Part shown: positions 1-41,435 of the stretch, piece after piece
How the letters are laid out: every line of letters starts with the position of its first letter
How positions within the stretch are numbered: position 1 is the first letter of the stretch
NCBI GenBank assembly: GCA_003223255.1
Contig: QHYJ01000093.1
Span: forward strand, 1 to 41,435
DNA length: 41,435 nt
From: Acidobacteriota bacterium
Lineage (GTDB): Bacteria > Acidobacteriota > Terriglobia > Acidiferrales > UBA7541
Direction of reading: 5' to 3'
Program-made: the position numbers and the translations under genes
The notes under the pieces: generated by a model
Seen by the model: the letters and a program-made list of their open reading frames with translations, nothing else
Database searches by the model: none
Told to the model about the DNA's origin: nothing

Positions 1-673
1 GCCGAAAGTATTCTTTTTGCTTTTCCGTAGGGTCCAATGCAATCCGATGCGCAAGGATCACTTTTAACGCCTCTTTCAAGGCCCGGCGGTAGTTCCCTAA
101 GCCATCCAAGCGGGACGAAAAACAATGCGTGATGGCCATCAAATCCTGCACCATTTCTTGCTCGGGGGAAACCTGCTCGGTGTTGAGCACCAGCAACTCG
201 CACCCGTGCTTGCGGCACAGATGTTGCAGCAGCGCGAACCCAAAGCGCGCCAAGCGGTCCTGGTGGGCCACGACTAGCATGGCCAGTTCGTCGGCCACAA
301 CGGAATCCACCAGAGCCGTAAACTTGGGCCGCTGGAAGTTTAGGCCACCGCCAATTTCCTCGATAAACTCCAGGTTGGCAATACCTTTGGCGATGGCAAA
401 CTCTTCCACGATCCGCCGCTGCTTCTTCAAATCCGGGCGCTGCGCTGGGGATGACACGCGGCAATAGCCCACCGTGCGTCGCAGTCGCTCCACCGCTGTT
501 CTTCCCAAGTAGCGGTCCAGGTCCGCTCGCAACCAGTAGCGCCGCCCACTCGCCGTTCGTCGGGCGGGAAGTACGCCCGCCCGATCCCTGGCCTGCAATG
601 TCTTGGGATGCCGGGAAATATACTTGGCCGCCTGTCCGGTCGTCTTAAGTCCTTTGTGCAGCATTACTCGCAT
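1..673 (-). CDS. tnpA: IS607-family serine recombinase (TnpA), in frame with a TnpB-like start at the window edge
   Basis: This transposase of the serine recombinase superfamily would catalyse excision and integration through a covalent serine-DNA intermediate. Numbering from the ATG at 673, residues 10-55 form a MerR-like DNA-binding helix-turn-helix (TTGQAAKYIS, then the SGRRYW wing). The catalytic motif YCRVSS lies at 70-75, and further on comes the IS607 signature VVAHQDRLARFGF. A second ATG at 664 is possible. The usual TnpA C terminus (LMAITHCFSSRLDGLGNYRR) is reached near codon 195. No stop follows: the same frame continues into ILAHRIALDPTEKQKEYF, which is a typical TnpB N terminus, with a possible GTG start at 61. 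Whether the two proteins are fused or tnpB merely starts in frame cannot be told, because the sequence ends. Confidence 0.85.
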   Translation of the reverse strand, partial: MRVMLHKGLKTTGQAAKYISRHPKTLQARDRAGVLPARRTASGRRYWLRADLDRYLGRTAVERLRRTVGYCRVSSPAQRPDLKKQRRIVEEFAIAKGIANLEFIEEIGGGLNFQRPKFTALVDSVVADELAMLVVAHQDRLARFGFALLQHLCRKHGCELLVLNTEQVSPEQEMVQDLMAITHCFSSRLDGLGNYRRALKEALKVILAHRIALDPTEKQKEYFR

Positions 674-700
674 TTACATACATTCTACTTACCTAGGTCA
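1..700 (-). mobile_element. IS607-family insertion sequence, partial (one end in window)
   Basis: The left edge holds the 5' part of an IS607-type element on the minus strand: a MerR-like helix-turn-helix plus serine recombinase gene followed at once by the beginning of a TnpB-like sequence. The rest of the element lies beyond position 1. IS607 elements have no obvious terminal inverted repeats and make no target duplication, so the boundary near 700 is only approximate; I placed it just upstream of the recombinase start. Confidence 0.75.
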
Positions 701-811
701 AGCTCCTTAACGCAAGAAATGAAAAGGACCGCGAGGGCTGGGAGATGCGGGCCGTGATGAGCTAAGGATTCTTATTTCCCGCGTTCGAACGTATCGGTTC
801 TCCCTCGCCGT

Positions 812-1165
812 TTACCGGGTTTTCAGGCCCGTGGCGGGCGCGACGACCACGCGAATCGCAATGTTGTTCTTACCATCGGCCAAGCGATACTCGACCGTGG
901 CCTGGGAACCGACTTCCAGTTTGCCTTGCACCTGGGTATTGCCGTCAACCAAGAACTCGATGGTCTTTCGTTCTTGACCTTGCATGACCTCCAGTGAGAA
1001 GGGCGCGTCACCGATCGACGCGATTTTCCCCGATTGCGACCGGGTGTCGGGATACGGAACGCGTCGCGCCGGCACAATCCGGTCCGGGATCGGCGTTGCC
1101 CAGGAGGCTAAGGTCAAGCATACAATAAAGATTGAGGCTAAGCTGAGTGCAGTACGGAATGGCAT
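812..1165 (-). CDS. small secreted protein, DUF5666/OB-fold-like
   Basis: The predicted protein has 117 residues. Residues 1-23 are a signal peptide (hydrophobic ALSLASIFIVCLTLASWA), so it is exported. The rest, with GKIASIGDAPFSLEV, then TIEFLVDGNTQVQGKLEVGS and ATVEYRL, has the pattern of short OB-like domains such as DUF5666 (glycine-lysine start, a threonine/valine strand, then a KVGD-like turn). The family assignment is inference from pattern only. The frame stays open upstream to 1678, but the ATG at 1163-1165 directly precedes the signal peptide, so I chose it. Its role is unknown; it is a single gene beside the IS607 end. Confidence 0.6.
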   Translation of the reverse strand: MPFRTALSLASIFIVCLTLASWATPIPDRIVPARRVPYPDTRSQSGKIASIGDAPFSLEVMQGQERKTIEFLVDGNTQVQGKLEVGSQATVEYRLADGKNNIAIRVVVAPATGLKTR

Positions 1166-1374
1166 TGAGACTCTCCTATTCGATTTGGACTGGGACGGAG
1201 AAAATGGCACGCACTGAGCCAAAGGAGAGGAGTTTCCTGGCTTAGATAAGATGTTCAGAATCAAATAGATATAGTAAAACTCGAGGTGTTCTGCAGGTCC
1301 TTTGTAGAGTACTAGTTCTGTGAAGATTTTGGTCGGTCGCCTTGGAAGCCTGTTGGTGTTCCGCTCGTTTGGCC

Positions 1375-1617
1375 TTAGGTCTCCGAGTGCGGATCGAAGA
1401 CTACGGAGACTTCCAGGTTCGTTTCGGAACTGGCTGGGGAAAACTTCCACTGCATCACGGACTTCTGTGCGCTCTCCGCTAAAATGGGGTTGCCGCCAAG
1501 GACTTCCGTATCTCTCACCGTGCCGTCTGGCTTGACGAAAACCTTGAGACGAACCATTCCACCGATACCCCTCGTTTTTAGTATCCCAGGATAAATCACG
1601 GGCATCCGCTTGATCAC
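1375..1617 (-). pseudogene. TonB C-terminal domain fragment
   Basis: Eighty codons encode a near-complete TonB C-terminal domain. Visible landmarks are VIKRMPVIYPGILKTRGIGG, MVRLKVFVKPDGTV, VLGGNPILAESAQKSVMQWK and the final VSVVFDP, which match energy-transducer TonB and periplasmic TonB-like proteins of Acidobacteriota. Homology-like sequence (LPGQAQDTGRK) continues in frame upstream of the GTG at 1617, but I see no start codon, signal peptide or transmembrane anchor there. The protein would lack the inner-membrane anchor and proline-rich linker, so I read it as the remnant of a larger gene, possibly damaged when the neighbouring IS element arrived. A short functional form starting at GTG 1617 cannot be excluded. 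Confidence 0.55.
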
Positions 1618-2027
1618 TTTGCGGCCGGTATCTTGTGCCTGTCCAGGAAGAGTAGGACGGAGCGCCGGACACGAGCAATACCCCCGGGACTTAAATCGTG
1701 CGAGGTGGCTTGAACTGCACGCCCACCATAAGCCGCACTATTGCCTTTTGGGAAAATGTTGCAGGTTGTTGGCCCAACCTCACCGAGGTTATCGAGACTT
1801 ACGCGATCCAGTTACCTCCTCCCTACACCCCTGAAACCTGCTGATTACAAGCGACTTAGCAAACATCGATGGCCATGGAGTTCCGGGCCGCTTCTTGCGG
1901 CATCACCAGGGAACCTGCCTTTCTCAACCTTTCGTTGCAGGGCTGAGATTCGGCCGCTATTTGCCAACGTGAGGTTGAGACAGTCTGGCGTCACAAGGGC
2001 CCTCTGATTCGCGTAGAATGAGCCGTC
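1618..2027. other. intergenic region without a recognised gene
   Basis: There are about 410 bases between the TonB fragment and the endonuclease III-like gene. Minus-strand sequence just upstream of the TonB fragment stays in frame for a while and may be degenerate upstream coding sequence. The rest shows no gene, tRNA or strong hairpin. The downstream gene's promoter must lie here, but no clear -35/-10 pair was found. Confidence 0.5.
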
Positions 2028-2756
2028 ATGCCTCCCAAACTGGCCCAAATCCTGGAAACCTTGGAAGAGCTTTACGGGCCGCAGAAGCTGGCGGGCCCCA
2101 CGGATCCTTACGAAATGATTGTTTTTTTGAACTGCGGCTATCCTGCAAGCGATGGGAAGTGCGCGAAGGGCTTTGAGGTGTTGAAGAGCGAAATTGGCAC
2201 GGAGCCAAACAAGCTCTTGGCCGCTTCAAAGCCGAAGCTTGCAAAGTTGATGGGGCCAAGCGTAATCGCGCCCGCAGTATGCGCGAATCGACTGAAGGAA
2301 ATCGCCCGCGAAGTAAAGAACGAATTTAGCGGAGATCTCACCGCCGCTCTGGAAAAGCGGCTGCGCGAAGGCAAGGACCAGCCCGAAAAGGGTCTCCAGG
2401 CCGCGAAGAAGCTGCTCCAAGGATTTCCTGTGATTGGGGAGCCCAGCGCGGAGAAGATTCTGCTCTTTGCCAAGCTGGCACCTGTCGCGGCCGTGCCTTC
2501 CGCGTTCGTCGAGGTCCCGACACGCCTCTTCGCAGGCGAACCAGGCAGAAATTACGCCACCGATTACCGCGCCGCGAGGGAAGTCCTGGATTCCGGATTG
2601 CCAAAGACGTTTGAAGCGCGACAAAGGGCTTACCTGCTGCTCAAGAAGCATGGCCAGGAGATTTGCAAGCGCTCCACGCCGAAATGCGAGATATGTCCCC
2701 TGACAGCCCAGTGCGCCTACCTCCAGGCAAAGGCGGCTGACAGCAACGCCGATTGA
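2028..2756 (+). CDS. endonuclease III-like HhH-GPD protein with Fe-S cluster but altered active site
   Basis: This protein of 242 residues belongs to the endonuclease III superfamily of DNA base-excision glycosylases. The C terminus has a perfect four-cysteine [4Fe-4S] loop, C213-x6-C220-x2-C223-x5-C229, with the spacing of E. coli Nth. A degenerate helix-hairpin-helix is at about 132-146 (GFPVIGEPSAEKILL). The residues that do chemistry in Nth are not conserved. The lysine of the LPGVGRKTA hairpin falls on proline or glutamate here. The aspartate of the VDTH motif is replaced in VEVPTRLF (161-168). The Q of the N-terminal SAQ motif is absent from FLNCGYPASDGK. It may be a DNA-binding or non-catalytic relative, or use other residues. 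It is a single gene, not clearly in an operon with the next one (gap about 125 nt). Confidence 0.75.
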   Translation: MPPKLAQILETLEELYGPQKLAGPTDPYEMIVFLNCGYPASDGKCAKGFEVLKSEIGTEPNKLLAASKPKLAKLMGPSVIAPAVCANRLKEIAREVKNEFSGDLTAALEKRLREGKDQPEKGLQAAKKLLQGFPVIGEPSAEKILLFAKLAPVAAVPSAFVEVPTRLFAGEPGRNYATDYRAAREVLDSGLPKTFEARQRAYLLLKKHGQEICKRSTPKCEICPLTAQCAYLQAKAADSNAD

Positions 2757-2882
2757 GTACTGAAGCCAAATGGTGACCAGAAGGGTGCAAAAGCAGGAAG
2801 CTGCGGCGGCGTTCCTTGACTTGGCGATAACCCGCCGGAATAATGGTAAAGCATGAGCGGGCGCGCCGGAGGCGCTGAAAAG

Positions 2883-3425
2883 ATGTTCCTGGACGTGAAG
2901 GAATTAGCTGTCCGCAAACTCCGCATCCATAAGGCCTATGCGCCGGGCAGCATCGACTTTCATTCGGCCGAAATCAAACAGATTGAGCCACTGGAAGTGA
3001 CTGCCACTGCGGAGCTGCTGGAAGGGCAGATTCGCGTCGAGGGTAACCTCGACACGAAGGTCGAGTTGGTCTGCGCGCGCTGCCTTGAACCGGTTACCGA
3101 GGAAGTCAGCCGCTCGTTTGACCTGTTTTATGCTCCGCTTCCTCACGATGCCCGCCTCACCAAGCATCGGGAAGACCGGCTGAAGGACGACGATACGGAT
3201 ATCGGCTTTTACGAAGGAGCTGGCCTTTTCTTGGCGGACGTGTTGAAAGAGCAGGTGCTACTGGCGCTTCCCATCAAGGCCATTTGCCAGAGCGATTGCC
3301 GGGGGTTGTGCCCGAATTGCGGCGCCAATCTGAACCACGAAGAGTGCCGTTGCGAGACCCACGCCACGGATCCCCGATTGGTCTCTCTCGCGCGTCTCAA
3401 GCAGGACTGGCTGAAAAAACAATAG
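2883..3425 (+). CDS. DUF177 / YceD-family protein
   Basis: DUF177 (YceD) proteins are linked to 23S rRNA or large-subunit accumulation and to rpmF expression. This one has about 180 residues, the usual size. Landmarks are VELVCARCLEPV in the middle and DVLKEQVLLALPIKAIC followed by CRGLCPNCGANLNHEEC, a C-terminal cysteine-rich stretch. I chose the ATG at 2883 because GGAGG sits about 10 nt before it and the family usually begins with a short leader into the first strand (MFLDVKEL). An in-frame ATG at 2853 would add ten residues. The gene is followed 59 nt later by rpmF, the standard DUF177-rpmF pairing that leads into the fatty-acid genes. Confidence 0.88.
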   Translation: MFLDVKELAVRKLRIHKAYAPGSIDFHSAEIKQIEPLEVTATAELLEGQIRVEGNLDTKVELVCARCLEPVTEEVSRSFDLFYAPLPHDARLTKHREDRLKDDDTDIGFYEGAGLFLADVLKEQVLLALPIKAICQSDCRGLCPNCGANLNHEECRCETHATDPRLVSLARLKQDWLKKQ

Positions 3426-3432
3426 TTTTTCC

Positions 3433-3453
3433 AGGGCGAAAGCCCTATATAAT
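3433..3453 (+). promoter_or_regulatory. hairpin with GAAA loop and TATAAT box ahead of rpmF
   Basis: AGGGC-GAAA-GCCCT (3433-3446) forms a 5-bp stem with a stable tetraloop. It is immediately followed by a perfect TATAAT (3448-3453), and a further inverted pair CCGCC/GGCGG lies at about 3455-3467. This could be a -10 element for an internal rpmF promoter or a regulatory hairpin in the DUF177-rpmF transcript. No good -35 box was seen, so the promoter reading is tentative. Confidence 0.35.
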
Positions 3454-3484
3454 CCGCCCAACGGCGGGAACGAGGTGTAGTGTT

Positions 3485-3661
3485 ATGCCTAACCCAAAAC
3501 GGAGGCATTCCAAAAGACGGACCAGCACGCGGCGGGCCCATGATTTTCTCGCCAAGCCCGGACTGGGCAAATGTCCGAATTGCCAGGAAATGAAGCTGCC
3601 GCACCAGGCGTGTCCGCATTGCGGCTACTATAAGGGCAAAGCGGTACAAGCGTCGGCATAG
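3485..3661 (+). CDS. rpmF: 50S ribosomal protein L32
   Basis: This is ribosomal protein L32, 58 residues. It begins with the invariant MPNPKRRHSKRRTSTRRAHD and carries a zinc-ribbon CPNC...CPHCGYY, so it is the cysteine-containing (C+) form. A GAGGTG ribosome-binding site lies 7 nt before the ATG. It sits between DUF177 and plsX, the classical arrangement that couples ribosome and membrane lipid synthesis. Confidence 0.97.
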   Translation: MPNPKRRHSKRRTSTRRAHDFLAKPGLGKCPNCQEMKLPHQACPHCGYYKGKAVQASA

Positions 3662-3699
3662 GCTTTTTTTCGTTTCGCTGATTCTGCGAGCAAAATCCC

Positions 3700-4710
3700 A
3701 TGATCACGATTGCCGTTGACGCCATGGGCGGGGACCATGCACCACGTCCTGAAGTGGAAGGCAGTGTGCTGGCCACACGCGAGTTCAACGACATTCGTAT
3801 TTTGCTCGTGGGCCAGGCCCCTGTGGTGCGTCCGGAACTGGCCAAGCACGCCACGCCCAACCTGCCGATCGAGATTGTGCCGGCAAGCGAAGTGATCACC
3901 ATGAATGATCATCCGGCGCAGGCGTTTCGACGGAAGAGGGACAGCTCGGTTCACGTAGCGGCGCGTCTGGTCCGTGAAGCCAAAGCCGATGGCATGGTGA
4001 GTGCAGGAAACACCGGCGCGGTCATGACCGTGTCGCGCTTTCTGCTCGGAACGCTCGAGTCTGTTGACCGCGTGGCTCTGGCCGCGCCTTTTCCCAACGC
4101 CCGGGGCGGGGTGTCGGTGCTGCTCGACGTGGGAGCCAACGTGGATTCGCGGCCCGAGCACTTGGTGCAGTTTGCAGTCATGGGAGAAGTGTATTATCGA
4201 GCGACATTCGGTAACCGGCGCCCGCGCGTCGGCTTGCTTTCGGTCGGCGAGGAAGAAATCAAGGGGAACGTGCTGACCCGCGAGGTCTATACTCTCCTGA
4301 AGAAGAGCCCCGTTCACTTTGTGGGCAACGTCGAAGGCGGCGACCTTTTTTCCGGTAGCGTGGACGTGATCGTCTGCGATGGCTTTGTCGGTAACATCGC
4401 TTTGAAGATTTGCGAAGGCCTGGCGGTTTCGATTTTCGATTTGCTGAGGAAGTCGTTGAAAAGCTCCATTCTTTCGCAGGTCGGCGCTAAGCTTTCCCAG
4501 AGGGCGTTTAAAGGCTTGAAGAAAAAGATTGATTACACGGAGTACGGTGGCGCGCCGCTTTTGGGGGTGCGCGGCGTCTGCGTGATCGGCCATGGGCGTT
4601 CCAATGCCAACGCCGTGAAAAACGCCATCCGTGTAGCCGCGGGGCTCGCCCGCGCGCGCATCAACGAGAGAATCGAACAGGAGCTCTCCGCCACTGCAGT
4701 TCCCGCGTGA
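3700..4710 (+). CDS. plsX: phosphate acyltransferase PlsX
   Basis: PlsX converts acyl-ACP and phosphate to acyl-phosphate, the donor used by PlsY in phosphatidic acid synthesis. It is a peripheral membrane enzyme. The protein has 336 residues, full length. Family landmarks are the N-terminal IAVDAMGGDHAP, FRRKRDSSVHVA, GMVSAGNTGAVM, VLLDVGANVDSRPEHL, VGLLSVGEEEIKGN, VDVIVCDGFVGNIALK and, near the C terminus, GGAPLLGVRG and IGHGRSNANAVKNA. The start follows rpmF by 38 nt. It is followed after 22 nt by fabD, so it is very probably cotranscribed with the fatty-acid genes. Confidence 0.97.
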   Translation: MITIAVDAMGGDHAPRPEVEGSVLATREFNDIRILLVGQAPVVRPELAKHATPNLPIEIVPASEVITMNDHPAQAFRRKRDSSVHVAARLVREAKADGMVSAGNTGAVMTVSRFLLGTLESVDRVALAAPFPNARGGVSVLLDVGANVDSRPEHLVQFAVMGEVYYRATFGNRRPRVGLLSVGEEEIKGNVLTREVYTLLKKSPVHFVGNVEGGDLFSGSVDVIVCDGFVGNIALKICEGLAVSIFDLLRKSLKSSILSQVGAKLSQRAFKGLKKKIDYTEYGGAPLLGVRGVCVIGHGRSNANAVKNAIRVAAGLARARINERIEQELSATAVPA

Positions 4711-4732
4711 CGGTGGCAGAGAGGAATCGGCC

Positions 4733-5686
4733 ATGGGCAAAGTCGCATTTGTGTTTCCCGGACAGGCTTCGCAATATCCCGGCATGGGCAAGGAACTCGC
4801 GGAGAAGTATGCCGTCGCGAAATCCACTTTTGACGAAGCGGACAAGGCGCTGGGCTTTTCGATTTCCAAGATTTGTTTCGAAGGCACCGAAGAAGAGCTC
4901 AAACTCACCGCCAATACACAACCAGCCATCCTGACCTGTTCCGTGGCGGTGGCGCGTGTGCTGGCGGAAAAAGGTTTGGAGCCGGATTATGTGGCGGGAC
5001 ACAGCCTTGGCGAATATTCGGCGCTGGTTGCTGCCGGTTCGCTGAAGTTTGGCGATGCGGTGCAATTGGTGCGCAAGCGCGGCAACTACATGCAGGATGC
5101 TGTTCCTGCCGGTGTGGGGGCCATGGCTGCGATTATGGGCTTGTCCCATGCCGTGGTGGCGGATGTTTGCAAGCGCGCGGCGGATGGCGAAATTTGTGCG
5201 CCGGCAAATTTGAATTCGCCGGACCAAACGGTCATCTCCGGGCACGCTGGCGCGGTGAAGCGCGCGGTGGAACTGGCTTCGCAGGCGGGTGCAAAACGAG
5301 CCGTGATTTTGCCGGTCTCCGCGCCATTTCATTCCGCGCTGATGACGCCCATGCAGGAGAAGTTCGAGAGAGATTTGCGGGGAGCAGAGTTTTCGAATTT
5401 GCGCGTGCCGCTAGTGACCAACGTGGATGCAGACACTATAGAGACGGGCGCGGAAGCGCGCGAGGCGCTCATCCGCCAGGTTTCCATGCCCGTGCGCTGG
5501 GAAGAGTCGGTGCGCCTGTTGATTGACGAGGGCGTGAACACTTTCGTGGAAGTGGGGCCGAGCCACGTGCTCACCGGGTTGCTGCGCCAGATCGAGCGCT
5601 CCGCAGGAGCTCTGAACGTTGAGGATGAAAAGAGTCTGGCGGTCACCGTCGAGAAAATCGCTGCCGCGCGGTCCGACGCGGCATGA
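4733..5686 (+). CDS. fabD: malonyl-CoA:ACP transacylase FabD
   Basis: FabD moves the malonyl group from CoA to acyl carrier protein to supply fatty-acid elongation in the cytoplasm. The 317-residue protein opens with VAFVFPGQASQYPGMGK. The catalytic serine is S91 in GHSLGEYSAL, and the partner histidine is near 199 in SAPFHSALM. The QTVISGH segment and the VEVGPSHVLTGL C-terminal motif are also present. It lies 22 nt after plsX, with the ATG preceded by a purine-rich GAGAGGAA. It is an ordinary member of the family. Confidence 0.97.
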   Translation: MGKVAFVFPGQASQYPGMGKELAEKYAVAKSTFDEADKALGFSISKICFEGTEEELKLTANTQPAILTCSVAVARVLAEKGLEPDYVAGHSLGEYSALVAAGSLKFGDAVQLVRKRGNYMQDAVPAGVGAMAAIMGLSHAVVADVCKRAADGEICAPANLNSPDQTVISGHAGAVKRAVELASQAGAKRAVILPVSAPFHSALMTPMQEKFERDLRGAEFSNLRVPLVTNVDADTIETGAEAREALIRQVSMPVRWEESVRLLIDEGVNTFVEVGPSHVLTGLLRQIERSAGALNVEDEKSLAVTVEKIAAARSDAA

Positions 5687-5740
5687 GCCAGTTCTAAGTC
5701 GTAAGTTATAAGTTCTCAGTAAAGAAAAATGCAGGAATAG

Positions 5741-6541
5741 TTGCGAAATAAAGGCCGCGAGCGTTCGGGTGGAGGAATTCCAGGGAAGTCTCCGGCTTAT
5801 TTTCCATTTTTCTCGTTTCTTTACTTACTCAAGAGTTCCGAGTTTTCGTTATTTTTGCCTCATGAAGCCAAACGGAAAGTCTCCATTTTATCGGCATCCT
5901 GCTTCTCGACGATGAATTTCGCCAGAGAATTGCTCTCGGCGGTAGTCAAGAGAAATTCCGGCAGGCTCTCGGTGAAAATGGACGTGGCCGACGCGGAGCA
6001 GGTGAAGACGGGATTCAAAGCGGTCCTCGAGAAATTCGGCCGCCTGGATATCCTGGTGAACAATGCCGCGATTACGCGCGACGGCTTGGCCATGCGCATG
6101 AAAGCCGACGACTGGGATGCGGTGATTCGAACGAACCTGACCGGCGCGCATCTCTGTGTCCAGCAAGCTCTGGCAACCATGATGCGCGCCCGTGCGGGCC
6201 GCATTATCAATATCGCTTCGGTGGTCGCAGAGATGGGCAATGCCGGCCAAGCCAATTACGTCGCTGCTAAAGCCGGTCTGATCGGGTTGACGAAAGCGAT
6301 CGCTATGGAGATGGCGTCGCGCAACATCACCGTGAATGCCGTTGCGCCGGGCTTCATCGAAACGCCTATGACCGACGTGCTTTCCGACAACGTGAAACAG
6401 GACTTGAGGGCGCGCATTCCCCTGGGGCGCATGGGCTGCCCGCGCGACGTCGCGGCCGCCATCGTTTTCCTTGCGAGCGACGAAGCGGGCTATATCACCG
6501 GCCACGTCCTCGACGTCAACGGCGGCATATATCTGGCATAG
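5741..6541 (+). CDS. fabG: 3-oxoacyl-ACP reductase FabG, N-terminal nucleotide-binding region missing
   Basis: FabG reduces 3-ketoacyl-ACP with NADPH. From about position 5911 on, the protein is a good match: KMDVADAEQV, GRLDILVNNAAITRDG, the serine of IINIASVVAEMGN, the YxxxK pair in ANYVAAKAG, then NAVAPGFIETPMTD and the C-terminal ITGHVLDVNGGIY. What is missing is the first 40-50 residues. The VTGASRGIG cofactor loop and the first Rossmann strand do not appear in any frame upstream; instead there is AT-rich sequence of intergenic character. The TTG at 5741 opens the longest frame but gives an unfamiliar N terminus. ATG 5911 is the first start beside recognisable sequence. As read, the protein should not bind NADPH normally, so this is either a truncated gene or an assembly error. 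Confidence 0.7.
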   Translation: MRNKGRERSGGGIPGKSPAYFPFFSFLYLLKSSEFSLFLPHEAKRKVSILSASCFSTMNFARELLSAVVKRNSGRLSVKMDVADAEQVKTGFKAVLEKFGRLDILVNNAAITRDGLAMRMKADDWDAVIRTNLTGAHLCVQQALATMMRARAGRIINIASVVAEMGNAGQANYVAAKAGLIGLTKAIAMEMASRNITVNAVAPGFIETPMTDVLSDNVKQDLRARIPLGRMGCPRDVAAAIVFLASDEAGYITGHVLDVNGGIYLA

Positions 6542-6727
6542 AGTATGCGTGCAGCGCATAGACCGGAACAGTTTCGCGAGGGAGAGAAGGCAAGCCAAAG
6601 TTGACCTTGCAAGGGGCCGTGACTAGAATGGGCGGGTTATTCGGGGCCCTATTTTCAAGGCAAATCGGTTCGTAACCGCGGCGAGGGGCCGCGAATCGGA
6701 ATCTACGGGCCAAAACACACGATTTTC

Positions 6728-6787
6728 GCGCGGCGGTACTCCGCGCAGGCAGGGCAGGCTCTTCAGCCTGGGATCAGCGGCTAAAAT
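6728..6787 (+). promoter_or_regulatory. tandem hairpins and possible -10 box in the acpP leader
   Basis: Two perfect inverted repeats stand in series: GCGCGG...CCGCGC with a 7-nt loop (6728-6746) and CAGGCT-CTTC-AGCCTG (6755-6770). A TAAAAT element follows (6782-6787) about 37 nt before the acpP start, with GGAGGA as the ribosome-binding site. The hairpins may end transcription from fabG or regulate an acpP-fabF transcript. No T-run follows them, so an intrinsic terminator is not proven. Confidence 0.35.
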
Positions 6788-6824
6788 AGCACTTAGATGG
6801 ACTTGATATCGCGGAGGAACACGG

Positions 6825-7067
6825 ATGGCTAGCGTAGAAGAACGCGTGAAGCAGATTATTGTCGAGCAACTCGGCGTGGATGAAGCGGAAGTGACGCCCA
6901 CCGCTTCGTTTGTGGACGACCTGGGAGCCGACTCCCTCGATCAGGTAGAATTAGTGATGGCGTTTGAGGAAGCCTTCGGCATCGAAGTGCCCGACGAAGA
7001 TGCCGAAAAGATGACCACGGTGAAAGACGCGGTCGAATACATCGACAAGCACGCCAAAGGTAAGTAA
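6825..7067 (+). CDS. acpP: acyl carrier protein
   Basis: The acyl carrier protein has 80 residues and is strongly acidic. It carries growing acyl chains on a 4'-phosphopantetheine attached to the serine of the [16 protein letters not shown] motif (S37). Family features include [13 protein letters not shown] at the N terminus and TVKDAVEYI at the C terminus. A clear GGAGGA ribosome-binding site lies upstream. It is followed by fabF 38 nt later, the normal acpP-fabF pairing. Confidence 0.98.
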
Positions 7068-7105
7068 GCCACGGAACAATCACCTCAACAGGGAGTATTG
7101 GAACT

Positions 7106-8350
7106 TTGACACGCCGCATAGTTGTCACCGGTGTTGGGCTGGTCTGCGCGCTGGGCGTCGGCACGGAAGAGAGCTGGAGAAACCTCGTCGCCGGATGCAG
7201 CGGCATCGCGCCGATCACGCATTTCGACACCAATGGCTTCGATTGCAAAATCGCCGGCGAAGTGAAGAATTTCGACCCTTTCCGGTGGATCGAGAAAAAA
7301 GAACTGAAAAAAATGGCGCGCTTCATCCAGATCGCGCTGGCCAGCGCAGATTTTGCGGTGAAGTCTGCCAATTGGAAGCCGGAAGATTCGAATCTCGACG
7401 AAGTGGGCGTTTATGTTTCTTCCGGCATCGGCGGATTCGACATCATCGAGCGCGAGCACGGCAAGCTGCTGAACGGCGGCCCGGGCAAAATTTCTCCCTT
7501 CTTCATTCCCTCGGCCATTGTCAATCTCGCTTCCGGGCAGATTTCCATTCGCTATGGTGCGAAAGGGCCGAATTCCGCCACGGCTACGGCGTGCTCTGCT
7601 TCGGCGCATGCCGTGGGTGACTCCTTCAAAATTATCGAGCGCGGCGCCGCAGAGATGATGATCTGTGGCGGTTCGGAAGCTACCATCACGCCCATGGGTG
7701 TTGGTGGATTCGCTGCTATGAAGGCGCTCTCTACCCGCAACGACGATCCCGCGCATGCGAGCCGCCCGTGGGACGCCGGCCGCGACGGATTTGTCGTTGG
7801 AGAAGGCGCAGGAATCTTAGTCCTCGAATCCCTTGAACATGCGCAGAAGCGCAATGCGCCGGTTCTTGCAGAAATTGTCGGTTACGGCATGTCCGGCGAC
7901 GCGTATCACATGACGCAGCCGGAAGAGAACGGCGACGGCGCTTATCGCGTGATGATGGCGGCGCTCAAGGATGCGAAGCTGTCACCGGGCGATATCGGCT
8001 ACGTGAACGCCCACGGGACTTCCACGCCCATCGGCGACGTGATTGAGACGCGAGCGCTGAAACGCGTTTTTGGCGAGCGCGCCAAGAAAGTCCCCATCAG
8101 TTCCACGAAGTCCATGACGGGACACCTGCTCGGTGGCGCGGGCGGCCTGGAAGCCGGCATCAGCGTTTTGGCGCTACGCGACCAGATCTTGCCGCCGACA
8201 ATTAATCTGGAGAATCCCGATCCTGAATGCGATCTGGATTACGTTCCCAATCACGCGCGCAAAGCGTCCGCCGAATACGCGCTTTCGAATTCGTTTGGAT
8301 TTGGCGGCACTAACGCCGCGCTTATTTTCCGGCGCTGGTCGGGCAAGTAG
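7106..8350 (+). CDS. fabF: 3-oxoacyl-ACP synthase II FabF
   Basis: FabF (KAS II) condenses malonyl-ACP with acyl-ACP in fatty-acid elongation. The protein of 414 residues carries the catalytic cysteine C163 in TATACSASAH, a histidine in NAHGTSTPIGD and a second in SMTGHLLGGAGG, plus the C-terminal SNSFGFGGTNAA glycine-rich loop. The start is the TTG at 7106 (TTG ACA CGC CGC), preceded by GGGAG at about 11 nt; the usual family start RRIVVTGVG follows at once, so it is well supported. It lies 38 nt after acpP and ends the fatty-acid cluster. Confidence 0.96.
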   Translation: MTRRIVVTGVGLVCALGVGTEESWRNLVAGCSGIAPITHFDTNGFDCKIAGEVKNFDPFRWIEKKELKKMARFIQIALASADFAVKSANWKPEDSNLDEVGVYVSSGIGGFDIIEREHGKLLNGGPGKISPFFIPSAIVNLASGQISIRYGAKGPNSATATACSASAHAVGDSFKIIERGAAEMMICGGSEATITPMGVGGFAAMKALSTRNDDPAHASRPWDAGRDGFVVGEGAGILVLESLEHAQKRNAPVLAEIVGYGMSGDAYHMTQPEENGDGAYRVMMAALKDAKLSPGDIGYVNAHGTSTPIGDVIETRALKRVFGERAKKVPISSTKSMTGHLLGGAGGLEAGISVLALRDQILPPTINLENPDPECDLDYVPNHARKASAEYALSNSFGFGGTNAALIFRRWSGK

Positions 8351-8389
8351 AGAAGAATCCCGCAGTGCGGTAAAATGATTTTGATTCCC

Positions 8390-8408
8390 GGAGGCCGACG
8401 CGGTCTCC
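8390..8408 (+). terminator. hairpin between fabF and etfB
   Basis: GGAGGCCGACGCGGTCTCC is an imperfect hairpin (GGAG/CTCC and CCG/CGG around a G-T pair), 40 nt after the fabF stop. It has no following T-run, so it could be part of a leader or a factor-dependent end rather than an intrinsic terminator. Confidence 0.3.
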
Positions 8409-8518
8409 TCACAAGCTCAGTTCAGCGAGTGGCAATCAATTGGGACCCTGAGCTCCTCGCTCCCGCTCAGGTTGAAAACCAATCATTTCGTCTTGAGTTA
8501 CGTTGAGGGAAGAAACCC

Positions 8519-9283
8519 GTGAACATCATCGTGTGCATCAAACAGGTCCCCGCAAAAGACGCGCCGCTGGCCATCGCCGGAAACTGGATCAAAGAATCCG
8601 ACATCGGCTTTGAAATGAACGAACCGGACAGCTACGCGCTCGAAGAAGCGCTGCGGCTCAAAGAGAAGCACGGCGGCGAAGTGGTCGCGCTCTCGATGGG
8701 GCCGGAGCGCGTGAAGCAAACCATCAAAGAAGCGCTGGCCAAGGGTGCCGACCGCGGCATTCACGTCGCCGACGATCAATTTGCGCAGCTTGATCCGCTA
8801 GGGTCGGCGAAAGCGCTCGCGGCAGCCATTCAAAAGGAAAAAGCTGATCTCGTCCTCACCGGTTTGCAGAGCGACGACCATGGTTTTGGCCAGACCGGCG
8901 TTTTGCTTGCCGCGCTGCTCGACCGCCCACACGCCACCATCATCATGCAAATCGAAGTGCAGGACGGAAAAATGAAGCTTAAGCGCGAGCTCGAAGCCGG
9001 ATGGTTTCAGTGGATGGAGTGCCCGCTGCCGGCCGTGCTCTCGATCCAGTCCGGCATCAACAAAGTGCGTTACGCGACCTTGAAGGGCATCATGGCTGCA
9101 AAGAAAAAGGAAATCGCCACAATTTCGCGTGAATCGCTTGGCGTTTCGCACGAAGCGACCCAGAAAATTGAAAAAATCTACGTGCCATCGAAGACAAAGA
9201 AGACGGAGTTCCTAACCGGCACACCAAGGGAAGTAGCAACCAAGCTGGTCGAAAAACTAAAGTTTGAAGCCCGGGTAATTTAG
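8519..9283 (+). CDS. etfB: electron transfer flavoprotein, beta subunit
   Basis: EtfB is the AMP-binding small subunit of the heterodimeric electron transfer flavoprotein, which takes electrons from acyl-CoA and related dehydrogenases. The 254-residue protein begins with IIVCIKQVPAKDAPL. It contains MNEPDSYALEEALRLKEKHG, VVALSMGPERVKQTIKEALAKGADRG and LVLTGLQSDDHGFGQTG, all typical. The start is GTG at 8519 with GAGGGA upstream. It is followed by etfA after about 86 nt. Confidence 0.96.
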   Translation: MNIIVCIKQVPAKDAPLAIAGNWIKESDIGFEMNEPDSYALEEALRLKEKHGGEVVALSMGPERVKQTIKEALAKGADRGIHVADDQFAQLDPLGSAKALAAAIQKEKADLVLTGLQSDDHGFGQTGVLLAALLDRPHATIIMQIEVQDGKMKLKRELEAGWFQWMECPLPAVLSIQSGINKVRYATLKGIMAAKKKEIATISRESLGVSHEATQKIEKIYVPSKTKKTEFLTGTPREVATKLVEKLKFEARVI

Positions 9284-9369
9284 TAGTGGACAGTTTTTAG
9301 TTCTCAGTTTTCAGTGCAAAAGAGCGCGTTAGAGTTTTTTCGACTGAGAACATGCAAAAGAGGCAGCAC

Positions 9370-10353
9370 ATGAAGGTTCTTGTCATCACCGAACTACGCC
9401 AAGGCAAGTGGAACAACGCGAGTTTCGAAACGCTCGCGGCAGCGCAACAAATCGCCAAAGACACTGCGAGCACGGTCAGCGCCCTGGTCATCGGCAAAGG
9501 CATTTCCTCCTTCGCCGACGAACTCGCTACCAAGAATGTGGCTGAGGTTCTGCGCGTCGAGCACGATCTGCTTGAGGCTTACACGCCCGACGGCTACTGC
9601 GTCGCTCTCAAACAAGCCATCGAGTCCGTCAAGCCTGAACTGGTTCTCTTTCCGCACACGTACCAGGTCCGCGACTTCGCTCCGAAGCTCGCTGCCCTGC
9701 TCGGCAAAGGCATGATTGGTGACTGCATCGGTTATCGCAACGGGGGTAGCAAACTTGTCTTTGTGCGCCAAATGTTTCAGGGCAAGACTGCGGCCGACGT
9801 CACTTTCACCGGTGCCGCGCCTTGGTTTGCCTGGTTTCAATCCGGCGCGTTTCGCGCGGACTTGCTCGCCGCGCACCCTTCGGGCAAAGCTCCATTGAAC
9901 GCCGTTGCCGTCACGCTCAATGCCGCGCAGATTCGTACGAAGCCGATGGAGGTGTTCAAAGAGGCAAAGTCCGCCGTGGACCTTACGCAAGCGCCGCTTA
10001 TCGTGGCCATTGGCCGCGGCATCAAAGCTCCCGAAAATATTCCGCAAGCGGAAGCGGTCGCAAAGGCGCTGGGCGCGGAAATCGCCGCTTCGCGCCCCAT
10101 TTGCGATGAAGGCTGGCTCCCCATGGAGCGCCAGATCGGCAGCTCCGGTCAGACCGTTGCGCCGAAGCTGTATCTCGCGCTTGGCATCAGCGGCGCGATT
10201 CAGCACGTCGTCGGGATGAAGGGCGCGCGTACCATCGTCGCCATCAACAAAGATGCGAACGCTCCAATCTTCGAAATTGCCGATTACGGCGTCGTCGGCG
10301 ACATCTTCGAAATCATGCCGGCGCTGACCGAAGAGCTGCAAAAAGCCAAGTAG
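9370..10353 (+). CDS. etfA: electron transfer flavoprotein, alpha subunit
   Basis: EtfA is the FAD-binding large subunit. The protein of 327 residues starts with VLVITELRQGKWNNASFETL. The C-terminal FAD domain shows VAIGRGIKAPENI, ASRPICDEGWLPMERQIGSS, GQTVAPKLYLALGISGAIQH and IVAINKDANAPIFEIADYGVVGD. I chose the ATG at 9370 because AGAGG lies about 8 nt before it; an earlier in-frame ATG at 9352 has no such site and would add six residues. It forms a functional pair with etfB and is followed by a cupin and ETF-QO. Confidence 0.96.
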   Translation: MKVLVITELRQGKWNNASFETLAAAQQIAKDTASTVSALVIGKGISSFADELATKNVAEVLRVEHDLLEAYTPDGYCVALKQAIESVKPELVLFPHTYQVRDFAPKLAALLGKGMIGDCIGYRNGGSKLVFVRQMFQGKTAADVTFTGAAPWFAWFQSGAFRADLLAAHPSGKAPLNAVAVTLNAAQIRTKPMEVFKEAKSAVDLTQAPLIVAIGRGIKAPENIPQAEAVAKALGAEIAASRPICDEGWLPMERQIGSSGQTVAPKLYLALGISGAIQHVVGMKGARTIVAINKDANAPIFEIADYGVVGDIFEIMPALTEELQKAK

Positions 10354-10479
10354 ACGCAAACCCCGCAAACGGACAGCGACTTTTCTTTCAATGTCCTAGA
10401 GCGTGACACGACAAATTGGCTCTTTGTCTAGAACGAAGCTCGTGTTAATCAACATCCGTCGAACCGCGGGAGAATCTCT

Positions 10480-10857
10480 ATGGCCAATGTCGAAAGCTTC
10501 CCCTACGAAACGCGACTCAATATCCTTTGCCAGCCACTCGAAATCATCGATGCGCATGCGCTCGCGGATGCTTGCACCTATAAGTGGTACAACCAGACGC
10601 TTTGCCAGGTGAATGGCTCGGTCGTTCGTCTTGGCGTGGTGCAGGGGGAATATCACTGGCACAAGCACGATGACGATGACGAATTCTTCTACATTCTCGA
10701 AGGGAAACTGCTGATCGATCTCGAAGACCGCACCATCGAACTAGGTCCACGACAGGGCACGGTCGTCCCCAAGGGCGTTAGGCATCGGACGCGGGCTCCG
10801 CAGCGAACCGTAATGCTCATGGTGGAAAACGCCGGCATCATCCCCACTGGAAACTAA
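10480..10857 (+). CDS. cupin-domain protein
   Basis: This small single-domain cupin has 125 residues. Cupin motif 1 is complete: G56, H61, H63, E68 and G75 in GEYHWHKHDDDDEFFYILEG. Motif 2 is P-x-G-x-x-H in PKGVRHR (H102). The three histidines and the glutamate should bind a metal ion. No substrate can be named; members of this group include sugar isomerase-like and mannose-6-phosphate isomerase-like proteins. It lies between etfA and the ETF-QO gene on the same strand, so it may be cotranscribed, but nothing here ties its chemistry to electron transfer. Confidence 0.8.
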   Translation: MANVESFPYETRLNILCQPLEIIDAHALADACTYKWYNQTLCQVNGSVVRLGVVQGEYHWHKHDDDDEFFYILEGKLLIDLEDRTIELGPRQGTVVPKGVRHRTRAPQRTVMLMVENAGIIPTGN

Positions 10858-10949
10858 AAACTGCATTTAGCGTCTGTGCCGGACGTCACATATGCAATGT
10901 TTGCGCTCACGAGCTCTTTCTCACGATTTTGCTAGAATCAAGAGTCGAA

Positions 10950-12608
10950 ATGAGCGTACAACGCGAACGACTCGAGGCGGATGTCTTGATCGTCGGAGCG
11001 GGGCCGGCGGGGCTTTGCTGCGCCCTGCATCTCGCCAATCTCATCAACAGGCACAAACCTTCCGGCGCCAAGCCCGAGCTATCGGCTGAGAATATTTACG
11101 TTCTTGAAAAGGGCCGCGAGATTGGCGCGCACCAGCTTTCCGGCGCGATCATGAACCCCAAAGCGCTTGCTGAGCTCGTTCCCGATTTTCAAAAGTCCGC
11201 GCCGCTGGATACGCCTGTCACGGATTCCGCCGCACTGCTTTTCACAAAAGGTTCCGCCCTGCGTTTTCCCGTCACGCCTCCACCGTTTCAAAACCAAGGG
11301 AACTATGTTGTCTCGCTGAGCAGAATCACCAAATGGCTCGGCGGCCTTGTCGAAGCCGCTGGCGTCAACGTCTTCAAGGAATTTGGCGGTGCCGAACTCG
11401 TTTACCAAGGCGACGGCATCGCCGGTGTCATCACCGAAGACAAGGGCGTCGACAAGAACGGCAAGCCCAAAGACAACTTCACGCCGGGCTATGAGCTTCG
11501 CGCGAAAGTCACCGTCCTCGCCGAAGGCACTCGCGGCTCGCTCACCAAGAAACTCGTCGCTGCCAAAAAACTCGACAACATCAATCCGCAGAGCTACGGA
11601 ATCGGCATCAAAGAACTCTGGGACGTGCAGCCCGGCCGCGTTCAGCCCGGCTACGTGGCGCACACGCTCGGCTGGCCTGTTCCTACCAGCATGTACGGCG
11701 GCGGGTGGATCTACGGTCTTTCGAACAATCGCGTCTCCGTTGGCCTGGTCATCGCGCTTGATTATGCGGATCCGCTATTCGATCCGCATGCCGCGTTTCA
11801 AACCTGGAAGACGCATCCGTTTCTCAAGAAACTTCTCGAGGGCGGCAAGCTTGTTCGTTACGGTGCGAAGTCGCTGCCCTATGGCGGCTGGTACGCCATG
11901 CCGCGCACTTATGCCGACGGCGGCCTCATCATCGGCGATTCCGGCAGCTTCCTCGATTCGCAGCGGCTTAAGGGCATTCATCTGGCGATGAAAAGCGGCA
12001 TGCTCGCGGCGGAAACCATTTTCGAAGCGCTCAAATCCGGCGACACTTCTTCAAAGACGCTGAGCGCCTTCCCGAAAAAGATCGAGCAGAGTTACATCAA
12101 AAAAGAGCTCTGGCACGTTCGCAATTTTCACCAATCCTTCTCGCACGGGATGTTTCCCGGATTCGTTCACACCGCGTTCCAGCAAATCACCGGTGGCCGC
12201 GGCTTGATTGATCCCATGCGCGCGCACCCCGGCCACGAAGCCTACAAAAAGATCAACGGCCGCCCTGCGCCCGAACGTTTCAAGGGCGATGGCAAACTGA
12301 CTTTCGATCGCCTCACCGACGTCTATCATTCCGGAACGCGCCACGAAGAGGATCAACCCTGCCACCTGCGCGTCGCGGACACCAATATCTGCGCCACCAA
12401 ATGCGCCGCCGAATACGGGAATCCCTGCCAGTATTTTTGTCCTGCGGCGGTCTACGAAATGGTGAAGGAATCCGGCGGCCCGCCGAAGCTGAAAATCAAC
12501 GCTTCGAATTGCGTGCACTGCAAGACTTGCGATATCGCCGACCCTTACCAAATTATCGATTGGGTTGTTCCCGAGGGCGGCGGCGGCCCCAACTACGAAG
12601 GTATGTGA
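10950..12608 (+). CDS. electron transfer flavoprotein:quinone oxidoreductase
   Basis: ETF-QO is a membrane-associated FAD and [4Fe-4S] enzyme that passes electrons from reduced ETF to the quinone pool. Residues near the N terminus hold the FAD-binding loop VLIVGAGPAGLCCALHL. VLAEGTRGSL and GLIIGDSGSFLDSQRLKGIH are further flavin contacts. The C-terminal ferredoxin-like part has NICATKCAAEYGNPCQYFCP and CVHCKTCDIADP, typical of the family. The end GGGPNYEGM matches closely. The protein has about 552 residues, normal length. The ATG at 10950 is the better start; a TTG at 10929 also opens the frame. Location after etfBA and a cupin fits an electron-bifurcation-free, respiratory ETF system. Confidence 0.95.
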   Translation: MSVQRERLEADVLIVGAGPAGLCCALHLANLINRHKPSGAKPELSAENIYVLEKGREIGAHQLSGAIMNPKALAELVPDFQKSAPLDTPVTDSAALLFTKGSALRFPVTPPPFQNQGNYVVSLSRITKWLGGLVEAAGVNVFKEFGGAELVYQGDGIAGVITEDKGVDKNGKPKDNFTPGYELRAKVTVLAEGTRGSLTKKLVAAKKLDNINPQSYGIGIKELWDVQPGRVQPGYVAHTLGWPVPTSMYGGGWIYGLSNNRVSVGLVIALDYADPLFDPHAAFQTWKTHPFLKKLLEGGKLVRYGAKSLPYGGWYAMPRTYADGGLIIGDSGSFLDSQRLKGIHLAMKSGMLAAETIFEALKSGDTSSKTLSAFPKKIEQSYIKKELWHVRNFHQSFSHGMFPGFVHTAFQQITGGRGLIDPMRAHPGHEAYKKINGRPAPERFKGDGKLTFDRLTDVYHSGTRHEEDQPCHLRVADTNICATKCAAEYGNPCQYFCPAAVYEMVKESGGPPKLKINASNCVHCKTCDIADPYQIIDWVVPEGGGGPNYEGM

Positions 12609-12689
12609 CGCACCCGTAGTGACCTGTCCTCACTGCAGTTTGACCTGTCGTGGCGATGTAGCGTGCATCGAAGCTGACACGCCCGCAGG

Positions 12690-13711
12690 TTATTTGGCAG
12701 CTTCACCAACTCCGCGTGACCAAAGTTTCTTCACGAAGTGAACCATGCGGTCCACCATAGAATCATTAGCCTGCGCGGCGGGTTTCGGAGGGCTAGCAAC
12801 AGAAGGACGTGACCGCGCCGGTGCGGGAACAGAAACGGGCGGAGAGGAAGCCGGCAAATCTCCCTCGACGCGTCCCTGGAAAATCAGCGTCGGCCGCACG
12901 CGCACGCGCCGCGTCACCACGATCTTGCTCATATCCACTTCCGGCTGAACTTCGGCGTTTGCGTTGTAAATTAGTGGCGGGACGAAAACCTCGTAGATGG
13001 GGCCGTCTTTTGTCGTTGGTTTATCCAAGGGCAGAGGCGAGACAATCTCACCGGACCCCAGCGCTCTGGCGTTGGCTCCTTCCGTAGGCGCAGCCGGAGG
13101 AATAATCTCCAATCGCGGAGTCGGGACGTATTTTGTAAGTTGTGGATCGCAGGTGCACCGATCACCCCCGCCGCGCAGGCCATCCAATTTTCCATCAACG
13201 AGCAGAACATCCGCCGACTGCGGTACGACAATGTTTTGGCTGGTGAACTGCTGCTCCAGTCGCACGGCGCCACGATATGCGCGCACGCACATGGCTCCGG
13301 TGGCGTCAAAGCCGACCAGGGCGTCCTGGGGACCGTCGCCAATCGCGATGGGCTGAATCTGAAGAAGCGGAGTATAAATCGTTAGGGCCGGTCCGTGCTC
13401 GATGGAAACGTGGATCGTGCCGGTATCGAGCGCCAGCGTGAGCAAATTGCCGGATTTGAGAACGGAAAAATGCGCTGGCCCGCAAATACTGATTGTGCCT
13501 CCTTGTGTGAGATCGAGGCGCGCGGTCCCGGACTTGACCAGCACGTCGCTGCCGCTGCGCAGCACCGTTCGCGGAAAGCCGTGAACGACTTCAACGCGCA
13601 TGGGGCCGGTGACGGCGACGGCCGTGCCATCGAGGCAGCTAACACCATCGCGCTGACCAGCAGCCAAATCACGCGGTGTGTGAGGGGCGACAGGATGGAA
13701 GGAAGCGACAC
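12690..13711 (-). CDS. secreted FecR-like protein, N-terminal signal peptide out of frame
   Basis: The body of the protein (LDGTAVAVTGPMRVEVVHG, DVLVKSGTARLDLTQGG, ICGPAHFSVLKSG, LTLALDTGTIHVSI, YTPLLQIQPIAIGDGPQD, GAMCVRAYRGAVRLEQQ) is a beta-rich FecR-like repeat domain. A proline-rich C-terminal half follows, ending in a short basic helix. The body frame has no good start; its longest form begins at a TTG (13733) with a peptide that is clearly out of frame. The neighbouring frame carries GTG 13711 with GGGAG about 10 nt upstream and a good signal anchor (THRVIWLLVSAMVLAAS). The two join if one base is missing near 13630-13650. So the gene is either frameshifted in nature or the sequence has an error. 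Function is unknown; FecR-type domains are usually periplasmic. Confidence 0.65.
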
Positions 13712-13792
13712 TCGGTTTGTACTCCCGGCACAAAGGCGGGGCTCTCGCCTATACTATACGTCGGCGGGGACTGCCGGCGCACCTTGCAGTCC

Positions 13793-14608
13793 ATGGTTGG
13801 GGCCGCCTGGCCAAACGAAATGCCACAGCCCGACACCATCGTGGAGACCGCGAAGCAGCCGGAACGCGAGCCGGTCAATTTGCATTATGACACGAGGCTC
13901 ACGCCATTGCCCTGGACGCGGCGCATCCAGATTCCCTTCATTGCGGCTGCGGTGTACAGCGTCATTCGAACGCTCGGACCAACATTGCGCTACGAAGTGC
14001 TCGGGTGGCAGCACGCGGAGAAAGTGCACGCCTCCGGCAAACGCATTATCTGGGCGTTCTGGCACCGCATCATTCTTCCAATTGTGTGGTGGCACCGCCG
14101 TCACGGTGTTGTGGTGATGAACACGACTGCCTTCGATGGTCAATGGACGCGCAAAGTGATCGAGTGGCTGGGATTTGGCACCGCACAGGGAAGTTCTTCT
14201 CGCGGGGGATTGCGCGGACTGGCGGTAATGGCTAAGCGCCTCAAGGAAGGAGTCGATTGCGCGTTTACCATCGATGGCCCGCGCGGCCCGCGCTACGTGG
14301 CAAAGCCGGGCCCGGTAATGCTCGCGCGAAAAACCGGTTGCCCCATCATCGTGTTTCACATCGGCGTCGACCATGGAAAAACTTTCACGAAGACTTGGGA
14401 CCACTTCTTGCTGCCCATGCCTTTTGCGCGTGCGGTGATTTTGTTTGCTCCTCCGATTTATGTCCCTGGCGATGCCAGCGCGGAAGTCATGGAAGCAAAG
14501 CACACCGAAATGCAGCGCGAATTGGAACGCGTGCGCGACATTGCGGAAGGCTGGTATCTGCTGAGCCCAGACGCTCGCGAAAAACATCGCGCCGAATTCA
14601 GCCGCTAG
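13793..14608 (+). CDS. DUF374 / lysophospholipid acyltransferase-family protein
   Basis: DUF374 proteins belong to the glycerolipid acyltransferase superfamily. Landmarks are IIWAFWHRIILPIVWWH (a WHR/histidine region), NTTAFDGQWTRKVIEWLGFG and RGSSSRGG-like GSSSRGGLRGL. The highly conserved FTIDGPRGPRYVAKPG and LARKTGCPIIVF complete the match. The protein likely acylates a lipid A-like or phospholipid precursor at the inner membrane, but the substrate is not known. The ATG at 13793 or the ATG at 13820 (MPQPDTIVETAK) may be the start; neither has a strong ribosome-binding site. It is divergent from the FecR-like gene, whose 5' end lies less than 100 nt away, so the two share a promoter region. 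Confidence 0.85.
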   Translation: MVGAAWPNEMPQPDTIVETAKQPEREPVNLHYDTRLTPLPWTRRIQIPFIAAAVYSVIRTLGPTLRYEVLGWQHAEKVHASGKRIIWAFWHRIILPIVWWHRRHGVVVMNTTAFDGQWTRKVIEWLGFGTAQGSSSRGGLRGLAVMAKRLKEGVDCAFTIDGPRGPRYVAKPGPVMLARKTGCPIIVFHIGVDHGKTFTKTWDHFLLPMPFARAVILFAPPIYVPGDASAEVMEAKHTEMQRELERVRDIAEGWYLLSPDAREKHRAEFSR

Positions 14609-14650
14609 TTGCAGGCCGCTGTTTCCGCCGGCCGCATTAAGATCATTCGG

Positions 14651-15019
14651 ATGAATCAAGCGCTAGCTGATGGGATGTTGCTCACCCACCTGGGGTTCGT
14701 TGCGTGGGTGCTTTTTGGCGCACTGGTTACGCGAGCGCGCCCCTTGCTTGCCGCGCTGCATATCGCCTCGGTCATCTACGGCATTGTTGCGGAACTCGGG
14801 CCTTGGCCATGCCCGCTCACCCTTGCTGAAAATTTCTTCGAAGCACGCGCCGGGCTCGCACCTTACGAGGGTCCGTTCTTGCTGCACTATCTGGACGCGC
14901 TCGTATACCCAAATCTTCCTCGCGCGTTGTTGGTCGGATCGGGCGTGTTGGTATGCCTGGTCAACCTTTTGATTTATGGCCTGCGCTTGCGCAGCCATTT
15001 AGCCAAACGCAAAGCGTAG
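14651..15019 (+). CDS. DUF2784 membrane protein
   Basis: This integral membrane protein of 122 residues has about four hydrophobic segments. It matches DUF2784 by its conserved pieces: ADGMLLTHLGFVAWVLFGAL, LHIASVIYGIVAELGPWPCP, the PLTLAENFFEARAGLAPYEG motif and a C-terminal HYLDALVYPNLP. No function is established for the family. The ATG at 14651 fits the usual start; upstream in-frame sequence is not family-like. It begins 42 nt after the DUF374 gene and is probably in its operon. Confidence 0.85.
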   Translation: MNQALADGMLLTHLGFVAWVLFGALVTRARPLLAALHIASVIYGIVAELGPWPCPLTLAENFFEARAGLAPYEGPFLLHYLDALVYPNLPRALLVGSGVLVCLVNLLIYGLRLRSHLAKRKA

Positions 15020-15087
15020 CGGCATATTTGTATGGTCTCGCGATCGGAGCGGGCGAGCTGCATCTGGAAAAGCCCATGGCGCGTAGC

Positions 15088-16254
15088 TCAATTGCCGTCG
15101 CGCTCGCCGAGCTTCACGGGAATGTCCATCTTTTTTCCACCGCGATAAATGGTTACGTTCACGGCGTCGCCCGGACGGTGGTGGTTCAGCACCAGGTTAA
15201 CGTCGAACTGGTTCGCGATCTTCTGGCCGTCGATGGCCACGATGATGTCCCCCCCGATATAAAAACGCCGCAAGCCGGCCTGGACAATACGATCGCCGCC
15301 GCGGATCCCTGCCGTCGCAGCCGGCCCGCCTTTTGTCACCGTTTCCACCAGCAAGCCTTCCTGCACCGGCAAATCCAGCGCTTCAGCAAGTCCGCCCGTA
15401 AGCGCATAGGTTTCCACGCCCAGGAATGCGCGGTGCACACGGCCGGAGGTGATGAGATCGTTGGCGATATTTTTTGCGGTGTTGATGGGAATGGCAAAGC
15501 CGATGCCGGCAGTGGTGCCGGTAGGCGTGTAAATCGCGGAATTGATGCCAATCACGTCGCCATGCGAATCAATAAGCGGGCCGCCGGAATTGCCGCGATT
15601 GATGGCCGCGTCGGTCTGAATCGCTTCTTCGATGAACGTGGTCTGGCTGGTTTGGACGGTGCGGCCCAGCGCGCTGACCACGCCCGTAGTCAGCGTGGAC
15701 TGAAAACCGAAGGGGTTGCCAATGGCAAGAACTTTCTGGCCCACCTGGATAGCACTGGAATCTCCCAGCTTTAAGGCGGCGAGTTGCTTTCCCTTGGGGT
15801 CAATCTTTATGAGTGCGACGTCATTGCGCTGATCCGCGCCAATGTATTTCGCGGGGTGGCGAGATTGATCTCCCAGCACAACTTCGATGGACTGCGCGCC
15901 TTCCACCACATGGTAATTGGTCAGGATGTAGCCGCGAGGATCGATGATAAAACCGGCGCCCGCGCCGTCCACGGGAACAGGGTCCATGAAGAAATCATAC
16001 TCGGTTGCTTTGGTGAGGATGTTTGCCACGGCCGGAGAAGCCTGCCGGTAGATGCGCACGTTGATGGATTCGTCCTCGGTCAATCCCGAGTCGCGGGCGG
16101 GGACGGAAGATAGATTGGGACTTCCCATCGGCACGGCTTCCACTTTGGCCGGATCGTGCGGACCAAAACGAGCGCCGGCCCAGAAGGCACCGAGGATCAG
16201 CACCAGCGCGGCAAGAAAGATGCGCGCGCGATTCGATGTGTTACCTATGTTCAT
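15088..16254 (-). CDS. trypsin-like serine protease with PDZ domain (HtrA/Deg family)
   Basis: This periplasmic quality-control protease of the HtrA/DegP type has 388 residues from the ATG at 16254. Residues 11-30 are an uncleaved anchor or signal peptide. The trypsin fold carries the complete triad: H115 in LTNYHVV, D145 in RNDVALIKI and S223 in RGNSGGPL. A single PDZ domain follows (about 275-380) with LGVETYALTGGLAEALDLP and GGDIIVAIDGQKI. AGAAGGGAAA lies before the ATG. An upstream in-frame GTG at 16278 is less likely. One PDZ makes it DegS-like in layout, but that does not assign its role. Confidence 0.92.
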   Translation of the reverse strand: MNIGNTSNRARIFLAALVLILGAFWAGARFGPHDPAKVEAVPMGSPNLSSVPARDSGLTEDESINVRIYRQASPAVANILTKATEYDFFMDPVPVDGAGAGFIIDPRGYILTNYHVVEGAQSIEVVLGDQSRHPAKYIGADQRNDVALIKIDPKGKQLAALKLGDSSAIQVGQKVLAIGNPFGFQSTLTTGVVSALGRTVQTSQTTFIEEAIQTDAAINRGNSGGPLIDSHGDVIGINSAIYTPTGTTAGIGFAIPINTAKNIANDLITSGRVHRAFLGVETYALTGGLAEALDLPVQEGLLVETVTKGGPAATAGIRGGDRIVQAGLRRFYIGGDIIVAIDGQKIANQFDVNLVLNHHRPGDAVNVTIYRGGKKMDIPVKLGERDGN

Positions 16255-16315
16255 AGAAGCGTTTCCCTTCTGTTCCACTCGGTGGTTCTAGTATAGGCAA
16301 AATTGCGCTGGTTGT

Positions 16316-16924
16316 TCAGCGCGCGGCTTTGCTTCGATGGAGTCTGGCGGCTAGAGCCTCGACCTGCTTGCGAGTCTGCTCGAGCGTGCCGGAGCAGTCG
16401 ATTTTCTCTGTAGCGTAACGCAGCTTTTCCTCCACCGGCATTTGCGCGGCGATGCGGCGACGAGCTTCGTCTTCACTGAGTCCGCGCGCGGCCAGGCGTT
16501 CGACTTGTTGCTCCGGGCGGCACCAGGTGACTACGAGCCCGTCGAGCTGTCTGTGCATCCCGGCCTCGACAAGCAGAGCCGCTTCAACGACTGCTGCGTC
16601 ACGCGTGCCTTCGCGCTGCCATTCCTCGAACCGGCGGGAGACAGCTTGGGCGACCCGCGGGTGGACGATGGCATTGAGACGATCGAGCCTCGCGCGATCC
16701 GCGAAGACAAGCGCCCCAAGCTTGGCGCGGTCCACACGTCCTTGGCCGTCGGCAATCGCAATGCCGAATTCGCGGAGAACTTCTTCGTAGGCGGGCTGGC
16801 CCGGTTCGATGAGCTTGTGAGCAAGCGAATCCGCATCAAGTACGGAAAAACCCAGTTCGCGGAGCATGGTCGCGACAGCGCTCTTGCCGCTGGCGATTCC
16901 GCCGGTCAATCCGAGTCGCAGCAT
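16316..16924 (-). CDS. coaE: dephospho-CoA kinase
   Basis: CoaE performs the last step of coenzyme A synthesis, phosphorylating the ribose of dephospho-CoA with ATP. The protein has 202 residues. The P-loop is GLTGGIASGKS at the start, followed by LGFSVLDADSLAHKL and GRVDRAKLGALVFAD, and then HPRV and ALLVEAGMHRQLD, all typical. The frame is open upstream and merges with the 5' half of folD, which might be misread as a FolD-CoaE fusion. The ATG at 16924 is the natural start, and it begins within about 10 nt of the folD stop, suggesting translational coupling. Confidence 0.93.
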   Translation of the reverse strand: MLRLGLTGGIASGKSAVATMLRELGFSVLDADSLAHKLIEPGQPAYEEVLREFGIAIADGQGRVDRAKLGALVFADRARLDRLNAIVHPRVAQAVSRRFEEWQREGTRDAAVVEAALLVEAGMHRQLDGLVVTWCRPEQQVERLAARGLSEDEARRRIAAQMPVEEKLRYATEKIDCSGTLEQTRKQVEALAARLHRSKAAR

Positions 16925-16932
16925 TTTGTTGA

Positions 16933-17827
16933 TCACCGGGCCGTGGCCGTGGATTGTGTGGCGGAAAGTTCCGGGGAAGCGCGCCGGAGGCGTGCGGCCT
17001 TGACCGTATTGCTCATGAGCATGGTGATGGTCATGGGGCCGACGCCGCCGGGAACGGGGGTGATCGCCCCGGCAACGTTGACGGCATCGGGATGAACGTC
17101 GCCGACGAGGACCGAGCCTTTGGCGCGGAATTTTTCGAGGCGCGCGGGGAAATTCCGGAGAAGCCGCTCGGCTCCGGCGGAATCCTTGATGGTGTTGGTG
17201 CCCACATCGATGACCGTAGCACCGGGTTTCAGCCAATCGGCTTGCACGAACCCGGCTTTGCCCATGGCGGCAACGACGATGTCGGCGCGGCGGACGATTT
17301 CGGGAAGGTCGCGCGTTTTGGAGTGGCAGATGGTGACGGTAGAGTTGGCGTGCATGAGCAAAAGCGCCATCGGCGCGGCGAAGAATCTCCATGCAACCCG
17401 CGGGAGTGCAGGCGACAAGCCCGGGGCGCCCACTGACGAGCCGGCCAAGATTGACAGGATGGAAGCCATCCACGTCTTTCGCGGGATGCACGGATTCCAG
17501 GATGCGCTTGGTGTCCACCTGCGGAGGAAGAGGAAGCTGGACAAGGATGCCGTCGACGTTGTTGTCGTGATTCAAGTCATCCACAACAGCGAGAAGCTCC
17601 CGCGTGGCCACGGTGGCCGGTGGTGTGAGGAGGCCGCTCGCCAGCCCAAGCTGTTCGCAGGCGGCAATTTTGCTTTTCACGTAGAGCTGCGATGCGGGAT
17701 TTTCGCCGACGAGAACGGCAGCAAGGCCGGGCTGGATGCCGGCGGACGTCAGCACGCGAACTTCGTCCTTGAGTTCGGCGAAGATCTGGTCCCGGATTTT
17801 CTGGCCATCGAGAATGCGTGCAGTCAT
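16933..17827 (-). pseudogene. folD: folD (methylene-THF dehydrogenase/cyclohydrolase) with internal deletion and frameshift
   Basis: FolD interconverts methylene-, methenyl- and formyl-tetrahydrofolate. The 5' part in one frame is typical: TARILDGQKIRDQIFAELK, the YVKSK catalytic lysine motif, [23 protein letters not shown] and [12 protein letters not shown]. The 3' part is in another frame: [54 protein letters not shown] and [16 protein letters not shown]. At 17371-17380 the two meet. The roughly 20 residues expected between them, including the VVVGRSxIVGKP NADP-binding loop, are absent, and the frame changes by one base. That is a loss of about 61 nt between short gcgcc repeats. As it stands it cannot make active FolD. 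Assembly error or true deletion are both open. Confidence 0.85.
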
Positions 17828-18224
17828 GCACCGCTCGCTTTCCTAAAGCGAAAAAGAATCATAGCATAGCCGAAAGCCATGACTTGTGACCCTTGGACCG
17901 TGGCTGTGGAAGACCGCAGCCCGAGGGTTGAGAGGACGAGGGGGGAAGGCAGTCCTACAGGGCTTCCTGCGCTTCAGAGAATTTGCTTGTAGGACCGCTG
18001 TAAGCAGAGTGCGGACCGGCCATGTAGGAGGAAATGTGCTGTCCCTCAGGACAGCTAGGCGCGTGGTCAGCTGTGTGTCACATTGGAGGCCTCCTAGAAA
18101 CAACAAAGGGACGGACAGGGATGTCTGTGCCCCTGAATTCGCGATTAGTACACAAGAGACAGACGAAAATGTTTGTCCTGCGAAATTCGGCGAGCAGCGA
18201 GCTAGGAGCAAAAAAGGGGGCCTA
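17828..18224. other. intergenic region between folD and a small hypothetical gene
   Basis: This stretch of about 400 bases has no recognised gene. Open frames here give low-complexity, arginine-rich peptides without family features. Control sequences for the minus-strand folD-coaE pair and for the plus-strand 84-residue gene must lie here, but I see no clear promoter motif. Confidence 0.5.
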
Positions 18225-18479
18225 ATGGACGACACGATTGACTTCGATTTGACGATGCCGATCCCCGCCGCGGACAAGGAGAGGCTCAAGGAAGATTGCA
18301 AGAAAATCGCCGAGCTTTTTGAAGCGAGCGCCACCGCGATGTTTGAAGGCCAGGACGGGATGATCTTTCATCTGGAATTTGACGACGCCGCAAAGTTCGG
18401 GAAGTTCGCCGAATATTTGAGAGCGCACGGTCTGTTGCGCATTGACAGGATTCAGACGAAAAGCGACAAGGTACACTGA
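18225..18479 (+). CDS. small hypothetical protein
   Basis: This is an 84-residue acidic, mostly helical peptide with a GGGGG ribosome-binding site just upstream (aaaaaaggggg, then the ATG at 18225). The sequence alternates hydrophobic and charged residues (RLKEDCKKIAELFEASA, IFHLEFDDAAKFGKFAEYL) and ends in DRIQTKSDKVH. I do not recognise a family. The longer frame from 17886 gives an implausible N terminus. It lies alone, convergent towards arsC on the minus strand. Confidence 0.55.
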   Translation: MDDTIDFDLTMPIPAADKERLKEDCKKIAELFEASATAMFEGQDGMIFHLEFDDAAKFGKFAEYLRAHGLLRIDRIQTKSDKVH

Positions 18480-18570
18480 AGACCCCGCCATCTTGCTTAG
18501 CCGCGTGAGCCCCAATTCTCAGGTATCAGAGGAACTCTTGTTAGAACTTGTTGAAAAAAGGCTTTAAGTG

Positions 18571-18598
18571 TCATCGCGAGCCAGGCGAGGGATCTCTC
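18571..18598 (+). repeat. intergenic repeat, TCATcgCGAG...GCGAGGGATCT type
   Basis: This is a copy of a dispersed intergenic repeat: tcatcgcgagccaggcgagg then gatctct. It shares the CGAG...CGAGGGATCT core with the copies near 27.4, 35.8 and 38.0 kb. It sits just downstream of arsC on the minus strand. Confidence 0.5.
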
Positions 18599-18623
18599 CA
18601 CGAAGATCTCCAAAAGCGAGCTT

Positions 18624-19055
18624 TTAGGAATTTTCCGCGGTGCCGTTCGACAAAATGAATTTGTTGAGGCGGGCCGCGAGTTCGTCGCGGACGCGACAGA
18701 ACGCGGCGAGTTTTTCTTCGTAAGAACCGGTGGCGTTGCCGGGATCCCAGACGCTCCAGTGGATGCGCTGAGCGCCGGGAAAAACGGGACAAAGCTCCGC
18801 GGCGGGGTCGCAGACGGTGATGACCGTGTCGAAGCCCTGACCCGTAAATTCCGAAACGGATTTGGAACGGTGCCCCGAGATATCGATACCAATGGCGCGC
18901 ATGGCTTCAATGGCCAACTCACTGACGTAGCCGCTCGGGTGGCTTCCGGCGCTGTGTACCTCGTAGGAGCTGCCGCCGAACTGGCGGAGCAGGCCTTCGG
19001 CCATTTGGCTGCGCACGCAATTGCCGGTGCAGAGAATGAGAACGCGGTGGGTCAT
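18624..19055 (-). CDS. arsC: arsenate reductase, thioredoxin-coupled (low-molecular-weight phosphatase type)
   Basis: ArsC reduces arsenate to arsenite in the cytoplasm. The protein has 143 residues with the low-molecular-weight tyrosine phosphatase fold: P-loop C9-TGNCV-R15 (CTGNCVRSQMAEG) and the redox pair C82 and C89 in TVCDPAAELCPVFPG. This cysteine arrangement is that of the thioredoxin-coupled S. aureus-type enzyme. HWSVWDPGNATGS supplies the conserved DP pair. It is the last gene of a minus-strand arsR-arsM-arsC operon, 115 nt after arsM. Confidence 0.93.
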   Translation of the reverse strand: MTHRVLILCTGNCVRSQMAEGLLRQFGGSSYEVHSAGSHPSGYVSELAIEAMRAIGIDISGHRSKSVSEFTGQGFDTVITVCDPAAELCPVFPGAQRIHWSVWDPGNATGSYEEKLAAFCRVRDELAARLNKFILSNGTAENS

Positions 19056-19170
19056 GGTTCGTTCCTATTATGCGCGGCTGGGCAGGAGTGGAACAAAAAA
19101 GGGTGCTGGCTTCTTGTAAACTGATGAAAGGCTTCCCAAAGGGGGCGCCGCATGCTGCGTCCCTGCCAGA

Positions 19171-20022
19171 TCAGAAGCAGCAGGTCGGCGCGCAGCAGGC
19201 GGATTTCGCCGCGGGCTTCACTGCGCGGACGAACGCGCTGATGAACTTGCCATCGATCTGCGGGCCGACCGTTTCGTGGTCCAGACCAGCGGCTTTGAGA
19301 TACTTACCAGCTTCTTCGATTCGGTAAACGCGAGTCGCTTCCACATCGATGGATTCGAATCCCGCGCACGCCAGTTTTTCGCGATATTCATTTTCTTCCA
19401 GGGCGCCCGCGATGCAGCCGACCCAGAGTTCCATACTTTTGCGAATGTTGGCGGGAACGTCGCCGCGAACGACGACATCGGAGACCGCGAAACGCCCGCC
19501 AGGCTTGAGCACGCGAAAGGCTTCGGCGAGGACGCGGTCTTTGTCGCCGGAAAGATTGATAACGCAGTTGGAGATGATGACGTCGACGGAGTTGTCAGGC
19601 AGCGGAACGCTCTCGATCGCACCTTTTAGGAATTCGACATTGGCGACACCGGCCTTCTTCTGATTTTCGCGAGCCAGCGCGAGCATCTCGTCGGTCATAT
19701 CCAGGCCGTAGGCTTTGCCGCTCGGGCCGACGCGCTTGGCCGAGAGGATGACGTCAATGCCGCCGCCGGAGCCGAGGTCAAGAACGGTTTCTCCGGGCTG
19801 CAGTTGGGCGAGGGCCGTGGGGTTGCCGCACCCGAGCGAGGCAGCGACGGCTTTTTCGGGCAAGGCGCCCTTCTCCGCCTCACTGTACAGATCTTTGGTG
19901 ATGGGGTCGCATCCATCGATCGACGCGCCTCCGCCGCAACAGGCCGTGCCGCCGCCGGCGGTTCGCTTGGCGGCTTCTCCGTATTTTTGCTTCACCGCTT
20001 CCTGGATGTTGGGTTCGTTCAT
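19171..20022 (-). CDS. arsM: arsenite S-adenosylmethionine methyltransferase
   Basis: ArsM methylates arsenite using S-adenosylmethionine. The 283-residue protein starts NEPNIQEAVKQKYGEAA. SAM motif I is VLDLGSGGGID (about 80-90). Arsenic-binding cysteines appear at C65 (ASLGCGNP), C153 (IISNCVINLS) and C203 (ELWVGCIAGAL), as in known ArsM. A C-terminal pair of vicinal cysteines (SACCAPTCC) and an N-terminal CC (TACCGGG) are extra thiols. I chose ATG 20022: the longer frame adds an unrelated leader that is antisense to arsR. It lies 8 nt after arsR with a GAGGA site, so is cotranscribed. Confidence 0.95.
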   Translation of the reverse strand: MNEPNIQEAVKQKYGEAAKRTAGGGTACCGGGASIDGCDPITKDLYSEAEKGALPEKAVAASLGCGNPTALAQLQPGETVLDLGSGGGIDVILSAKRVGPSGKAYGLDMTDEMLALARENQKKAGVANVEFLKGAIESVPLPDNSVDVIISNCVINLSGDKDRVLAEAFRVLKPGGRFAVSDVVVRGDVPANIRKSMELWVGCIAGALEENEYREKLACAGFESIDVEATRVYRIEEAGKYLKAAGLDHETVGPQIDGKFISAFVRAVKPAAKSACCAPTCCF

Positions 20023-20030
20023 GGAGTTCC

Positions 20031-20375
20031 TCACTTTGAAATCTGCACAACGGATTCCGCTGGGACCGCGCGGGAGCGCGTGCAGCATTCCTCGTACAGA
20101 AAATTCAAGACTTCGCGTAAGGCGTCGGTATCCGCGGAGTACCACAAATAAGTCCCCTCGCGGCGGACGTTGACGAGGCCGACTTGCTTCAGTTTTTCAA
20201 GATGATGGGAAAGGGTAGAAGCGGGGATGCCCAGTTCTTCTTGGACTTCGCCGGCGACCATGCCGGTAGGATGGGCGGCGAGGAGAAGCCGAAGAATCTG
20301 CAAACGAGGCTCAGCGCCGAGGGCCGAGAAGCGGTCCGCCGAGCGGGTGACGAGCAAGGGATGGGGCCTGCGCAT
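20031..20375 (-). CDS. arsR: ArsR-family metalloregulator
   Basis: This winged-helix repressor has 114 residues and likely controls the arsR-arsM-arsC operon it heads. The DNA-binding helices are VAGEVQEELGIPASTLSHHLEKLKQ, followed by the wing VNVRREGTYLWYSAD. The C-terminal part has CCTRSRA, a vicinal cysteine pair that may bind arsenite. The classical ELCVCD motif of E. coli-type ArsR is absent. The start at ATG 20375 gives MRRPHPLLVTRSADRFSALG, which looks natural; the frame is open further upstream without family sequence. Promoter elements should lie between it and the divergent TPR gene at 20544. Confidence 0.9.
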   Translation of the reverse strand: MRRPHPLLVTRSADRFSALGAEPRLQILRLLLAAHPTGMVAGEVQEELGIPASTLSHHLEKLKQVGLVNVRREGTYLWYSADTDALREVLNFLYEECCTRSRAVPAESVVQISK

Positions 20376-20543
20376 GCTTCGATAATTGCAGAAATATGAA
20401 AAGATGTCAACTTCCCCCAGCTCCAACCTTTTTTGCCCTGGCCCTCCTTGGCCGCGGGGTGCCCGAGCCCCTGGAAACGCCCGCGCAAATGACTTTTGAC
20501 CCACTTCCCGCCGCATGGGATACTTTTAAGTTCTGGGACAGTC

Positions 20544-22652
20544 ATGAAACTTCAACGGATAACGCTACTTGCAATTACCTTGGGCTTTACCGGCTCGTTC
20601 GGCCTTGCACAAGCGCCGGAGAACCCGCCCGCCGAGAAAAAGAGCCTGGCTCCCAGCGGGGCAAAGGATCCCTTTGCGGGCAGTTCCGAAAAAGACTCCG
20701 CTCGGGCGGAAGCCTATTACAACTACACGATGGGGCATATTTACGAGCAACAGTACGAGGTTTCGAGCAACCCGGATTACGCCACGAAGGCCATCGAGGC
20801 GTACAAAAAGGCTTATGCACTGGATCCGAAATCGCCGGTGATTGGCGAGCGGCTTGCGGAGATGTATTGGAAAGCGCAGCGCACACGCGAAGCAGAGAAC
20901 GAAGCGAAGGATATCCTCAAGCGCGACCCGAACGATGTGCAGTCGCGGAGGTTGCTGGGAAGAATTTATCTGCGAAGCCTGGGCGACGTGAACGCCGGGA
21001 GCGGACAATCAGAGACGGCCAACAAAGCCATTGAACAGTTCCGCGAAATCAACCGGCTGGATCCCGCGGACACGGAATCGGCACTTTGGCTGGCGCGGCT
21101 TTACCGGCTGAAGAACGAACACGACAAGAGCGAGAAAGTTTTGCGGGGGATCCTGAAAACCGATCCGGACAACGAGCAAGCTGTCGAGCAACTAACGCAG
21201 CTCTTGATGGACGAGGGCAAGTCTGAGGAAGCGGTGGCGCTGCTCGAAGGAATTACGGTGCATTCGCCCACGCCGGTGTTGCTGGACTTGCTTGGGGATG
21301 CGTACACGCAAGCCCATGATTTGCCGAAAGCGGAAACCGCCTACCGCAAAGCCGCGGAGATGGATCCTTCCGAACTGAGCCATCAGCGGGGGTTGGGACA
21401 AACTTTGTTGTCGGAAGAGAAATACGCCGAAGCGCTGAAGGTGTATCAGAAGCTGTCCGACTCGATGCCCGACGATTCGGATGTGTATTTGCGAATCGCG
21501 CAAATTTACCGGGAACTCCATCAACTCGATAAGGCGGAAGAGAATTTGATGAAGGCGCGGCAATACGCGCCGGGTAGCCTCGAGGTCATGTACAACGAGG
21601 GGATGCTTTACGAATCCCAGGGTCGCTACGATGATGCGATTCGCGTGCTGACGGATGCGGTAACGGGGATCAAAGGCCAATCGGCGACGATGCCTTCGCG
21701 CCGGAGATCGCTCGCGATTTTGTATCAGCAACTCGGGCAGCTTTATCGCGAGAACCAGAATTATCAAGCCGCGATTTATACGTTTGAGGAGCTAGGGCAT
21801 CTGGGCGACGAGGAAGATCGGCGCGCACGCATGATGATTATGGACACGTATCGCGCGGCCAAGGATTTGGCGAAAGCGCTGCAAACGGGCAAAGAGGCGA
21901 TGGCCAAGTACCCGGCGGACCCCGGAATTCGCACGAGCTATGCGTTGCTCCTTGGCGAAAACGGACAGACCGACGACGCCGTCAAAATCCTGCGCGCGCA
22001 GTTGCACGGGGATACCAGCGACCGCGATACTTACCTGAACATCGCGCAAGTCTACGAACGCGGGCGGCATTACAAAGAAGCCGAGGAGTCCGCACGCGCC
22101 GCGGAAGTGCTCCCGGGACAGCCGCGCGACAACGAGATGGTATGGTTTTTGCTCGGCGCCATTTACGAGCGGCAAAAGTTTTATGACAAGGCTGAAGAGC
22201 AGTTCAAAAAAGTGCTGGCGGTGAATCCCAAAAACGCGCCCGTACTGAATTACTACGGCTATATGCTGGGCGACCTGGGGATCCGCCTGGATGAAGCGCA
22301 GTCGCTGGTCGAGCGCGCGCTCAAAGAAGAGCCTTACAACGGCGGGTATCTCGATAGCCTCGGATGGATTTATTTCAAGGAAAATCGCACGGCGGATGCG
22401 GAGACCACGCTGCGCAAAGCCCTTACGCGCGAGAGTCACGATCCCACGATTCATGCGCACCTGGGCGATGTTTACGCCAAGTTGGGCCGTGCCGACCTGG
22501 CTGCTGCGGAATGGGAGAAGTCGCTGGCGGAATGGCACAGGTCGCTGCCGGGCGACCTCGAATCCGACAAAGTGGCGGAGCTCGAAAAAAAGCTTTCGCA
22601 ATCCAAGCATCGCGTGGCGCAGAAATCCGCGACCTCCGACACCAAGCCGTAA
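20544..22652 (+). CDS. tetratricopeptide-repeat protein, exported
   Basis: This TPR scaffold of 702 residues begins with a signal peptide (KLQRITLLAITLGFTGSFG, cleavage around LAQA). The body is a series of about 14-16 TPR units, for instance KAIEAYKKAYALDPKSP, TRLLGRIYL-like RRLLGRIYLRSLGDVN, KAEENLMKARQYAPGS, AIYTFEELGHLGDEEDRR and, near the end, LDSLGWIYFKENRTADAE and HAHLGDVYAKLGRADLAA. TPR arrays bind other proteins; no catalytic domain is visible. Proteins like this are common in Acidobacteriota next to ispE. The ATG at 20544 directly precedes the signal peptide. The ispE start follows after 7 nt, so the two are likely translated together. Confidence 0.9.
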   Translation: MKLQRITLLAITLGFTGSFGLAQAPENPPAEKKSLAPSGAKDPFAGSSEKDSARAEAYYNYTMGHIYEQQYEVSSNPDYATKAIEAYKKAYALDPKSPVIGERLAEMYWKAQRTREAENEAKDILKRDPNDVQSRRLLGRIYLRSLGDVNAGSGQSETANKAIEQFREINRLDPADTESALWLARLYRLKNEHDKSEKVLRGILKTDPDNEQAVEQLTQLLMDEGKSEEAVALLEGITVHSPTPVLLDLLGDAYTQAHDLPKAETAYRKAAEMDPSELSHQRGLGQTLLSEEKYAEALKVYQKLSDSMPDDSDVYLRIAQIYRELHQLDKAEENLMKARQYAPGSLEVMYNEGMLYESQGRYDDAIRVLTDAVTGIKGQSATMPSRRRSLAILYQQLGQLYRENQNYQAAIYTFEELGHLGDEEDRRARMMIMDTYRAAKDLAKALQTGKEAMAKYPADPGIRTSYALLLGENGQTDDAVKILRAQLHGDTSDRDTYLNIAQVYERGRHYKEAEESARAAEVLPGQPRDNEMVWFLLGAIYERQKFYDKAEEQFKKVLAVNPKNAPVLNYYGYMLGDLGIRLDEAQSLVERALKEEPYNGGYLDSLGWIYFKENRTADAETTLRKALTRESHDPTIHAHLGDVYAKLGRADLAAAEWEKSLAEWHRSLPGDLESDKVAELEKKLSQSKHRVAQKSATSDTKP

Positions 22653-22659
22653 TTCCCGC

Positions 22660-23562
22660 ATGACCGAAGTTCGCCTCCCCGCCTTCGCGAAAATCAATCT
22701 GCGCCTGGACATTTTGGGGAAACGCGCGGATGGCTTTCACGAACTGCGCACGATTTTTCAGACGCTTTCCCTGCATGATGAAATCCGGTTGCGAACCTCG
22801 CGGCGGCCAGGAATTACGCTAGCCATTCATGGAAACGCAGCACTCGCGGCGGAATCCATGCAAAAGAACCTCGCCTATCGAGCTGTCGACGCGATAAGAC
22901 GCAAGCTGAAAATCGACGGCGGCGTGGAAGTCGAGCTAACAAAGAGAATTCCAGCGGGGGGCGGTCTGGGTGGAGGCTCGAGTGACGCGGCGGCGGCGAT
23001 GCTGGGTTACCTGCAGCTCGCAAAGAAGAAAATGCCGCTAGCACAAATGATGGAAATTGCCGCTTCACTCGGCGCAGACGTGCCGTTTTTTCTTTTTGGC
23101 GGTCGCGCGCTGGGGGTGAACCGGGGCGATGAGATCTATCCGCTACAGGACATTTCCAAACTGCATGTTCTAGTCGTCGTTCCGCAAGAAATTCGCGTGC
23201 CCACGCCGGACGCCTTTCGCTGGGTGAATGCCAAACCGCTTGGTTTGACAAAACCTTCTACAAACTCTAAACTCTTACAGTTCTGTACTCTATCCTGGAG
23301 CGCGCAGGGAAGCGGCCTTTCCAATGATTTCGAAGGGCCGGTGTTCCGTCGCCACGCCCGGCTTGGTCTAATCAAGCGGGTCTTGCTCCAACGAGGAGCG
23401 ACAGAAGCCTCGCTGGCGGGTAGCGGTTCGGCGGTGTTTGGAATTTTCCCGAGCCCAGCGATGGCGCGCCGAGCCGCTGTTGGGTTTCCGCACGATCAAA
23501 CCTTCGTCTGCGAGACCCTCTCGCGCGAAAGGTACGCTCGTAGGATGCGCATAGCCGGGTAA
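22660..23562 (+). CDS. ispE: 4-diphosphocytidyl-2-C-methyl-D-erythritol kinase
   Basis: IspE is the fourth enzyme of the MEP isoprenoid pathway and phosphorylates CDP-methylerythritol with ATP. The protein has 300 residues and the GHMP-kinase fold: RLPAFAKINLRLDILGKRADGFHEL at the start, the ATP loop PAGGGLGGGSSDAAAAM and the C-terminal SLAGSGSAVFG. The segment around 23255-23300 (KPSTNSKLLQFCTLSWSAQG) is AT-richer than the rest and looks like an insertion, though related proteins also vary here. It follows the TPR gene closely; prs is next after a 231-nt gap. Confidence 0.94.
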   Translation: MTEVRLPAFAKINLRLDILGKRADGFHELRTIFQTLSLHDEIRLRTSRRPGITLAIHGNAALAAESMQKNLAYRAVDAIRRKLKIDGGVEVELTKRIPAGGGLGGGSSDAAAAMLGYLQLAKKKMPLAQMMEIAASLGADVPFFLFGGRALGVNRGDEIYPLQDISKLHVLVVVPQEIRVPTPDAFRWVNAKPLGLTKPSTNSKLLQFCTLSWSAQGSGLSNDFEGPVFRRHARLGLIKRVLLQRGATEASLAGSGSAVFGIFPSPAMARRAAVGFPHDQTFVCETLSRERYARRMRIAG

Positions 23563-23793
23563 ATCGGCGTGTGCGCGGAGTGGAATCGGCCTTCAGCGTC
23601 TCTGCAGAAGTTCACGGTCGGCAGGCGGCAGTTTAAAGTCAAAAGTGGAAAAAGACTGCCAGGGTAGAGGAACGTGCCCACGGCTATTCGCGGGACACCG
23701 TCTCCCTCATGGGCTCTTAACCGTCGACTTTTAACCTTGGTCAAAAGGCAAATTCTAGGGTTCCAAAGTCGTTGAAAGCGGAGCGATTGCCTG

Positions 23794-24738
23794 GTGAATG
23801 AAGATCGATTCAAGATTTTCTCTGGGACGGCAAACCCGGTGCTCGCGGAGAGCATCTGCCGTCATTTGGACGTGCCGCTCGGCAAAGCGCTGCTGGGACG
23901 ATTCAGTGACGGCGAGATTTATTTCCAGATTCTGGAAAATGTCCGCGGAGCGGATGTTTTCGTGGTGCAATCTTGCCATCACCCGGTGGACAACCACCTG
24001 CTCGAACTGCTGCTTATGATTGACGCGTTCAAACGCGCGTCGGCGTGGCGCATTACCGCGGTGCTGCCGTACTACTGCTACGCCCGGCAGGACCGCAAGG
24101 ACAAGCCGCGCGTTCCGATCTCCGCGAAGCTCGTGGCCGACCTGCTGGAAACGGCGGGAGCGAGCCGGGCGCTGACGATGGATTTGCACGCGCCGCAGAT
24201 TCAAGGCTACTTCGACGTGCCCGTCGACCACTTGTATGCATCGCCGGTGCTGGTGGAATACTTCCGCCACCTGAAGCTGCCCAATCTTACGGTGGTTGCG
24301 CCGGATGCGGGCGGCGTGGAGCGCGCGCGGTTTTTTGCCAAGAAGCTCGATGCGCCATTGGCCATCGTCGACAAACGGCGCGTGGACGTGGACGTGAGTG
24401 AAGTGATGAACCTGATCGGCGACGTGCGCGGCCGCAGCGCGCTGGTCGTGGACGACATTATCGACACTGCGGGCACGCTGGTGAAAACCGCCGAGGCTTT
24501 GCTGCGAGAGGGCGCCACGCAAGTGTACGCCGCCTGCACGCACGCGGTGCTTTCCGGCCCGGCTGTCGAACGGCTGCAGAAGTCGAAGATCTGCGAGGTG
24601 GTCGCCACCGATTCCGTGCCGCTCACCGAGGCCGCCAAGAAGGTGGGGAAGATCAGGATCTTAAGTGTTGCGGATCTGCTGGCGCGAGGTATTCGGTCGA
24701 TTCACGAAGAGACTTCTATCAGCGAGTTGTTCATCTGA
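23794..24738 (+). CDS. prs: ribose-phosphate pyrophosphokinase
   Basis: Prs makes PRPP from ribose 5-phosphate and ATP for nucleotide, histidine and tryptophan synthesis. The protein has 314 residues. Typical motifs are FKIFSGTANPVLAESIC, GRFSDGEIYFQILENVRGADVFVVQS, the catalytic-loop region YYCYARQDRKDKPRVPIS, DLHAPQIQGYFDVPVDHLYASPVL and the PRPP loop VVDDIIDTAGTL. It starts with GTG at 23794. The next gene, rplY, begins 101 nt later; prs-rplY-pth is a widespread bacterial arrangement. Confidence 0.96.
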   Translation: MNEDRFKIFSGTANPVLAESICRHLDVPLGKALLGRFSDGEIYFQILENVRGADVFVVQSCHHPVDNHLLELLLMIDAFKRASAWRITAVLPYYCYARQDRKDKPRVPISAKLVADLLETAGASRALTMDLHAPQIQGYFDVPVDHLYASPVLVEYFRHLKLPNLTVVAPDAGGVERARFFAKKLDAPLAIVDKRRVDVDVSEVMNLIGDVRGRSALVVDDIIDTAGTLVKTAEALLREGATQVYAACTHAVLSGPAVERLQKSKICEVVATDSVPLTEAAKKVGKIRILSVADLLARGIRSIHEETSISELFI

Positions 24739-24839
24739 TTTCGCGTTTTTTGTAGGGGCGCAGCAGTGCTGGGCCCCAGACATCCAGGTTTGAGCGGTTA
24801 GGCGCCAAAAAGTCTAGTTTCAGGGAAGGGAACAAGGCC

Positions 24840-25583
24840 ATGGCAGAAAAGGCAGAGCAGATTGTAGTGGAGAGCGCGCCCCGTGCCACTCGGGGCAAGA
24901 ACGAAGCGCGGCGGCTTCGCCAGACGGGCAAAATCCCAGCGGTTTTGTATGGCGGCAAGGGCGGTCCGGTCACACTGTCGGTGAATGCCAAGCAGGTGAA
25001 CTCTATTCTGCGCTCGCCGATGGGACATAACACGCTGTTTCAAGTGAGTTTAGGGGGCAAGCCGGAACCGGCCATTGTGAAGGAATGGTTGGTCGACCCC
25101 ACCACGGGAACACTGTTGCACGTGGATCTCATGCGTGTGGCCATGGACGTGCGCATGAAAGTGAAGGTGCCGGTGCACACCTTCGGCGAACCCGCTGGCG
25201 TAAAAGTGCAAGGCGGGGTGTTTGAAGTTGTCACCCGCGAAGTGGAATTGGAATGCCTCCCGAGCGACATCCCCACAGAATTCCGCATGGACGTCAGCGA
25301 ACTGATGCTCGGCAAGCAATTGCGCGTGAGCGACCTGCCGGTGGACCCCGCAAAGGTCAAAATGCTCACCGAACCGGAGCGCGTGATTGCCCACGTGGTT
25401 GCTCTTAGGATCGAGGAAGAGAAGCCCGCGGAAGCCGCGGCAACGGAAGCGGCGGCCCCAGCCGAGCCCGAAGTTATCAAGAAGGGCAAGAAGGAAGTGG
25501 AAGGCGAAGAAGGCGTCGAAGCCGCAGAAGCACAACCCAAGGCCGAGAAAGCAGAGAAGAGCGAGAAGAAAGAGAAGAAGTAA
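24840..25583 (+). CDS. rplY: 50S ribosomal protein L25 / general stress protein Ctc
   Basis: This is the long, two-domain form (247 residues) of ribosomal protein L25, which binds 5S rRNA. The L25 domain covers about 1-95 (ARGKNEARRLRQTGKIPAVLYGG). The TL5/CTC C-terminal beta domain follows (TFGEPAGVKVQGGVFEVV, LECLPSDIPTEFRMDVSEL, LRVSDLPV). The tail after about 190 is a low-complexity, Glu/Lys/Ala-rich acidic-basic stretch that ends in KAEKSEKKEKK. It is preceded by prs and followed by pth. Confidence 0.95.
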   Translation: MAEKAEQIVVESAPRATRGKNEARRLRQTGKIPAVLYGGKGGPVTLSVNAKQVNSILRSPMGHNTLFQVSLGGKPEPAIVKEWLVDPTTGTLLHVDLMRVAMDVRMKVKVPVHTFGEPAGVKVQGGVFEVVTREVELECLPSDIPTEFRMDVSELMLGKQLRVSDLPVDPAKVKMLTEPERVIAHVVALRIEEEKPAEAAATEAAAPAEPEVIKKGKKEVEGEEGVEAAEAQPKAEKAEKSEKKEKK

Positions 25584-25604
25584 ACGTTTGGTTTGCGGCA
25601 GGAC

Positions 25605-25616
25605 GCCCGCGCGGGC
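25605..25616 (+). terminator. palindromic hairpin between rplY and pth
   Basis: GCCCGCGCGGGC is a perfect 12-nt palindrome, flanked by CAGG and CCTG that extend the stem with a short mismatch. It lies 22 nt after the rplY stop and 22 nt before pth. It is not followed by a T-run, so it may be a REP-like or regulatory hairpin rather than a terminator. Confidence 0.35.
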
Positions 25617-25637
25617 GGGACCTGTGGATAAGAGGCT

Positions 25638-26234
25638 ATGCGGCTCATTGTCGGACTTGGGAATCCCGATCCGGAGTACCAGTGGACGCCGCACAACCTA
25701 GGATTCATGGTCGTGGACGAGTTGGCGAATCGCAACGGGATTCGCGTCGAGCGGCCGGAAGGCAAGGCGCTGGTAGGCCGCGGGAAAATTGTCGGCGAAG
25801 AGGTCGTGCTGGCGAAGCCGCAGACGTACATGAATCTGAGCGGCATCTCGGTAGGAGAGCTGCTCGCGAAGTATGAAGTGGATTTGGACGGCCTGCTGGT
25901 GATGTGGGATGAAGTGCAACTGCCGCTGGGCACGATTCGCATTCATCCGGACGGCAGCGCGGGCAGCCACAACGGCGCGAGGTCGGTCATCAACGCCGTT
26001 GGCACGCAAAAGTTTGCGAGGCTGCGGCTCGGCTGCGGCCCCGACTATCCGCTGAGCAGCCGAAGAGAGCACGTGCTGCGGCCGATGAAGAAGGCGGAAT
26101 TGGAAGCCGCGGCGGAGATGGTCGGCGAAGCCGGTGATGCCGTGGAAATGATCCTGACGCAGGGCTTGGACAAGGCGATGACGAAGTACAACCGGCGTAT
26201 GCCTGACGAGCCGGGAGAGTCGGAGCAAAACTAG
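25638..26234 (+). CDS. pth: peptidyl-tRNA hydrolase
   Basis: Pth releases peptides from prematurely dropped peptidyl-tRNA. The protein has 198 residues. Landmarks are LIVGLGNPDPEYQWTPHNLGFMVVDELA (with the catalytic His in PHN), KPQTYMNLSG, MWDEVQLPLGTIRI and GSAGSHNGARSVINAVGT. The core GLGNP-H-D-N set is complete: H in PHNLG, N in TYMNLSG and D in MWDEV. It follows rplY and precedes rpsF, as is common. Confidence 0.96.
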   Translation: MRLIVGLGNPDPEYQWTPHNLGFMVVDELANRNGIRVERPEGKALVGRGKIVGEEVVLAKPQTYMNLSGISVGELLAKYEVDLDGLLVMWDEVQLPLGTIRIHPDGSAGSHNGARSVINAVGTQKFARLRLGCGPDYPLSSRREHVLRPMKKAELEAAAEMVGEAGDAVEMILTQGLDKAMTKYNRRMPDEPGESEQN

Positions 26235-26349
26235 GAGCGAGGCTTGTATCCCCTGAGCGAAGTTGCAGGGCCTTGCCCGATTTGATGCTGCTACCGCGGC
26301 AAGATTTTCCGGGCCTTGGCGTCTGGACACAAATAGAAATGAGGCAACC

Positions 26350-26757
26350 ATGGAAGAGCGTTATTACGATCTGATTTTCATCGTCCGGCCGGCCACGCCG
26401 GAAGAGGAGATCAAGAAGATTCTTGGCGTGGTCGAGCACACTTGCGCGGAAAAGGGCGGCAAGGTGGAAAAGACCGAGCAGTGGGGAACGCGTAAACTGG
26501 CTTATCGCGTGGCCAAGCACCGCGAGGGCATTTACGTGCACCAAGAGATTCGCACCACGCACGGCGAGTTGATTGCCGAGCTGGAGCGCCGCCTGCGCAC
26601 ACAGGACGCGGTGATCAAGTACCAGACGATCCGTTTGGATGAAGATTTGAAGCGCCAGAAGAAGCTTTCACACAAGCGCGAGAAGCGTGCCGCCCGGCGT
26701 CCTCGCCGGTCCACCGCGCCTGCGGCGGCCCCGGAACAGGCGACGGCGACAAGCTAG
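26350..26757 (+). CDS. rpsF: 30S ribosomal protein S6
   Basis: S6 binds with S18 in the 30S platform. This 135-residue protein starts ERYYDLIFIVRPATPEEEI. It carries VVEHTCAEKGGKVEKTEQWGTRKLAYRVAKHREGIYV and ELERRLRTQDAVIKYQTIRLDEDLK, all characteristic. After that comes a basic and Ala/Pro-rich tail. The ATG at 26350 is supported by the family start; an upstream in-frame ATG at 26263 adds non-family sequence. It heads the rpsF-rpsR-rplI group, without an ssb gene between S6 and S18. Confidence 0.96.
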   Translation: MEERYYDLIFIVRPATPEEEIKKILGVVEHTCAEKGGKVEKTEQWGTRKLAYRVAKHREGIYVHQEIRTTHGELIAELERRLRTQDAVIKYQTIRLDEDLKRQKKLSHKREKRAARRPRRSTAPAAAPEQATATS

Positions 26758-26866
26758 TTGTGCTTTGTCGGCGCAACCGATTTGAGAGTTCGTGAGTCCG
26801 TAAGAATCGGACGCACTGAGGAATAACCCTCGACTTGGTCGGGGCCAGAGGGAAAGGGTGGTAGGC

Positions 26867-27331
26867 ATGTCAGAGAATCAGAAACAAACATCAGCACCAG
26901 CGCCGGGCGGCGGTCAGCGTCGCGAAGGCGGACCCGCCGGCGGACGGCGCGAGGGCGGGCCGGGAGCAGGTCCCGGCGGTGCCGGGGGACGTCCCCGCGG
27001 TAAGCGCCAGTATTTCCGCAAAAAGAAAGTCTGCAAGTTCTGCGTCGAGAAGATGGACTTCATCGACTACAAGCGCGCCGACATTCTCGCGCAGTTTGTG
27101 CAGGAGCGCGGCAAGATTCTGCCCCGCCGCATGACCGGCGTGTGCGCGCGGCACCAGCGCGGGCTGGGTGTGGCCATCAAGCGCGCGCGCAACATTGCGT
27201 TGCTGCCGTTTTCGGGAAGCGCCGCGGGTGTTCAAGCCCCGCGCGCGGTGACTTCCGGCGCACATGGTGCGCATGCGCCCGCCGCGGGGCATCCCGCGCC
27301 CGCACCGGCTGCCGAAGTGCCGAAGGCGTGA
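26867..27331 (+). CDS. rpsR: 30S ribosomal protein S18 with long N- and C-terminal extensions
   Basis: The S18 core (about residues 46-115) is unmistakable: [40 protein letters not shown] and [11 protein letters not shown]. It has C56-x2-C59 and C93-x2-H96, so it is likely a zinc-binding C+ form. The protein is 154 residues, against roughly 75-90 for most S18. The added N terminus is Gly/Arg/Pro-rich ([18 protein letters not shown]), and an added 39-residue C-terminal tail is Ala/Pro/His-rich. The start at ATG 26867 follows a good AGGGAAAGG region. The gene is followed by rplI after about 200 nt. Confidence 0.92.
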
Positions 27332-27438
27332 TGATCGGTTTTTAGTTCTTGGTTGTAAGTTCTAAGCAGAAGACAGTCGAAGTAGCCCAAGAAATTTCTT
27401 AGGGAAGCTTGTCCGACATAAAGAAACTTCCCTAGCTT

Positions 27439-27465
27439 GTCATCCCGAGCGTAGCGAGGGATCTG
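27439..27465 (+). repeat. intergenic repeat, GTCATcCCGAGcgtAGCGAGGGATCTG
   Basis: This copy in the rpsR-rplI gap reads gtcatcccgagc then gtagcgagggatctg, followed by a related cagatc end. The same core recurs at 18.6, 30.6, 35.8, 36.5, 38.0 and 38.9 kb, always between genes. It probably belongs to a REP-like hairpin family. Confidence 0.6.
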
Positions 27466-27532
27466 CCTTTGCCTTCTTGGAAAACGCAGATCTTTTGGGC
27501 AAGACCGGAGTTCAGGAGCTAAGAGAAGCAAG

Positions 27533-27973
27533 ATGCAAATCATTCTTCAGGAAGACATCGATAAGTTGGGGCATCGCGGCGACGTGGTAACCGTCAAGCC
27601 CGGCTACGCCCGCAATTACTTGCTGCCGCGCAAGCTTGCGGTGGAAGCCACCGCGGGCAACCTCAAAGCTATCGAGCGCATTCGCGCGTCGCTGGCCAAA
27701 AAGACTGCCACCGAGCTCGAAGCCGCACACAAACAGGCCGAATTGCTGAATGTCGTGGCGCTGAGATTCACGCGTAAGACCGGCGAGAACGATCAGATGT
27801 TCGGCTCCGTGACTTCTGCGGACATCGCCGAAGGGCTCGCGTCGCAGGGATTCAAGATTGACAAGCGCCAGGTGCAGCTCGCCGAGCCCATCAAGATCAT
27901 CGGCGAATCGCCGGTCACCATCAAGGTGTTCCGCGACGTCACCGCGCAAATCAAAGTCACCGTCGAAAAATAA
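27533..27973 (+). CDS. rplI: 50S ribosomal protein L9
   Basis: L9 is a two-domain ribosomal protein with a long connecting helix. The 146-residue protein begins MQIILQEDIDKLGHRGDVVTVKPGYARNYL (family consensus [30 protein letters not shown]). The long helix KAIERIRASLAKKTATELE and the C-terminal GKNEQMFGSVT-like region (ENDQMFGSVTSADIAE, then GFKIDKRQVQL) follow. It closes the S6-S18-L9 group. Confidence 0.97.
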   Translation: MQIILQEDIDKLGHRGDVVTVKPGYARNYLLPRKLAVEATAGNLKAIERIRASLAKKTATELEAAHKQAELLNVVALRFTRKTGENDQMFGSVTSADIAEGLASQGFKIDKRQVQLAEPIKIIGESPVTIKVFRDVTAQIKVTVEK

Positions 27974-28100
27974 TCGTAGTCTCGAGAATAATTTTGGCAC
28001 GTCGCGGCATCGCATTGCCCCGGCGTGGGTGTTTATCCCGCCCTCATTTATGCTCTCCAAGGTGGCAAGTACAATCGTTTAGGCCCTGAGCGGTCCGCTT

Positions 28101-28739
28101 TTGAAGATCATACTCACTGCGCGAGAGTGGGAGCTTGTTAAGGCGTGGAATAAATTCTGCGGCCACATTGATTTTGTAAGTGTGCAAAGCGGCTCCATTC
28201 TCGACGCGCACTGCGATGCGGTCGTCAGCCCGGCAAACAGTTTTGGATTTATGGACGGTGGAATCGATGCCCTCTACTCCAGCTATTTCGGATGGCACGC
28301 TCCAAGATCGTTTGAGAAAATTGATTTTGGATCACCATCATGGAGAACTCTTCGTTGGCACAGCGGAGGTCGTCGAAACAGATCACGCGGGCATCCCCTA
28401 CTTGATTGCCGCGCCGACAATGCGTGTGCCCATGATACTTGGGCCGGAAACTGTGAATCCTACCTGGCAACTCGCGCTGTGCTGCTTCTTGTCAGCCACG
28501 GCAAATTCCAGGCTGGGCGCGAGGAGGGAAAGAGCATACGCGACCACATCCAGACTGTCGCATTCCCAGGATTGGGAACAGGTGTCGGCCGGGTTCCCTT
28601 CGCAGTATGCGCCCGGCAGGTAAGAGCGGCGATTGAAGAATGTTCTTCTGGCCGATTTTCTTTGCCGAAGACTTGGGTTGAGGCTAGCGAACGGCATCAG
28701 TTGCTTTACACGGATCGTCCGCGAGATCTTCAGCACTGA
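28101..28739 (+). pseudogene. macro-domain (ADP-ribose-binding) protein gene with two compensating frameshifts
   Basis: Macro domains bind or hydrolyse ADP-ribose and its derivatives. The reading is split. From 28101 to about 28295, frame A encodes MKIILTAREWELVKAW and AVVSPANSFGFMDGGID. Frame B then carries DRLRKLILDHHHGELFVGTA and IPYLIAAPTMRVPMILG. Frame A returns near 28460 with YLATRAVLLLVSHGKF, TVAFPGLGTGVGRVPFAVCA and the end RHQLLYTDRPRDLQH. One extra base near 28296 and one missing base near 28460 restore a full-length protein (about 212 residues). The conserved NSFGFMDGGID loop is intact. Because the two shifts cancel, a sequencing error in this stretch is at least as likely as real decay. 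The start is TTG 28101. Confidence 0.75.
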
Positions 28740-28984
28740 GTCGTTGCAGGCTATAACGCGCGAAAAGAGCGAAAAAGTTTTCAGAGATTTCCGAAGCCGT
28801 GCACAGTCGTGCACAGATACTCCCGTTGACGTGCTTCGCGTCAGCCTCCACAATGCACCAACGATTCAAACAGGAATTGGCCGAGCCAGCATGCCAGCCC
28901 GTCGGCAAGCCTAAACCTCGCCGCCTGAAAATGGCCCAGAGTGCCCTGTGCAGAAAGGCTTGCACCCGCAAGAAGGGTGTGTTT

Positions 28985-28990
28985 TACTAT
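28985..28990 (+). promoter_or_regulatory. possible promoter upstream of dnaB
   Basis: TTGCAC (28960-28965) and TACTAT (28985-28990), spaced 19 nt, lie 42 nt before the dnaB start. The spacing is a little long. GCGAATAA occurs twice just downstream (about 28993-29010). Confidence 0.3.
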
Positions 28991-29031
28991 AGGCGAATAA
29001 AAAGCGAATAAAGTACGAATCCATAGAAGCC

Positions 29032-30399
29032 ATGGCCGCCGACACCACTCTCGAAAAGCCGTTGCCCAATAATCTCGAAGCGGAACGCTCCGTGCTCGGC
29101 GCGATTCTGCTCGACAATCACGCGCTCAACGCCGCGATGGAAACTTTGCGCCCCGAGGATTTTTTCCTCGACCAGCACCGTCGCGTTTTCACGCACATGA
29201 TCATACTAGGCGAAAGCCAGCAGGCCATCGACCTGGTGACGCTGACCGACGAGTTGCATTGCAAAGGCGAACTAGAAGCTTCCGGCGGCGCGCCGTATCT
29301 CGCTTCCCTGGCCGATGGCATGCCCCGCGTCTCGAACATCGAGCATTACGCGCGCATCGTCAAAGAAAAAGCCATGCTGCGCAACCTGATTCACGCTACG
29401 CACGAGATCCAGCAGCGCGCCTTTGAAGGCGAAGACGGCGCCGACGCCATTCTCGACGGCGCGGAATCCTCGATCTTCGCTCTGGCCGAAGACCGCGTCC
29501 GCGCCGGCCTGATTCCCGTCAAGGACATCGTTCGCGACAATTTCGAGCGCCTGGAAAAAATCTTCAAGGAAGGCAAAAGCGTCACTGGCATTCCCACCGG
29601 CTACACGGAATTGGATAAGCTCACCTCCGGCTTGCAGCCGTCCGAGTTGCTCATTTTGGCCGCGCGGCCTTCGCAGGGAAAAACGGCGCTCGCTCTGAAC
29701 GTGATGGAGAACATCGCCATTCGCGGCGGCCATCCTGTGGCCATGTTCAGTCTAGAAATGTCCAAGGAATCCCTGCTGCAGCGCCTGGTTGCATCCGTGG
29801 CGCAGATTGACGCGCACAAATTCCGTACCGGTCACCTGAATCGCGAAGACTGGCGGCGCATGACCGAAGCCCTGGGCACCATTTCTTCTTCGCCGCTGTG
29901 GGTCGACGACTCCGGCTCGATCAGCGTTCTCGAAATTGGCGCCAAAGCCCGCCGCCTCAAGCGCGACAAGGGCATGTCCCTGCTGATCGTCGACTATCTC
30001 CAGCTCATCACCGCGCGCGGGCGCTTTGGCAACCGCCAGGAAGAAGTGGCCAGCATTTCGCGCGGCTTGAAGGGCTTGGCCAAGGAGCTGCAGATTCCCG
30101 TGCTCGTCCTCAGCCAGCTCACGCGCGCGCCCGAGCGCGATGAGCGCGGCCCGCAACTCTCCGATTTGCGCGAATCCGGCGCCATCGAGCAGGACGCCGA
30201 CGTGGTGATGTTCATCTACCGTCCGCACTTCTTCAAAGCCGGCGCCACTGCCGAGGAGCGCGAAGAGACCGAGTTGCGCATCGCCAAGCAGCGCAACGGC
30301 CCCACAGACCTGGTCAAATTTGTGTTCCGCAGCCGGTTCACGCGCTTCGAGGAAGCCGCGCCGGACGCCTTCTCGTCTTTCGCTCCCGATGAGATGTAA
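29032..30399 (+). CDS. dnaB: replicative DNA helicase DnaB
   Basis: DnaB is the hexameric helicase that unwinds the chromosome at the fork. The protein has 455 residues. The N-terminal domain has LPNNLEAERSVLGAILLD and RPEDFFLDQHRRVF. The RecA-like C-terminal domain has the Walker A AARPSQGKTALALNV, the FSLEMSKESLLQRLV strand, LLIVDYLQLI (Walker B) and VLSQLTRAPERDERGPQLSDLRESGAIEQDAD. Normal length, no intein. It stands between the macro gene and alr; L9-dnaB-alr order is common. Confidence 0.97.
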   Translation: MAADTTLEKPLPNNLEAERSVLGAILLDNHALNAAMETLRPEDFFLDQHRRVFTHMIILGESQQAIDLVTLTDELHCKGELEASGGAPYLASLADGMPRVSNIEHYARIVKEKAMLRNLIHATHEIQQRAFEGEDGADAILDGAESSIFALAEDRVRAGLIPVKDIVRDNFERLEKIFKEGKSVTGIPTGYTELDKLTSGLQPSELLILAARPSQGKTALALNVMENIAIRGGHPVAMFSLEMSKESLLQRLVASVAQIDAHKFRTGHLNREDWRRMTEALGTISSSPLWVDDSGSISVLEIGAKARRLKRDKGMSLLIVDYLQLITARGRFGNRQEEVASISRGLKGLAKELQIPVLVLSQLTRAPERDERGPQLSDLRESGAIEQDADVVMFIYRPHFFKAGATAEEREETELRIAKQRNGPTDLVKFVFRSRFTRFEEAAPDAFSSFAPDEM

Positions 30400-30836
30400 C
30401 TTTTGCGCAGCCTGCGGTAAGCGCGCCACAGCGTGGGCGCCCAGCCACGCGCCGCAATATTAGTCCGCATCGACGCCCTTTCCCCAGCCTCAGCGTTCCG
30501 TCGCTAAGTCAATAAAAAGTCAGGGATTAAGCGCGCTTGCCCGAATGCGCACGGCGTTTCAGCTCGCCCGAACCTTCGGCCCTGGAAGTGCACTTCAGCA
30601 AACTGCGAAAGCGCCCCGAAATGTCATTCCGAGGGCGGTTTTTCGCCCGAGGGTTGGCATTGGCGAAAAGCAGATTCTTCGCTACGCTCGGAATGACACG
30701 AGGAGATTTCCTAGCAACACGTTAGGTGTTGTCGCTTGCGCGCGGCTGCCGATGTGGCCGTCTTTCCACACTACACGCTTGTCGTAAAATTGAGCTTTTC
30801 GGCGGCGGGGTAAACCCGCTGCTAGATAGAAGACAA
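30400..30836. other. long intergenic region before alr, with repeat
   Basis: This 437-base stretch between dnaB and alr includes the 30622-30698 inverted repeat, the longest hairpin seen in the window. The rest carries no recognised gene. The alr transcript may start here, but no clear promoter was found. Confidence 0.5.
30622..30698 (+). repeat. intergenic inverted repeat (REP-like), 12-bp perfect arms
   Basis: TGTCATTCCGAG (30622-30633) and its exact complement CTCGGAATGACA (30687-30698) bound a 53-nt loop that contains further small inverted pieces (GGCG..CGCC). Both arms match the core of the dispersed TCATcCCGAG repeats. Confidence 0.65.
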
Positions 30837-32069
30837 ATGCCAAGCAAACAGAAAAGTCACCGCAACGAAGCACGTAAGGGAGCCCACAGCGAAGCACGCC
30901 GGCCGGTCTGGGCGGAAGTTTCGCTCAGCGCGCTGGCGCACAACCTCGCGGCCATCCAAAAGTACGTGAATCCGCCGGAAGAAAAGCGCAAGACGCCGCG
31001 CAAGATCCTGTCCATTGTCAAAGGCAATGGCTACGGCCATGGCGGCCCGCAAGTGGCCAAGACGCTCGAGAAAGCCGGCTCGGACTGGTTTGGCGTGACT
31101 TGCACCGACGAGGGCATCGCCGTGCGGGACGCTGGCGTGCGCAAGCCCATTCTCGTGCTGACGGGATTCGTGCCGGGCGAGGAAGCCCGCCTGCTCCAAT
31201 GCGACCTCACGCCCGCGGTCCATCGCTGCGATCAATTGCCGCTCCTGGAGCGCGCCGCCGCGCGCCGCGGCCGCCGCAAGCCCGCGACCTTTCACCTGAA
31301 AATCGACAGCGGCATGAACCGCCTCGGCATTGCGCCTTCGGACATCGATTGCTTCGCGCGTCAACTCGCCAAGTGCAAGCACCTCCAGCTCACCGGCATT
31401 TTTTCGCACTTCGCCTCCTCCGAAGTTTTCACCGATACCGCCGTCGGCCGGCAAACGCGCGAGCAGGAAGAATGCTTCTACGCCGCTCTCGACCGCCTGC
31501 GTGCCCTGGGCATCGATCCCGGCCTCGTGCATCTCGCCAACAGCGCCGCCATCGTCTCGCGCTCGGAGACCCGGGCGGACATGGTGCGGCCGGGCGCGAT
31601 TCTCTACGGCTACCATCCCGGCTACGATCCCGTGGAAAAGCGCGAAGAGGCGGAGAAGCTCCTGCCGCTGAAGCCGGTGATGAGCCTGCGCACGAAAATC
31701 ATCCATTTGCGGCGCGTTCCCGCGGGCGCGGGAGTCGGTTACGACGCCACGTTTGTCCCCAAGAGCCCCTCGCTCATTGGCGTGCTGGCCGCGGGTTATG
31801 GCGACGGCATCCACCGCTCGCTCGGCAATCGCGGCAGCGTGCTGGTGCGCGGCAGGCTCGCGCCCATCGTGGGCATCATCTCGATGGACGTGACCATGAT
31901 TGACGTGACCCACATCGAAGATGTCGCCGTCGGCGACGTGGCTATCATCTACGGCTCAGACGGCCACCACGTGCTTCTTGCGAACCGCGTGGCCCGTAGC
32001 ATCGGCACGGTCACTTCTGACTTGCTCTGCGCTGTCAGCCGACGCGTCGAGCGCGTCTACGTCCGCTGA
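30837..32069 (+). CDS. alr: alanine racemase
   Basis: Alr makes D-alanine for peptidoglycan, using pyridoxal phosphate. The 410-residue protein has the PLP lysine in SIVKGNGYGHG (usual VVKANAYGHG), the substrate-contact region HLKIDSGMNRLGI, IFSHFASSE, HLANSAAIV, MVRPGAILYGYHPG and the second catalytic base, Tyr, in GAGVGYDATFV. The C-terminal domain has LAAGYGDGIHRSLGN, GIISMDVTMIDVTH and VGDVAIIYG. A basic N-terminal leader (SKQKSHRNEARKGAHSEARR) precedes the fold. The ATG at 30837 is the likely start; the open frame before it lacks family sequence. Confidence 0.94.
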   Translation: MPSKQKSHRNEARKGAHSEARRPVWAEVSLSALAHNLAAIQKYVNPPEEKRKTPRKILSIVKGNGYGHGGPQVAKTLEKAGSDWFGVTCTDEGIAVRDAGVRKPILVLTGFVPGEEARLLQCDLTPAVHRCDQLPLLERAAARRGRRKPATFHLKIDSGMNRLGIAPSDIDCFARQLAKCKHLQLTGIFSHFASSEVFTDTAVGRQTREQEECFYAALDRLRALGIDPGLVHLANSAAIVSRSETRADMVRPGAILYGYHPGYDPVEKREEAEKLLPLKPVMSLRTKIIHLRRVPAGAGVGYDATFVPKSPSLIGVLAAGYGDGIHRSLGNRGSVLVRGRLAPIVGIISMDVTMIDVTHIEDVAVGDVAIIYGSDGHHVLLANRVARSIGTVTSDLLCAVSRRVERVYVR

Positions 32070-32131
32070 CGCGCGGCCCGCGCCAAGGAGAGCTATGCGA
32101 CGTCTGATATTGATCGCTTTCCCTTCTGTAC

Positions 32132-32989
32132 ATGTCTGCCGCCGCTCTGTGCCAAATGGACGTTGCCGCGCATTACGCAGCTGATCCCGTAGCAGCAAGT
32201 AAGCTCGCAGCGCGCGCCAGCTTTGACTGTGCCAAAGCGCAAACGCCGCTGGAAAAGGCGATCTGCTCCGACATCAGCTTGGGCTACGCCGACATTGTTT
32301 TATCGCGGGTCTCTTCCGGGCTTCTGAAAAACTCAGATCAAACAGACAAAGCCACCTTCGTACCGAGTGAACGGCAATGGCTGCAGAAGGTGCCGGCAAA
32401 ATGCGGCTTGCTTGCCCCGCCTTTTTCGGCGAACTCGCTGACTTGCACGCGCAATGAATTTGAATTTCGCTTCACGGCGCTCGACTCCTGCCAGGAAAGT
32501 ATCACCGACTGCCTGCGAGATGTGGACACTCCGACAGCCGCGCCATCGGTCCCGAGTCCCCGCGCCAGCTTCGACTGCGATGCGCCGCCGAGCGCTTTGG
32601 AAATTGCAATTTGCTCCGATGCCGAGCTTGGACAGCTGGACATTCAGTTGGCGCAAGCCTATCGCGACGCGAAAAGGATCATGGTTGACGCGCAACAGAA
32701 AGATTTGATTGAAAGCGAGCGCCAATGGCTGCGCTTTGTAAACGGAGCCTGCCCATTGGCAATAGTCGGCGGGATTCCCTCCGTCTTCGAACGCTCCTGC
32801 TTGCGTGCCGCGTTTCAAGCGCGGATTGTGCAATTGCAGACGTGCCCACAGAAGAGGGAAGAGCGCGTATCTTGCTTGAATGATTTCCACGTTTTAGAGA
32901 ACAAGCAGTCTGCCCAATCAAGGAAGTCATTCGACGCGCCTGAGCTACCAGCCCTTCCGCAATTCGCCCCTTGCCTCCGCTTGAGGTAA
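32132..32989 (+). CDS. LprI-like (DUF1311) secreted protein, signal peptide frameshifted
   Basis: Two similar domains are visible, each with SFDCxxAxTPLExAICSDxxLGxxD: ASFDCAKAQTPLEKAICSDI at about 30-50 and ASFDCDAPPSALEIAICSDA at about 148-167. These match the LprI N-terminal family (DUF1311). Both continue with SERQWL segments. The ORF start ATG 32132 leaves it without a secretion signal. Upstream in another frame, ATG 32095 has AGGAG four nt before it and starts a perfect signal peptide, MRRLILIAF. Removing one C from the CCC run at 32121-32123 fuses it to LLYMSAAALCQ and then the body. So the real gene is probably 32095-32989 with a one-base homopolymer difference. Neighbour: ispD follows. 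Confidence 0.75.
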   Translation: MSAAALCQMDVAAHYAADPVAASKLAARASFDCAKAQTPLEKAICSDISLGYADIVLSRVSSGLLKNSDQTDKATFVPSERQWLQKVPAKCGLLAPPFSANSLTCTRNEFEFRFTALDSCQESITDCLRDVDTPTAAPSVPSPRASFDCDAPPSALEIAICSDAELGQLDIQLAQAYRDAKRIMVDAQQKDLIESERQWLRFVNGACPLAIVGGIPSVFERSCLRAAFQARIVQLQTCPQKREERVSCLNDFHVLENKQSAQSRKSFDAPELPALPQFAPCLRLR

Positions 32990-33044
32990 ACTCAAACTCT
33001 TGCGCATCCGCCTGAGGGGCACGTAGGCGGATGCCGCTCCCGAT

Positions 33045-33761
33045 ATGAGTCGAATCGCCGCCATTTTGCCGGCTGCCGGCCTGGGAACGCGCATGGGCGC
33101 GGATACGCCCAAGCAGTTTCTCGAGCTGAACGGCACGCCCATCGTGATTCTCAGCGTGCGGCGCATCGCATCCTGCGCGCTGGTGACCAACCTCATCGTC
33201 GCCACGCGAGGCGATGAAGTGCAGCGCCTCGAAGAGCGCATCGCTAGGGAAAAATTCAAGCAGTCCGTGCGCGTGGTCAAGGGCGGCGATTCGCGGCAGG
33301 AGTCCGTTGCCGCCGCCTTGCGCGAAGTGCCCAACGACACGGAAATCGTCCTGGTGCACGACGCCGTGCGGCCGTTCGTCACCGTCGAGCAGATTACGCG
33401 CGTCATCGAAGAAGCGCGCCGCTGCCAGGCCGCGATTCTGGGCATCCCGGCGATGGATACCGTGAAAGAAGTGAAGCGCGCCAGCCTGCCGGAAGACGTC
33501 GCCCTCATCACCGGCACGATTCCGCGCGAGCGCCTGGTCCTGGCGCAGACGCCTCAGGTTTTTGCGACCAAGCTCCTCAAAGAAGCGTTTGCCCGTGCGC
33601 AGTCCGACGGCGTGAACGCCTCGGACGAGGCGGGCCTTGTCGAGCGCCTGGGCCACAACGTGCACGTTGTGCTCGGCTCCGAGCGCAATATGAAAATCAC
33701 CAAGCCCGCCGACATGGAACTCGCCCGCTTTTACCTCGACCGCGAAAGCAAAAAAGCATGA
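33045..33761 (+). CDS. ispD: 2-C-methyl-D-erythritol 4-phosphate cytidylyltransferase
   Basis: IspD is the third MEP-pathway enzyme and activates methylerythritol phosphate with CTP. The 238-residue protein opens with IAAILPAAGLGTRMGADTPKQFLELNG (nucleotide-binding loop). VKGGDSRQESVAAAL, VLVHDAVRPFVT and the C-terminal AQTPQVFATKLLKEAF, ASDEAGLVERLG and NMKITKPADMELA follow. It overlaps ispF by four bases (ATGA), so translation is coupled. Confidence 0.97.
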   Translation: MSRIAAILPAAGLGTRMGADTPKQFLELNGTPIVILSVRRIASCALVTNLIVATRGDEVQRLEERIAREKFKQSVRVVKGGDSRQESVAAALREVPNDTEIVLVHDAVRPFVTVEQITRVIEEARRCQAAILGIPAMDTVKEVKRASLPEDVALITGTIPRERLVLAQTPQVFATKLLKEAFARAQSDGVNASDEAGLVERLGHNVHVVLGSERNMKITKPADMELARFYLDRESKKA

Positions 33762-34237
33762 GCACGCGCTGCGGCATCGGTTACGATTTGCATCGCTTGG
33801 CCGAGGGGCGAAAGCTTATCGTCGGTGGCATCGAATTGCCGTTCGATAAAGGGCCGGTGGGCCATTCCGATGGCGACGTGCTCGCGCATGCGATGTGCGA
33901 TGCGCTCCTCGGCGCGGCGGGACTCGGTGATATCGGCACGCATTTTCCGGATACGGATCCGAAGTGGAAAGGCGCGAACAGCCTGCTTTTTCTGGAGCAC
34001 GCGAAAAATTTGCTGGCGGACAAAAACTTCGCCATCGAGCACGTCGACGCCGTCGTGATTACTGAGAAGCCAAAGCTCGGCCCGCATTTTCCGAAGATGC
34101 GCGAAGCCCTGGCCAAAGCGCTCGGCGTTTCGTCCGACCAAATCCACCTCAAAGCCAAAACCAACGAAGGTGTCGACGCTATTGGCCGCGGCGAAGCCAT
34201 TGCCGCCCACGTCGTCGCCACGCTCTCCTCCGTGTAG
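33758..34237 (+). CDS. ispF: 2-C-methyl-D-erythritol 2,4-cyclodiphosphate synthase
   Basis: IspF is the fifth MEP-pathway enzyme, a trimer with zinc. It has 159 residues. The first metal site is GIGYDLHRLAEGRKLIVGG and the second is GHSDGDVLAHAMCDALLGA. The third is DIGTHFPDTDPKWKGANS, and the C terminus has KTNEGVDAIGRGEAIAAH. The start overlaps ispD by ATGA. Confidence 0.98.
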   Translation: MSTRCGIGYDLHRLAEGRKLIVGGIELPFDKGPVGHSDGDVLAHAMCDALLGAAGLGDIGTHFPDTDPKWKGANSLLFLEHAKNLLADKNFAIEHVDAVVITEKPKLGPHFPKMREALAKALGVSSDQIHLKAKTNEGVDAIGRGEAIAAHVVATLSSV

Positions 34238-34239
34238 GG

Positions 34240-34255
34240 GCACGGCATGCCGTGC
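34240..34255 (+). terminator. perfect palindrome after ispF
   Basis: GCACGGCATGCCGTGC, a 16-nt perfect palindrome, begins two bases after the ispF stop codon and is followed by GCGTCTTCTTCTG. It could act as a weak terminator or as a protein-binding site; no true T-run is present. Confidence 0.4.
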
Positions 34256-34314
34256 GCGTCTTCTTCTGCGAAGTCGTGCCGCGTCTTACACTGTAGCCTT
34301 GAGCTGTTAACACG

Positions 34315-34863
34315 ATGGACTCCGACCAACAATCAAACGCACCCGCCATTGCCGCCAATCCCTTTAGGTCGACCGACGTCCTCGCCATTCTCCGCGAACG
34401 CGGCTGGCTGACAGTCGGTCCCACTCCCGAAATCGATGCCTGGTGTGCCCACGCCGCCGCGATTCTTGGCACGCAAACCCCTGACCGCGCAGCCCTTACC
34501 GAACTGCTCTCGCTGGTCTTTCATTACGATGCGCAAGAAACCCTATCGCGCGTGGCCACGCACGAAGTCCTCGCGCGCTACGCCGCGCGCGATGTCCTAC
34601 GTCACTTGGCGCTGCTGCTATTGGACGGCGCGCCGCTGAACTCCGAACGCCTCAAAGAAATCGTCACAAAGCTGAAAGAAGCACTCCAATTGCCCGGCCG
34701 CGAACTGCTTTATCCCCTGCGCGTGGCGCTCGCCGGCCGCCCCGGCGACGGCTCGCTCGACCGCGTCATCCTGCTCCTCGACGAAGCCGCTCCTCTGCCC
34801 TTTGCCGTCCCCGTCAAATCCGCCCGCACCCGCATTCTCGAATTCTGTTCCGCCCTCGATTAA
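34315..34863 (+). CDS. free-standing GluRS anticodon-binding-like protein
   Basis: This 182-residue protein resembles the C-terminal anticodon-binding domain of class I glutamyl-tRNA synthetase. The match is best from about 110 to 160: RLKEIVTKLKEALQL, then GRELLYPLRVALAGRPGDGS and LDRVILLLDEAAPL. In GltX the corresponding stretch reads like GKLFQPLRVALTGR...LLGKE. The catalytic Rossmann domain with HIGH and KMSKS motifs is absent. It is followed by rlmB, which acts on rRNA, and preceded by ispF. Its function is unknown; it may bind tRNA without charging it. An ordinary gene start (ATG 34315) is visible. Confidence 0.65.
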   Translation: MDSDQQSNAPAIAANPFRSTDVLAILRERGWLTVGPTPEIDAWCAHAAAILGTQTPDRAALTELLSLVFHYDAQETLSRVATHEVLARYAARDVLRHLALLLLDGAPLNSERLKEIVTKLKEALQLPGRELLYPLRVALAGRPGDGSLDRVILLLDEAAPLPFAVPVKSARTRILEFCSALD

Positions 34864-34949
34864 ACTCGCCCCGTAGGGCCTGCTTCCTAGGCGGGCCGCT
34901 CTTCAGATTCCTTTCCACTCTTGGTCTTCGACGTTACACTGTGCATTCC

Positions 34950-35699
34950 ATGGACAAGCTCACCGGCATCCACGCGGTCAAAGAAGCACTCGAAGCCCAG
35001 CGCCCCATCGACCGCATCGCCATCGCCAAGGGCCGCCAGGACACGCGCATCGAAGAAATCGTTCAGCTCGCGCGCAAACAAAGAATTCCCGTGCGCTTCG
35101 AAGACCGCAATCAGCTCGACCGCCTGGCCAATTCGAAAGATCACCAAGGGGTTGTCGCGGTAGCCGCTGCGCGCGCCGCTGCCACGTTGCAGGATATCCT
35201 CGCAACCGCGATTCAAGCCCGCGGCCAAATCGGTCTCATCGTCCTGCTCGACGGCGTGGAAGATCCGCACAACCTGGGCGCCATCGTTCGAACGGCCCTG
35301 GCTGCGGGCGCGCACGGCGTGGTGATTCCCGAGCGCCGCGCCGCTGGCCTCAGCGACACCGTGGCGCGCTCTTCCGCCGGTGCGCTGGCGCACCTGCCCG
35401 TCGCCAAAGTGACGAATCTCGCGCGCGCCATGGAAGAACTAAAGGAAGTCGGCTACTGGCTCGTGGGGCTAGACGAAAACGCGGAAAAAACTTACACCGA
35501 AGTGGACTACACTTCGCCGGTAGGCATCGTTCTCGGCAGCGAAGGCCAGGGTCTGCACGAATTGACGTGCAAGCGCTGCGATTTTGTCGTCTCGCTTCCC
35601 ACGACCGGCCCCGTCAAATCCCTCAACGTTTCCGTCGCCGCCGGCGTGGTCCTCTTTGAAGCCCTCCGTCAGCGTAAGGCCGCTTCTCGAACCAAATGA
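34950..35699 (+). CDS. rlmB: 23S rRNA (guanosine-2'-O-)-methyltransferase RlmB
   Basis: RlmB (SPOUT family, TrmH-like) methylates G2251 of 23S rRNA. The 249-residue protein has the N-terminal substrate-binding domain DKLTGIHAVKEALEAQRPID and VPVRFEDRNQLDRLANSKDHQGVVA. The knotted methyltransferase domain has LLDGVEDPHNLGAIVRTALAAGAHGVVIP, the VGIVLGSEGQGL motif and SLPTTGPVKSLNVSVAAGVVLFEALR. The ATG at 34950 is preferred over a GTG at 34941; neither has a clear ribosome-binding site. Confidence 0.93.
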   Translation: MDKLTGIHAVKEALEAQRPIDRIAIAKGRQDTRIEEIVQLARKQRIPVRFEDRNQLDRLANSKDHQGVVAVAAARAAATLQDILATAIQARGQIGLIVLLDGVEDPHNLGAIVRTALAAGAHGVVIPERRAAGLSDTVARSSAGALAHLPVAKVTNLARAMEELKEVGYWLVGLDENAEKTYTEVDYTSPVGIVLGSEGQGLHELTCKRCDFVVSLPTTGPVKSLNVSVAAGVVLFEALRQRKAASRTK

Positions 35700-35754
35700 A
35701 TGCAGCTTAACTCAACGCTCGTTTCTTCCGAAGCGGTTAAAAACCAGCGAAACG

Positions 35755-35795
35755 GCCATTCCGGGGCCGCGTTTTCTGCGGCCGAGGGATCCCGA
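35755..35795 (+). repeat. intergenic repeat with ATTCCGGGG...GAGGGATC core
   Basis: gccattccggggccgcgttt and tctgcggccgagggatccc lie between rlmB and apt. It resembles the dispersed CCGAG...GAGGGATC repeats, and GGGGCCGC can pair with GCGGCC to form a hairpin. Confidence 0.5.
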
Positions 35796-35857
35796 CTTGA
35801 TGGCACTTTAACGGAGGCCAATGGCAACACGCAACAACGGACGACTCGAGGAATCTC

Positions 35858-36379
35858 TTACTTGTCGTACTGAATCAGCGAAAACACATCCACGCCATTC
35901 AGCTTCTTGCGCCCGCCGAGAAACGTCAGCTCCACCGCAAACGCCGCGCCTTCCACCGTCCCTCCCAGCTTCTGCACAAGCTTTGCCGTCGCCGAAGCCG
36001 TTCCGCCCGTCGCCAGCAAGTCGTCGCAAATAATCACGCGCTGCCCGGGCTTCACCGCATCCTCGTGAATCTCGAGCGTGTCCGTACCGTATTCCAGCGC
36101 ATACGAAATGCTCGCTGTTTTGGACGGCAGTTTCTTCGGTTTGCGCACCGGCACAAAACCTGCTCCCAGCCGGTACGCCAGCGCGGGTGCAAAAATAAAT
36201 CCGCGCGCCTCGATGCCTGCCACCACGTCAATCGTGTGGCCCTTATAGTGATCGCACAGCCGGTCTACCAGCTTGTGAAAGCCCTGCTTGTCCTTCAGCA
36301 GCGTGGTGATGTCGTAGAACAAGATTCCCGGCTTCGGGTAATCCGGCACTTCGCGGATCAATTTCTTCAGATCATTCAT
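35858..36379 (-). CDS. apt: adenine phosphoribosyltransferase
   Basis: Apt salvages adenine with PRPP to AMP. The protein has 173 residues. Landmarks are [101 protein letters not shown] (PRPP motif in [13 protein letters not shown]) and the C-terminal VQKLGG. It is on the minus strand and convergent with rlmB; a repeat (near 35755) lies in the gap. Confidence 0.97.
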
Positions 36380-36465
36380 TCACCCGTTCTCCTCCTCGCA
36401 TTTGGGTTCCATGCAATTCATCGCGTGGCACAAACTTGCTCGGTTTGCTAAAAAAGTTGCCCGCT

Positions 36466-36510
36466 TGTCCTTCCGAGGGCGGTGTTTGCCCGAGGAATCT
36501 GCTTTTCGCC
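36466..36510 (+). repeat. intergenic repeat with CCGAGGGCGG...CGAGGAATCTG
   Basis: Tgtccttccgagggcggtg and tttgcccgaggaatctgc are related to the other dispersed copies. The piece lies between apt and the acylphosphatase gene. Confidence 0.45.
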
Positions 36511-36530
36511 GTTCTGTCTTTCAAAGCACT

Positions 36531-36866
36531 TCACGCACTCGGACTGATCACAAACCCAACTTCGTACTGCGCCTCTACCGCCGCGGGCTCTTCCAATACA
36601 CCCGTGACATCGGATCCCATTGGCCCGCGCTCCAGGAGCTTTCGCAATTCCTTATGCTGTTCCGGCGTCCCCATGGCAAACACTTCCACCCGCCCGTCCC
36701 AAAGATTTCTCACGAAACCGCTGACTCGAAGCTGCTCTGCGAAGCGCTGCGTGTAGAGGCGAAAGCCCACACGTTGGACCATTCCCGATACAAAATACCG
36801 TTTGGCTAACTTTGCCTCGCTCACAGGTCGCAAAATTGTAGCAGACGCGCGCCGTTTCTTTCTCAT
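36531..36866 (-). CDS. acylphosphatase
   Basis: Acylphosphatases hydrolyse acyl-phosphates. The core is recognisable: RYFVSGMVQRVGFRLYTQR with the phosphate-binding loop, FVRNLWDGRVEVFAMG with the catalytic Asn, and ELRKLLERGP. Two oddities: the usual VQGVGFR reads VQRVGFR, and the N in VRNLxDG is followed by tryptophan rather than proline. The catalytic arginine of GFR is present. The ATG at 36866 gives 111 residues, and a GTG at 36824 would give 97, closer to the family's usual size (about 90). The frame is open further upstream to 37652 without family sequence, so that longer form is not real. Confidence 0.8.
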   Translation of the reverse strand: MRKKRRASATILRPVSEAKLAKRYFVSGMVQRVGFRLYTQRFAEQLRVSGFVRNLWDGRVEVFAMGTPEQHKELRKLLERGPMGSDVTGVLEEPAAVEAQYEVGFVISPSA

Positions 36867-37106
36867 CGGTGCCAAGAAATTATCCGCCACTGACTCCCCC
36901 AACGATGCAACGAGACCATCTTGGAGTGCGGCGGCTTGCCGCTGCTTTTCTTCGCTGTTCGCACCGCTCCATATTTTGCAAGCCGCGATAATGCTCGGTA
37001 GTGGCTTTGTTCCCGCTTGCGCTACACTGTGAACTGAAGAGCGGTATCCAGCGGCCTCATTTCTGCTAGGCCGCCCGAGAGAACATTGCGCGCATCTAAA
37101 ATAGTT

Positions 37107-37997
37107 ATGACGCAAGCCAAACGGAATCCTCGCCGCTTTCGCAATTTTTCGCTGCTTTCCGCTCTTTTCTTGGCACTGCCGCTTGGCGCCTTTCCGCTTC
37201 TTGCCCAAGACGCTCCACAAGGTCCCATGGCCCCTCCGCCCGACCATCACGTTGTGCGCATCGGCAACGAGCCCGAACCTCCCGCGCCGCCTTCGCTTCC
37301 CGAATCCGAAATCATCCAGCGTTTTTCTCAGAAGGAAGATCAGTATCTTGCGATGCGCGCGCATTTCACTTACAAGAAAACCATTCGCATCGAGGAGTTC
37401 GGCCCGGACGGCAAGCCCACGGGAGAATACGTGCTGGTGATGGAGCCTGCGCGCGACGCCGACGGAAAAGTCTATGAACAAGTCGTGCAGCGCCCGCAAT
37501 CCACCATGCAGCACTTCTTTGTTCGTTCGGAAGATCTCGAAGGCTTGCAGCGCATTCCCGCATTTCCTCTGACCACGGCTCAGCTTGCCAATTACAACTT
37601 GAAATATCTGGGCAAAGAACAAGTCGATGAGGTTAACTGCTACATTTTTCAAGTGAAGCCCAAGATTCTCGAACGCCAGAAGGCGTATTTCGATGGCGTC
37701 GTTTGGGTCGATTCGCAGTACCTCGAAGTAGTGAAAACCTACGGGCAGTGGATGACCGATCTCGGCCCCATCCAGGTTATCAAAGACTTGCCCTTTAACT
37801 TGTTCGAAACCTACCGCGAAAACGTTGCAGGAAAATACTGGTTCCCGAACTATTCGCGTTCCGATGACACCGCGGAACTAAAAAACGGACAGCAGATTCC
37901 CGTGCGCATCGTCATCAAGTGGACCGATTTCAAGCCCTTTCCTGCCACTCCTCAAGTCACGGCCCCCGCCAAGCGGCCGACACCCGCGAATCCGTAA
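37107..37997 (+). CDS. secreted protein of LolA/outer-membrane-lipoprotein-sorting type (uncertain)
   Basis: The N terminus is a signal peptide: basic TQAKRNPRRFRN, then SLLSALFLALPLGAFPLLA, with cleavage after AQ-like residues. The mature part of about 260 residues has the beta-rich composition seen in outer-membrane lipoprotein sorting proteins: RAHFTYKKTIRIEEF, VDEVNCYIFQVKPKILE, YFDGVVWVDSQYLEVVKTYGQ and NYSRSDDTAELKNGQQIPVRIV. The tail is proline-rich. I cannot name the substrate. The ATG at 37107 is preferred over a TTG at 37086. It lies in an isolated position with short repeats on its 3' side. Confidence 0.7.
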   Translation: MTQAKRNPRRFRNFSLLSALFLALPLGAFPLLAQDAPQGPMAPPPDHHVVRIGNEPEPPAPPSLPESEIIQRFSQKEDQYLAMRAHFTYKKTIRIEEFGPDGKPTGEYVLVMEPARDADGKVYEQVVQRPQSTMQHFFVRSEDLEGLQRIPAFPLTTAQLANYNLKYLGKEQVDEVNCYIFQVKPKILERQKAYFDGVVWVDSQYLEVVKTYGQWMTDLGPIQVIKDLPFNLFETYRENVAGKYWFPNYSRSDDTAELKNGQQIPVRIVIKWTDFKPFPATPQVTAPAKRPTPANP

Positions 37998-38021
37998 CCC
38001 TTGTTCAAGTACTTTCTTAAT

Positions 38022-38077
38022 TGTCATCCCGAGCGCAGCGCGCTTCTTGCGCTCCGGATGCGGGAGTGAGGGATCTG
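38022..38077 (+). repeat. intergenic repeat, TCATCCCGAGCGCAGCG...GAGGGATCTG
   Basis: tgtcatcccgagcgcagcgc then a ttcttgcgctc hairpin and gagtgagggatctgttt. This copy is longer than the others. It lies between the secreted-protein gene and the HAD gene. Confidence 0.55.
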
Positions 38078-38148
38078 TTTCTCGCAGGTTGCGGGCGAAA
38101 AAGCAGCGGCCGACTAAGTCCCAAAACCTGAAAACTGAAAACTAAAAA

Positions 38149-38814
38149 CTACTTCACTCCATTGCGCACCTGCTCCAAAACCTTCGGCAGTTCTTCCAGC
38201 GATCCGATCAAAAATTCCGGCCGCGCCGCGCGCAGCCGCTTCTCTGTCGGGAACGGACCGATGACTCCGATCGCCAATACCCCTGCGCTTCGCGCCATCT
38301 CCACGTCCTGCGGCGCATCGCCAACATAAACACAGCACGCCGCTTGCAATTCCATTTGTCGCAACGCAAGCCGCAGCGGCGCAGGATGCGGCTTTTTTCT
38401 CAACGTATCCCCGCTGCATACGCGCGCGGAAAAAAGCCGCGTCAGCCGAAACTCCCGCAATTGCCGCACCACGCGGTCGCGATCCCCGCTCGTCACCAAG
38501 CCAAGAGTGTGTTTCGTTCGAAGGGCATGCAACACCCGCCGCGCCCCAGGAATCAATTGGGGCCGGTGCTTCGCATAATGCTCGCGCCACGCGCGGTCAG
38601 CCTCGTCCCAAAGCTTTCGCGGCAATTTCGCCGCGCGATACACCTGATACCAGTTCGGCGAATAGTGCCTCTCCAATTCCTTGATGCCCCACGCGATACC
38701 CATTTCTCGGAACATCGCTAGGTACGCCGAAGTATCAGCATGGTAGGAATCGATAAGCGTGCCATCCCAATCGAACAGCACGCCACGCAAACTCCCGTTC
38801 TGCCTTGCTGCCAT
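38149..38814 (-). CDS. HAD-superfamily hydrolase (phosphoglycolate phosphatase-like)
   Basis: This is a haloacid dehalogenase-type phosphatase of 221 residues. Motif I is VLFDWDGTLIDSYHAD (two Asp, the nucleophile first). Motif II is the threonine or serine in LGLVTSGDRDRV. Motif III is the lysine in RKKPHPAPL, and motif IV is VYVGDAPQDVEMARSAG. The helical cap lies between motif I and II. Substrate is unknown; the pattern is that of Gph-like phosphatases. The N terminus overlaps nothing and it starts with ATG at 38814. Confidence 0.9.
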   Translation of the reverse strand: MAARQNGSLRGVLFDWDGTLIDSYHADTSAYLAMFREMGIAWGIKELERHYSPNWYQVYRAAKLPRKLWDEADRAWREHYAKHRPQLIPGARRVLHALRTKHTLGLVTSGDRDRVVRQLREFRLTRLFSARVCSGDTLRKKPHPAPLRLALRQMELQAACCVYVGDAPQDVEMARSAGVLAIGVIGPFPTEKRLRAARPEFLIGSLEELPKVLEQVRNGVK

Positions 38815-38899
38815 CGCGCCTCAGAGTAACAGAAATTTTCTATTCGCCCGCTCGTTCGTAAGCTTTCGTTTTCTTTTGCCCACTGAGACGCACCCAGCT

Positions 38900-38942
38900 T
38901 GTCATCCTGAGGACCGCCTAGTTTGGGGTCCGAAGGATTTCT
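38900..38942 (+). repeat. intergenic repeat, GTCATCCTGAGG...CCGAAGGATTTCTC
   Basis: gtcatcctgaggaccgccta and tttggggtccgaaggatttc form a diverged member of the same repeat family, with pairing arms GGACC/GGTCC. It lies between the HAD and PilZ genes. Confidence 0.45.
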
Positions 38943-39020
38943 CAACTCAGGTAGCATGCTAGAACAATGCCGCTTGGATTGTTTCGAGAGAAGGACTGGA
39001 GAGAAACCGTTCGGGAGAAC

Positions 39021-39629
39021 TCAAGGCTTCAAAAAGCGCGAAGGCAGATAATCGTCGTGATCGAACTGCACATCATCAAAACACGCCGCCAATCCATACC
39101 ACCTCGGCATGGCTGCCGCTTCAACACGGCACACATGCGCGAGCGTGGTCATCACCACGCTGCCGAGTCCCATGGGCTTGCTCACCAGCACAACCTCTAG
39201 CTCGATCGACGCTCCGAAGGGCAATGGCCTCGGGCACAGGAAATAGACGCCCGTCGAACTGATGTTGCGCATCACCAGCGTGACGGGATATTTCTCCGGC
39301 ACGCCCCCCACCGCGCGAAGCCGCAACGACAGCCTCAGCTTGGCGCGCGGATATTGCCGCTGCTCGGGATGCACGCCGACTGCATGCGTCGGCACGCGAA
39401 CGAATTGCCGCGGCAGGGAAGAGCTCAGCAGGGGAAGCACGCGCAGCGCGGGGGTACGCGGCAATTCTGGCACAACCGCAGGCGCCGCGGTGACAAGTTG
39501 CGGCCCCGTGGTCGCGTTGAGCGGCTTCGCTACCTGCGCGGCATGTGGTGCCGCAGCTGCTTCTTGCGGCTCGATGGCGGACCTGTCTGGCCAAGGTTCG
39601 ACTGAGAATGCGTGTCTCGTCGCGTTCAT
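39021..39629 (-). CDS. PilZ-domain protein
   Basis: The protein has 202 residues. The first half is alanine- and proline-rich without known features. The second half is a PilZ-like c-di-GMP receptor domain: RQYPRAKLRLSLRLRAV with the RxxxR-type basic start, MRNISSTGVYFLCP with the (D/N)xSxxG motif, and GASIELEVVLVSKPMG. The residues needed to bind c-di-GMP are present in outline. It may regulate motility, surface polysaccharide or another output; none is encoded beside it. Confidence 0.8.
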   Translation of the reverse strand: MNATRHAFSVEPWPDRSAIEPQEAAAAPHAAQVAKPLNATTGPQLVTAAPAVVPELPRTPALRVLPLLSSSLPRQFVRVPTHAVGVHPEQRQYPRAKLRLSLRLRAVGGVPEKYPVTLVMRNISSTGVYFLCPRPLPFGASIELEVVLVSKPMGLGSVVMTTLAHVCRVEAAAMPRWYGLAACFDDVQFDHDDYLPSRFLKP

Positions 39630-40029
39630 TTCGCCCCTCAGAGACGAAACTTCGCTACTGTTGGCTTTGGCCTAACAAGCTACTGCAACTGTCTAACTTT
39701 CTTACTTTCTGGAATTACCCCAACCACGCTGTGCAGTGTGGAAGGTCAAGATCGCAAAACAAAAAGTCGAAGTCAATCTCTAGAAAAACCTGAGAGTGTC
39801 CTATCGTCTAACATCTGGTAATGGTACGTAAACTCGCCCACCACATTCTGTACATTCCTTCCGCGAAAGCCCAACCAATATGGTCCTCGACACTTCCGCA
39901 GTTTCCCGGTATTCGTAATGGTTTGCCGTTCGCTCCGAATTGTGGATGGTTTGTTGGTTTCTTCTTCGCTGCTCTTTTTCGGATGGACTCGTTTTTCAGT
40001 CCCGGCTATTCGTAAACCTTGGCGCAACT
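39630..40029. other. intergenic region before the DMT transporter
   Basis: These 400 bases have no recognised gene. Open frames reach into the region from the transporter, but they lack family sequence and are AT-richer than neighbours. No hairpin or promoter stands out. Confidence 0.45.
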
Positions 40030-41052
40030 ATGTCGACCACGTGCACCCTAACAGAGACCTCCAATGCTACTCGCCCTCCCGCGCTTCCGCCCCACTCCCA
40101 CGTTCATGCCGGTGCCGCGGCCCCGCTCGTGCTGGCTGCTTTTGCCGCGGTCTACCTGCTCTGGGGCTCGACCTATCTGGCCATCCGCATCGGCGTCGAG
40201 ACCATTCCTCCGCTCATGCTGGCTGGACTGCGTCATTTTACCGCGGGGCTGCTCCTCTATCCCATACTTCGCTGGAAAACAGGCGTTCGACCTACCAGCA
40301 CCCACTGGAAGACGGCCGCGGTGACCGGTTTCCTGCTGCTGTTTGCCGGAAATGGCGGGGTCAGTTGGGCGGAACAAATCGTTCCCTCGGGGATAACGGC
40401 GTTGCTGGTGACCATGGTCTCTCTCTGGCTGGTCATTGTGGACTGGCTTCGCCCTGGCGGCCACCGACCCGTACCCAAAGTGATCCTCGGACTCATTCTG
40501 GGCTTTGCCGGAATGGTGCTGCTTGTCGGGCCCGCGCATCTTGGCAATTCGGCACGCGTGGATCCGCGCGGCGTCGCTGTTCTGGTGTTCGCTTCGTTTG
40601 CCTGGGCCTGCGGCTCGATCTATTCGAAGCATGGCGGCATGCCCAACTCCGCCCTCCTGGGAGTGTCCATGCAAAGCTTCGCGGGCGGCACGGTCCTCCT
40701 TTTTGCTGGGCTTCTCACCGGAGAATTTCAACGCTTCCATTTTGCCGCGGTCACCGCGCGCTCCTGGATCGCGCTGGCTTACCTCATCGTATTCGGCTCG
40801 GGCATTGGCCTCAGCGCGTACATTTACATTCTGCAGAAGAGCACCGCCGTGCGCGTGGCCACCTACGCGTTTGTGAATCCCGTGGTCGCCCTGTTTCTCG
40901 GCTGGCTCATTGCCGACGAGACCATCTCGCTGCGTACCATTGTGGCCGCCGTCGTCATTCTTACGGCCGTCATCCTGGTCATTAAAGCTCCGCACCGCTC
41001 GCCCGCACGTAAGGAGGATACGGAGCCCGTGCCTGCCTCCGGCGAAGTCTGA
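40030..41052 (+). CDS. EamA/DMT-family transporter
   Basis: This integral membrane protein of about 340 residues has ten predicted transmembrane segments in two EamA halves. The first begins with LAAFAAVYLLWGSTYLAIRIGVETIPPLMLAGLRH, the second with GVAVLVFASFAWACGSIYSKHG. It ends AYAFVNPVVALFLGWLIADETISLRTIVAAVVIL. The LWGSTYLAIR and NPVVALFLGW pieces are typical of the drug/metabolite transporter superfamily. The substrate cannot be predicted. The ATG at 40030 is the start next to the family region; an in-frame ATG at 39940 adds unrelated residues. Confidence 0.9.
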   Translation: MSTTCTLTETSNATRPPALPPHSHVHAGAAAPLVLAAFAAVYLLWGSTYLAIRIGVETIPPLMLAGLRHFTAGLLLYPILRWKTGVRPTSTHWKTAAVTGFLLLFAGNGGVSWAEQIVPSGITALLVTMVSLWLVIVDWLRPGGHRPVPKVILGLILGFAGMVLLVGPAHLGNSARVDPRGVAVLVFASFAWACGSIYSKHGGMPNSALLGVSMQSFAGGTVLLFAGLLTGEFQRFHFAAVTARSWIALAYLIVFGSGIGLSAYIYILQKSTAVRVATYAFVNPVVALFLGWLIADETISLRTIVAAVVILTAVILVIKAPHRSPARKEDTEPVPASGEV

Positions 41053-41435
41053 TCGAGCAGCCCTGGCAGGGTAGGGCCAAGGTTGAAAGTCCAAGGCTGA
41101 AGAGTTGAGAAAAGCGCGGTGTGGGCTGGTGCTTCGTGGTTTAGGGAATCGACATGTCGGGAGACAGCAAGGCGGGTATTAAGTCGTCCGGTATTAAGCA
41201 GGGAACGGTTAGGATGGAGGGTGGAGCGGTGGCGGGCTCAACGGGACGAGCTGGGCCAACCAAGAGCAGAATTCCCACGTTTTCAAAAACCAAAGGGTGT
41301 GGCTACTTTTTGGCAACGAGCTTCCGCCTTGCACTTGGGCGATGAAGGCATCCTTGCTCAAAAGCAGGCTGGCCCACACGCGCTTCTGCTCCGGCCGGTG
41401 ACAGCGTTTGGTTGGGTGAGGTTTAGAGGACTCGG
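41053..41435. other. window end, no recognised gene
   Basis: The last 383 bases contain a repeated gtattaag element (about 41177-41203) and short open frames that look non-coding. On the minus strand a frame is open from the right edge for about 50 codons (HRPEQKRVWASLLLSKDAFI), but I cannot assign it to a family; the gene, if real, starts beyond the window. Confidence 0.4.

Follow-up and report, generated by a model that had tools for sequence, protein, structure and literature searches.

Is the folD gene of this acidobacterium really broken, or was the break introduced during assembly? The window, i.e. the whole stretch of 41,435 nt analysed here, is the complete contig C400 of a draft genome (G000 in the following) that comprises 6,661,743 bases in 428 contigs and is 97.3% complete with 2.1% contamination. 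Its minus strand carries folD (16933-17827) encoding FolD, the bifunctional methylene-THF dehydrogenase/cyclohydrolase. A preliminary description based on the sequence had proposed that this gene is broken, has lost its NADP loop and is shifted in frame. Matches to PF00763 and PF02882 and an alignment with 19 congeners bear this out. The broken folD is, however, very probably an unmarked assembly gap in an ordinary gene and not a real biological feature.

Compared with the folD genes of 19 genomes of the genus, exactly 62 nt are missing in the window. This holds for 19/19 nucleotide alignments, each with one gap, which is located after minus-strand base 453, between 17375 and 17374. When the loss is measured by the positions of the flanks, it amounts to 62 nt in 8/8 relatives; a coarser deletion scan with the same eight relatives yields 62 nt in six, 61 nt in G018 and 17 nt in G019. 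The loss itself had thus been described correctly, whereas its size had been put at 61 nt or so. Since 62 nt correspond to 20 codons plus 2 nt, the frame is shifted. In the relatives, the missing stretch encodes about 21 residues of the type NEIPIEGANAVVLGRSDIVGK, which constitute the NADP-loop segment. The N-terminal domain PF00763 is complete (17468-17812, minus strand, 4.5e-37, positions 1-115 of 115). The NADP domain PF02882 is split over two frames, with model positions 1-31 at 17369-17461 and 50-157 at 16990-17376; in another search, the second piece starts at model position 52 (52-157). As assembled, FolD is devoid of a complete NADP-binding domain, as model positions 32-49 are absent and the GRSxxVGKP loop is gone, and of one uninterrupted reading frame, the shift lying at 17375|17374. 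Within a named collection, the N-terminal half is most similar (89% identity) to a metagenome genome that bears the label Acidobacteria; records of the own genome were possibly excluded from this comparison. The features of the locus are summarized in Table 1 together with the marked gaps discussed below.

Table 1. Features of the folD locus in the window, and runs of N elsewhere in the same assembly with the gap length found in relatives
Feature	Position	Strand	Description
folD 5' part	17375..17827	-	151 codons, ATG to last codon before the missing segment; PF00763 and alignment with 19 congeners
folD junction	17374..17375	-	62 nt of the relatives absent; blunt, 0-1 nt microhomology
folD 3' part	16933..17374	-	shifted frame to stop codon; PF02882 50-157; ORF 16933-17544
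coaE (dephospho-CoA kinase), presumed	16316..16936	-	ORF; start overlaps folD stop as GTGA
apparent 503-aa frame	16316..17827	-	joins folD 5' part, out-of-frame folD and coaE
N=198			true gap 246 nt, 6/6 relatives
N=125			true gap 128 nt, 2 relatives
N=93			true gap 70-88 nt, 4 relatives
N=2			true gap 55 nt, 1 relative
N=168			true gap 153 nt, 2 relatives
N=2			true gap 53 nt in 3/4 relatives, 44 nt in the fourth
N=192			true gap 209 nt, 2 relatives
N=45			true gap 83 nt, 6/6 relatives
N=12			true gap 62 nt, two copies in one genome

The ends of the missing segment contain information on its origin. Short gcgcc repeats at the join had been noticed previously, and recombination between them had been considered as a cause. 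These repeats do not flank the loss: the position of the deletion can be shifted by no more than 1 nt in any of the 19 relatives, and microhomology with the window's own flanks is 0 or 1 nt. A deletion between direct repeats is therefore not supported and was rejected. Likewise, an old pseudogene was rejected on account of the dN/dS ratios, which in neither half exceed those of pairs of intact genes. Against seven relatives, dN/dS ranges from 0.055 to 0.094 for the 5' half and from 0.053 to 0.214 for the first 120 codons of the 3' half; among pairs of these seven relatives, the values are 0.036-0.095 and 0.058-0.285, respectively. Judged by this lack of relaxed constraint, the gene would be either intact or very recently lost.

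A very recent loss would imply a real 62-nt deletion that inactivated the sole folD of the genome, with formyl-THF supplied from formate by Fhs and methenyl-THF provided by FTCD during histidine breakdown. In agreement with such a scenario, folD is the sole copy and both fhs and FTCD are present in the genome. The search for another folD or an fhs gene that the preliminary description had proposed was performed on the contigs with profile- and alignment-based methods. It revealed fhs and the cyclodeaminase family FTCD, and no second intact folD in the own genome. Apart from the two halves, the folD matches there comprise nothing but an N-terminal remnant of 43 residues, located on contig C358. 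This decayed 5' folD-like fragment (L116, 1208-1336) has counterparts in L117 (3972-4097) and L118 (1542-1655), where it resides in about 1.25 kb of shared sequence common to three genomes of the genus. Furthermore, Listeria monocytogenes is reported to survive the deletion of folD when fhs is retained, albeit with growth defects (PMC10653936), which lends the idea some plausibility.

The distribution in the genus argues against a real deletion. An alignment-based search of 36 genomes found a full-length folD without internal stop in 33/35 other genomes, and the 62-nt loss occurs in none of these 33. The two exceptions are G044, whose folD is cut by a contig edge, and G015, a 63% complete genome in which no folD was found. 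Including the own genome, fhs is patchy (17/36) and FTCD near universal (35/36). Because both are common in the genus while 33/35 others, fhs carriers among them, keep a full-length folD, they do not mark the own genome as special and are no sign of compensation. The absence of relaxed constraint points in the same direction, as do the further blunt losses described below for this assembly. Hence, a real recent deletion in the sole folD is unlikely, and it is slightly less likely still that an uncultured acidobacterium recently dispensed with FolD for real and now depends on Fhs and FTCD, in which case a natural switch in formyl-folate supply would have been caught at its start, before either half decayed.

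Alternatively, the sample might be a strain mixture, with the deletion present in part of the cells and its path chosen by the assembler. A draft in 428 contigs would be compatible with this. No second contig with the intact segment was found: the folD loop pattern yields 0 matches in the own genome even with up to 2 mismatches allowed. We regard a mixture as very improbable.

The frame shift generates an open frame of 503 aa that extends through the next gene, which we take to be coaE. A functional FolD-CoaE fusion could be envisaged on this basis. However, the fused stretch is out-of-frame folD and the NADP loop is lost. Moreover, the shifted frame is free of stop codons in 6 of the 20 genomes examined, the window included, so chance suffices to explain the open frame, and the fusion was rejected: it is a by-product of the shift, and the probability of a functional protein is next to nil. 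On the same strand, the window contains at 18624-20516 genes whose translations resemble what are presumably an arsenate reductase, an arsenite-methyltransferase-like protein and an ArsR-type regulator. A frame shift suspected at 2907-3624 was dismissed, as the reading frames of the window and five relatives indicate a non-coding frame.

In contrast to these alternatives, an assembly slip, which had also been considered earlier, is supported by three properties of the assembly: runs of N, wrong lengths of these runs and further blunt losses. The window itself does not contain any N. In 312,782 other bases of the own genome, nine N-runs were found. The true gap was defined as the distance between the flanks of an N-run in six relatives and read by hand from match coordinates; six of the nine N-runs were re-measured with a script, which gave the same values. 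For several N-runs, including those on C260, C30 and C420, one or both flanks have more than one matching site in the same relative; the true length given is that of the best or only consistent pairs from few relatives. Six of the nine N-runs are too short by 17-53 nt, one is too short by 3 nt and two are too long (Table 1). Thus, scaffold joins with a mis-estimated length do exist in this assembly. Among the stretches of relatives checked for N-runs, just one (L117 of G047) had any.

Blunt losses without N are found in the same genome as well. Where at least two other genomes allowed a comparison (119 kb), three more were obtained, all on contig C68 and in conserved genes, whose families were named from the proteins of relatives. 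An aldehyde dehydrogenase gene has lost 28 nt (3 relatives agree), an amine oxidase gene 75 nt (2 relatives) and an S9 peptidase gene 82 nt (2 relatives), in each case with agreement of all comparable relatives. These losses are located at 34258, 44119 and 52962 and display 0-2 nt microhomology. On contig C30, a 46-nt loss is possible; it is doubtful, since it relies on 2 relatives at 68% identity. Altogether, the deletion scan of G000 yielded eight clusters: the three C68 losses, folD, the C30 site, one at an N-run and two others at which at least one relative aligns without a gap. When only the coding parts of the C400 and C68 regions were compared, eight G000 sites backed by at least 2 relatives emerged. 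Five of them comprise at least 25 nt, including an uncertain one at window position 13636 and the 28-nt loss, which appears there as 25 nt. Between two adjoining genes, the window is about 51-64 nt shorter than its relatives at 13632-13694, which may reflect natural length variation or another gap. One further C68 gene has three single-base losses at 26015, 26356 and 26403; a 1-nt fault suspected near C68 71,400 was checked and is absent.

How often do such discrepancies occur by themselves? At control points placed every 300 nt on four contigs, with known lesions left out and points counted if at least 2 of three relatives gave a value, the spacing of the flanks deviates from expectation by at most 6 nt in 252/275 cases. 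Five points differ by 7-24 nt and 18 by at least 25 nt, where the relatives mostly disagree with each other. The deletion scan applied to six relatives resulted in 13 clusters, mostly of uneven sizes or in-frame. Nevertheless, apparent blunt losses that break the frame of long ORFs were found in relatives, too: 116 nt in G043:C475 near 7267 and 37 nt in G019:C215 near 1716 (positions in the stretches compared, not in whole contigs). Two references also indicate a 59-nt loss in G043, which is doubtful and may disrupt a shorter ORF at its end. Because G043 and G019 carry frame-breaking losses, these are not confined to the own assembly. Clear cases amount to 3 in 118.8 kb of the own genome vs. 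2 in 425.1 kb of six relatives, which are small numbers; with the doubtful ones, including C30, the ratio is 4 vs. 3. The excess in the own assembly is suggestive but small. In the coding-only comparison, four relatives display three sites: two comprise 1 nt each, and for the third, in G018, the two references disagree (-243 and 207).

A scaffold join accounts for these data best. The draft would have been scaffolded by joining contigs across gaps whose lengths had to be estimated and mostly came out too small. At 17375|17374, two contig ends separated by about 62 nt were most likely joined without any N, as a gap of about 60 nt might be assigned a zero or negative length and be closed, and an intact folD would consequently appear deleted and frame-shifted. 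The blunt join without a repeat, constrained halves on both sides and an otherwise retained folD in the genus are in accordance with this explanation. Against it, the largest under-estimate at marked gaps is 53 nt, whereas the unmarked losses comprise 62, 75 and 82 nt, and relatives have frame-breaking losses as well. We infer that contigs were joined at 17375|17374 during scaffolding and that the folD gene of the organism is whole. The case serves as a warning that drafts containing N-runs can also hide gaps without N. Such gaps resemble clean deletions that break the frame of important genes, and they can be mistaken for gene loss. Where reads are lacking, comparing the length of N-runs with relatives is a cheap assembly test.

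With respect to known systems, the window gene resembles ordinary folD in that both halves are conserved and the overlap with the next gene is the same, as also present in relative L032. It differs in that its copy has no NADP-loop segment and is shifted in frame in the assembly. The break itself is reminiscent of the faults that Chen et al. (2020; PMC7111523) describe for metagenome-assembled genomes, i.e. scaffold gaps and local assembly errors that affect protein-coding genes: in both cases, short sequence is missing or wrong at joins and protein-coding genes in public drafts are broken. In contrast to those cases, the join in the window bears no N and would thus pass for a deletion.
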